Part shown: one piece after another, positions 1 to 39,218 of the stretch
Position numbering within the stretch: position 1 is the first letter of the stretch
Layout: each line of letters starts with the position of its first letter
Assembly: GCA_949295995.1 (NCBI GenBank)
Contig: CASFNK010000048.1
Coordinates: forward strand, 1 to 39,218
DNA: 39,218 bases
Direction: 5' to 3'
Source: an uncultured Pseudomonadota bacterium
Lineage (GTDB): Bacteria; Pseudomonadota; Alphaproteobacteria; RF32; CAG-239
Made by a program: the position numbers and the translations under genes
The notes under the pieces: model-generated
Databases searched by the model: none
Told to the model about the DNA's origin: nothing
What the model saw: only the letters and a program-made list of their open reading frames with translations

Positions 1-5
1 TACGG

Positions 6-125
6 TTTTAGAAATTTTGAAAACTACCGCTTGCGTGTTCGAATTTTATGTGCTTAATTTATTTTAATTTGGTGTTTTGATTATGATACTTTTTTACAAC
101 TTGCCCCATACTTTGACGATGAACC
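6..125 (+). repeat. 120-bp repeat, left copy (inverted relative to the right end)
   Basis: Read base by base, this stretch is the exact reverse complement of 39099-39218. Identity stops after 125, and only five more bases lie outside it at the left edge. It is AT-rich and contains no convincing gene. It lies downstream of the tRNA-Arg terminator, as the other copy lies downstream of the tRNA-Asn terminator. A dispersed chromosomal repeat that ended the assembly is the simplest reading. Terminal repeats of a linear replicon are less likely given the housekeeping gene content. Confidence 0.9.
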
Positions 126-210
126 CACGGACGGCAAAACAGCAAAGTCTTGCGATTAAACGCGCTGCGTTTACCGCTGTCGCGGCTGAGCACGTTAACC
201 AACCTTCACC

Positions 211-253
211 GCGCCATAAAAAAAGCCTCCGCTGGAGGCTTTTTTTATGGCGC
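211..253 (-). terminator. Intrinsic terminator of the tRNA-Pro/tRNA-Arg unit
   Basis: A perfect 20-bp stem (211-230 with 234-253) has a 3-nt loop and symmetric seven-base A and T tracts, so it could stop transcription from either side. The tRNA-Arg CCA end, the discriminator and two acceptor-stem bases (248-253) lie inside the stem. The tRNA fold and the terminator fold therefore compete for the same bases. Confidence 0.85.
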
Positions 254-324
254 GCCCTAGACGATTCGAACGTCTGACCCACAGCTTAGAAGGCTGTTGC
301 TCTATCCAGCTGAGCTAAGGGCGC
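248..324 (-). tRNA. tRNA-Arg (anticodon UCU)
   Basis: The minus strand folds into a complete cloverleaf. It has a 7-bp acceptor stem (GCGCCCT with AGGGCGC), a D arm, an anticodon loop CTTCTAA, a five-base variable loop and a T loop TTCGAAT. Discriminator G and CCA are encoded. It decodes AGA and AGG codons and is probably cotranscribed with tRNA-Pro 20 bp upstream. Confidence 0.95.
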
Positions 325-344
325 ATCTGCAAGAAGAATCTAGG

Positions 345-421
345 TGGTCGGGACAGGCGGATTCGAACCGTCGGCATCTTGCTCCCAAAGCAAGCGCTCT
401 ACCAGGCTGAGCTATGTCCCG
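345..421 (-). tRNA. tRNA-Pro (anticodon UGG)
   Basis: A 77-nt cloverleaf on the minus strand has acceptor stem CGGGACA/TGTCCCG, anticodon loop TTTGGGA and T loop TTCGAAT. Discriminator A and CCA are encoded. It is the first gene of the two-tRNA unit. Confidence 0.95.
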
Positions 422-449
422 CAGACCTGCGATTCTCAAACCAAGGAAT

Positions 450-477
450 AAATTACCCTAAATAAAATAAAATGCAA
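450..477 (-). promoter_or_regulatory. Possible sigma70-type promoter for the tRNA-Pro/Arg unit
   Basis: On the minus strand TTGCAT (472-477) and TAATTT (450-455) are separated by 16 bp and sit about 30 bp before the tRNA-Pro 5' end. The -10 match is moderate. Confidence 0.4.
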
Positions 478-483
478 GTATTT

Positions 484-1218
484 TTATATAATTTTTGGTT
501 CGGTAATTAACCCTTTTTCTTGAAAACTGTAATAACCATTATTGCTGACAATCAAATGGTCAAACAATTTGATACCAACGGCTGCCGCAGCCACATTGAT
601 TTTATTGGTAATTTCCATATCCGCACGAGACGGCGTAACATCTCCTGAAGGGTGGTTATGAACTAAGATAATAGCTCTGGCACCATGCAGCATTGCCGAT
701 TTAATAACTTCTCTGGGATGAATAGCTACTTGATTAATTGTACCTCTTTGCTGAACTTCTTCCCCGATGACTTTTAGCTTCACATCTAAGAAAATAATAC
801 GAAATTCTTCAATATCTTTGTGCCCGATTGCCGTTCTGCAATAATCCAACATAGAATCCCAGTTATTAATCACCGGAGCATCCATATTTTTCAAACTATC
901 CCAACTGGAGCGAACGGCGGCTTCCCGTACAATATTGAACACGATATAACTGCTTTCTTTAATACCCGATACTTCATAAAGAGCGGCAGCCGGGGCATTA
1001 ATCACGGCAGAAAAGCTGCCAAACTTAGCCAAGAGCTGTTTAGCCAAAGGTTTAACGTCTTTTCTGGGAATTGAGAGCATTAACAAGAGTTCCAATAACT
1101 CATAATCAGGCATATCACGCCCACCGCCCAATAGGAAACGCTCTTTCAACCGTTTTCTATGCCCGTAATAATCGGGAACTTGCTCTTTAGAATCAGAAAT
1201 ATCTTTTTGAATAGTCAT
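484..1218 (-). CDS. radC: RadC family JAB/MPN-domain protein
   Basis: This 244-residue protein has the usual RadC length and order. A helix-hairpin-helix-like N-terminal part (about 40-100) is followed by a JAB/MPN metalloprotease-like domain. The metal-binding signature HNHPSGDVTPSRAD lies at 187-200 and the conserved Glu region (GEEVQQRGT) at 152-160. The family was named for DNA repair, but its biochemical role is not settled. The gene lies 6 bp downstream of map, so it is probably the last gene of an sfsA-map-radC transcript. No clear Shine-Dalgarno sequence precedes the ATG, which suggests translational coupling. Confidence 0.93.
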   Translation of the reverse strand: MTIQKDISDSKEQVPDYYGHRKRLKERFLLGGGRDMPDYELLELLLMLSIPRKDVKPLAKQLLAKFGSFSAVINAPAAALYEVSGIKESSYIVFNIVREAAVRSSWDSLKNMDAPVINNWDSMLDYCRTAIGHKDIEEFRIIFLDVKLKVIGEEVQQRGTINQVAIHPREVIKSAMLHGARAIILVHNHPSGDVTPSRADMEITNKINVAAAAVGIKLFDHLIVSNNGYYSFQEKGLITEPKII

Positions 1219-1224
1219 CGTCTG

Positions 1225-2031
1225 TTAGTCAATTTTATAAGGAGGTTTATCCAATCCTTTAGGTGAATAAGTAAACACTTCATAACCGTCTTTGGTAACC
1301 GCCAAAGAATGCTCAAACTGAGCGGATAAAGATTTATCACGGGTTACTGCGGTCCAACCGTTTTTCAAAATAAAGCCATCGGGTTTACCAATATTAATCA
1401 TCGGTTCAATCGTAAAGAACATCCCCTCTTCCATAATTGGTCCGGTTCCTTTACGGGCAATATGCATAACATTAGGAGCATCATGAAAAACTTTTCCCAA
1501 ACCATGGCCGCAGAACATATCAACCACGCCATACCCGTATTTGTGAGCATATTCGGCAATCACATAACCGATATCGCCAAAATGCACACCGGGTTTCACC
1601 ACATCGATACCACGCATCATACACTCGTAAGTAACCTCGCACAAACGCGTTGCTTTGAGCTTAGGCTTTCCGGCGTAATACATTCTGCTAGTATCGCCAT
1701 ACCACCCATCGACAATAGCCGTAACATCAATATTTAAGATATCGCCGTCGGCTAATTTATGTTCCATATCAGGAATTCCGTGGCAAATCACATGATTAAT
1801 GGAAATACAAGTTGATTTTGGATAACCATGATATCCAAGGCAGGCCGGAATTGCCCCTTTAGAAATCATAAATTCACGACATTTATCATCGAGCTCACCG
1901 GTTGTAACACCAACTTGCACAAAAGGAGTAATATAATCCAAACATTCTGCCGCTACTTTACCGGCTTTTCGCATTCCTTCAAATCCGGCTTTATCGTGAA
2001 TCATAATGCCGTCTTTTCTTTTGATTTCCAA
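1225..2031 (-). CDS. map: Type I methionine aminopeptidase (probable TTG start)
   Basis: The enzyme removes the initiator Met from nascent proteins after deformylation. All five metal ligands are recognisable: Asp102 (NIDVT), Asp113 (GDTS), His176 (CGHGLG), Glu209 (FTIEP) and Glu240 (FEHS). Active-site His84 lies in CHGIPD. The 268-residue call starts at TTG, chosen because an AGGAG lies 7 nt upstream. The next in-frame ATG is at codon 10 (2004) and would also leave the catalytic domain whole. The order sfsA, map, radC is common in Alphaproteobacteria. The deformylase partner, def, is at 34215. Confidence 0.95.
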   Translation of the reverse strand: MEIKRKDGIMIHDKAGFEGMRKAGKVAAECLDYITPFVQVGVTTGELDDKCREFMISKGAIPACLGYHGYPKSTCISINHVICHGIPDMEHKLADGDILNIDVTAIVDGWYGDTSRMYYAGKPKLKATRLCEVTYECMMRGIDVVKPGVHFGDIGYVIAEYAHKYGYGVVDMFCGHGLGKVFHDAPNVMHIARKGTGPIMEEGMFFTIEPMINIGKPDGFILKNGWTAVTRDKSLSAQFEHSLAVTKDGYEVFTYSPKGLDKPPYKID

Positions 2032-2041
2032 TTCAAATCTC

Positions 2042-2740
2042 CTAATACAAAATATTCATACTTTGAGTAATGTTTATACTTTTATCATCAATAGTGCAAC
2101 CATAACCGCAAAATTTCAAACCATTTTTTGCTTCATCAAAAATTCTGGCAGCAGCCGCCGGTTCGATTGTCCAGCTAAATTTGATATCCTGACAATCCAT
2201 TCTTGGGACGATTAGTAAAACATAAGTCTCATACCCCATTTTACGCAAATTGGCAAACTCACCAAACATCGACATCTCAAAAAAATTCAAAAACGACGGA
2301 AAGACCACATTAGCACCTTGCTTATTATAAATACTAACGGCATAGACATAAGCATATTCTTCTTTTTCGTTTGAAAATTCGAGATTAGCATATTTAATAT
2401 TTTCACCCGCTCCGACTTTTCTCAATTGAGAATAGCGAGAAAACTCTTGCAATAAACCTTTTGCAAACGCCTCTTCAACCAATGTTTGTGCATAATTTGG
2501 GCTAATCATAATCAAAGCCCCGTCTTTTTGCACCATCACGGCTTCATATTTAAGACGATTACTTATTTTATTTATAGGCAACAGCCACACAATTGTTCCG
2601 ACTTTATAAATATTCTGCTTAGCATCTAATTCGGGACAAAAGGCAGAAACGACCTCTTCTGCATTGATTTTCACATCCAAAATCAAATTTTTATAACATC
2701 TTATAATTTCACCTTTTATCAGTTCAGAATCAAATTGCAT
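2042..2740 (-). CDS. sfsA: SfsA-like protein (divergent)
   Basis: The 232-residue length, the N-terminal pattern (ligand-type VKG/CY opening, then a short barrel) and the C-terminal block fit SfsA. That block covers a Lys/Arg-rich helix, LLIVPRMDC at about 185-193 and a closing 'FCGYGCTI' segment. SfsA is a conserved putative nucleic-acid-binding or nuclease-like protein whose function is uncertain. Several canonical residues differ, so the call rests partly on position directly upstream of map. A GAAGGA stands before the ATG. The terminator at 2755-2793 separates it from the RNase J gene. Confidence 0.65.
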   Translation of the reverse strand: MQFDSELIKGEIIRCYKNLILDVKINAEEVVSAFCPELDAKQNIYKVGTIVWLLPINKISNRLKYEAVMVQKDGALIMISPNYAQTLVEEAFAKGLLQEFSRYSQLRKVGAGENIKYANLEFSNEKEEYAYVYAVSIYNKQGANVVFPSFLNFFEMSMFGEFANLRKMGYETYVLLIVPRMDCQDIKFSWTIEPAAAARIFDEAKNGLKFCGYGCTIDDKSINITQSMNILY

Positions 2741-2754
2741 AATATTCCTTCTCT

Positions 2755-2793
2755 AAAAAACAAATAGAGCATACTCTTTCAATGCTCTATTTG
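2755..2793 (-). terminator. Terminator of the RNase J-like gene
   Basis: A perfect 12-bp stem (2761-2772 with 2782-2793) is followed on the minus strand by six Ts. It lies between the RNase J stop and the sfsA start. Confidence 0.8.
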
Positions 2794-2813
2794 CAATTCA
2801 TTTTAAGATTTAA

Positions 2814-4787
2814 TCAAGAATTTCTGCCCTTACTCATCTTCAGAACTTGAATATTATTTACTTTATTTTTCTCTAAAGATTTTTTATAGGCTTCAATGGC
2901 TTGCAGAGCTTTAGCTTTTTTCCACTCTTTCTTGGTCATTTTTCCGCCATTTTCGCCCACCTCACGTCTTCTTTTCGAGCGATGAGTGCCATATTTTAAT
3001 TCTTTGGGCGAGAGATGCTGAGGTTCATCACCAAGAGGTAACTCAGTCATCGTATCATCCAACATATTTTGACTGCTGGAGACAAAACGCGTCGAATAAG
3101 GACCTTTGGTAACCGGCGTATTTTCAATCTCCATCAATTTTTCAATCGGCATATAGTTTTCATCAATCCGCCAAAATTCCGTAATACCTTCTTGTGGAAT
3201 ATTTGGATTTGGATGAAGCGGGTTTTGATAAATAACTTTCACCCCAATCCAAGTCAAAGGCTCAAAAGGTTTAGGCTCATTAATTGTTCTGTTTTGACCT
3301 ACTTGCATCACTTCTTGATTTTGAGCCAAAACAACTTTTCCGCCGTGAGCTTCAATAATTCGTTTGGTATTCTCACATTGTTCGGGATTACCGTGAATTG
3401 GCGTATAAACTACATTCAGAGCATAGATTTTGATAACATCAACCAAACGCCCCAAAGCCTTGGCATTAATGTGTCCAGAATCTTGCATTTGCACTTCTTC
3501 AAAATTGGCAATTTTGCGAGAAGAAGGCGTCATCACCACTTTAGCCCCTTTGGCAGCCAAGCGTTGCAGCATCTCGGGACCGGTTTTACCGTTAATATCA
3601 TCAATAATTCTTTGTCTTGCCAAAATGAGTGTATTTTTTCCAACCCGAATGGTTTTGTGCAAATCCAAAGCCATCAAAGTTACGGAAGCCATCGGAATAT
3701 TTGCCAAATCACCTTTGTTGTGGTTGTATTCTTCCAAACCTTGGGCAAAAGCACCGGTTGCAACCACATATTTCGGTTTAATGTTCTTATCATTGAGATA
3801 AGCATCTAAGGTTCCGCTATATACAAACTTATCAAAATCCAGATGTCCGCTATCGGTCATGGCTTGCTTAACCAACTGCAGCCATTTTCCATCCAAGAAA
3901 ACTTTCGTGTTTAATTTTTTTGCCACTTCAATATCAATGGCAATATTTTCGACACTGCGCGAAATCACCGGAGAAATAATCAAATTTCTATCGGGATTAG
4001 CTTTAATGACATTATAAGTATTTTCCACCGCCTTTTCAAAACCGATTCTATCTTTACCGTTCGGGACGGTAGAGGTTGAGTCGATTTGAACATTGGTTAC
4101 CAATTTACGGCGTAACAAATCCTTATACTGTTCAAAACTAAAACTTTCACCGACCGGCATATTTTCTTCAACCAAGAAGTCGCCGTTATTAATAATACCG
4201 GCAGAAGGCTGACCGTTCACTTTAGTTAAAGTATGGAAGCCCAAAGCATCCACCACGCTGTGGCTGACGGTAAAAGGTTCTATTTCAATATCTTGACCTA
4301 CTAAAATTTTATCACCGGGATTAATTTTTTCAATAAACGGCGGCTGCATTCCCAATTGCAAAAAGGCTTTAGCGATTAAACTGCGGGTAAAAGCACTTGC
4401 CTTAATCGGCGGAAGCTCATAGCCCATACGCACATAATTAATCAATGCACCGATATGGTCTTCATGCGCATGCGTCAAACAAATAATCGCCACTGGTTTT
4501 TTGGCTTTAAGTTCTTGCTTGGTTACAGGATCAATCCGGTCAAAATATTCTCCCACATCAGGATAAGCCGTACTAAATCCCGATTCATAAGGCGCAAAAA
4601 TACAACCCAAATCAAACATCACCCTCTTTGTTTCCAAAGCCTCGTTTGTGTGTTCAATCACCATACAGTTTCCGCCGATGCGGTCTTTATTTACACCGCC
4701 GATAAATTCAACTTTTGTACCTGGTTCAACTCTATCCACTGAAGCTCTGCGCCATTTTTTTAAGGTTGGCTGCAATTTTTTAGACAT
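2814..4787 (-). CDS. RNase J-like metallo-beta-lactamase/beta-CASP ribonuclease
   Basis: The metal-binding motif HAHEDH lies at residues 106-111. A beta-CASP domain follows, with the late motifs SGH and PIHG typical of RNase J, which degrades and matures RNA in the cytoplasm. The start is set at MSKKLQ because AGGAGG sits 5 nt upstream. A longer reading adds seven codons that contain this ribosome binding site. At 657 residues it is about 100 longer than most RNase J proteins. The extra length is largely a C-terminal Lys/Arg-rich tail (from about 555) that may bind RNA. HAHEDH replaces the more common HGHEDH. It is monocistronic, with its own terminator. Confidence 0.85.
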   Translation of the reverse strand: MSKKLQPTLKKWRRASVDRVEPGTKVEFIGGVNKDRIGGNCMVIEHTNEALETKRVMFDLGCIFAPYESGFSTAYPDVGEYFDRIDPVTKQELKAKKPVAIICLTHAHEDHIGALINYVRMGYELPPIKASAFTRSLIAKAFLQLGMQPPFIEKINPGDKILVGQDIEIEPFTVSHSVVDALGFHTLTKVNGQPSAGIINNGDFLVEENMPVGESFSFEQYKDLLRRKLVTNVQIDSTSTVPNGKDRIGFEKAVENTYNVIKANPDRNLIISPVISRSVENIAIDIEVAKKLNTKVFLDGKWLQLVKQAMTDSGHLDFDKFVYSGTLDAYLNDKNIKPKYVVATGAFAQGLEEYNHNKGDLANIPMASVTLMALDLHKTIRVGKNTLILARQRIIDDINGKTGPEMLQRLAAKGAKVVMTPSSRKIANFEEVQMQDSGHINAKALGRLVDVIKIYALNVVYTPIHGNPEQCENTKRIIEAHGGKVVLAQNQEVMQVGQNRTINEPKPFEPLTWIGVKVIYQNPLHPNPNIPQEGITEFWRIDENYMPIEKLMEIENTPVTKGPYSTRFVSSSQNMLDDTMTELPLGDEPQHLSPKELKYGTHRSKRRREVGENGGKMTKKEWKKAKALQAIEAYKKSLEKNKVNNIQVLKMSKGRNS

Positions 4788-4943
4788 AACGCCTCCTGCA
4801 AACATCAAGATTAATGGCTATATAATACCTACATTTGACAAAATTTCAAGTTTTTTCTACAAAATTTTACAATTTTTCTTTCCTTGAAATTTTCAGACTT
4901 AGGAATTACCTTTAAAACAGCGTCAAAAATAAGGAGAAAACCC

Positions 4944-5426
4944 ATGCAAGCGATTCTTAAATTCATCTATTCAACATTATTGGTTATGGTAGCGGCTTGG
5001 CTCTGCGGCATATTTACGCATATTGGTATTGAAGGCTGGTATAATGGTTATGAAAAACCATTTGGCACCCCGCCAAACTGGGTCTTTTCTCCGATGTGGA
5101 CACTCATCTACGCGCTAATGATTATTTCGTTTTATATGGTTCTCAACACCGCTTCGCACTTAAAAAAGCGTGCCGTCATTTTGTTTATCTCTCAGTTGTT
5201 TTTGCAAATTGCATGGTGTTGGGCCTATTTCAGCGAAGGTTTGCTGGGCCTTGGATTGGTCATCATCATAGCGTTGGATATTGTGTTCTTTAAGATGATA
5301 CAATCTTTCCAAAAAATATCACCCATGGCGGCTCATCTGAATTGGCTTGGTTTTGCTTGGATGTGCTACGCCACATTTTTGAATTCAACTTTTGTTTACA
5401 CTTACGGAAGTATAATTGAATTTTAA
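4944..5426 (+). CDS. tspO: TspO/MBR family tryptophan-rich sensory protein
   Basis: This 160-residue membrane protein has five hydrophobic segments and many Trp residues. It carries the family signature PFGTPPNWVFSPMWTLIYAL in the first extramembrane loop and start of TM2. TspO proteins bind tetrapyrroles and affect porphyrin and stress responses. The ATG at 4944 was chosen because AAGGAG lies 7 nt upstream and it opens directly into TM1. An upstream in-frame ATG at 4884 would add 20 polar residues. It sits alone between divergent RNase J and alaS. Confidence 0.93.
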   Translation: MQAILKFIYSTLLVMVAAWLCGIFTHIGIEGWYNGYEKPFGTPPNWVFSPMWTLIYALMIISFYMVLNTASHLKKRAVILFISQLFLQIAWCWAYFSEGLLGLGLVIIIALDIVFFKMIQSFQKISPMAAHLNWLGFAWMCYATFLNSTFVYTYGSIIEF

Positions 5427-5511
5427 TGAAAATTTTACTAGACTCTTAGCCCAAAATACAATAAAAAAGGAAAGGTTTAAATAATTAATTTTTTGGGAAG
5501 TAAAATTAACC

Positions 5512-8142
5512 ATGACAACAACTCTAAAAGATATAAGAAATACATACTTAAATTTCTTTGCAAAACACGACCATAAAATCATTCCGTCCTCATCACTTGT
5601 GCCGGACAATGACCCAACCTTGATGTTCACCAACTCGGGAATGGTTCAATTCAAAAATATTTTCACCGGCAACGAAAAACGCGACTATACACGAGCGACG
5701 ACTTCCCAAAAATCCGTTCGAGCCGGTGGCAAACACAATGACTTGGATTCCGTCGGATATGACGTCAGACACCACACGTTTTTTGAAATGTTGGGTAACT
5801 TTTCTTTTGGCGATTATTTCAAAGAAGATGCCATTGCTTGGGCGTGGGAATTGGTTACTAAAGAGTTTTGTATTCCGAAAGACCGCTTAGCCGTTACCGT
5901 ATATCACACCGATGATGTATCGCGCAACATCTGGCGTAAAGTTTCGGGTTTACCTGAAGACCGCATTATCGGCATTTCCACCAAAGACAATTTCTGGCAA
6001 ATGGGTGATACCGGTCCTTGCGGTTATTGCTCTGAGATTTTCTACGACCATGGTCCCGAAGTTTGGGGCGGTCTCCCCGGCACACCGGAAGAAGACGGCG
6101 ACCGCTGGATTGAAATTTGGAACTTGGTTTTTGATGAATTTGAAGACTTACCCGATGGCAGCCGAATTCCATTAAAACAACGTTGCATTGATACCGGCAT
6201 GGGCTTGGAAAGAATGTCTGCCATTTTGCAAGGCGTTCACTCTAACTATGAAATTGACTTGTTCAAAAACCTGATAAACGATATTTCCAAACTCACCGGT
6301 GCCGACCCGGAAGGACCTTTGAAATCTTCTTTCAATGTTATTGCCGACCACTTACGTGCCATGAGCTTTTTGATTGCCGACGGCGTATTACCGACCAACG
6401 AAGGTCGCGGCTATGTTTTGCGTCGTATTATGCGCAGAGCTATGCGTCATGTTCAACTGCTCGGCATTCATGAACCGATGATTTATAAACTTTTGCCCTC
6501 ATTACAAAGAGAAATGGGAGAGGCTTATCCTGAGCTCTATCGAGCACAAGCTCTCATCAGCGAAACGATTAAGACTGAAGAAAGCCGTTTTATCAAAACT
6601 CTGGATAAAGGTCTTCGTATTTTGGATGAAGAAACAGCAAATCTCAAATCCGGTGATGAATTAAGCGGTTCGGTTGCTTTCAAACTCTACGATACTTATG
6701 GTTTCCCGCTTGACCTCACACAAGATGCCTTGCGCAACAAAAACATCTCGGTAGATACCAAAGGTTTTGATGAAGCCATGGCTAAACAAAAAGCCGAAGC
6801 CCGTAAAAATTGGGCTGGTTCTGGCGATGCCGGCACGGAAAAAGTTTGGTTTGAGCTTCAAGAAAAAGTCGGCTCGACTGAGTTTTTAGGTTACAATACC
6901 TTAAAAGCTGACGGTCAAGTTACGGCTTTGGTTGTCAACAATGAATCACTTAACGTCGTAAGCCGCGGTGAATTTTGGCTGATAGCCAACCAAACTCCGT
7001 TTTATGCCGAAATGGGCGGACAAGTCGGCGATATTGGCTTAATCAGCAGTGATGATGTTACCATCCAAGTTTTGGACGTCAAAAAGAAATTAGACAGCAT
7101 TTCAGCCCACTTGTGCAAACTCATCAAAGGCAGCGTCAAAGTTGGAGATGTTTTAACTTTCCAAGTAGCTGAACAAAATCGCAAAAACATTTGCGCTAAC
7201 CACTCGGTTACTCACCTACTCCACCGTGCTTTGCGTGATGTATTAGGCAATCACGTTGCACAAAAAGGTTCATACGTTTCAGCTGAAAGAATGCGTTTTG
7301 ACTTATCTCACCCCAAACAAATCACGGCTGAGGAGATTCGTCAGGTTGAAAACATTGTCAACAACGCCATTCGTCGAAACTATCATGTAACCACAGCATT
7401 AATGTCGCAGGAAGAAGCCATTAAATCCGGTGCCATGGCTCTGTTTGGTGAAAAATACGGTGAAGAAGTCCGCGTTGTATCAATGGGAAATGATAAAGAA
7501 GTCTTCTCAAGAGAGCTTTGCGGCGGTACGCACGTTAAAGAAACCGGCGATATCGGCTATTTCAATATTATATCTGAAAGTGCTGTTTCGGCAGGTGTTC
7601 GACGCTTAGAATGTTTAACCGGACACGGTGCCGAACAATTCGTTCAAGAGATGGAAGATAAACTCCACGCCGTTGGTAATTTGCTCAAAACCAGCCCTAA
7701 TGATTTGGAAAAGAGAGTAAAACAACTCTTAGAAGAAAAGAAAAAACTCGAAAACGATATGTTTGAGCTGAAAAAACGTTTTGCCAGCAATAAAGCGGCC
7801 GACAATCGTGAAAATTTTGAACTCATCAACGGTGTCAAATTTGTGGGTCGCGCCATTCCGAATGTCCACCCCAAAGAATTAAAAGCCTTTATTGATGAGA
7901 TTACCCCCGAACTTGGCTCTGGTATTGTGGTACTAGCTTCCAATAAAGATGACAAAGCCTCAATTGTGGTTGGCGTTACCAAAGATTTAACCGCCAAATA
8001 TTCAGCAATCGACTTGGTAAAGAAGGCTTCGCAAGCCGTTGGCGGCCAAGGTGGCGGCGGACGTCCGGATATGGCACAAGCCGGTGGTCCGAACGGTGAA
8101 AAAATCGCCGATGCCATTGAAGCTGTGAAAAAAGCAATCTAA
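5512..8142 (+). CDS. alaS: Alanyl-tRNA synthetase
   Basis: The 876-residue protein has the full AlaRS layout. A class II catalytic core opens with the 'FTNSGMVQF' motif and is followed by a tRNA-recognition helical region. The editing domain has HxxxH at about 564-568 (HSVTH) and CxxxH at about 670-674 (CGGTH). A coiled coil follows at about 725-765, then a glycine-rich C-Ala domain containing GGQGGGGRPD. It charges tRNA-Ala and clears Ser/Gly mischarging. The start lacks a strong Shine-Dalgarno sequence. The gene ends in a bidirectional terminator. Confidence 0.98.
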   Translation: MTTTLKDIRNTYLNFFAKHDHKIIPSSSLVPDNDPTLMFTNSGMVQFKNIFTGNEKRDYTRATTSQKSVRAGGKHNDLDSVGYDVRHHTFFEMLGNFSFGDYFKEDAIAWAWELVTKEFCIPKDRLAVTVYHTDDVSRNIWRKVSGLPEDRIIGISTKDNFWQMGDTGPCGYCSEIFYDHGPEVWGGLPGTPEEDGDRWIEIWNLVFDEFEDLPDGSRIPLKQRCIDTGMGLERMSAILQGVHSNYEIDLFKNLINDISKLTGADPEGPLKSSFNVIADHLRAMSFLIADGVLPTNEGRGYVLRRIMRRAMRHVQLLGIHEPMIYKLLPSLQREMGEAYPELYRAQALISETIKTEESRFIKTLDKGLRILDEETANLKSGDELSGSVAFKLYDTYGFPLDLTQDALRNKNISVDTKGFDEAMAKQKAEARKNWAGSGDAGTEKVWFELQEKVGSTEFLGYNTLKADGQVTALVVNNESLNVVSRGEFWLIANQTPFYAEMGGQVGDIGLISSDDVTIQVLDVKKKLDSISAHLCKLIKGSVKVGDVLTFQVAEQNRKNICANHSVTHLLHRALRDVLGNHVAQKGSYVSAERMRFDLSHPKQITAEEIRQVENIVNNAIRRNYHVTTALMSQEEAIKSGAMALFGEKYGEEVRVVSMGNDKEVFSRELCGGTHVKETGDIGYFNIISESAVSAGVRRLECLTGHGAEQFVQEMEDKLHAVGNLLKTSPNDLEKRVKQLLEEKKKLENDMFELKKRFASNKAADNRENFELINGVKFVGRAIPNVHPKELKAFIDEITPELGSGIVVLASNKDDKASIVVGVTKDLTAKYSAIDLVKKASQAVGGQGGGGRPDMAQAGGPNGEKIADAIEAVKKAI

Positions 8143-8148
8143 CGCATA

Positions 8149-8180
8149 AAAAAAACGGGGTATTTTTACCCCGTTTTTTT
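8149..8180. terminator. Bidirectional terminator between alaS and the secreted protein genes
   Basis: A 12-bp stem (8149-8160 with 8169-8180) joins a seven-base A tract and CGGGG to CCCCG and a seven-base T tract, with an 8-nt loop. It serves alaS and the convergent gene that ends at 8193. Confidence 0.9.
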
Positions 8181-8192
8181 ACTCATGTAGCC

Positions 8193-9089
8193 TTAAAAAG
8201 CTAGAACCGGACGAACGTAGCGATCGGTAATCTTACTGTCTTTGTGAGTATATTGGTTATATTTGTAGTCCATTTGACCACTAGCCATATCCAAATACCA
8301 CGCATTGCTATCTGATTGTTCGGTAGAGGCCCAATAAGGCCTAGATTGCAACGCACTCCTATTTAATTTTTGCAAAGCAACATTTACTTTATCTTTATTT
8401 TGATACAATATATTAAGCTCTGCCACATTTGGTAAAAACCACTGTCCGGCGGCAAACCAACTCTTGACCGCACTAACCGACCCTGGTTGATATTTATAAC
8501 AATAGCTAGCCGCAGGATAAAAAATTTGGTTTTTATTTTTTTCGCTAAAAGCATAAAGCGTTGCTTCATATGCCACAATTATAGCGGTATTTTCTTTTCC
8601 CGCCTTGCCGCAAGTTAGAGGATTAGCACCACATTTTTGCAAATTAGGTATCCCTTTATCCCACAATTGAAATAGTGTATCTTCGCCACCACCATTATAA
8701 TTATAAACACTGCCTTGCCCCCACTTAGCAGATATCTCATCCAAAGCTATTGCCAGACGATTAACCGGGTCAAAGACAACGCCGATAGCTCGGTTATCAA
8801 CCATATAAACATAATCAGCTCTGGTGGTATGATCTTCATATAAAATATCTCCGGCATTACCGCTGCTTCCGGGGTCTATTTCCGCCATAGTCAGGCAAAA
8901 CATTTTGCTTTGGTCATGCGGGCATTTTAATATCTTTTCCGCTGATGCGCAATCGGTCGAACTCATCGTATAGCCCAAATCCTCGCATGACGGTGGCATA
9001 ACACAAGTTTGTGCTTGCGCTTTGTTTACGGAGAAAGCGGTTAATATCAACAGCATTGCTCCTGCAATTAATAAATTTTTCTTTATCAT
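8193..9089 (-). CDS. Secreted DUF1566-like protein with a Cys-rich N-terminal module
   Basis: A signal peptide of about 26 residues (cleavage after AQA) leads a 298-residue exported protein. Residues 29-65 carry a Cys-rich module with the pattern C..LGY....DC......LKCP......C. The C-terminal half matches the DUF1566/Lcl-type pattern: 'WFLPNVAEL', then YWASTEQSDSNAWY, then a closing 'DRYVRPVLAF'. Such domains occur in surface or secreted proteins of unknown role. An AAGGAG precedes the ATG. The gene follows the other Cys-rich gene by 17 bp, so the two are probably one operon and cooperate at the cell surface. Confidence 0.75.
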   Translation of the reverse strand: MIKKNLLIAGAMLLILTAFSVNKAQAQTCVMPPSCEDLGYTMSSTDCASAEKILKCPHDQSKMFCLTMAEIDPGSSGNAGDILYEDHTTRADYVYMVDNRAIGVVFDPVNRLAIALDEISAKWGQGSVYNYNGGGEDTLFQLWDKGIPNLQKCGANPLTCGKAGKENTAIIVAYEATLYAFSEKNKNQIFYPAASYCYKYQPGSVSAVKSWFAAGQWFLPNVAELNILYQNKDKVNVALQKLNRSALQSRPYWASTEQSDSNAWYLDMASGQMDYKYNQYTHKDSKITDRYVRPVLAF

Positions 9090-9106
9090 GGTCTTTCTCC
9101 TTTTGC

Positions 9107-10030
9107 TTACTTAAACCAGCAACGCATAACGCCGTTGCACCAATAATTATCCAAATCCTTATAGCCTGTCGCACAACCCGTTACGCAGTACTTTTGTGAG
9201 CAATCTTCATATTCGCATACATTCCCTGCAGGACAGCTCGAAAGTGAACATCTAAAATCGCAAGTTTTGCAATTATTGTAATATTTAATCCCGTTCATCA
9301 GGCAGTAATCACTCGGGGTTACAGGGCCTAAGTCCGAACAGGTCATATTGTAACCACTCTTGCATTGGCAAGATGTATAGTAGGTTACGCCGTTTTGCGT
9401 ACAACCCGTCCCCACTCCTTGTTGATTTTGACCATCACATTTTTGATTATAGTTGCTGGGACAAACACATTTGCTGTAATAAGTTACACCCTCTTCCATA
9501 CAGCCAGTTCCTTCCGGAACTTGCGGTGAGGTACAAGTCGTTACCGGATACAAACTCCTGTCGCAATAGCACATATATTTACCGCCGCAGCTATCCCCGC
9601 TGACGGTATTAGGATAACTACAAGCACTCTTATCGTACTTGTAACGACTATCGCAACATTTATCAAAATAAGCTGTATTATAAGGACATTTTAAACCCGG
9701 TAACAAACCTGCACCACAACTGGTCAGGCTGTAACCATCTTTCTTGCATTGCTCAATCGTCGGGTCGCCGAAATCTATATTCCCGAAGTCTAAATTTTGA
9801 CCTCCGGTGATGAATGAAACAGATGCGGTTTTGAAATTTAGATGATTGGGCAAGCCTATCTCTAAGCCTGCCCAAGATAGCGGTTCAAAGGTTTGGTTTC
9901 GACTGGTTCTTACGAAGTGTATGTATGTAGAGGTTGCCGCCTGCGAACGTTCATGAACACTAGTTTCACTCACACCTCCCAATCCGGTTAGCGCAAGTAC
10001 GGATAATCCTATCACAAGCTGCTTTCTCAT
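9107..10030 (-). CDS. Secreted Cys-rich repeat protein, function unknown
   Basis: The 307-residue protein has a signal peptide (about 1-32) and a short N-terminal domain. The rest is Cys-rich with three imperfect repeats of about 30 residues, each built around GC..(E/N)GVTYY..C.C. It also carries a C..GY...C......LKCP module like the downstream gene. Many disulfides are likely in the periplasm or outside. The start is set at MRKQLV (10030): GAGG lies 7 nt upstream, inside a reading that is four codons longer. I do not recognise a named family. A role in adhesion or surface structure is a guess. Confidence 0.7.
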   Translation of the reverse strand: MRKQLVIGLSVLALTGLGGVSETSVHERSQAATSTYIHFVRTSRNQTFEPLSWAGLEIGLPNHLNFKTASVSFITGGQNLDFGNIDFGDPTIEQCKKDGYSLTSCGAGLLPGLKCPYNTAYFDKCCDSRYKYDKSACSYPNTVSGDSCGGKYMCYCDRSLYPVTTCTSPQVPEGTGCMEEGVTYYSKCVCPSNYNQKCDGQNQQGVGTGCTQNGVTYYTSCQCKSGYNMTCSDLGPVTPSDYCLMNGIKYYNNCKTCDFRCSLSSCPAGNVCEYEDCSQKYCVTGCATGYKDLDNYWCNGVMRCWFK

Positions 10031-10066
10031 AATATACCTCATTATAACTGAACCCTATCTTGTTAT

Positions 10067-10095
10067 AATTTAGCATATTTCAAAGCACTTGTCAA
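10067..10095 (-). promoter_or_regulatory. Promoter of the Cys-rich secreted protein operon
   Basis: On the minus strand TTGACA (10090-10095) and TAAATT (10067-10072) are separated by 17 bp, about 35 bp upstream of the start codon. The -35 is a consensus match. Confidence 0.6.
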
Positions 10096-10231
10096 ATATA
10101 TTTATGAAAGAATTTATATTTTGGCTAACATTCTTAAATACAAATTTATACTGTATAACTTTCCTTTAATATTGCCAAACAAAAGAAACTAATATAAATT
10201 ACGCTGGCATAAATATTTAGGGAGAGAAGAG

Positions 10232-12106
10232 ATGAACACATACCTCGTTCGACGCCTACTACCTTTTTTAATATTTACATTAATCGCCGGTGGCATATAT
10301 CTACTCTGCCAAACAATCAATAATTACAATGTCTTAGACTTTTCCCTCACCGCCATCATCAAAACCTTAGGTGTTTTATTGGTTACCAGCCTTGTGGCTT
10401 TTTTATTTAGTATGGCACCCTTTGTCATCTATTTGCTCTTTTTGCCAAAATCTTGGGTCAATCAAAAATTCGATAAATTTTTCACGATTTTCTCATACAG
10501 TTTATTTGTCTTCTCAACCTATTTTGAGTTAACAGCAGCATGGATATTTTGGGATGAATTCCAATCAGCCTTCAATTTTATTGCGGTTGACTATTTGGTT
10601 TATACCAACGAAGTAATAGCCAACATTACAGAATCTTATCCCGTTTGGAGCATTATTGGCACGCTTGTTGTTCTCACCTTTGTAACGGTTTACTTCACCA
10701 AGCGTTGGTTATTTATTGACATTGCTGCCCCAAGATTCTTCCGTCGTTTATTTTACACACTTGTCTATGGATTGGTCTGCGTTTTAGCTTATCACAATAT
10801 AGACATGAGCAATTTAGAAGTAAATACGAACCGCTTTAACAATGAGCTCTCCAAAAACGGGCGTTACAGCTTGTTTAGTGCTTATCTCAAGAATGAAATT
10901 TCTTACTCAGATTTTTATATCACTCACGACCCGCAAACAAATATTGAGATTTTGCAAAACAAATTCAAAGGTAATAATGTTGCTTTTAAGAATAAAACAG
11001 ACATCACCCGTCATATCAGCACCGCCCGCCCGGAGCAAAAACACAATGTCATCATTGTACTGATGGAAAGTATGAGTTCCAAATTTCTAACCGAAAATCG
11101 CTACCCAGGTCTCTACAAAGTAACACCCAACTTAGACCGCCTCAGCCAAGAAGGTTTGTTTTTTAGCAATACTTATGCCTCAGGCACACGTTCGGTTCGC
11201 GGAATTGAGGCTGTAACTTTAAGTGTTCCGCCGCTTCCCGGTCAATCAATTGTTCGCCGTCCCGAAAATGAAAATCTCCATAGCTTAGGTTCTATTTTTG
11301 CCAAAAAAGGCTATGACAATAAATGGATTTACGGTGGTTTAGGTTATTTTGATAATATGAATTACTTTTTAGGCAACAATGGTTTTCAAGTCATTGATCG
11401 AGGCACCTGGACCGAAGATGAAATCACCTTTGCCAATGCATGGGGAGCATCAGATGAAGACACCTTTGCCAAAGTCATCAAAGAAGCAGATAAATCTTAT
11501 AGCTCTGGCAAACCATTTTTAACCTTTTTACTCACAATCTCCAACCACCGTCCCTACACTTATCCTGATGGCAAAATAGATATTAAAGGCGGACGCGAAG
11601 GCGGGGTCAAATACGCAGACTACGCGATTGGCGAATTCATCACCCAAGCCAAGACCAAACCTTGGTTTGACAATACCTTATTTGTATTTGTGGCTGACCA
11701 CACGGCCGGAGCTGCCGGTGATGAGGAGATTAATCTCGAAGACCACCACATTCCTTGGATTATCTATGCACCAAAATTGGTAAAAGCCCAAAGGATAGAC
11801 ACACCCGTCAGCCAGTTAGATGTTTTACCGACCATTTTAGGCTTGCTGAACTTTGATTATGAGAGCCACTTTTACGGACAAGACGCACTTTCTCCCAATT
11901 ATGAGAGTCGCTTTTTCGTTAGTAATTTTCAAAAAGTCGGCTATGTCAAAGACGGTATTGATATTATCTTAAAACCCATTAAAGAGCACTCATTCCACCC
12001 TCAAGAAGTCTCCACCAAAGAACAAGAGGAATTATTGAACGAAGCCGTTGCCTTTTATCAAACCGCATCGGATTGGAAACAAAATCTCAAGGATGAAAAG
12101 GAATGA
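10232..12106 (+). CDS. LtaS/OpgB-type sulfatase-fold phosphoglycerol transferase
   Basis: The N-terminal part (about 1-215) has five hydrophobic segments. A periplasmic sulfatase-fold domain follows. Expected catalytic positions are visible: Glu near 279 (VLMES), a Thr nucleophile candidate near 318 (SGTRSVRG) and Asp-His near 489 (VADHT). Characterised relatives move glycerol phosphate from phosphatidylglycerol to lipoteichoic acid or osmoregulated glucans and release diacylglycerol. The acceptor here is unknown. A phosphoethanolamine transferase is an alternative, but the Thr context looks more LtaS-like. GGGAGAGAAGAG precedes the start. The stop overlaps the PAP2 start by 4 bp. Confidence 0.82.
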   Translation: MNTYLVRRLLPFLIFTLIAGGIYLLCQTINNYNVLDFSLTAIIKTLGVLLVTSLVAFLFSMAPFVIYLLFLPKSWVNQKFDKFFTIFSYSLFVFSTYFELTAAWIFWDEFQSAFNFIAVDYLVYTNEVIANITESYPVWSIIGTLVVLTFVTVYFTKRWLFIDIAAPRFFRRLFYTLVYGLVCVLAYHNIDMSNLEVNTNRFNNELSKNGRYSLFSAYLKNEISYSDFYITHDPQTNIEILQNKFKGNNVAFKNKTDITRHISTARPEQKHNVIIVLMESMSSKFLTENRYPGLYKVTPNLDRLSQEGLFFSNTYASGTRSVRGIEAVTLSVPPLPGQSIVRRPENENLHSLGSIFAKKGYDNKWIYGGLGYFDNMNYFLGNNGFQVIDRGTWTEDEITFANAWGASDEDTFAKVIKEADKSYSSGKPFLTFLLTISNHRPYTYPDGKIDIKGGREGGVKYADYAIGEFITQAKTKPWFDNTLFVFVADHTAGAAGDEEINLEDHHIPWIIYAPKLVKAQRIDTPVSQLDVLPTILGLLNFDYESHFYGQDALSPNYESRFFVSNFQKVGYVKDGIDIILKPIKEHSFHPQEVSTKEQEELLNEAVAFYQTASDWKQNLKDEKE

Positions 12107-12792
12107 AAAAACTTCTCATTGGCTTGAGTGTTGGTGCACTATTACTGTTAGGTGTTTTAGTACTGGAATATTATACTGACTGGGATGTGATATTGCAGGA
12201 GCATTTTTTTGACCGTGCTAATAATCGCTGGTTAATCTATCCGGAATTGCATAAAAAACTGAGTTTTATTTTTTATTCCGGTTTAAAGAATATCTTAATT
12301 GCCACTGCCGTCTTTTGTTTAATGCGCCTACTATATTCAATTAAGCACCCAAACTTAAGAGCCGGCAATCAACCTTACCTGATAATGCTGTTGAGTATTA
12401 TATTTGTGCCGTTAATTGTCGCCAGTGCCAAAGATTTTACCAACGTCTATTGTCCCTATCAGCTCAACATCTACAACGGGCTTTACCCTTTTGTCAGAAT
12501 CTTGGAAGACTATCCTGCTGACTTTATTCAGCCCAAACCGGGACGTTGTTTTCCGGCGGGACACGCCACGGCTGGTTTTGCTTTTATGGCACTTTATTAT
12601 TGTTTTGAGAGCAAAAAGAAACGCATTTTAGGATTATGTTTAGGGTTACTTTTAGGCTGGACGGCATCTATTTATCAAATGTATCGCGGGCAACATTTTC
12701 TCTCGCATTCGGTATTTAGTATGATATCGGCATTTATGGTCATAATGATAATTAAGTATCTGGTTAGAAGAATTTACACAAAAAGATATTGA
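12103..12792 (+). CDS. PAP2 family membrane lipid phosphatase
   Basis: The 229-residue protein has about six membrane segments. It carries the PAP2 signature: KPGRCFPAGHATAGF at about 145-159 (motif C1 elements and the PSGH-like PAGH) and YRGQHFLSHSVFS at about 190-202, which holds the catalytic His. Family members remove phosphate from phosphatidate, phosphatidylglycerophosphate, undecaprenyl-PP or lipid A on the periplasmic side. The substrate cannot be told from sequence. The ATGA overlap with the upstream transferase makes coupled translation and a shared lipid pathway likely. Confidence 0.85.
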   Translation: MKKLLIGLSVGALLLLGVLVLEYYTDWDVILQEHFFDRANNRWLIYPELHKKLSFIFYSGLKNILIATAVFCLMRLLYSIKHPNLRAGNQPYLIMLLSIIFVPLIVASAKDFTNVYCPYQLNIYNGLYPFVRILEDYPADFIQPKPGRCFPAGHATAGFAFMALYYCFESKKKRILGLCLGLLLGWTASIYQMYRGQHFLSHSVFSMISAFMVIMIIKYLVRRIYTKRY

Positions 12793-12891
12793 TTTTTATC
12801 AAAGAATTATTAAATTCACCGCATTAGACTTTACTTTATAAGCAAATAATGATATCAAACAATAAAATTCAAAAAAATACTGAGAAAAGAA

Positions 12892-13623
12892 ATGAAAATA
12901 AGATACTACGGACTGCGTCTAAATATAGACACCTACAAAGCCAATATAGAAAAATACCGCAATCGCCTCCGCAATTCTGCATTTAACCCCAATGTTTTAG
13001 CTGCTGATTTACACATCGATGTAAACAAATCCTTTAAAAAGGAATGCCTGCGTAAATTAATCCACCTGAGTTCGCTTTGGATTCCGGCTTTAATTTATTT
13101 TGTAGAACCGGCAATTTGTATCACCATTTTCGCCACCATTTTCATTGGCGACGTAATTTTGGAATATGGTAATTACAAGAAATGGCGTTGGGCAAGAAAA
13201 ACTTTTGGATTACTTTTTTATAAAGCATTAAGAAACAAAGAGCTAAAGCGCAACGAACTCCAGCTCAGCGGCGGAGCTTATGTAATGCTGGCAGCCATTG
13301 CCTGCACCCTACTTTTTCCGACCAATGTTGCGGTTGTCGCACTAAGTATCATGCTTATTTCTGATACTTGCGCGGCCATTTTTGGCAAAGCCTACGGCAC
13401 CAGGAAGCTCTACAAACACAAATCATTAGAAGGCACGGTTGCCTTTTTTGTAAGTGCCTTGGTTATTATGATTTTGTGCAATATGATTTTACCGGTAACT
13501 TATGCCAGCATCATTGCGGCTTTTGCCGCCACCATGGCAGAAATGTACGAGGACAAGATTGAAATTGATGATAATTTATCAATTCCTTTAAGTATTGGTG
13601 CAATCATCACCCTTCTTCCGTAA
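12892..13623 (+). CDS. SEC59/DGK1/VTE5-type polyprenol or diacylglycerol kinase family protein
   Basis: This 243-residue protein has about 60 polar N-terminal residues and then six or seven membrane segments. The family signature is seen near residues 158-187: a Ser-Asp-Thr-Cys-Ala-Ala start, FGK, a Lys-rich stretch, and KSLEG before AFF. Relatives phosphorylate dolichol, phytol or diacylglycerol, usually with CTP. Lying 99 bp behind the PAP2 gene, it may rephosphorylate diacylglycerol released by the transferase. That is inference. The leader has only a weak GAGAAAAG ribosome binding site. Confidence 0.75.
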   Translation: MKIRYYGLRLNIDTYKANIEKYRNRLRNSAFNPNVLAADLHIDVNKSFKKECLRKLIHLSSLWIPALIYFVEPAICITIFATIFIGDVILEYGNYKKWRWARKTFGLLFYKALRNKELKRNELQLSGGAYVMLAAIACTLLFPTNVAVVALSIMLISDTCAAIFGKAYGTRKLYKHKSLEGTVAFFVSALVIMILCNMILPVTYASIIAAFAATMAEMYEDKIEIDDNLSIPLSIGAIITLLP

Positions 13624-13652
13624 AATAAACAATCAACACCATCAAATAAGAC

Positions 13653-13681
13653 TTGCCAAAACAAACTGCTTGTGCTTATAT
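13653..13681 (+). promoter_or_regulatory. Promoter of the orphan gene at 13726
   Basis: TTGCCA (13653-13658) and TTATAT (13676-13681) are 17 bp apart, in the order CTTGCCAAA then TTGTGC before the -10. The same -35 and spacing occur upstream of the orphans at 31371 and 32461. Confidence 0.5.
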
Positions 13682-13696
13682 CCAGCACAAGCAGTT
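13664..13696. promoter_or_regulatory. Perfect 12-bp dyad framing the -10 element
   Basis: AACTGCTTGTGC (13664-13675) is repeated inverted at 13685-13696, with the -10 hexamer in the 9-nt centre. No T tract follows on the plus strand, so an operator is more likely than a terminator for the kinase gene 40 bp upstream. Confidence 0.45.
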
Positions 13697-13725
13697 ATCA
13701 TTATGTCTAACCAAATTTTATTATC

Positions 13726-14088
13726 ATGAAAGAAGTAACAAATTTAAACAGCCACGATGCTTATACCGCATTGGGCTATGCTGCCGGAAAATTCAAAGTT
13801 CATGTTGAATCGTCGCAAGTCCACACCCGCTTGGCCACTTTTCAAAAGAAATGTTCCCAATTTGGTAAAGGACAAAAGGTTGCCGTCTGGTATATCCGCT
13901 GTCAAGATGAACAAGAACAACAAAAATATCTGTTGCTTGCGGTTGGCGAAACCTTGCACAATGCGGTTTTGACCAATCCAGAAGATGTGAAGTTTGCCGA
14001 AATCAGCGAAACCGAACTCGCCGGACAAACTTTCAAACTCCACAAGCAAGATAGTTTTGCGGAATATGAACCGGTAAGTAAGGAGTAA
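13726..14088 (+). CDS. Orphan protein, function unknown
   Basis: A 120-residue soluble, mixed alpha/beta-looking protein without signal peptide or membrane segment. I recognise no family. It has its own promoter and its own terminator (14102-14135), so it is a single-gene unit. No Shine-Dalgarno sequence is present. Instead, an eight-codon upstream frame (13703-13729, MSNQILLS) ends in TGA that overlaps the start codon as ATGA, so reinitiation may set its translation. Good codon continuity supports a real gene. Confidence 0.65.
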   Translation: MKEVTNLNSHDAYTALGYAAGKFKVHVESSQVHTRLATFQKKCSQFGKGQKVAVWYIRCQDEQEQQKYLLLAVGETLHNAVLTNPEDVKFAEISETELAGQTFKLHKQDSFAEYEPVSKE

Positions 14089-14101
14089 ATACTTCAATTC
14101 C

Positions 14102-14135
14102 AATGGCTTAAGTCTTTCAGCTTAAGCCATTTTGT
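14102..14135 (+). terminator. Terminator of the orphan gene at 13726
   Basis: An 11-bp stem (14102-14112 with 14121-14131) has an 8-nt loop and is followed by a T-rich stretch. Confidence 0.75.
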
Positions 14136-14258
14136 ATATTTTCTGAAATTTTTGTCATTTTTCACTTGCTTTTTTATTTTATTTGTGCTTTTATTCTTTT
14201 CAGTGATTTATAATTATATGTTTAACCGCCCCCACAAGGGGCATAAAAATTTACAATT

Positions 14259-14636
14259 ATGTGCAAAAAACATTTGAACCAGGAGTACTTGAACGCAGCC
14301 ACTACAAAATCAGCAATGATTGCTGCAACCGGACGTGAAATTAAAGAAGTTGGAGCATTCACCTTGGTGGTTTCCAAACAAAGTGGAAAAGGAGACCGCA
14401 AAGACCTGATACAGCCAAATGTCCCCGTCAAGGTCTGGGCAGAAATAACATCCGGCGCTGACTTTGCGGTTCGCCCGCTCATCAAGGAATCCGGAAAAAA
14501 ATCCAAGGTTGAAGTTATTGACACCGCCAATGTGGTGTCCATGACGCCTTTGACGGAGTTTGAATACGACGGTGTTCACTACCTCCGCCAAAGAGTGGAA
14601 AATGTTCAGCGTTTTGCTGAAATAAGAAAAAAATAA
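14259..14636 (+). CDS. Orphan protein, function unknown
   Basis: A 125-residue basic protein (many Lys/Arg) without signal peptide. A beta-rich middle carries the segment VPVKVWAEITSG. No family is recognised. There is no Shine-Dalgarno sequence. A 19-codon upstream frame starts at 14218 and runs across the start codon in another frame. A GCCCC/GGGGC hairpin lies between the two starts. The gene is alone between terminators at 14102 and 14719. Confidence 0.6.
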   Translation: MCKKHLNQEYLNAATTKSAMIAATGREIKEVGAFTLVVSKQSGKGDRKDLIQPNVPVKVWAEITSGADFAVRPLIKESGKKSKVEVIDTANVVSMTPLTEFEYDGVHYLRQRVENVQRFAEIRKK

Positions 14637-14718
14637 CTCCAATCTTATTAACCTGTTGCGTGCAGCTATCGTGAGATACCTCCCCGCAACATGAAAAACA
14701 CACTATTGAAAAAACACA

Positions 14719-14756
14719 AAAAAACGCCCCAATCATACCTGATCAGGGCGTTTTTT
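14719..14756 (+). terminator. Terminator of the orphan gene at 14259
   Basis: An 11-bp stem of A-tract plus CGCCC (14719-14729) pairs with GGGCG plus T-tract (14746-14756). Confidence 0.8.
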
Positions 14757-14839
14757 CTTGAAAAATAAAAAATTTCCATTATAACAACGTCAATAACACT
14801 ATTTTTCTATATTTATTAACCTCTAAATTTTTTTGACGT

Positions 14840-15196
14840 ATGAAACCTAAAGGATTTCAAAGCAAAAATGTTGAGGCCGACAAAATCATTCCTCAACTTC
14901 AAGCGGCTCAAAAGCGTTTTAACATTACCATTGCGCCAGACACACCGCTGGAGAGATTAAAAATCTCACCCAATCGTAAAACTTACTTTTTAAGTGCCAA
15001 TCACACTTACTGCTGTGCCGGTTACAAGAGTTCTGACGGCAAAAGTTATCTCATCTTTGATATGGGCTCTGGCAACATCTGCACCATTGAAGCAAGCCAC
15101 GCCGCAATTAAACCGCTGGAAGATAACATCTGCTTAAACGGCATTCAGCTTGAACTCAAAAACACCGAAAAAGGCTGGAAATATGCAAGAAAGTAA
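14840..15196 (+). CDS. Orphan protein, function unknown
   Basis: A 118-residue soluble protein with a basic N-terminus and a central Cys pair (residues 58-59 in 'YCCAGY') plus two more Cys. I recognise no family. The leader is AT-rich and has no Shine-Dalgarno sequence. A TATATT -10-like element lies about 35 bp upstream, but no clear -35 is seen. It ends in its own terminator and is the third single-gene unit in this run. Confidence 0.6.
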   Translation: MKPKGFQSKNVEADKIIPQLQAAQKRFNITIAPDTPLERLKISPNRKTYFLSANHTYCCAGYKSSDGKSYLIFDMGSGNICTIEASHAAIKPLEDNICLNGIQLELKNTEKGWKYARK

Positions 15197-15212
15197 GATT
15201 GCTCATCACTAA

Positions 15213-15244
15213 AAAACCCCGATATATCAGAATATCGGGGTTTT
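15213..15244. terminator. Bidirectional terminator between the orphan gene and folA
   Basis: A 13-bp perfect stem (15213-15225 with 15232-15244) has a 6-nt loop. It serves the plus-strand orphan and the convergent folA gene. Confidence 0.88.
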
Positions 15245-15247
15245 CAT

Positions 15248-15817
15248 TTACCTGCTTTCTAATAAGAGCAACAAACGTTTCAAAACCGATTGTTCAACAA
15301 AATCACCTTTTTTCACCCAAAGAGCGGCACACACACCATCTTTTTCAAAATCATCCGTAATCTTAAAATATTTTTTGTGCATAGTTTCCACACATGGTGT
15401 AATGGTAATTTTTTCACCCTCGAGCTTAGAATTTATCTCGCCCAAATAAACGCAATCAACAATAATATCCGGCATTAATTTCGGCGCACCGTTCACAAAA
15501 GCATCATAAACCTGTGCCCCGCCTCCGATATACAAATCTTCTTCAAATTCCTTAAAAAAACGAATGTCAGAAAGCCAATGCTCATTTTTGGCAATTTGTT
15601 CATCTTCCGGCTGAAAAGAAGACAGCACCCAAACCTCACATTTTTCCAAAATTTGTTTTGGAATGGTCTCAAATGTTTTACGACCGAATACTACATTTTG
15701 TTCCGCAATCACATCTGCAAAGAAGCGACTGTCAGATGGAACATTCCAAGGAATTTCTTTTCCCACTCCAATCAGATTTTCTGTTTTTTCTCGACACCAA
15801 ATGGCAACTTTCGTCAT
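15248..15817 (-). CDS. folA: Dihydrofolate reductase
   Basis: DHFR reduces dihydrofolate to tetrahydrofolate with NADPH. The 189-residue protein shows the substrate-loop motif IPWNVPSDSRFF (about 23-34), the NADPH motif VVFGRKTFETIP (about 42-53) and the late glycine motif LYIGGGAQVYDAF (about 95-107). It is somewhat divergent: 'IGVGKEIPW' stands in for the usual IG..N.LPW, and the catalytic acid is the Asp in PSD. A short tail follows the domain. It links to glyA and fmt, which make and use one-carbon folates. Confidence 0.9.
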   Translation of the reverse strand: MTKVAIWCREKTENLIGVGKEIPWNVPSDSRFFADVIAEQNVVFGRKTFETIPKQILEKCEVWVLSSFQPEDEQIAKNEHWLSDIRFFKEFEEDLYIGGGAQVYDAFVNGAPKLMPDIIVDCVYLGEINSKLEGEKITITPCVETMHKKYFKITDDFEKDGVCAALWVKKGDFVEQSVLKRLLLLLESR

Positions 15818-15871
15818 AGTGTATCCTCCGTCATATTAAGATGAGTATAAAACTATTTCTCTAAAAGCCAA

Positions 15872-15905
15872 TAAAAAAGCCAAAGATACCCTTTGGCTTT
15901 TTTAT
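15872..15905 (-). terminator. Terminator of the orphan gene at 15922
   Basis: A 14-bp stem of A-tract and GCCAAAG pairs with CTTTGGC and a T-tract around a 5-nt loop. It lies between the orphan stop and the folA start on the minus strand. Confidence 0.85.
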
Positions 15906-15921
15906 TTTAAACTTCAGAGAG

Positions 15922-16827
15922 TTAACGGAACGATTTCCACCACCACTTGAACTGTCCTGTTTTAAACAGCAATTTGTGTTGCTGATGCTTTGCCAGAAAA
16001 GCCCAATTTTTTGCCTCAACGGCTTCTTTGTACACATCTTCCTTTTTGCTCTCAATAACTTGCCCCAGATAATCTTCCCAATCTATCTCGTCATAGAAAC
16101 CAAAAAAGGCTAAAGTGCCCCATTTTTTATTTGCCACATAAGGCTTGGTATATTTCTTATAATCTAACAAGAAATCGTTGCAACATTTGGCAAACAATAG
16201 CTCTTGCATACCATTATCATACAAAATTTCTAAAATGTCAGATACAGAAAAACCATTAAATGCAGTAAAAGAAGTTCCCTCAAAAACTTCCTTCCATTTT
16301 TTGAGTTGGATAAGTCTTTCCATGCCAGCCTTTGTAAAAGCAAGAAATTGATACAATCCCTTATGACACGCATAGTCCAATTGACCATATTTGACCAAAA
16401 GTTGATATTTTTTATACTTTGCCAAAATATCAAATTGCCCATTCTCTGCCAAAATATAAAATTTTTCTTTTTGAGCCAAAATGTCCCATAATTGATATTC
16501 CACTAAAGTTTTTACATGGAAATTTTCCTTAATGTAATTGTAGTATTTTTGCTCCACAAAAAAAAACTCAGTTTTTTTCTTCCCCCAATAAAAGCACAAA
16601 AAGGGATAGCAATCATTTGCCAAACGAACACTTGACTGTATGGCTTTTTGAATCACCTTTTCATAACCGAAATCAATCAGAGCATTCAAAATAAATGGTG
16701 TGAGACCATAACCTTTTGCAACCATATCCAAAAAAGTGTTGATTTGACCATCTTTAATGCGACAAAACAAAAGTTGATCATGTTGTTCTGGCGTTAGAAA
16801 ATCTAACCTTTTTTCATAATCTGCCAT
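15922..16827 (-). CDS. Orphan helical-repeat protein, function unknown
   Basis: A 301-residue soluble protein rich in Lys, Phe, Tyr and Trp. Repeats of about 20 residues follow the pattern ILA......LL...GQFD: 113-132, 133-152 and a further copy near 276-294 (LAKHQQHKLLFKTGQF). This suggests an alpha-solenoid like TPR or ankyrin scaffolds. I do not recognise a family. There is no Shine-Dalgarno sequence before the ATG. A strong promoter lies about 50 bp upstream. It is single-gene, with its own terminator. Confidence 0.7.
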   Translation of the reverse strand: MADYEKRLDFLTPEQHDQLLFCRIKDGQINTFLDMVAKGYGLTPFILNALIDFGYEKVIQKAIQSSVRLANDCYPFLCFYWGKKKTEFFFVEQKYYNYIKENFHVKTLVEYQLWDILAQKEKFYILAENGQFDILAKYKKYQLLVKYGQLDYACHKGLYQFLAFTKAGMERLIQLKKWKEVFEGTSFTAFNGFSVSDILEILYDNGMQELLFAKCCNDFLLDYKKYTKPYVANKKWGTLAFFGFYDEIDWEDYLGQVIESKKEDVYKEAVEAKNWAFLAKHQQHKLLFKTGQFKWWWKSFR

Positions 16828-16874
16828 AATAAGATAAATTTTAAGTTTGACATAAAAATAAAATTATTGGTCCC

Positions 16875-16902
16875 ATATTAGCAATAATTTTCCTTTTGTC
16901 AA
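16875..16902 (-). promoter_or_regulatory. Promoter of the orphan repeat-protein gene
   Basis: On the minus strand a consensus TTGACA (16897-16902) and TAATAT (16875-16880) are 16 bp apart. Confidence 0.6.
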
Positions 16903-16932
16903 TAAAACCTCTGCTCGCTTCAACTAATTCAC

Positions 16933-16961
16933 TTGAAATCTCATAAGATTATGGCTATACT
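16933..16961 (+). promoter_or_regulatory. Promoter of ssrA (tmRNA)
   Basis: TTGAAA (16933-16938) and TATACT (16956-16961) have 17-bp spacing. The predicted start near 16968 coincides with a GCTGA-GCAA-TCAGC hairpin that opens the acceptor RNA. Confidence 0.65.
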
Positions 16962-16967
16962 AATTCC

Positions 16968-17278
16968 CGCTGAGCAATCAGCTACGACACTAGAGGCAGT
17001 ATAAAATAGGCTTTTAGGACCCGGGGGCAGTACCCGGCACCTCCACCAATAAAACGCCATGGGGGTGAAACAGGATAGACTGGGAGCAGTAAAGATATGA
17101 GCTGTGTCCGGTGAGATACCACCGTTATCGGTTCAAATTAAAATGAATGCTAACGATAATAACGTAGCTCCAGTTGCTTTGGCTGCTTAGTCTAAAGCGA
17201 CAATTCTAAATTCTTATGGCTTTGGATAGTCGTAAGTGGGGTTTGGGCCACCTAGCAACAGAACGGCCTTTATTCAAA
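16968..17278 (+). ncRNA. ssrA: Circularly permuted two-piece tmRNA; tag ANDNNVAPVALAA
   Basis: tmRNA rescues stalled ribosomes and adds a degradation tag. The acceptor piece comes first and ends in CCA at 17046-17048. It has a T stem CCGGG/CCCGG with the loop GGCAGTA typical of alphaproteobacterial tmRNA. After a 12-nt spacer the coding piece starts at 17061. Its GGGGGTG pairs with CACCTCC (17038-17044) to form the acceptor stem. The tag frame is 17149-17190: GCT resume codon, ANDNNVAPVALAA, TAG. The 3' end near 17278 is approximate, set by partial pairing of 17265-17275 with about 17003-17011. Confidence 0.93.
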
Positions 17279-17293
17279 CAGAAAGGGAAACGG

Positions 17294-17776
17294 ATGAGTG
17301 AGTATTTAACAGAAATCAATTACGATAAATTAATCGAAAAATCGCTCAAACATGTTGTGATTGAAGCCTTAAAAATAGCAGAAAGACAAGGTCTTCCTGG
17401 TGAAAACCACTTTTACATCACATTTAAGACCTCTCACCCGCAAGTTGGCATGACAGATTCGCTCAAACAACAATATCCCAATGAAATGACCATTGTCATC
17501 CAACACCAATATTCCAATTTAATTGTCTCAAACTCTTCTTTCTCCATAGACCTAAGCTTCAATGGTGTACCTCAAACTTTAACCATACCGTTTGATGCCA
17601 TCACTTATTTTGGCGACCCTTACGCCAAGTTTGGCTTAAGTTTCACCTCCGGCGAAAACAATCAAGAAACCGCTGGTAGCTTGTTTGACGACGATGAGGA
17701 AGAAGAAACACCGCGCAAGACCTCGGGCGGCGTCGCAAGCGTTGTCTCTATTGATGCTTTCCGCAAGAAAAATTAA
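17294..17776 (+). CDS. sspB: SspB-alpha, ClpXP adaptor for ssrA-tagged proteins
   Basis: SspB tethers ssrA-tagged substrates to ClpXP. This 160-residue protein has the alphaproteobacterial SspB core: LPGENHFYITFKT near 40-52, EMTIVIQHQ near 70-78 and a strand pair ending in FNGVPQTLTIPF. An acidic linker (DDDEEEE) follows, then the C-terminal tail VVSIDAFRKKN that resembles the ClpX-binding peptide. The start is MSEYLTE at 17294, with an AAGGG ribosome binding site. A longer frame beginning at 17216 would run into the tmRNA. Substrate tag and adaptor are thus neighbours. Confidence 0.93.
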   Translation: MSEYLTEINYDKLIEKSLKHVVIEALKIAERQGLPGENHFYITFKTSHPQVGMTDSLKQQYPNEMTIVIQHQYSNLIVSNSSFSIDLSFNGVPQTLTIPFDAITYFGDPYAKFGLSFTSGENNQETAGSLFDDDEEEETPRKTSGGVASVVSIDAFRKKN

Positions 17777-17994
17777 TGAAAAAAAAATCTGTTGTCATCG
17801 CCGGACGCCATTCCACCAGCATTTCTCTGGAAGATGAGTTTTTGTCAGAGCTGGAAAACATTGCTCGACAAAAAGGAGTCAGTATCAATCAGTTAGTAAC
17901 GGAAATTGATTCAAAACGTGAACATGAGAATCTCTCCAGTGCTATCAGAATTTATATCTTAAGATATTTAAAAAATCAAAATCCCGAAGCCTAA
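17776..17994 (+). CDS. Ribbon-helix-helix domain protein
   Basis: A 72-residue protein whose sequence fits the RHH_4-type ribbon-helix-helix fold: a strand (VVIAGRHSTSISL), then two helices (DEFLSELENIARQKG, SINQLVTEIDSKR), and a closing 'LSSAIRIYIL' segment. This arrangement behind sspB recurs in Alphaproteobacteria. RHH proteins usually bind DNA as dimers, but the target is unknown. The ATG overlaps the sspB TAA by one base, so translation is coupled. The 3' end overlaps the convergent terminator. Confidence 0.85.
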   Translation: MKKKSVVIAGRHSTSISLEDEFLSELENIARQKGVSINQLVTEIDSKREHENLSSAIRIYILRYLKNQNPEA

Positions 17995-18007
17995 ACCTCG
18001 GGATTTT
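17978..18007. terminator. Convergent terminator after the sspB operon
   Basis: A 10-bp stem (17978-17987 with 17998-18007) flanks a 10-nt loop containing the RHH stop codon. A T tract follows on the plus strand, and the orphan on the minus strand ends at 18010. Confidence 0.82.
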
Positions 18008-18009
18008 TG

Positions 18010-18903
18010 TTACCAATTCTGTTTTGCCAGATAAGTTCTAAATTCAGCCATAGAAACCTGTTCCTCAATAAAAAAAGCAGGTTCACTTTCCCATGGCAAA
18101 CAAAGTTCAAAAGTTCCCTCATATTGAATCAACAATAACCTATCAATTTCTCGCTGAACAAACACTTGAGAATGTTCATCTCGGCATTCTTCTAAGCTCT
18201 CACAATCATTAAAATAACGCTTATTCAATAGAGATAGCATGCTAATAAGATATATAACAATCTGTTCATCATTATATTCCAAATTTTTTAACTTCAATGC
18301 CGTTGATATAAACTCTGCACAATTTTCGGGAATACAATAAAACAAATGTGGACAAAGTAAAACTTTAGGCCAAGCCATTACACAATCTACCGCATTTTGA
18401 GTAGAAAGCAACCCAAGCAAATCCAAAACCAAAGAAAATTTTCGCTGATACAAATCGTTCTGCAATTTTCCTAAAGCTGTAAGTTTACAAAACAGAGCTT
18501 CAGAATAACCACGCAGCAAAACATCTTTAAAAGAAAAAATTACCCTCTCAAAATTATCCTTTTTAGGATAATTTTGCAAAAACAGATTTAGCTTTCTAAA
18601 GAAAGCATCTTGAGCATTTTCTAACGATTCTTGAGTAAATTCGGGCACTGTCTCAAAAAAAACTTTTAACAAAACCCCATCTAAAAAAATCTTCATAGGA
18701 AAAACCCCGCATACGGAATGAATTTCCAAAGTAGAATGACAACGCCCCCATGATTTCTTCAACATTGAAGCAATGTCTTTATCACAATCATAAATCTTCA
18801 AAGATTTTTGCAAACCCAAAACGGAAGTTGTCAAAAACACCTCCTGACAATTACCTTGCCGGACAACTTTCTTCACTTTTGACTTTTCAATAATAACACG
18901 CAT
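18010..18903 (-). CDS. Orphan protein, function unknown
   Basis: A 297-residue soluble protein, helix-rich and Leu/Cys-rich (more than ten Cys), without signal peptide or clear membrane segment. No family is recognised. The N-terminal 80 residues look beta-rich and basic. The middle (about 90-240) looks helical. The leader is very AT-rich and has no Shine-Dalgarno sequence, as with the other orphans. It shares the convergent terminator with the sspB operon. Confidence 0.6.
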   Translation of the reverse strand: MRVIIEKSKVKKVVRQGNCQEVFLTTSVLGLQKSLKIYDCDKDIASMLKKSWGRCHSTLEIHSVCGVFPMKIFLDGVLLKVFFETVPEFTQESLENAQDAFFRKLNLFLQNYPKKDNFERVIFSFKDVLLRGYSEALFCKLTALGKLQNDLYQRKFSLVLDLLGLLSTQNAVDCVMAWPKVLLCPHLFYCIPENCAEFISTALKLKNLEYNDEQIVIYLISMLSLLNKRYFNDCESLEECRDEHSQVFVQREIDRLLLIQYEGTFELCLPWESEPAFFIEEQVSMAEFRTYLAKQNW

Positions 18904-18980
18904 AAGAATTAAAGTTAAGAGTAATACAATAATAAAATTTCAAATATAAAATATCTCAAAAATACAAAAAGAATCAACAA

Positions 18981-19016
18981 AAAAAACAGGAGATAGAATT
19001 TTCCCCCTGTTTTTTT
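18981..19016 (-). terminator. Terminator of the alpha/beta hydrolase gene
   Basis: A 10-bp stem of A-tract plus CAGG pairs with CCTG plus T-tract around a 15-nt loop, just downstream of the hydrolase stop on the minus strand. Confidence 0.7.
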
Positions 19017-19039
19017 ATATTTAACCACAAAAGATAAAA

Positions 19040-19834
19040 CTATTCTTCATCATCAAAAGCCTCATCATTATCAAATTCAGCTTCATTATCCATTTCCTCA
19101 TCTTCAAACTCATCTGAAGAATTTCCGATAAGCAGAGGATCTTGCTCCATTTCCACTTTTCTGCGGCGTCCGCGGCGCTTTTTAGCAGGAGCCTTTCGTT
19201 GCATTGCCCCGATAATGTAATTTCCGGCAACTTTATACAAATCCACCAAGTGATTATTATACATATGGTCGCCTTCTTCAATCAAAGCAAAGTCAACATC
19301 AACATTGCGCTGTTGATTTAATTTTTTAGCCAAAGAAGCAACACTTGCGGGATTAACAATTTCATCAATTCCACCTTGAACCACAAGGCCTGAAGTCGGG
19401 CAAGGAGCCAAAAAAGTAAAATCTTTTTCATTCGCCGGAGGTGAAACAGCAATAAAGTTATTAATATCGGGACGACGCATTAAGAGTTGCAAACCAATCC
19501 ACGCTCCAAAAGAATATCCGGCAATCCAACATTGTCTGGCCTCAGGATTAACGGATTGCAACCAATCAAGAGCAACGGTTGCATCTGAGAGTTCCCCAGG
19601 ACCGTCTTCAAATTCACCTTGCGAACGACCGACGCTTCGAAAGTTAAAACGCAAAACGGAAAAACCCAAATTTTGAAAACAACTGAACAAAGTATAAACC
19701 ACTTTGTTATTCATAGTCCCGCCGTATTGCGGATGGGGATGCAAAATCAAAGCAATCGGAGCTCCTGGTTTCTCGCTTTGATGATAGCGTCCTTCCAAGC
19801 GTCCCGCATGCCCGTTAAATAAAACTTCAGTCAT
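19040..19834 (-). CDS. Alpha/beta hydrolase with an acidic C-terminal tail
   Basis: A 264-residue cytoplasmic protein of the small bacterial hydrolase type that opens with LILHPHPQYGGTM (29-41). The nucleophile elbow GYSFGAW holds Ser108. A late Asp (GGIDEIVNP) and His (EGDHMYNNH) complete the triad. The substrate is unknown. After the fold, a basic run (KKRRGRRRK, about 220) is followed by about 30 mostly acidic residues that are not part of the usual fold and look disordered. An AGAGAAG ribosome binding site precedes the ATG. Confidence 0.85.
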   Translation of the reverse strand: MTEVLFNGHAGRLEGRYHQSEKPGAPIALILHPHPQYGGTMNNKVVYTLFSCFQNLGFSVLRFNFRSVGRSQGEFEDGPGELSDATVALDWLQSVNPEARQCWIAGYSFGAWIGLQLLMRRPDINNFIAVSPPANEKDFTFLAPCPTSGLVVQGGIDEIVNPASVASLAKKLNQQRNVDVDFALIEEGDHMYNNHLVDLYKVAGNYIIGAMQRKAPAKKRRGRRRKVEMEQDPLLIGNSSDEFEDEEMDNEAEFDNDEAFDDEE

Positions 19835-19940
19835 ATAACTTCTCTTTTTTACTTAAATTTAAATGTCGATTAAGTATATTATACAAATGTTGTACAAATT
19901 ATTAACAAATTCACACAATTTCAGAGGACTTTAACACAAA

Positions 19941-20630
19941 ATGCAATCAAAATTCAAGCTTTTAATGCAAGACGTGGAGGCGGTCATTGCTCGCGACCCC
20001 GCCACCAAGAACCGCACGGAAGCGTTTTTGCTCTCATCGGGACTTCATGCGATTCTCATTTACCGCTTTGCACATTATTTGTGGAACAAAAAATTACGCC
20101 TCACCTCACGCATAATTTCGCAAATCGGACGTTTTTTCACCGGTGTTGAAATTCACCCCGGAGCAAAGATAGGCAAAGGATTTTTTATTGATCACGGTAT
20201 GGGAGTTGTCATAGGAGAAACCACCGAAATCGGCGACAATGTAACACTTTACCATGATATTACCTTAGGCGGCACAACAGTTTTCGACGAACACGGCAAA
20301 GTAATGACCAAACGCCACCCCACAATAGGCAATAATGTTATCATAGGCTCCGGCGCACAAGTTTTAGGTCCCATTTTCATTGGCAACAATGCCAAAATCG
20401 GCTCAAACGCAATTGTTACCAAAGATGTTCCGAATAACACCACGGTTATGGGCTTAGCCGCACATAAAGTTGATGACTTAAGAAAAGGGCGCAAACAATT
20501 TCGTGCTTACGGTTTTGATGAGAAATTACAAGAAAACATTTCGACCGATGAATTATACAATGAAATCAAGGCGCTAAGACAAGAATTAGAAGAATTAAAA
20601 CAATCTTCTGCTTCATTAAGTAAAAACTAA
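19941..20630 (+). CDS. cysE: Serine O-acetyltransferase
   Basis: CysE makes O-acetylserine from serine and acetyl-CoA, the first step of cysteine synthesis. The 229-residue protein has a short N-terminal helical part and a left-handed beta-helix of hexapeptide repeats from about 70. Active-site and CoA-site motifs are seen: [33 protein letters not shown] and [13 protein letters not shown]. It is shorter than the enterobacterial enzyme (about 273) and resembles the compact EpsC-like form. A C-terminal coiled tail follows residue 205. No cysK is present in the window. Confidence 0.94.
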
Positions 20631-20731
20631 CTTTTGCCGATTAGAGTAAAGTTGTAACGCAAATGTAACTATCATTTTTGCAAAAAATATAGTATTATAA
20701 AGAATGAAGCAGGAGAATTATGGAGGCGGCC

Positions 20732-21331
20732 ATGAACAAATATTTCTCTATCTTAGCCTTTTTAGGATGCATGGCAACAGCATCTTACGGCTACGCACAA
20801 CTACCATCAAACCCATGGGCACCCGATCCCAATGATGGCTATTTTGAAAATGTCGCCAATCAACCTGTTGATACCGGCACACCGACAATTCCGGAATATT
20901 CTGACGGTCAAACCAATGGTGAAGTTCTTCCTGTTGACCCCTGGGCGCGTACCCGCGACCGTAGTGGTGTTAAGACATGGAGAGGCTCAGCGCAACATGG
21001 TAAATTAAACTACATAGGTGAAGCCACCTCTTGGGGCGATGCCAACGGTCAAGAACTATTAGCCCCTGAAGTTAACCGCCACAATATGTTGGTCTTAACG
21101 GATTACTTGCGTAAGATGGGCTACAAGATTCCGGAAAGTTATGACCAAAACATTAAAGACATGCCGCAAAAATATAAGAAAATTCTGCAAGACAGTTATG
21201 ATGAAGTATATGTTGCCAGCGACCCTTTAAGTGTCTCCTTTAGTAAAATCATGGATGGTGTAGAATTAGGAACCGGATTAGATATGGAAAACATCTTGTT
21301 TAATACCATGGATATTTTGAGCACCGACTAA
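20732..21331 (+). CDS. Exported protein, function unknown
   Basis: A 199-residue protein with a clear signal peptide (about 1-22, cleavage likely after GYA). A low-complexity acidic, Pro/Asn-rich stretch contains two related NPWAPD/DPWART motifs, followed by a helical C-terminal part. No family is recognised. The start at 20732 is preferred because GGAGG lies 5 nt upstream and the signal peptide begins there. The ATG at 20720, also with AGGAG, adds four residues. It is followed 11 bp later by a second exported protein, so both may work together. Confidence 0.7.
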   Translation: MNKYFSILAFLGCMATASYGYAQLPSNPWAPDPNDGYFENVANQPVDTGTPTIPEYSDGQTNGEVLPVDPWARTRDRSGVKTWRGSAQHGKLNYIGEATSWGDANGQELLAPEVNRHNMLVLTDYLRKMGYKIPESYDQNIKDMPQKYKKILQDSYDEVYVASDPLSVSFSKIMDGVELGTGLDMENILFNTMDILSTD

Positions 21332-21342
21332 GGAGATACCTG

Positions 21343-21708
21343 ATGCGTAAATTTTCCGTTTTACTTTTAGTGTTACTCATGGCATCTCCGGTTTATGGTA
21401 CAGAAGATGCCATAACTGAGTTAGAAGCTCAAGCCGCCAATATCAATACCATATCCCCTGAACAACGCGCAAAAATTCTAAATAGTGTCAATAAAAAGAA
21501 CTATTACAAAGTCAACAACTATTCGCCACAAAAATTAAAAGCCATTATGAAGTTTAAAAATGATACCGAAAAAAGATACGCGCGTCAAAATAATCAAGAG
21601 TATGAGGAACCCGAACCTATTGACGTTAATGATAAAATCGGCTTAAAGTACTATTTCCAAAAGGACATCAATTTAGATGTAGCAAATCCGATAAATCCGT
21701 ATGAATAA
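21343..21708 (+). CDS. Small exported protein, function unknown
   Basis: A 121-residue protein with a signal peptide (about 1-19, VYG cleavage) and a polar, Asn/Lys/Glu-rich mature part without Cys. No family is recognised. AAGGAG lies upstream of the ATG. It is the second gene of a likely three-gene unit with the preceding exported protein and trmJ, which starts 12 bp downstream. Confidence 0.7.
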   Translation: MRKFSVLLLVLLMASPVYGTEDAITELEAQAANINTISPEQRAKILNSVNKKNYYKVNNYSPQKLKAIMKFKNDTEKRYARQNNQEYEEPEPIDVNDKIGLKYYFQKDINLDVANPINPYE

Positions 21709-21720
21709 AGAGCCGATTAA

Positions 21721-22455
21721 ATGATTTCCAAACAACCGAGTATAATTTTGGTCGAGCCGCAATTAGCCGAAAACATAGGCATGGCTGCTCGCGCCATGAT
21801 GAATTGCGGTCTATACGAGTTAAGACTGGTCAATCCGAGAGAAAACCACTTATCCGAAAAAGCCATTGCCGCCTCTTCAGGAGCTGAAAAAATTTTGCAA
21901 TCCGCCCAATTTTTTAACTCCACCGAAGCAGCCATTGCCGATTTAGAACAAATTTATGCCACTACCGCTCGCCATCGGGATATGATAAAGCCGGTTGAAA
22001 CTGCGTCTTATGCCGCCAAAAATATGACACAAGCTTTGCAAAGCGATATCCGTTGCGGCATTTTATTTGGTCCCGAACGCACCGGACTTCATAATGACGA
22101 CGTATGCTTAGCCAACGCGATTATTGAAATTCCGCTAAATCCCGAGCATTGTTCGCTAAATTTATCTCAAGCCGTATTATTGGTAGGCTATGAATGGTAC
22201 AAAAGACAAATAGAATCTCCCGAAATACAATTCATCACCAATAAGACGACTTTGGCAGATAAAGAAAAGGTTTTACAATTTCTTAAGTACTTTGAAGATA
22301 AATTAGATAACTGTGGAAATTTCCGTCAAAGTGAAAAGCGTGAAAGAATGATTATCAATTTGAGAAACATCTTCACACGCAATCAATTAACATTACAGGA
22401 GTTGAATACGCTTTACGGAATAATAAATTATTTAGATAGGCACCAGCCTGACTAA
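21721..22455 (+). CDS. trmJ: SPOUT tRNA/rRNA methyltransferase, TrmJ type
   Basis: This 244-residue protein matches TrmJ, which 2'-O-methylates position 32 of tRNAs. The N-terminal 160 residues carry SPOUT motifs: LVEPQLAENIGMAARAMMNCG (motif 1 region), ILFGPERTGL (motif 2, about 118-127) and IPLNPEHCSLNLSQAV (motif 3, about 139-154), which form the knotted SAM site. A helical C-terminal extension of about 85 residues follows, as in TrmJ. A weak ribosome binding site precedes the start. Confidence 0.9.
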   Translation: MISKQPSIILVEPQLAENIGMAARAMMNCGLYELRLVNPRENHLSEKAIAASSGAEKILQSAQFFNSTEAAIADLEQIYATTARHRDMIKPVETASYAAKNMTQALQSDIRCGILFGPERTGLHNDDVCLANAIIEIPLNPEHCSLNLSQAVLLVGYEWYKRQIESPEIQFITNKTTLADKEKVLQFLKYFEDKLDNCGNFRQSEKRERMIINLRNIFTRNQLTLQELNTLYGIINYLDRHQPD

Positions 22456-22490
22456 ATTTCACATTTTTGATAACTCTTTGGAGATACGTT

Positions 22491-23840
22491 ATGCCTCTTG
22501 AAGAACTCAGCCACGCATCATCGGTTATTTTCAACTGGGATGCCAAAGTAGTGGCTTCAACCATTTTAATAATCAGCTATCTGATACTCTTTACCGAAAA
22601 GCTCAATCGAGCGGTTGTGGCACTTGTCGGTGCCTGCATTATGATATTTGCAGGAGTCTTAACCCAAGAAGCCGCCATTGCCGGTATTGACTTTAATACC
22701 TTGGCACTTTTGACCGGAATGATGATAATTGTCGGCATTGCCGAAAAATCGGGTATGTTCCAATATGTGGCAATCTGGGCCGTGCACAAAACTCGCGCCA
22801 ACCCTCGCAGTCTGCTTTTCACGCTGGGGTTAATAACGGCGGTCTTCTCAGCCCTGTTGGATAATGTTACCACGGTATTGTTAATTGTGCCTGTAACCTT
22901 TCAAATTACCGATAAACTCAAGGTCAATCCCTACCCTTACCTGATAATGGAAATTTTTGCTTCCAACATCGGCGGCACGGCAACGTTAATCGGAGACCCT
23001 CCGAACATTTTGATTGGTTCGGCCCTTAATTTATCCTTTATGGACTTTGTAAATGAGTTAACTCCGGTTGTTGCCGCAACAATGTTGGTCTTGATTTTGG
23101 TATTTGACTTTGCATACGGACGCAAGCTCAAAACCGACAAACGCAATCAAGTAGAGGTTATGAAAGTCAAAGCCGTTGATACCATTACGGACTGGGCATT
23201 GTTAAAAAAATCATTATTTGTCCTAATTGCTGTTATAGCTGGTTTTGTATCGGCCGAACATTTCCATATCGCCAACGGCACGATTGCCATGTTTGGCGCC
23301 GCGGTAATGATGTTGCTCTTCACACTGGGCAACACACATTCCGAACGCGACCACAAAGTTGAATCAGCCTTCAACTTGGTAGATTGGACCACTATTTTCT
23401 TCTTTGCCGGTCTTTTTGCCATTGTTTATGGCTTGGAAGAAGCCGGAGTTTTGGAACTATTAGGACACAAATTTACCGAGTTCACCGAAGGCAGTATCGA
23501 AAAAACCACCATGCTGATAGTTTGGGTATCAGCCCTTGTCTCAACGGCAATTGACAACATTCCGTTTGTTGCGACCATGATACCTTTGGTCAAAACCATT
23601 GAGGCTGACATGGGCGGAAGAGAAGCCATGATGCCGGTTTGGTGGGCGTTATCATTAGGAGCTTGCTATGGAGGCAATGGTTCACTCATAGCCGCTTCGG
23701 CCAATGTGATTGTCGCCGGAATGTCGCAACGCCACGGTGAACCGATACATTTCATGAGGTTCTTGCTGTGGTCATTGCCCGTAATGTTGGGTAGTGTCGG
23801 CATAGCTGCATTATATTTGCATATCAGACATTTTATGTAA
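22491..23840 (+). CDS. NhaD/ArsB-type ion transporter, copy 1
   Basis: A 449-residue inner-membrane protein of the ion transporter superfamily that includes NhaD, ArsB and the P protein, with about 11-12 membrane segments. Conserved motifs are LDNVTTVLLI, the hairpin GGTATLIGDPPNILIGS and IDNIPFVATMIP. The likely activity is cation/proton antiport or anion export. The substrate is not readable from sequence. The start MPLEEL is chosen because GGAG lies 8 nt upstream. It is a tandem paralogue of the next gene. Confidence 0.85.
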   Translation: MPLEELSHASSVIFNWDAKVVASTILIISYLILFTEKLNRAVVALVGACIMIFAGVLTQEAAIAGIDFNTLALLTGMMIIVGIAEKSGMFQYVAIWAVHKTRANPRSLLFTLGLITAVFSALLDNVTTVLLIVPVTFQITDKLKVNPYPYLIMEIFASNIGGTATLIGDPPNILIGSALNLSFMDFVNELTPVVAATMLVLILVFDFAYGRKLKTDKRNQVEVMKVKAVDTITDWALLKKSLFVLIAVIAGFVSAEHFHIANGTIAMFGAAVMMLLFTLGNTHSERDHKVESAFNLVDWTTIFFFAGLFAIVYGLEEAGVLELLGHKFTEFTEGSIEKTTMLIVWVSALVSTAIDNIPFVATMIPLVKTIEADMGGREAMMPVWWALSLGACYGGNGSLIAASANVIVAGMSQRHGEPIHFMRFLLWSLPVMLGSVGIAALYLHIRHFM

Positions 23841-23858
23841 AAGCCCTCGAACTTCTAA

Positions 23859-23898
23859 CAAAGCTCCTGATTTTAACACAAAATTAGGAGCTTTTGTT
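23859..23898 (+). terminator. Terminator between the two transporter copies
   Basis: A near-perfect stem of about 17 bp pairs ACAAAGCTCCT with AGGAGCTTTTGT. It separates the paralogues, so each probably has its own transcript. Confidence 0.75.
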
Positions 23899-23948
23899 AT
23901 ATAAAAGAAGATGTATTAGAATTAACTACAAAGAGGAATAAGAAACAA

Positions 23949-25295
23949 ATGCAAGCAGAACATCTTGCTCAAGCCGCCAATTTAATATGGGGACTTGACC
24001 CGAAAGTGGTTGCGACTTCGATAGTTGTCGTATGCTACCTTATCTTATTCTCTGAAAAACTCAATCGCGCGGTCGTTGCATTACTTGGCGCCTGCGTAAT
24101 GATTTTCAGCGGAATATTAACTCAAGCCCAAGCCTTAAAAGGTATTGACTTTAACACTATTTCACTCCTTGTCGGTATGATGACAATTGTCGGCATATCC
24201 GAAAAATCAGGTATGTTCCAATATGTCGCTATCTGGGGAGCACAAAGAGTAAAAGCCAATCCTCGAGGTTTATTGGTCGTTTTAGCCGTAGTAACAGCTA
24301 TGTTTTCAGCATTTCTGGATAACGTTACAACCGTTTTACTGATTGCTCCGGTTACTTTTAAGATTACTCAAAAATTAGATATTAACCCCTACCCATACCT
24401 TTTGTTGGAAATTTTTGCTTCCAACATTGGCGGTACGGCAACATTAATCGGAGACCCCCCGAACATTTTAATCGGTTCATCTTTGGGTTTATCATTTATG
24501 GACTTCGTCAAAGAATTAACCCCGATTGTTATCGTAACAATGGCTGTTATCATTTTAGCGTTTGACATGGTTTATAAAAAGAGAATTCAAACCACACTTC
24601 GCCGTCAAGTAGAAGTAATGAAGATTAACGCCGCCGAGTCGATTACCGATAAAGGTTTGTTGATTAAATCATTATTTGTGCTTTTTATGGTAATAGCCGG
24701 ATTTATTTCCGCCGAACATCTACATATTGCCAACGGTACGATTGCCATTTTCGGCGCGGCTGTTTTATTATTGCTCTACACATTGGGAAACTCTCACTCA
24801 GAAAGAGACCACAAAGTAGAGTCGATTTTAGGTGTCGTGGATTGGACCACCATTTTCTTCTTCTCTGGTTTATTCGTCATTGTTTATGGTTTGGAAGAAA
24901 CCGGAGTATTGAGAATGCTCGGACAAATGTTTATCGAATTAACGGATCGCAGTATTGAAAAAGCCACCATATTGATTGTATGGACTTCGGCAATACTCTC
25001 CAGTGCAATTGATAACATTCCGTTTGTTGCCACCATGATTCCGATGATTAAATCAATGGAAGCCGACATGGGCGGCCGCGAAGCCATGATGCCTGTATGG
25101 TGGGCATTATCCTTGGGTGCTTGCTTTGGAGGAAACGGAACCTTGATTGGCGCATCGGCCAACGTCATTGTTGCCGGTATGGCACAACGTGAAGGACATC
25201 CGATACACTTTATGCGGTTCTTGCTATGGTCAATTCCGGTCATGCTGACCAGCGTGGCAATAGCAACCATTTTCCTTTATATCCAATATTTTTAA
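23949..25295 (+). CDS. NhaD/ArsB-type ion transporter, copy 2
   Basis: This 448-residue transporter is collinear with copy 1 and shares long identical stretches, including the GDPPNILIGS hairpin and the IDNIPFVATMIP motif. The two arose by tandem duplication but differ throughout, so it is not recent. Differences cluster in the N-terminal end and in loops between membrane segments, which may mean different ions or expression. An AGAGG ribosome binding site precedes the ATG. Confidence 0.85.
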   Translation: MQAEHLAQAANLIWGLDPKVVATSIVVVCYLILFSEKLNRAVVALLGACVMIFSGILTQAQALKGIDFNTISLLVGMMTIVGISEKSGMFQYVAIWGAQRVKANPRGLLVVLAVVTAMFSAFLDNVTTVLLIAPVTFKITQKLDINPYPYLLLEIFASNIGGTATLIGDPPNILIGSSLGLSFMDFVKELTPIVIVTMAVIILAFDMVYKKRIQTTLRRQVEVMKINAAESITDKGLLIKSLFVLFMVIAGFISAEHLHIANGTIAIFGAAVLLLLYTLGNSHSERDHKVESILGVVDWTTIFFFSGLFVIVYGLEETGVLRMLGQMFIELTDRSIEKATILIVWTSAILSSAIDNIPFVATMIPMIKSMEADMGGREAMMPVWWALSLGACFGGNGTLIGASANVIVAGMAQREGHPIHFMRFLLWSIPVMLTSVAIATIFLYIQYF

Positions 25296-25311
25296 TGTAT
25301 AAGGAAACAAG

Positions 25312-25344
25312 AAAAAACACCGCCTTTCAAGACGGTGTTTTTTT
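25312..25344. terminator. Convergent terminator, transporter 2 / fliJ
   Basis: A 10-bp stem (25313-25322 with 25333-25342) lies between convergent genes. It overlaps the last codons of fliJ, so the C-terminal KKTKKTPS of FliJ is encoded by terminator sequence. Confidence 0.8.
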
Positions 25345-25755
25345 TGTTTTTTTAAGAAAGCTGTTGGTACCGATTTCATCAAGCATTTTTTGCTCTTTAT
25401 CATCGGCTTCCTTCTGGCGTCTTTGAGCGCGTCTTTCATCAACAATTTCAAATGTCTTTTGTTCTTTAAACATGTCTGCCATAATATCGCGTTCCGTATC
25501 AATCTTGGCTTGCAGAACGGAGAGTTGCATTTCTAAATTTTCTCTTTGTTGCATATAGCGTTTAACATATGCCCCAAAATCGCCTACTCCAGAATTGGTT
25601 CTGGCAAATTCTTTTTCTCTTTCAAAAGCCTCATTCAGTTGATTGAGCTGCTCTTGCAAAACATCTTGTTGTTTGAGCAACTCATTTAAGATTTTGCGCT
25701 GCTCATCAATATGAAACTTTTGAATGCGATTAAGTGTTTTCAGAGGATCGACCAT
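25327..25755 (-). CDS. fliJ: FliJ-like flagellar export chaperone
   Basis: A 142-residue protein, almost entirely coiled coil and rich in Gln, Glu, Lys and Leu, 14 bp behind fliI. That length, composition and position fit FliJ, the stalk that sits in the FliI hexamer and helps deliver export substrates. Primary sequence similarity in this family is always weak, so the call rests mainly on context. The C-terminal tail is encoded within the terminator. Confidence 0.75.
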   Translation of the reverse strand: MVDPLKTLNRIQKFHIDEQRKILNELLKQQDVLQEQLNQLNEAFEREKEFARTNSGVGDFGAYVKRYMQQRENLEMQLSVLQAKIDTERDIMADMFKEQKTFEIVDERRAQRRQKEADDKEQKMLDEIGTNSFLKKTKKTPS

Positions 25756-25769
25756 AAGTCATCAACCCA

Positions 25770-27125
25770 TTATTTTTGCGCAGCCACATAAGGCGTGTCG
25801 AGAATAGCCTTGAGTTGAGCATATCCTTCATCCAAAGAAACTTTTTCCCCTTTCTTTTGCGAAAGGAAAGCCTCGAGTTTAGGATAATAGAAGATAGCTT
25901 CATCAACTTCTTTATTTGAACCGGCCTTATAAGCACCCAAGCGAATAAGCTCCGCCATATCCTCATAAGAGGCGATATATTTTCTGGCTTTTGCCACCAG
26001 AGCATATTCTTCCGGCGTATCACAATCCGGCATGGTACGAGAGATTGAGCGTAAGATATTGATTGCCGGATAACGATTTCGCTCGGCAATTGCGCGATCT
26101 AAAACAATATGTCCGTCCAAAATTGAGCGCACGGCATCAGCCACCGGTTCATTATGGTCATCACCATCGACCAAAACGGTAAACAATCCGGTAATGGTAC
26201 CCGTACCGGCACCGGGCCCCGCTCTCTCCAACAAACGCGGCAATTCGGCAAACACGCTTGGCGTATATCCTTTTGAAGCTGGAGGCTCTCCGACCGAAAG
26301 CGAAATTTCGCGTTGCGCCATGGCAAAACGCGTAATGGAATCCATCATGCACAAAACATCTTTATTTTCATCTCTGAAAAATTCGGCAATTGCCATAGTA
26401 ACATAAGCGGCTTGTCTGCGCATGAGAGGACTTTCATCAGAAGTTGCCAAGACAAGAACGGATTTTTCAAGTCCTTCTTTGCCTAAAACATCTTCCACAA
26501 ATTCTTTTGCCTCGCGCCCTCGCTCGCCGATAAGCCCGATAATAGAGATATCCGAGTTTGTATGCTTTGCCATCATCGACATCAAGGTTGATTTACCGAC
26601 CCCCGAACCGGCAAAAATACCCATACGTTGCCCTTTGCAAATGGTCAAAAAAGTATTTACGGCACGAACCCCAAGGTCAACTTTGCCTTTAACCCTGTCG
26701 CGAAAAGCCGCCGGCGGAGGAGAAGATTTGATATAGTAAGGTTTTGAACCTTTAATTAATGGTCCCTTTCCATCTATCGGTTCGCCAAAAGCATTAACGA
26801 TTCGCCCCAGCCACGAAGCATGCGGATAAATCACCGGCGCGGCATTTTCCACATCCACTCGGCACCCTGGCCCAATTCCTTGCAAAGATCCATAGGGCAT
26901 AAGCAGAAGCTTATCGCCTCTGAAACTGACCAACTCACAAGGCACAACACTATTATGCGTCGTATGCACATTACATCTGTCGCCGATTGTCAAAGGCGAA
27001 CGAACCCCGCTCACTTCAATAAACAAACCTTGCACGGCGGTAACGGTTCCGAAATATTCTCCGAAACTAATTTTTTCGATTTCGCCTTCAATATTTTTGA
27101 GCAGTTCAGACAATTTCAACCTCAT
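25770..27125 (-). CDS. fliI: Flagellum-specific ATPase of the type III export apparatus
   Basis: FliI is the hexameric ATPase at the base of the flagellar export gate. The 451-residue protein has an N-terminal beta domain, then Walker A AGSGVGKST at about 172-180, GERGREAKEF after it, a Walker B region ending in MMDSITRFAMAQRE, and FTVLVDGDDHNEPVADAVRS, which separates FliI from F1 beta subunits. The ATG at 27125 is preferred over the in-frame TTG just upstream. No clear ribosome binding site is seen. Only fliI and fliJ of the flagellar set are in the window. Confidence 0.95.
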   Translation of the reverse strand: MRLKLSELLKNIEGEIEKISFGEYFGTVTAVQGLFIEVSGVRSPLTIGDRCNVHTTHNSVVPCELVSFRGDKLLLMPYGSLQGIGPGCRVDVENAAPVIYPHASWLGRIVNAFGEPIDGKGPLIKGSKPYYIKSSPPPAAFRDRVKGKVDLGVRAVNTFLTICKGQRMGIFAGSGVGKSTLMSMMAKHTNSDISIIGLIGERGREAKEFVEDVLGKEGLEKSVLVLATSDESPLMRRQAAYVTMAIAEFFRDENKDVLCMMDSITRFAMAQREISLSVGEPPASKGYTPSVFAELPRLLERAGPGAGTGTITGLFTVLVDGDDHNEPVADAVRSILDGHIVLDRAIAERNRYPAINILRSISRTMPDCDTPEEYALVAKARKYIASYEDMAELIRLGAYKAGSNKEVDEAIFYYPKLEAFLSQKKGEKVSLDEGYAQLKAILDTPYVAAQK

Positions 27126-27320
27126 CAAAAAACTATTTCGAATTATACTAACACATAAAATACAGATTTTGGCAGATAATTAAAGTTTTTTAACAGTTTT
27201 CAAGCCTTAAAATATTTGTTAATAATTATTAACAAGCCCGATTAAAAAGTTAACAAATAAGAAATAAGAGTTTATGATAAGCTCATCAATAAAAAAATAA
27301 CTTATTTGGAGGTCTGAAAA

Positions 27321-28013
27321 ATGCGGGTTTTATTGGTTGAAGATGATTACGCCATCTCCCAAAGTATTGAAACCATGCTCAAAAAAGAAGGCATGATTGT
27401 TGATACGACGGATTTAGGCGAAGACGGTTTGGAAATTGGCAAATTATATGATTATGACATTATCATTTTGGATTTGATGTTGCCGGATATGAACGGCTAT
27501 GAGGTATTGAAGAACTTGCGCGCTTCAAAAGTCAACACGCCGGTATTGATTTTATCAGGCTTAACCGAACCCGATAAAAAGGTTAAAGGCTTGGGCTACG
27601 GCGCCGATGACTACCTGACCAAACCTTTTGACAAAGCGGAGTTATTGGCTCGTATTCAAGCTGTTGTTCGTCGTTCCAAAGGTCATTCAAATTCAATTAT
27701 TCGCACCGGCGAAGTTGAGGTTAATTTGGACACTCAAACCGTTACCGTCGGCAATAAGACTTTGCACCTCACCGGCAAAGAATACGGTATTATGGAATTG
27801 CTGTCATTGCGCAAAGGTTCAACCCTAAACAAAGACCAATTCTTAAATCACCTTTATGGCGGAATTGATGAACCGGAATTAAAAATTATCGATGTGTTCA
27901 TCTGCAAACTTCGTAAAAAATTGGAAAAAGCATCAGGCGGTAAGAATTATATTGAAACCGTTTGGGGAAGAGGCTACGTCTTACGCGACCCTGATGAACC
28001 CAAAAAGCAATAA
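27321..28013 (+). CDS. ctrA: CtrA-type cell cycle response regulator
   Basis: A 230-residue OmpR-family regulator with receiver and winged-helix domains. The phospho-acceptor is Asp51 (IILDLMLPD), with acidic pocket Glu7-Asp8-Asp9 and Lys in YLTKPFD. The DNA-binding half, including [17 protein letters not shown] and [12 protein letters not shown], matches CtrA, the master regulator of replication, division and flagella in Alphaproteobacteria. GGAGG precedes the start. It is divergent from fliI, whose class CtrA commonly controls. The C-terminal end lacks the hydrophobic Ala-Ala ClpXP degron of Caulobacter CtrA and ends in PKKQ. Confidence 0.95.
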
Positions 28014-28030
28014 CCGCATAATATACCCAA

Positions 28031-28056
28031 AAGCCCCGCTCTCTGCGGGGTTTTTT
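28031..28056 (+). terminator. Terminator of ctrA
   Basis: CCCCGC pairs with GCGGGG, with A/T extension, and is followed by six Ts. The macB-like permease gene converges on it. Confidence 0.85.
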
Positions 28057-28074
28057 GTGTCGTTTATTTAACGC

Positions 28075-29304
28075 TTATTCATAGCGCAAAGCATTTATCG
28101 GGTTCAAAAGCGAGGCTTTATAAGCCGGATAAAAGCCGAAGAACAAGCCGACCACCCCTGAAAAAGAAAATGGTAACAAGATATACAATAACGACACTTT
28201 CGCCGGCAAAGAACTAAAATATCCGACAGCAAATGCTCCGCCGACGCCCAAAACCACGCCAACCAATCCGCCGATAAGAGACAAAACCAAAGATTCCATC
28301 AAAAATTGCCAACGAATATCCCAAGACTTAGCCCCTATTGCCATACGAATACCGATTTCGCGTGTTCTTTCGGTTACGGAGACCAGCATAATGTTCATAA
28401 TACCGATACCACCCACCAATAAAGAAATGGAAGCAATAGACCCCAGCAAAATCGTCATAATACGGGTTGAATTTTCCATCATTTCCATCATTTGGGTTAA
28501 GTTCATAATCACAAAGTCGTCTTCTTTATTGGAACCCAAATTATGCCTTTGCCGCAAGAGTTGCTTAATTTCATCTTGTACGGAATAAGTACTCTCAGCA
28601 TCAATGGCTTGTAACATAACCATTTTCACCTGATCGGGCAATTGAATACCCATAACTTTTTTCTGAGCCGTTGTGATTGGAATAAACACCACATCATCTT
28701 GGTCAAAGCCCATACCGTTTTCGCCTCTTTTTTCCAACACGCCGATAACTTCAAACGGAATTCCTTTAATACGAATGGTTTTGCCCAAAGGATCAACATC
28801 ACCAAACAATTCATAAACCACGGTTTGTCCCAAGATTGTAACTTTGCTGGCATTTTTCACATCACTGTTGGTAAAATTTCTGCCATAGCTCAATCCCCAA
28901 TCTTTAATTTGAAAATAGCGTCTATCCGTACCAGTAATTTGCGTTGACCAGTTAGCATTACCATACACCATTTGCGCGGTTTCTTCCAACACTGGTGCCG
29001 CTAACCTGATTTTTGAAATTTTTGCCTGAATGGCATCACCATCGCTTTTTTTCATAGTAGGTTGAGAGCCTCGCCCTCCTCTCGCCCCGCTAGAAGTCGC
29101 CACCCCAGAGCGCACGATTAACAAGTTGGACCCCATGGTTTTCATTTCTTGTTGAATGGAAATTTGCGCCCCGTTTCCAATCGCCAACATAACAATAACC
29201 GCGCCCACACCGATAATAATACCCAAGCTGGTGAGAATTGAGCGCATTTTATTAGCTTTAATGGCACGCAGAGCAATACTGGAAACGGTTGTTAAATCAA
29301 TCAT
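28075..29304 (-). CDS. MacB/FtsX-type ABC transporter permease
   Basis: A 409-residue permease with one N-terminal membrane helix (about 20-42), a periplasmic MacB core domain of about 230 residues and three C-terminal helices (FtsX domain). TEREIGIRMAIGAK-type coupling-helix residues are seen near 313-326. Together with the two upstream genes it forms a MacAB-like efflux or export system for macrolides, peptides or lipids. It has no ATPase domain. That is a separate gene overlapping by 8 bp. Confidence 0.9.
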   Translation of the reverse strand: MIDLTTVSSIALRAIKANKMRSILTSLGIIIGVGAVIVMLAIGNGAQISIQQEMKTMGSNLLIVRSGVATSSGARGGRGSQPTMKKSDGDAIQAKISKIRLAAPVLEETAQMVYGNANWSTQITGTDRRYFQIKDWGLSYGRNFTNSDVKNASKVTILGQTVVYELFGDVDPLGKTIRIKGIPFEVIGVLEKRGENGMGFDQDDVVFIPITTAQKKVMGIQLPDQVKMVMLQAIDAESTYSVQDEIKQLLRQRHNLGSNKEDDFVIMNLTQMMEMMENSTRIMTILLGSIASISLLVGGIGIMNIMLVSVTERTREIGIRMAIGAKSWDIRWQFLMESLVLSLIGGLVGVVLGVGGAFAVGYFSSLPAKVSLLYILLPFSFSGVVGLFFGFYPAYKASLLNPINALRYE

Positions 29305-30007
29305 GAGCCACCACTTTCTTATTTTTCACTTTTTCGTCGGAATGAATTTCACCATCAACAATTTTAATAATTCTGTCGGCATAAAGAGCAATATCTTCCT
29401 CGTGAGTAACCAAAATAATGGTTCGTCCCAAATCTTTATTGAGTTTGGTAAAGAGCTCCATAATTTCGATACTCATTTTGGTATCCAAATTACCCGTCGG
29501 CTCATCGGCAAAAATAATCGGCGCGTCATTGACTACGGCTCTGGCAATAGCCACACGTTGTTGTTGTCCGCCCGAAAGTTGATTTGGTTGATGATACATT
29601 CTCTTTTCCAAGCCGACTTGCTTTAAGGCTTTTACGGCACGTTCTTGCCTTTCCGCAGGGGCAACATTAGCATACACCATCGGCAGTTCCACATTTTCCA
29701 AGGCACTGGTGCGAGAAAGCAAATTAAACCCCTGAAACACAAACCCTATTTTTTGATTTCGGATTTCAGCCAACTCATCGGCAGAGAGTTTTTCAACATT
29801 TTTACCATCAAGCATATAATGCCCGCTGCTCGGTTTATCCAAACAGCCCAAAATATTCATCAATGTTGATTTTCCCGATCCTGATGGTCCCATAATCGCC
29901 ACAAATTCCCCGGTATTAATTTGCAAAGAAATACCTTTCAGAATTTTAAGATTTAATCCATCCAAAGGATAAGATTTTGTAATATTTTTAAGCTCAATCA
30001 ATGACAT
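29297..30007 (-). CDS. ABC transporter ATP-binding protein (MacB/LolD type)
   Basis: A 236-residue ATPase with Walker [10 protein letters not shown] at about 40-48, Q-loop QGFNLL, signature [14 protein letters not shown] near 143-156, Walker [13 protein letters not shown] and the switch His in LVTHE. It belongs to the group that powers MacB- and Lol-type permeases. It overlaps the permease gene and abuts the adaptor gene (1-bp overlap), so the three subunits are made together. Confidence 0.94.
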
Positions 30008-31167
30008 TAATGTGGCATCCTCATTCTCATTTGGCGTTTAGCCTCAGCTTCGGCAGAATTTTCTTCCAAAATTACTTTCATTCCCTCAGTTAAGCCATCG
30101 GCACTGATTTCGGTAAAATCATCATCAGCCACACCGGTTTTAATAACGATTCTCTCCGGAGTATTTCCATCCAACACCCAAATACCCTTATCTTTATAAC
30201 GCTTGGTATCACCATTTTCATCGGTAATATAGAAACGCAAAGCCTTATTCGGAACCAAGAAAACATCTTTTTTATTAGCGGTAATAATTTCCACATTAGC
30301 TGTCATTCCGGGTTTAAGTTTTAGGTCTTTATTATCCACTTCGATAATAACTTCGTATGTAACCACATTTGAGGTATTAATGGCTTCATTACGAACTTGC
30401 GTAACTTTACCGATAAACACTTCATCAGGAAAGCTATCGACACTAAATTCCACTTCTTGCCCATTATGCACTTTGGCAATATCAGCCTCCACCACGGATG
30501 CTTCAATCTGCATTTTTGTTAAATCTTCTGCCACATTAAACAAAGTTGGCGTCTGAAAACTTGCAGCCACGGTTTGTCCGACTTCCACTTCTTTTGAAAC
30601 AACGATACCATCCACCGGAGAAATAATTTTGGTATAACGTAATTCCGTTTCGGCTGAATCAAGTGCGGCTTGGTTTTGTTCCACCTGAGCTTTTTTCAGG
30701 GCTAACTGAGCCACGGCATTGTTATACTCTTTTTCAGCCAAATCCAATTCTTTATCGGCAGAATATCTGGAAGCATTAAGTTTTTTGATACGGTCCAAAT
30801 TTTTCTTAGCATAATCAACTTCATTTTCAGCCACTTGCACTTCGGCCTTAGCCACACTGAGAGCCGCCCTCCTCTGCCCGACGGTGGCTTCAAACAAAGC
30901 CGGATCAATCTGCGCCAAAAGCTGATTTTTGGTAACTTTTGAGTTATAATCGACATAGATTTCAGAAATAGTTCCCGATACTTGCGTACCGATATTAATG
31001 GTTGAAATCGGATTAATCGTGCCAGAGGCCGTAATTTTTTCAACAATATCCCCTTTAGCCAATTTATGTGTAATATACGAACCGACTTTAACGTCATCTT
31101 TAAGCATCAAACTCAAAGCCGCACCGCCAACAATCACCGCTAAAGCTATTTTTAAATTTTTATTCAT
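30007..31167 (-). CDS. MacA-like periplasmic adaptor (membrane fusion protein)
   Basis: This 386-residue protein has one N-terminal membrane anchor, a lipoyl half-motif, a long coiled-coil hairpin (about 95-180), the second lipoyl half (TKIISPVDGIVVSKEVEVGQ) and beta-barrel and membrane-proximal domains. Such adaptors join an inner-membrane pump to a TolC-type outer membrane channel, which is not in the window. GAGAGG lies upstream of the ATG. It is first in the operon. Confidence 0.92.
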   Translation of the reverse strand: MNKNLKIALAVIVGGAALSLMLKDDVKVGSYITHKLAKGDIVEKITASGTINPISTINIGTQVSGTISEIYVDYNSKVTKNQLLAQIDPALFEATVGQRRAALSVAKAEVQVAENEVDYAKKNLDRIKKLNASRYSADKELDLAEKEYNNAVAQLALKKAQVEQNQAALDSAETELRYTKIISPVDGIVVSKEVEVGQTVAASFQTPTLFNVAEDLTKMQIEASVVEADIAKVHNGQEVEFSVDSFPDEVFIGKVTQVRNEAINTSNVVTYEVIIEVDNKDLKLKPGMTANVEIITANKKDVFLVPNKALRFYITDENGDTKRYKDKGIWVLDGNTPERIVIKTGVADDDFTEISADGLTEGMKVILEENSAEAEAKRQMRMRMPH

Positions 31168-31254
31168 CCGTTCAACCTCTCAAGTAAAACATTTAAATAT
31201 GAGTAAGAATAAGGCATATTATTTAAAATAATCTAAAAAATTCCAAATTAACCC

Positions 31255-31283
31255 TTGCCAAATTAGTCCCTTTTGTCTATTAT
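31255..31283 (+). promoter_or_regulatory. Promoter of the orphan pair at 31371-32301
   Basis: TTGCCA (31255-31260) and TATTAT (31278-31283) are 17 bp apart, with CTTGCCAAA at the -35 and TTTTGTC directly before the -10. This is almost the same arrangement as at 32379. Confidence 0.6.
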
Positions 31284-31370
31284 AAGCACCATATTGTGAT
31301 TTTTATAACTATAATTATTAACGAGGCAAAGGTGAAAAAAGTTCACTAGAGCCATAAAATCTTTAAAAAA

Positions 31371-31676
31371 ATGAAAGAAAAAAAAGAATTAAGCCAGAGA
31401 GACCAAAAGAAGTTATCATCAATCAAAAAACTGATTGAATGTAGCGGCGAATACCGCCGAGAGTTAATAACTTCAATCATCAAAGATGTCGCTGCGAAAG
31501 CGGTATCTGATGATGACGAGCAGAAGATTGCCCTGCTTTTAGGTAAAACAAAATATGTCACACCTGAATGTCAGCGCAACTACCGCCTGCTCTGCCAAAC
31601 GGTAAAGGCAAATCCGGAAATGTTTAGTAATCAAATCACCGGAAAAGCCAAGGCATTTGAGAAAAAACTAATCTAA
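31371..31676 (+). CDS. Orphan protein, function unknown
   Basis: A 101-residue, highly basic, helix-rich soluble protein with two Cys and no signal peptide. No family is recognised. The leader of about 80 nt contains a GTGAA/TTCAC hairpin that is also a five-codon GTG frame. There is no Shine-Dalgarno sequence next to the ATG. It is followed after 25 bp by another orphan gene, probably in the same transcript. Confidence 0.6.
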   Translation: MKEKKELSQRDQKKLSSIKKLIECSGEYRRELITSIIKDVAAKAVSDDDEQKIALLLGKTKYVTPECQRNYRLLCQTVKANPEMFSNQITGKAKAFEKKLI

Positions 31677-31701
31677 TAATACCTTAAAAATACCTAAAAA
31701 A

Positions 31702-32301
31702 ATGGCACAAGAAATTAACGAAATCCTCTCGCAGATGTCGGCAGAGGACTTAGAAAGACGCAAAAAAATTGCACAAAAGTTGTGGGACGAACATTTTAGC
31801 TCCCATCAACAAAAGAAAGAGTTCATCCGCAATTTTGCCGCTGAACTCCGGAATGCAAGAAAAGGCGCACTGGCCGCCGGAAATGATGACATTACCGCGC
31901 TCAACGAAGAGCGTCTGGTTGCCTTTTTGATGATTTTTACAAAGTGCAAATTAGACATTTACCGTGAACAAATCGGTGATGTCTTAATTGAAGGCTTGAA
32001 ATATCAACAAAAAGACATCAAGCGTTACTGCTTTGAATATGCTAACAAACATATCGGAGCAGGATTTGTTGACATGGGCTGGTGGAAAAAACTGCTGGGC
32101 AAGCAATACGTTTCCAAATATGCATGGAAACTCTTGCGCCTCCACGCAGACAAGATTCCCTCTTACGCTCGCGCCGTATTGACAGCCGACATTATCTTCT
32201 GGGCTCAAGACGCCACAACCCAGAAGAAGTGGCAAGAGCTTGATGAAGAACTGGGAACTCATTATGACTTTGTCAAAGAGTTCTCTGTTCAAGCGAGCTA
32301 A
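31702..32301 (+). CDS. Orphan helical protein, function unknown
   Basis: A 199-residue soluble, helix-rich protein with a charged N-terminal third and several Trp in the C-terminal half. No family is recognised. The leader is A-rich and has no Shine-Dalgarno sequence. It shares a transcript with the 101-residue orphan upstream and ends in a strong terminator. Confidence 0.65.
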   Translation: MAQEINEILSQMSAEDLERRKKIAQKLWDEHFSSHQQKKEFIRNFAAELRNARKGALAAGNDDITALNEERLVAFLMIFTKCKLDIYREQIGDVLIEGLKYQQKDIKRYCFEYANKHIGAGFVDMGWWKKLLGKQYVSKYAWKLLRLHADKIPSYARAVLTADIIFWAQDATTQKKWQELDEELGTHYDFVKEFSVQAS

Positions 32302-32321
32302 TTTGCCATTTAATCAAAAGC

Positions 32322-32356
32322 CCCGAAACTTGTGATAAGTTTCGGGTCTTTTTTTT
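32322..32356 (+). terminator. Terminator of the orphan pair
   Basis: A 10-bp perfect stem (CCCGAAACTT with AAGTTTCGGG) is followed by a T-rich tract. Confidence 0.88.
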
Positions 32357-32378
32357 GCATTTTTTTCGCAAATACTTC

Positions 32379-32407
32379 TTGCCAAAACACCAATTTTTGT
32401 CTATAAT
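32379..32407 (+). promoter_or_regulatory. Promoter of the orphan gene at 32461
   Basis: TTGCCA (32379-32384) and a consensus TATAAT (32402-32407) are 17 bp apart, with TTTTTGTC directly before the -10. Confidence 0.7.
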
Positions 32408-32460
32408 GCAAAATTGAGTGAAATAAGAATTATGTAAAACAATTTTAAAGATTTATAATT

Positions 32461-33207
32461 ATGGAACAGTTCAAATCACGCCGCTTAACGGCACAAGAAA
32501 AAGCCTTTTCAAAAACTCTGGTTTTTCCTCTGTTGCGCAAAGAATTCATTATGCGCCTCAATGCAGGTGAAAAATTTGAAAATATTGAGGAGGAATTCAA
32601 ACACCGCCTCAATGAGGCTCAAAATGCCCAAAAGCAGGCGGAAATTGAAGAAAAAGCCCACAAGGAGCATGATGAAAACATCCTCCTTGCCATCAAAGAG
32701 GCACAAAAGGCCCCCATGGATATGGAACTTTTGGAGAAAGCACTGCAAGTTCCCTACACTACTGACGTATGGGAAAAGCAGATGAAATATTTGTGCAATC
32801 TGTTTGTCCAACCCAAAACTTCGGAGGCGGCCGCTTTTCAGCATGCTCTGGGATATAAATTCCTAGACAAATCCGCTGAAGAACACAACTTCTTCAATGG
32901 TATGGCACTAGAGTTCATCTTCATGGGTGGGCATTTCAGCTCCTCGAGCTGGATATTGCTGACCAAGCACCGCAAACTGATTATTCAGTTAGGCCTCCAC
33001 GGGCGCGCAACCCACTTACTGAAAAACATGTTCTATACTCTTTGCCGTAAGGAAGGCCTACTTCCTCCCCGCAAGGAGTATGAGGCTCACGAAGCCGATA
33101 TGATGCGGCTTGTTACAGAGCTGTTTGAAAAATCATTGACCCGCGGGTTATACACTGAGGAAAAAAGCATCCTCAACGTCTATAACCTTTTGCAGGTCTT
33201 TGCCTAA
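32461..33207 (+). CDS. Orphan protein, function unknown
   Basis: A 248-residue soluble protein. A charged coiled-coil-like segment (about 40-85) is followed by a globular helical part with no signal peptide. No family is recognised. There is no Shine-Dalgarno sequence before the start. An ATG directly followed by TAA (32432-32437) lies in the leader. It is single-gene, with its own promoter and terminator, like the other orphans. Confidence 0.65.
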   Translation: MEQFKSRRLTAQEKAFSKTLVFPLLRKEFIMRLNAGEKFENIEEEFKHRLNEAQNAQKQAEIEEKAHKEHDENILLAIKEAQKAPMDMELLEKALQVPYTTDVWEKQMKYLCNLFVQPKTSEAAAFQHALGYKFLDKSAEEHNFFNGMALEFIFMGGHFSSSSWILLTKHRKLIIQLGLHGRATHLLKNMFYTLCRKEGLLPPRKEYEAHEADMMRLVTELFEKSLTRGLYTEEKSILNVYNLLQVFA

Positions 33208-33210
33208 AAG

Positions 33211-33246
33211 AAACCCCGCAGATGAACTTTCATCTACGGGGTTTTT
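33211..33246. terminator. Convergent terminator, orphan gene / fmt
   Basis: A 14-bp stem with one mismatch runs from AAACCCCG to CGGGGTTT around a 4-nt loop. It serves both convergent genes. Confidence 0.85.
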
Positions 33247-33255
33247 CATTACTTC

Positions 33256-34161
33256 TTACGCAACCTTACCAACAAATTGCATCCCGCGCAAACATTCCTC
33301 AATCGGCATTTTTTTCTTGCCCTGACGCTGAATTTCAACCACTTCCAAAGCCTTATCGCCACAAGCAATCACCAAGCGCTCCGCACCTTGCAAAATCTCG
33401 CCATTCGTTCCGTTTTCATCAACCACTTTGGCACGCAAAATTTTATATCTCTCTCCATCATATTCAAAATAAACCGCCGGATAAGGATTAAAGGCTCTGA
33501 TTTTGCGCTCCAAAACTTCAGCCTTTTCCGAAAAGTCCAAATGACTTTCCGCCTTATCTATTTTGGCCGCATAAGTCACAAGCGATTCGTCTTGAGGAAC
33601 AGCTTTAAGATTTTGCCAATTATCCAATGCTTCCAAAATGAGTTTTGCACCCATTTCAGCCATGGCATCATGCAATACTTCCCCTGTTGTATCAAGAGTT
33701 ATCGGCACCACACCTTTGAGCAACATATCGCCGGCATCAAGTTGTTCTACCATTTTCATAATTGTTATGCCGCTCTCTTTGTCTCCGGCTTCAATAGCTC
33801 TTTGAATCGGTGCAGCCCCTCTCCAACGTGGCAACAAAGAACCATGAATATTCACACACCCCATTGGGAAAGCCTCAATCACTTCTTTAGGCAAAATCAA
33901 GCCATAAGCCGCCACAACTGAAATATCCGCTTGAAGATTTCTAAACATCTCTTGTTCTTGTGCATTGCGCAAAGACTTAGGTGTTCTCACCTCAATCCCG
34001 TGCTCTTCGGCAAACACATGCACCGGAGATTTGGTGAGCTTTTTACCTCTTCCGGCTTCTTGCGGCGCACGTGTATAAACACACACAATCTCGTGTTTTT
34101 GGTAAAGTGCTTCTAATGCTTTAACGGCAAAATCAGGTGTTCCCATAAAAACAATTTTCAT
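33256..34161 (-). CDS. fmt: Methionyl-tRNA formyltransferase
   Basis: Fmt formylates initiator Met-tRNA with 10-formyl-tetrahydrofolate. The 301-residue protein opens with MKIVFMGTPDFAV. Its catalytic segment VNIHGSLLPRWRGAAPI (about 105-121) holds the conserved Asn and His. The catalytic Asp lies in QLDAGDML. The C-terminal OB-like domain follows about residue 205. It is last in an nrdR-nusB-def-fmt series on the minus strand. Def removes the formyl group that Fmt adds. Confidence 0.96.
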   Translation of the reverse strand: MKIVFMGTPDFAVKALEALYQKHEIVCVYTRAPQEAGRGKKLTKSPVHVFAEEHGIEVRTPKSLRNAQEQEMFRNLQADISVVAAYGLILPKEVIEAFPMGCVNIHGSLLPRWRGAAPIQRAIEAGDKESGITIMKMVEQLDAGDMLLKGVVPITLDTTGEVLHDAMAEMGAKLILEALDNWQNLKAVPQDESLVTYAAKIDKAESHLDFSEKAEVLERKIRAFNPYPAVYFEYDGERYKILRAKVVDENGTNGEILQGAERLVIACGDKALEVVEIQRQGKKKMPIEECLRGMQFVGKVA

Positions 34162-34214
34162 CTCTCACCTTTCTTCAAAACAGATGAATTCACAAAACAA
34201 AAGTGGATAAAAAA

Positions 34215-34751
34215 CTATTCTTCGTGAGCTAAATTTTCACGATATTTTTTGAGTTTTTTCAGGAGCATATTTCTTTTTAAGCGACTGATACGATCAATAT
34301 ACAAAATCCCATCCAAATGGTCCAATTCGTGTTGAATCACAATCGCCAAGAAATCATCGGCCAAAATCTCACGCTCCACCCCGTCATAATCCCAGTAATG
34401 AACACGCACTTGAGCATTGCGCTCCACTTCGGCACGTTGGTCAGGCACCGACAAACACCCTTCTTCACCACACACCATATCATCACTGCGCCAAATAATT
34501 TCCGGATTAACAAGATACATCGGATTACCGCGTTTATTTCCCTGCTCATCTTTTTCTTGTTCCGCATCAATTACGACGATTCTTTTGGACACACCGACTT
34601 GTGGCGCTGCCAATCCAACCCCAACCTCTTCATACATGGTTTCCAACATATCATCCAAAAACTTGCGCAAATCATCATCAATTTTTTCAACCCTCTGCGC
34701 CTTTTGTTTTAAGATAGGGTGTGGATATTCATAAACCTTTAACTTAGTCAT
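34215..34751 (-). CDS. def: Peptide deformylase
   Basis: Deformylase removes the N-formyl group from nascent proteins. All three motifs are intact: GVGLAAPQVG (about 43-52), EEGCLSVP with metal ligand Cys, and QHELDHLDG with two metal-binding His and catalytic Glu. The length of 178 residues is normal. Its ATG overlaps the nusB stop by one base, so translation is coupled. The 54-bp gap to fmt has no terminator. Confidence 0.97.
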   Translation of the reverse strand: MTKLKVYEYPHPILKQKAQRVEKIDDDLRKFLDDMLETMYEEVGVGLAAPQVGVSKRIVVIDAEQEKDEQGNKRGNPMYLVNPEIIWRSDDMVCGEEGCLSVPDQRAEVERNAQVRVHYWDYDGVEREILADDFLAIVIQHELDHLDGILYIDRISRLKRNMLLKKLKKYRENLAHEE

Positions 34752-35260
34752 TACTCAGCCTTAACCTCATCTTGCGGACGAACATCATGAGCAATTTGAT
34801 CGAGCAAAGCATTAATCATTTTCGGCTCTTGTTTAGTAAAGAAAGCATAAGCCAAATCGACATATTCTTTAATTATTACTTTAACATCAACATCCAAAGT
34901 TGTTGTAATTTCATAAATTGCGCACAAAAGCAAAGCACGCATTGTTTCATCCATACGCTCAAAAGTCCACCCTTTTGCCAAATAAGCATTGAGAGATTTT
35001 TCAATATCTTCTTTGCGAGAATGCACCCCTTTAACCAATTCGGCAAAATAAGCGCTATCCATTTCATGAACCGGCACCATTTCTTCTTTATCTTTAGATT
35101 TTTCGGCAATCACGAAACGCCCGACTTTACCATCCACAAAGTCTTTAATCACCTCTTCGACCGGATTTTCGGTAACGGCAATCACATAAGTTGCCTGAAC
35201 GGCCGCCAATCTGGATTCGCTTTTCATTCTGATTTTTTCGGATATAAATTTCTTTGCCAT
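34751..35260 (-). CDS. nusB: Transcription antitermination factor NusB
   Basis: NusB with NusE binds boxA RNA to support antitermination in rRNA operons. This 169-residue helical protein starts with a basic segment and the RLAAVQATY motif. Its C-terminal helices include the conserved VIIKEYVDLAYAF and a final 'MINALLDQIA' segment. It starts 1 bp after the nrdR stop and overlaps def, a tight operon. The usual riboflavin genes between nrdR and nusB are absent. Confidence 0.9.
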   Translation of the reverse strand: MAKKFISEKIRMKSESRLAAVQATYVIAVTENPVEEVIKDFVDGKVGRFVIAEKSKDKEEMVPVHEMDSAYFAELVKGVHSRKEDIEKSLNAYLAKGWTFERMDETMRALLLCAIYEITTTLDVDVKVIIKEYVDLAYAFFTKQEPKMINALLDQIAHDVRPQDEVKAE

Positions 35261-35261
35261 T

Positions 35262-35747
35262 TTAATCTTCCTTATTTATCGTGGCATCTGGTTTAGCCAA
35301 CTTATCAATAGTTTCAACAAATTCTTCAAAATCCTTCACCTCTCGAAAGTCCTTATATACCGAGGCAAAACGAATATACGCAATATGGTCTAATTTAGAA
35401 AGAGCTTCCATCACATACTCACCAATCAAAACAGATGGAATTTCCGTTTCACCGGAACTCTCCAAACGGCGTTGGATAGAGTTTACAACTTTTTCCACTC
35501 TCTCAATATCAACCGGACGTTTGCGTACGGCAAGCAAGATAGAATGTTCCAACTTATCTCTGTCAAACAAAACCCTCTCGCCGTTTTTCTTTACCACCAC
35601 CAACTCACGCAGTTGAATCCGTTCAAAGGTTGTAAATCTGGAGCCGCACTCAGGACATTCGCGTCTGCGGCGAATGGCGGTATTATCATCGGCATTACGA
35701 GAATCTTTAACTTGCGTATCATCACATCCGCAAAAAGGACATTTCAT
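35262..35747 (-). CDS. nrdR: Ribonucleotide reductase repressor NrdR
   Basis: NrdR is a zinc-ribbon, ATP-cone repressor of ribonucleotide reductase genes that senses ATP/dATP. The four zinc ligands are Cys3, Cys6, Cys31 and Cys34. The ATP-cone spans about 46-136, with [16 protein letters not shown]. The length of 161 residues is standard. It is first in the nrdR-nusB-def-fmt run. In most Alphaproteobacteria glyA lies directly upstream. Here about 1.2 kb of plus-strand insert separates them. Confidence 0.96.
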
Positions 35748-35838
35748 ACCTCACCTCACGGAAAATTTTTACTTCTCTCTTTATAAGGATAAAGTGCTTA
35801 TTTTGCAATAGCTTATTTTGAACTTTCATTAAAACTAG

Positions 35839-35957
35839 ATGAAAAGACCAAAAAAATCATATGAACACGCTCAGAGGCTTACGCCTTCGACAAAGATGGC
35901 AAGCTCATCAATAAGCTGACCACCACTCAGACCAAGAAAATCTTTGAGGCAGAGTAA
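35839..35957 (+). pseudogene. Possible frameshifted remnant of a small gene
   Basis: A frame from ATG at 35839 reads MKRPKKSYEHA and then loses sense. A second frame (35865-35957, no start) reads on with AYAFDKDGKLINKLTTTQ and ends at TAA. Joined by a one-step frame change they would give one protein of about 39 residues. Codons such as CTG, ACC and AAG are richer in GC than in neighbouring genes. A 10-bp stem (35945-35954 with 35960-35969) surrounds the stop codon but has no T tract. This may be coincidence. Confidence 0.25.
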
Positions 35958-36084
35958 ATCTCTGCCTCACAAGCAAAACCCCTCCCGCTTTCCAAAACCA
36001 GAGGTGTTGTTCTATACCCAAAGTAAATTCTCAATAAAAAATAATATTTATTGCATTTCAAAATTTTATTTGATAATTTTTTTT

Positions 36085-36310
36085 GCGTACCCCTAAAAGG
36101 TGCAGAGCCTTGAACAGCTCTTATTTCATACGGTAAAGATGAAACCGTTAGGCTTTTTAAGATAAAGGCCACATCACCCTGACTTTTGGGTCGGGGAGCT
36201 TGTGGTGTATGTTCAAAAGCCATACTATGGTTTTAAAGACCATAAGGGTCATTTTATGAAATATGATTGTTCAACTCCCTGACCACCTTTACTTGGTGGT
36301 CTTTATTTTT
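36085..36310 (+). ncRNA. Candidate structured leader RNA ending in a terminator
   Basis: Complementary arms suggest one compact fold: a closing ACCCCT/AGGGT (about 36089 and 36245) and an inner TTGAAC/GTTCAA (about 36110 and 36211). A possible H-type pseudoknot has TTTCAT/ATGAAA (36124, 36139) and ACGG/CCGT (36130, 36145). A hairpin CCACA/TGTGG contains CCCTGAC/GTCGGGG (36169-36205), and a GACC/GGTC hairpin spans 36238-36250. A GATAAT lies about 10 bp upstream and an intrinsic terminator follows. It could be a riboswitch-like attenuator for the next gene or an independent small RNA. I do not recognise the class. Confidence 0.4.
36281..36310 (+). terminator. Terminator directly upstream of the methyltransferase start
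   Basis: GACCACC (36281-36287) pairs with GGTGGTC (36295-36301), followed by TTTATTTTT. Only about 15 nt separate it from the start codon, so it could act as an attenuator. Confidence 0.75.
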
Positions 36311-36325
36311 TATGGAGTTACAACA

Positions 36326-36880
36326 ATGTTATATTACAATTACTTTCTTCTCTTTGTATTATTGATTTACAACATCTACTTATTTTACAGTATAATTTCC
36401 TCCCAAAAAGGCAAATATCCGCCATTTGTTCCTGCCCCATATAACACAAGAAAAATAATCATAAAACAATTATCGCCACTTCTAAAAGGAAGTCAAAAAA
36501 GCCTACAAATTGTTGACCCAGGTTGTGGTATTGGCTCCTTATTAATACCACTGGCTCGAGCCTATCCTCAACACAAATTTATCGGAATCGAATGGGATAA
36601 ATTACTATATAAGATATGCTTATTTCGCAGCCGTAACTTACAAAACATAACCTATTTTAATCAAGATATGCTAGCCTATGATTACCACGACACAGATATT
36701 ATCGTCTGTTTCTTAGTCCCTAAAATCATACCGGACCTACAAAAAAGACTTTTAGAAACAGGGAAAAAAGGCACCTTTATTTTTTCAATAGATTGTTCTT
36801 TTCCCCAATTGACCGAAATAGCTTGTTTTGACAGCCATTTATTCTGGCAAAGTTTCAAAGTTCATCAATACCAACTATAA
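36326..36880 (+). CDS. Membrane-anchored class I SAM methyltransferase, FAM173/ATPSc-KMT-like
   Basis: A 184-residue protein with one N-terminal membrane helix (about 3-25), then PPFVPAP (32-38), the SAM motif DPGCGIG (64-70), acidic Glu89 at the end of strand 2 and Asp114. This order (helix, P-VP motif, Rossmann core) resembles the FAM173/ATPSCKMT lysine methyltransferases. The usual D/YLxxP-type motif appears as CFLVPKIIPDL. The substrate is unknown. The start at 36326 has GGAG 8 nt upstream. An upstream ATG (36263) would run through the terminator. It lies antiparallel between glyA and nrdR. Confidence 0.7.
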   Translation: MLYYNYFLLFVLLIYNIYLFYSIISSQKGKYPPFVPAPYNTRKIIIKQLSPLLKGSQKSLQIVDPGCGIGSLLIPLARAYPQHKFIGIEWDKLLYKICLFRSRNLQNITYFNQDMLAYDYHDTDIIVCFLVPKIIPDLQKRLLETGKKGTFIFSIDCSFPQLTEIACFDSHLFWQSFKVHQYQL

Positions 36881-36916
36881 AAAAACACCTCAGACATAAA
36901 ATCTGAGGTGCTTTTG
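36881..36916. terminator. Convergent terminator, methyltransferase / glyA
   Basis: CACCTCAGA pairs with TCTGAGGTG, flanked by A and T tracts with one mismatch. It ends both genes. Confidence 0.85.
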
Positions 36917-36924
36917 TTACAAAG

Positions 36925-38181
36925 TTACTTATAAATCGGGAATTTCTTGCATAAAGCAATCACTTTTTGTGCTGTTTGCTCAATGACTTCCTCGGCATTA
37001 CCTTTTGCCAAAGCATCAATCACATCACATATCCAATTGGCAATTTGCGCAAATTCTTCTTCCTTAAAACCGCGAGTCGTACCGGCCGGCGTTCCCACTC
37101 TGATACCGGACGTTACTTTCGGCGGCATCGGATCAAACGGAATAGCATTTTTATTACAAGTAATATGAGCTCTCTCTAGGGCTTGGGTTACCACATCGCC
37201 GGTCATATTTTTCGGCCTCAAATCCACTAATAACAAATGCGTATCGGTACCACCTGAAACTAAATCGAGCCCTCTGCTTTTGAGAACTTCACCCATTTGG
37301 TGAGCATTTTTCACCACTTGTTGAGCATATTCCTTAAATTGTGGAGTTAAATCCTCACCAAAGCAAACCGCTTTAGCGGCAATCACATGCATCAAAGGCC
37401 CGCCTTGTGTACCAGGGAAAATTGCAGAATTAATTTTTTTAGCAATTTCTGGATTATTGGTTAAAATCATACCACCTCTTGGACCACGCAAAGTTTTGTG
37501 AGTTGTGGTTGTAACCACATCTGCATATTCCAAAGGATTCGGATGAACCCCGCCGGCAACGAGTCCGGCAAAATGCGCCATATCGACCATAAAATAAGCC
37601 CCTACTTTATCGGCAATCTCACGAAAACGCTTAAAATCAATTTGTCTCGGATAAGCTGAACCTCCGGCAATAATCAATTTGGGTTTATTTTCGAGAGCCA
37701 AGCGTTCCACCTGTTCAAAATCAATCAAACCGGTATCTTTGCACACCCCATATTGAACGGCAGTCAACCACTTACCGGAAAAGGACACTTTAGAACCATG
37801 CGTTAAATGCCCACCGGCATCTAAAGACATTCCCATAATTACGTCCCTAGGCTGCAACAAAGCCACATATACGGCTGTGTTGGCTTGACTTCCCGAATGC
37901 GGCTGAACATTAACAAATTCGGCATTAAACAGCTTTTTGGCTCTTTCTATTGCCAAATTTTCCACCACATCAACACATTCACATCCGCCATAATAGCGAT
38001 GATTTGGATAACCCTCGGCATATTTATTGGTCATAACCGAACCTTGAGCCTCGAGTACGGCGCGAGACACAATATTTTCGGAGGCAATTAATTCGATTTG
38101 ATATTGTTCACGTTCCAACTCGCATTGAATCGCATCAAATACGTCTTTATCTTCTGTTTGTAAGTTATTTTCAAAATCCAT
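36925..38181 (-). CDS. glyA: Serine hydroxymethyltransferase
   Basis: GlyA converts serine and tetrahydrofolate to glycine and methylene-tetrahydrofolate. The 418-residue protein is full length. The PLP lysine is Lys229 in [21 protein letters not shown] (95-101), DMAHFAG (200-206) and the N-terminal ASENIVS substrate motif are intact. AGGAGG stands 5 nt before the ATG, and rpiB ends 9 bp upstream. A convergent terminator isolates the pair from nrdR. Confidence 0.98.
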
Positions 38182-38190
38182 TATTTCCTC

Positions 38191-38622
38191 CTAATCAATA
38201 TCGAGCTTACAGAGTCGTCTGTCATGACGTCCGCCTTCATATTTTGCGGCTAAAAAGATATCGATTCTTTTTAAGACCTCTTCAATTTTCATCGTTCGCC
38301 CGCCAAAACATAAAACATTGGCGTTATTATGTTCTTTAGCAACTTTTGCCACATAATCATCATACAAAAGAGCTGCGCGGATTCCTTTGTGGCGGTTTGC
38401 GGCAATAGAGATACCGATTCCGGTACCGCAGACAAGGATTCCCAAATCTGCTTCTTGAGCAAGGAGCTTATGCACAACTTTTTGCGCAAAATCGGGATAA
38501 TCCACAGAGTCAGCCGAATTTGTTCCCAAATCAACAACATCAAAATTTTTTGAGATAAGATATTGGGTAATTTGATTTTTCATTTCAAAACCGCCATGAT
38601 CGGCCGCCAAAGCAATTTTCAT
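38191..38622 (-). CDS. rpiB: Ribose-5-phosphate isomerase B
   Basis: RpiB interconverts ribose 5-phosphate and ribulose 5-phosphate. The 143-residue protein begins MKIALAADHGGFEMK with active-site His9. Catalytic Cys65 lies in CGTGIGISIAANR. The start at 38622 is fixed by AGAGGAGG 5 nt upstream. A longer in-frame reading to 38709 adds 29 residues and includes this site. It is first gene of the rpiB-glyA pair. A short C-terminal tail follows the RRL phosphate-binding segment. Confidence 0.96.
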   Translation of the reverse strand: MKIALAADHGGFEMKNQITQYLISKNFDVVDLGTNSADSVDYPDFAQKVVHKLLAQEADLGILVCGTGIGISIAANRHKGIRAALLYDDYVAKVAKEHNNANVLCFGGRTMKIEEVLKRIDIFLAAKYEGGRHDRRLCKLDID

Positions 38623-38767
38623 ATATTTTCCTCCTCTGTGAAAAATTTTTCTTATCATAGAAGATAGAGAGTGTTTTGCAAGATGAATTAACAGCTCTGC
38701 GCACAACAAATAACAATATGATTTTTAAACAAAATCAAAAAAAGTATAAAATAATGCAAAAAAGCTA

Positions 38768-38795
38768 TTGACGGGAAGCAAAAAGTTTGTATATA
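38768..38795 (+). promoter_or_regulatory. Promoter of the tRNA-Cys/tRNA-Asn unit
   Basis: TTGACG (38768-38773) and TATATA (38790-38795) are 16 bp apart, about 48 bp upstream of the tRNA-Cys 5' end. The rest of 38623-38842 holds no gene that I can see. Confidence 0.6.
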
Positions 38796-38842
38796 TAGAG
38801 GACGTTGAGTGAATGAGGAACTCAAGATGAGGTATCCCGATT

Positions 38843-38917
38843 GGCCGGTTGGCAGAGTGGCTCATGCAGAGGACTGCAAATCCTTGTACATCGGTTCAAT
38901 TCCGGTACCGGCCTCCA
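38843..38917 (+). tRNA. tRNA-Cys (anticodon GCA)
   Basis: A cloverleaf has acceptor stem GGCCGGT/ACCGGCC, anticodon loop CTGCAAA and T loop TTCAATT. Discriminator T (U73, the Cys identity base) and CCA are encoded. It is cotranscribed with tRNA-Asn 27 bp downstream. Confidence 0.95.
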
Positions 38918-38944
38918 AAAATTCACTTGATGGTCGCATATTAT

Positions 38945-39019
38945 TCCGGCTTAGCTCAGCGGTAGAGCAATCGGCTGTTAACCGATTGGTCGCCTGTTCG
39001 AATCAGGCAGCCGGAGCCA
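38945..39019 (+). tRNA. tRNA-Asn (anticodon GUU)
   Basis: A cloverleaf has acceptor stem TCCGGCT/AGCCGGA, anticodon loop CTGTTAA and T loop TTCGAAT. Discriminator G and CCA are encoded. The CCA end lies within the following terminator stem. Confidence 0.95.
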
Positions 39020-39059
39020 ATAAAAAAACCTCCCCTCGTGGGAGGTTTTTTTATTGGCT
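39015..39059 (+). terminator. Terminator of the tRNA-Cys/tRNA-Asn unit
   Basis: A perfect 20-bp stem (39015-39034 with 39040-39059) has a 5-nt loop and symmetric seven-base A and T tracts. The last acceptor base, the discriminator and CCA of tRNA-Asn are part of the stem. Confidence 0.88.
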
Positions 39060-39098
39060 TTGGGTTATCTGTTTGAGCAGCGACCAAAGGGAGCCTGT

Positions 39099-39218
39099 GG
39101 TTCATCGTCAAAGTATGGGGCAAGTTGTAAAAAAGTATCATAATCAAAACACCAAATTAAAATAAATTAAGCACATAAAATTCGAACACGCAAGCGGTAG
39201 TTTTCAAAATTTCTAAAA
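39099..39218 (-). repeat. 120-bp repeat, right copy (inverted)
   Basis: The exact reverse complement of 6-125, running to the last base of the window. It lies 39 bp beyond the tRNA-Asn terminator. The reading frame it shares with the left copy runs into unrelated tRNA antisense on each side, so it is not a gene. Confidence 0.9.

Follow-up and report, generated by a model that had tools for sequence, protein, structure and literature searches.

Ahead of a methyltransferase gene in an uncultured, gut-type alphaproteobacterium lies a structured RNA leader (positions 36085 to 36311, forward strand) that carries an intrinsic terminator at its 3′ end and stops 14 nt before the start codon. On balance, we think that this element works as a transcription attenuator in the 5′ leader of the gene, switching between a folded core and the terminator. 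Comparative sequence analysis shows conservation, a common structure, pairs that are private to each copy, an overlap between core helix P1 and the terminator, a position in front of genes, and a relationship to sRNA-Xcc1 (Rfam RF02221); the direction of the switch, its default state, and any action in trans are what we infer. The best reading of the sequences is that an RNA of the C4/sRNA-Xcc1 type has turned into a transcription attenuator, and with such a leader the choice between the folded core and the stop signal would most likely decide whether surface and regulatory genes are expressed.

Layout of the leader at the methyltransferase locus

The stretch of DNA analyzed here (the window, 39,218 nt) is contig C48 of a 1.6-Mb draft genome. 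It carries a permuted tmRNA of the alphaproteobacterial type, and the named sequences that best match the RNA motif are metagenome-assembled genomes of uncultured Alphaproteobacteria, two of them from goat abomasum. An earlier reading of these letters without database searches (the sequence-only reading) had proposed a compact fold upstream of the methyltransferase gene, and the region from 36085 to 36312 indeed folds with a predicted energy of −80.6 kcal/mol (z = −5.96), with none of 200 shuffled sequences folding equally well. The GATAAT element that it placed in front of the fold is present (36072 to 36077, forward strand) and may act as a −10 element, but we regard the promoter candidate as weak because it is missing from the results of a promoter scan and the possible −35 element, TTGCAT (36051 to 36056), is merely 15 nt away. 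Where the window has the GATAAT element, the copies in a related genome, G039, have TTGACTTTT ... TATGATATA.

All features of the leader lie on the forward strand. It begins with a 5′ hairpin (GUACC/GGUGC, 36087 to 36103, −4.3 kcal/mol) that is kept in the alignment of relatives, followed by hairpin H1 (AGAGC/GCUCU, 36104 to 36121), whose stem pairs covary (A-U to G-C) and whose loop holds element a (UUGAACAG, 36110 to 36117). Element b (UAUUUCAUA, 36122 to 36130) comes next, and then a small hairpin of the predicted fold (CGGU/ACCG, 36131 to 36149), the place of which is taken in beta- and gammaproteobacterial relatives by a terminator-like hairpin with a U run. An anti-P1 strand (36169 to 36183), composed of CCACA (36169 to 36173) and CCCUGAC (36177 to 36183), has as its partners UGUGG (36201 to 36205) and the 5′ strand of P1, in a hairpin of −21.3 kcal/mol.

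The 3′ core opens with the P1 5′ strand (GGUCGGGGAG, 36189 to 36198), assigned by alignment and covariation. It continues with P2 (36199 to 36246; strands 36199 to 36206 and 36239 to 36246, double changes in eight of eight pairs), which has an internal loop (GUAUGUUCA/AAAG) and contains hairpin P2a (36217 to 36223/36227 to 36233), and with the P3 hairpin (36247 to 36268), whose loop carries element b′ (36255 to 36263); covariation marks both P2a and P3. Element a′ (UUGUUCAA, 36267 to 36274) then leads to the P1 3′ strand (CUCCCUGACC, 36275 to 36284), the last four bases of which double as the start of the terminator stem. The intrinsic terminator (36281 to 36311) pairs GACCACC (36281 to 36287) with GGUGGUC (36295 to 36301) ahead of a U-tract (36302 to 36311). 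It is followed by a Shine-Dalgarno sequence, GGAG (36314 to 36317), and the ATG at 36326; terminator, GGAG, and ATG come in the order given by the earlier reading. The putatively regulated gene (36326 to 36880) encodes a class I methyltransferase domain (Pfam Methyltransf_25/31), with a hydrophobic N terminus in which a membrane segment is predicted.

Copies, private helices, and downstream genes

A DNA-level search found matches in 15 of 37 relatives, several per genome. With R1, a covariance model built on the 3′ core of the leader, we detected the leader in 45 of the 49 genomes of the family, usually at 1 to 17 copies per genome, with six copies in the genome of the window, at least 110 in G039, and at least 71 in another relative, G050 (up to 150 candidates were scored). 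At least 37 of 385 genomes in a class-wide sample carry it according to R1, with eight candidates per genome scored. A Blast search with a GC-rich alphaproteobacterial copy returned 254 plasmid records, mostly from Agrobacterium and Rhizobium, of which 209 have a conjugative typing, and two fecal phage records in INPHARED match an alphaproteobacterial copy; an exact-pattern scan of IMG/VR gave no match.

The RNAalifold consensus is a three-way junction of P1 (GGUCGGGGAG:CUCUCCGACC), P2 with hairpin P2a, and P3. In an alignment of 104 copies, double changes are seen at 28 of 34 pairs, double-change cells number 574 (147 ± 24 after shuffling), and 95.7% of cells are paired, compared with 82% after shuffling and 28 to 56% when partners are slid by 1 to 3 columns; the 104-copy alignment was fitted to the model and is hence biased toward it, and an independent RNAalifold alignment gave the same helices. 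Upstream of this core, the order is H1 with a in its loop and then b. The partner of a is a′, which lies right behind P3, and that of b is b′, held in the loop of P3; the letters of these pairings vary from copy to copy. Both pairings occur in the correct order and spacing in 100 of the 104 copies when each is matched with its own partner, compared with 20% for swapped partners. In G039, all 75 b′ elements compared are distinct, and at least nine bases pair in 91% of own combinations versus 15% of swapped ones. Clear a/b pairs are found in five of the six copies in the genome of the window, the copy on contig C58 being degenerate. As duplexes, a:a′ and b:b′ have energies of about −6.6 and −6.0 kcal/mol.

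Covariation, which the sequence-only reading had asked of homologous leaders, is thus present, and the compensatory changes in the core and in both private helices indicate that selection acts on the RNA. A local H-type pseudoknot at 36124 to 36148, part of that reading, gives way to a long-range contact, as UAUUUCAUA at 36122 to 36130 pairs with the P3 loop at 36255 to 36263 and covaries with it in nearly all copies. In one tandem copy of G050 (L074, 1501 to 1624, compared with L070), a/b and a′/b′ belong to different alleles, suggesting either recombination or an assembly chimera.

The nearest downstream open reading frame is on the same strand in 95 of the 104 copies and on the opposite strand in 5, whereas upstream neighbors are close to random (59 on the same strand, 40 on the opposite one), and downstream start codons cluster ~50 nt past P1. 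The 95 downstream proteins fall into 37 unrelated clusters and include pilins, adhesins, glycosyltransferases, lipoproteins, and HTH regulators; their Pfam domains include the methyltransferase of the window, family 2 glycosyltransferases, BspA-like LRR, HTH_3, and PD-(D/E)XK-type domains. Plasmid copies precede TraM or DUF2285-like proteins. In G039, prepilin-like genes stand downstream of 72 of 75 copies. At the loci of this genome (part of L056 to L083 and L136 to L195), nearly all leaders examined precede distinct prepilin-like genes with GRSMIEMLGVLAIIGVLSVGG N termini, scattered genome-wide, an unusually large pilin repertoire with individual leaders. The leader is a candidate regulator of pilins and surface proteins in uncultured Alphaproteobacteria of the gut, where these families are very large.

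A regulator specific to the methyltransferase was considered and rejected, a clear copy of the RNA being directly upstream at only 3 of 30 homologous loci (the window, G046, and G050). G004, a genome of the same genus, has the methyltransferase at 88% identity and flanks with 91 to 95% DNA-level identity but lacks ~300 nt that include the whole leader. The leader is thus not essential before the methyltransferase in G004, since it is absent there in front of the same gene, and these comparisons indicate that it is a module gained and lost between genomes. The antisense open reading frame at 35927 to 36223, suspected earlier of being an artefact, probably is one, as the leader that it overlaps is missing at this locus of G004. 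Between nrdR and the leader (35835 to 36000), the window has ~390 bp fewer than G004; the extra stretch in G004 is coding-like, and a mere remnant is left in the window.

A proposed choice between P1 and the terminator

Downstream of P1, 81 of the 104 copies have a hairpin that ends in a U-rich tail, and in 68 of these 81 its left arm shares exactly 4 nt with the P1 3′ strand. A complement of at least 6 bp to the P1 5′ strand, corresponding to anti-P1, is found in 97 of the 104. The conserved alternative is one in which the P1 5′ strand (36189 to 36198) pairs either with CCCUGAC (36177 to 36183) or with CUCCCUGACC (36275 to 36284), the latter overlapping the terminator stem. Because four bases are common to P1 and the terminator stem and because an upstream strand can capture P1, P1 looks like an antiterminator, and the predicted structures place a terminator and a conserved upstream pairing that would be mutually exclusive ahead of the start codon. 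The cis attenuator put forward by the sequence-only reading thus fits well with the gene orientation and the terminator counts, but the 5-bp switch that it proposed, between GTGGT and ACCAC, is not a conserved pairing; the conserved choice involves the P1 5′ strand.

Energy calculations for the window copy agree with such competition. The terminator has −11.6 kcal/mol as a whole; with the core folded without anti-P1, P1 forms and 3 bp of the terminator (−1.8 kcal/mol) are left, and with anti-P1 included, P1 is lost and the full 7 bp form. The state without P1 is lower in 91 of 93 alphaproteobacterial copies, by a mean of 16 kcal/mol, in a nested energy model that ignores pseudoknots and gives the P1 state no credit for a:a′ and b:b′, so the predicted default state is soft, and the pseudoknots in cis could instead favor the ON state. 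Termination cannot be the mechanism everywhere, since plasmid and GC-rich alphaproteobacterial copies have no terminator and many G039 copies have weak U-tracts. Copies on plasmids (L107 to L112) and L101, L102, L104, and L105, all without a terminator, have a common hairpin, GCGGGGGCGNACCGC, between the core and the start codon. A copy-specific switch in which the Shine-Dalgarno region pairs with the 3′ strand of P1 was considered; such pairing was found for 35% of own and 28% of swapped combinations. In two copies of the genome of the window (contigs C26 and C32; L054 and L055), the letters of the P1 5′ strand recur in the Shine-Dalgarno region, GGAUGUUC, which could base-pair with the a′/P1 3′ strand (GAACAUCC); this hints at translational control and is not significant across the set.

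In the mechanism that we propose, anti-P1 would capture the P1 5′ strand during transcription, and the a-b segment would pair with b′-a′. The left arm of the terminator would then be free, the terminator would form, and the methyltransferase gene would not be transcribed (default OFF). If the 3′ core instead folded as the P1/P2/P3 junction, the sRNA-Xcc1 fold, the terminator arm would lose four bases to P1, allowing read-through (ON). The trigger might be a protein, a metabolite, RNA processing, or a terminated leader that pairs with its siblings in trans through a and b. The letters of a and b are most likely private because these elements share the colinear antisense-target layout of phage C4 RNA and of the leader's phage relatives, so that each leader would recognize only itself.

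It seems unlikely that the terminated leader is itself the product, a small RNA of ~225 nt acting in trans, with the downstream gene expressed by occasional read-through only. The terminator does precede the gene, the founder of RF02221, an 88-nt RNA, was observed by Northern blotting (PMC2996969), and the title of Chen 2011, as cited in PMC12444791, calls sRNA-Xcc1 trans-acting. The private letters would also suit self-recognition in trans. A precedent for a terminated leader of this kind is IsrK of the Salmonella prophage Gifsy-1: this leader sRNA has a terminator, its read-through form is the mRNA, and it has roles both in cis and in trans on that mRNA (PMC4825925). A trans-acting RNA, however, would need neither a same-strand gene at its 3′ side in 95 of 100 copies nor a 4-nt overlap between P1 and the terminator, and because most a/b pairs are private, its plausible targets would mostly be the same leader, which is control of the cis type again.

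We rate as quite improbable a ligand riboswitch whose aptamer is built from the conserved internal loop (GUAUGUYCA/UAAAG) together with the three-way junction and in which the a/b helices are purely structural pseudoknots. Relatives of the leader control antirepressors, SymE, and conjugation antiactivators, as is typical of self-recognition systems; an aptamer leaves unexplained why a and b are repeated at the ribosome-binding site of beta- and gammaproteobacterial copies; and the strand that does the switching is located 5′ to the core. In favor of a riboswitch are the strictly conserved P1 and internal loop, the pseudoknots, the terminator/antiterminator order, and the large number of targets, which are unrelated to each other and include pilins and adhesins, a regulon type known for second-messenger riboswitches. 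Presence or absence at one locus between near relatives, the high copy number, the plasmid and phage copies, and the upstream TTGACTTTT...TATGATATA of G039 would fit a mobile or repeat-like element, spread by recombination or a mobile element and found before genes because it bears a promoter. That such an element has no regulatory role is very improbable given the compensatory changes in the core and in both private helices, and a non-exhaustive look at the alignments made showed no common ends or target duplication.

Within the attenuator reading, it is conceivable, although we would stop short of calling it probable, that a phage-type self-recognizing switch with the sRNA-Xcc1/C4 layout has been domesticated in gut Alphaproteobacteria as an attenuator with more than 100 copies per genome and private a/b codes. 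If so, more than 100 pilin and surface genes could be controlled individually without a dedicated protein regulator for each, a possible basis of surface variation.

Distant kinship with sRNA-Xcc1, and a comparison with other known systems

Catalogs list sRNA-Xcc1 as an sRNA of Xanthomonas that acts in trans and may contribute to virulence. The core of the window copy (36189 to 36292, forward strand) aligns to all 87 positions (1 to 87) of the RF02221 model with the same P1-P2-P3 junction at 18.1 bits, which does not reach the gathering cutoff of 53. For sister copies from the genome of the window, the scores are 36.8 and 34.8 bits, plasmid copies reach up to 35.1, and in the reverse search R1 recovered two RF02221 sites (E = 1.7e-8 and 8e-5). 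We treat the leader as a distant relative of RF02221 and not as a member because the full-length match is far below the cutoff. Searches of the window and of alphaproteobacterial relatives against Rfam, at gathering and permissive thresholds, found no known class that reaches its cutoff at the element. The novelty claimed by the sequence-only reading therefore holds at the level of Rfam cutoffs but not for the core, a divergent relative of an RNA that itself sits upstream of genes.

At an E value of 0.01, a search of 398 Pseudomonadota genomes detected RF02221 in 62, with 39 over the cutoff. Pfam searches of ten proteins downstream of RF02221 copies gave Bro-N (four, one of them subthreshold), KilA-N, P22_AR_N, and SymE, and the copy in phage Rac-SA53 has an annotated ant gene downstream. 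The SymE contexts agree with a recent paper in which symE genes in integron cassettes of Xanthomonas have sRNA-Xcc1 in front of them (PMC12444791). By eye, a and b are repeated (a2/b2) around the Shine-Dalgarno sequence or start codon in ~12 of 14 RF02221 copies, and b′ matches its own downstream region over a mean of 8.2 bases, compared with 6.6 when swapped (14 copies, one of which, L129, is from Alphaproteobacteria). Alphaproteobacterial copies showed no excess of downstream complement (a2/b2), own and swapped being equal. The RF02221 loci L113 to L131 and L134, which apart from L129 are beta- and gammaproteobacterial or phage copies, have a1-b1 upstream, often a terminator-like hairpin next, and a2-b2 at the ribosome-binding site of genes for Bro-N, KilA-N, P22_AR_N, or SymE proteins; this C4-like self-targeting layout was absent from the papers found. 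Our search of openly readable papers found none joining sRNA-Xcc1 with antirepressors.

The comparison suggests instead that sRNA-Xcc1 is the core of an element that exerts self-targeting control on its own strand, stands in front of antirepressor, toxin, conjugation, and surface genes across Pseudomonadota, and has a large uncatalogued alphaproteobacterial branch; as such, its mechanism would be directly testable in E. coli. The leader shares with sRNA-Xcc1 the three-way junction, the a-b...b′-a′ pairing seen in beta- and gammaproteobacterial members, the position before genes, and the occurrence on plasmids and phages. It differs in that the window copy lacks a2/b2 at the ribosome-binding site and has an intrinsic terminator overlapping P1, and in that its targets are envelope and regulatory genes, where those of sRNA-Xcc1 are antirepressors or SymE; sRNA-Xcc1, moreover, is annotated as an 88-nt sRNA and not as a leader.

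Among other systems, attenuators and riboswitches likewise have an antiterminator, here P1, and a terminator that exclude each other ahead of the start codon, but no known aptamer class matches the leader, its competing strand is upstream of the core, and its helices are private. IsrK (RF01394) is similar as a leader with a terminator ahead of a read-through gene, but it has no Rfam match in the window and activates translation without transcription attenuation. The C4 antisense RNA (RF01695; c4-2, RF02944) is encoded on the same strand as its target and within one transcript with it, is located upstream of antirepressor genes as are the RF02221 relatives, and owes its specificity to two short variable complementary elements, as do a:a′ and b:b′ of the leader, with the partner upstream. 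In phages P1 and P7, C4 contacts its target through loops a′ and b′, the latter of which covers part of the ribosome-binding site, and specificity changes with a difference of 4 nt (PMC5320573). The fold of C4 differs from that of the leader, however, and alphaproteobacterial copies lack a2/b2 and a C4-type target at the ribosome-binding site; the C4 covariance models gave no match in the region of the window, even at an E value of 10, or at the core of the relatives. The leader thus appears to be a new, attenuator-type variant, found in Alphaproteobacteria, of a self-pairing RNA like C4 and sRNA-Xcc1, with a mechanism that we infer from sequence.
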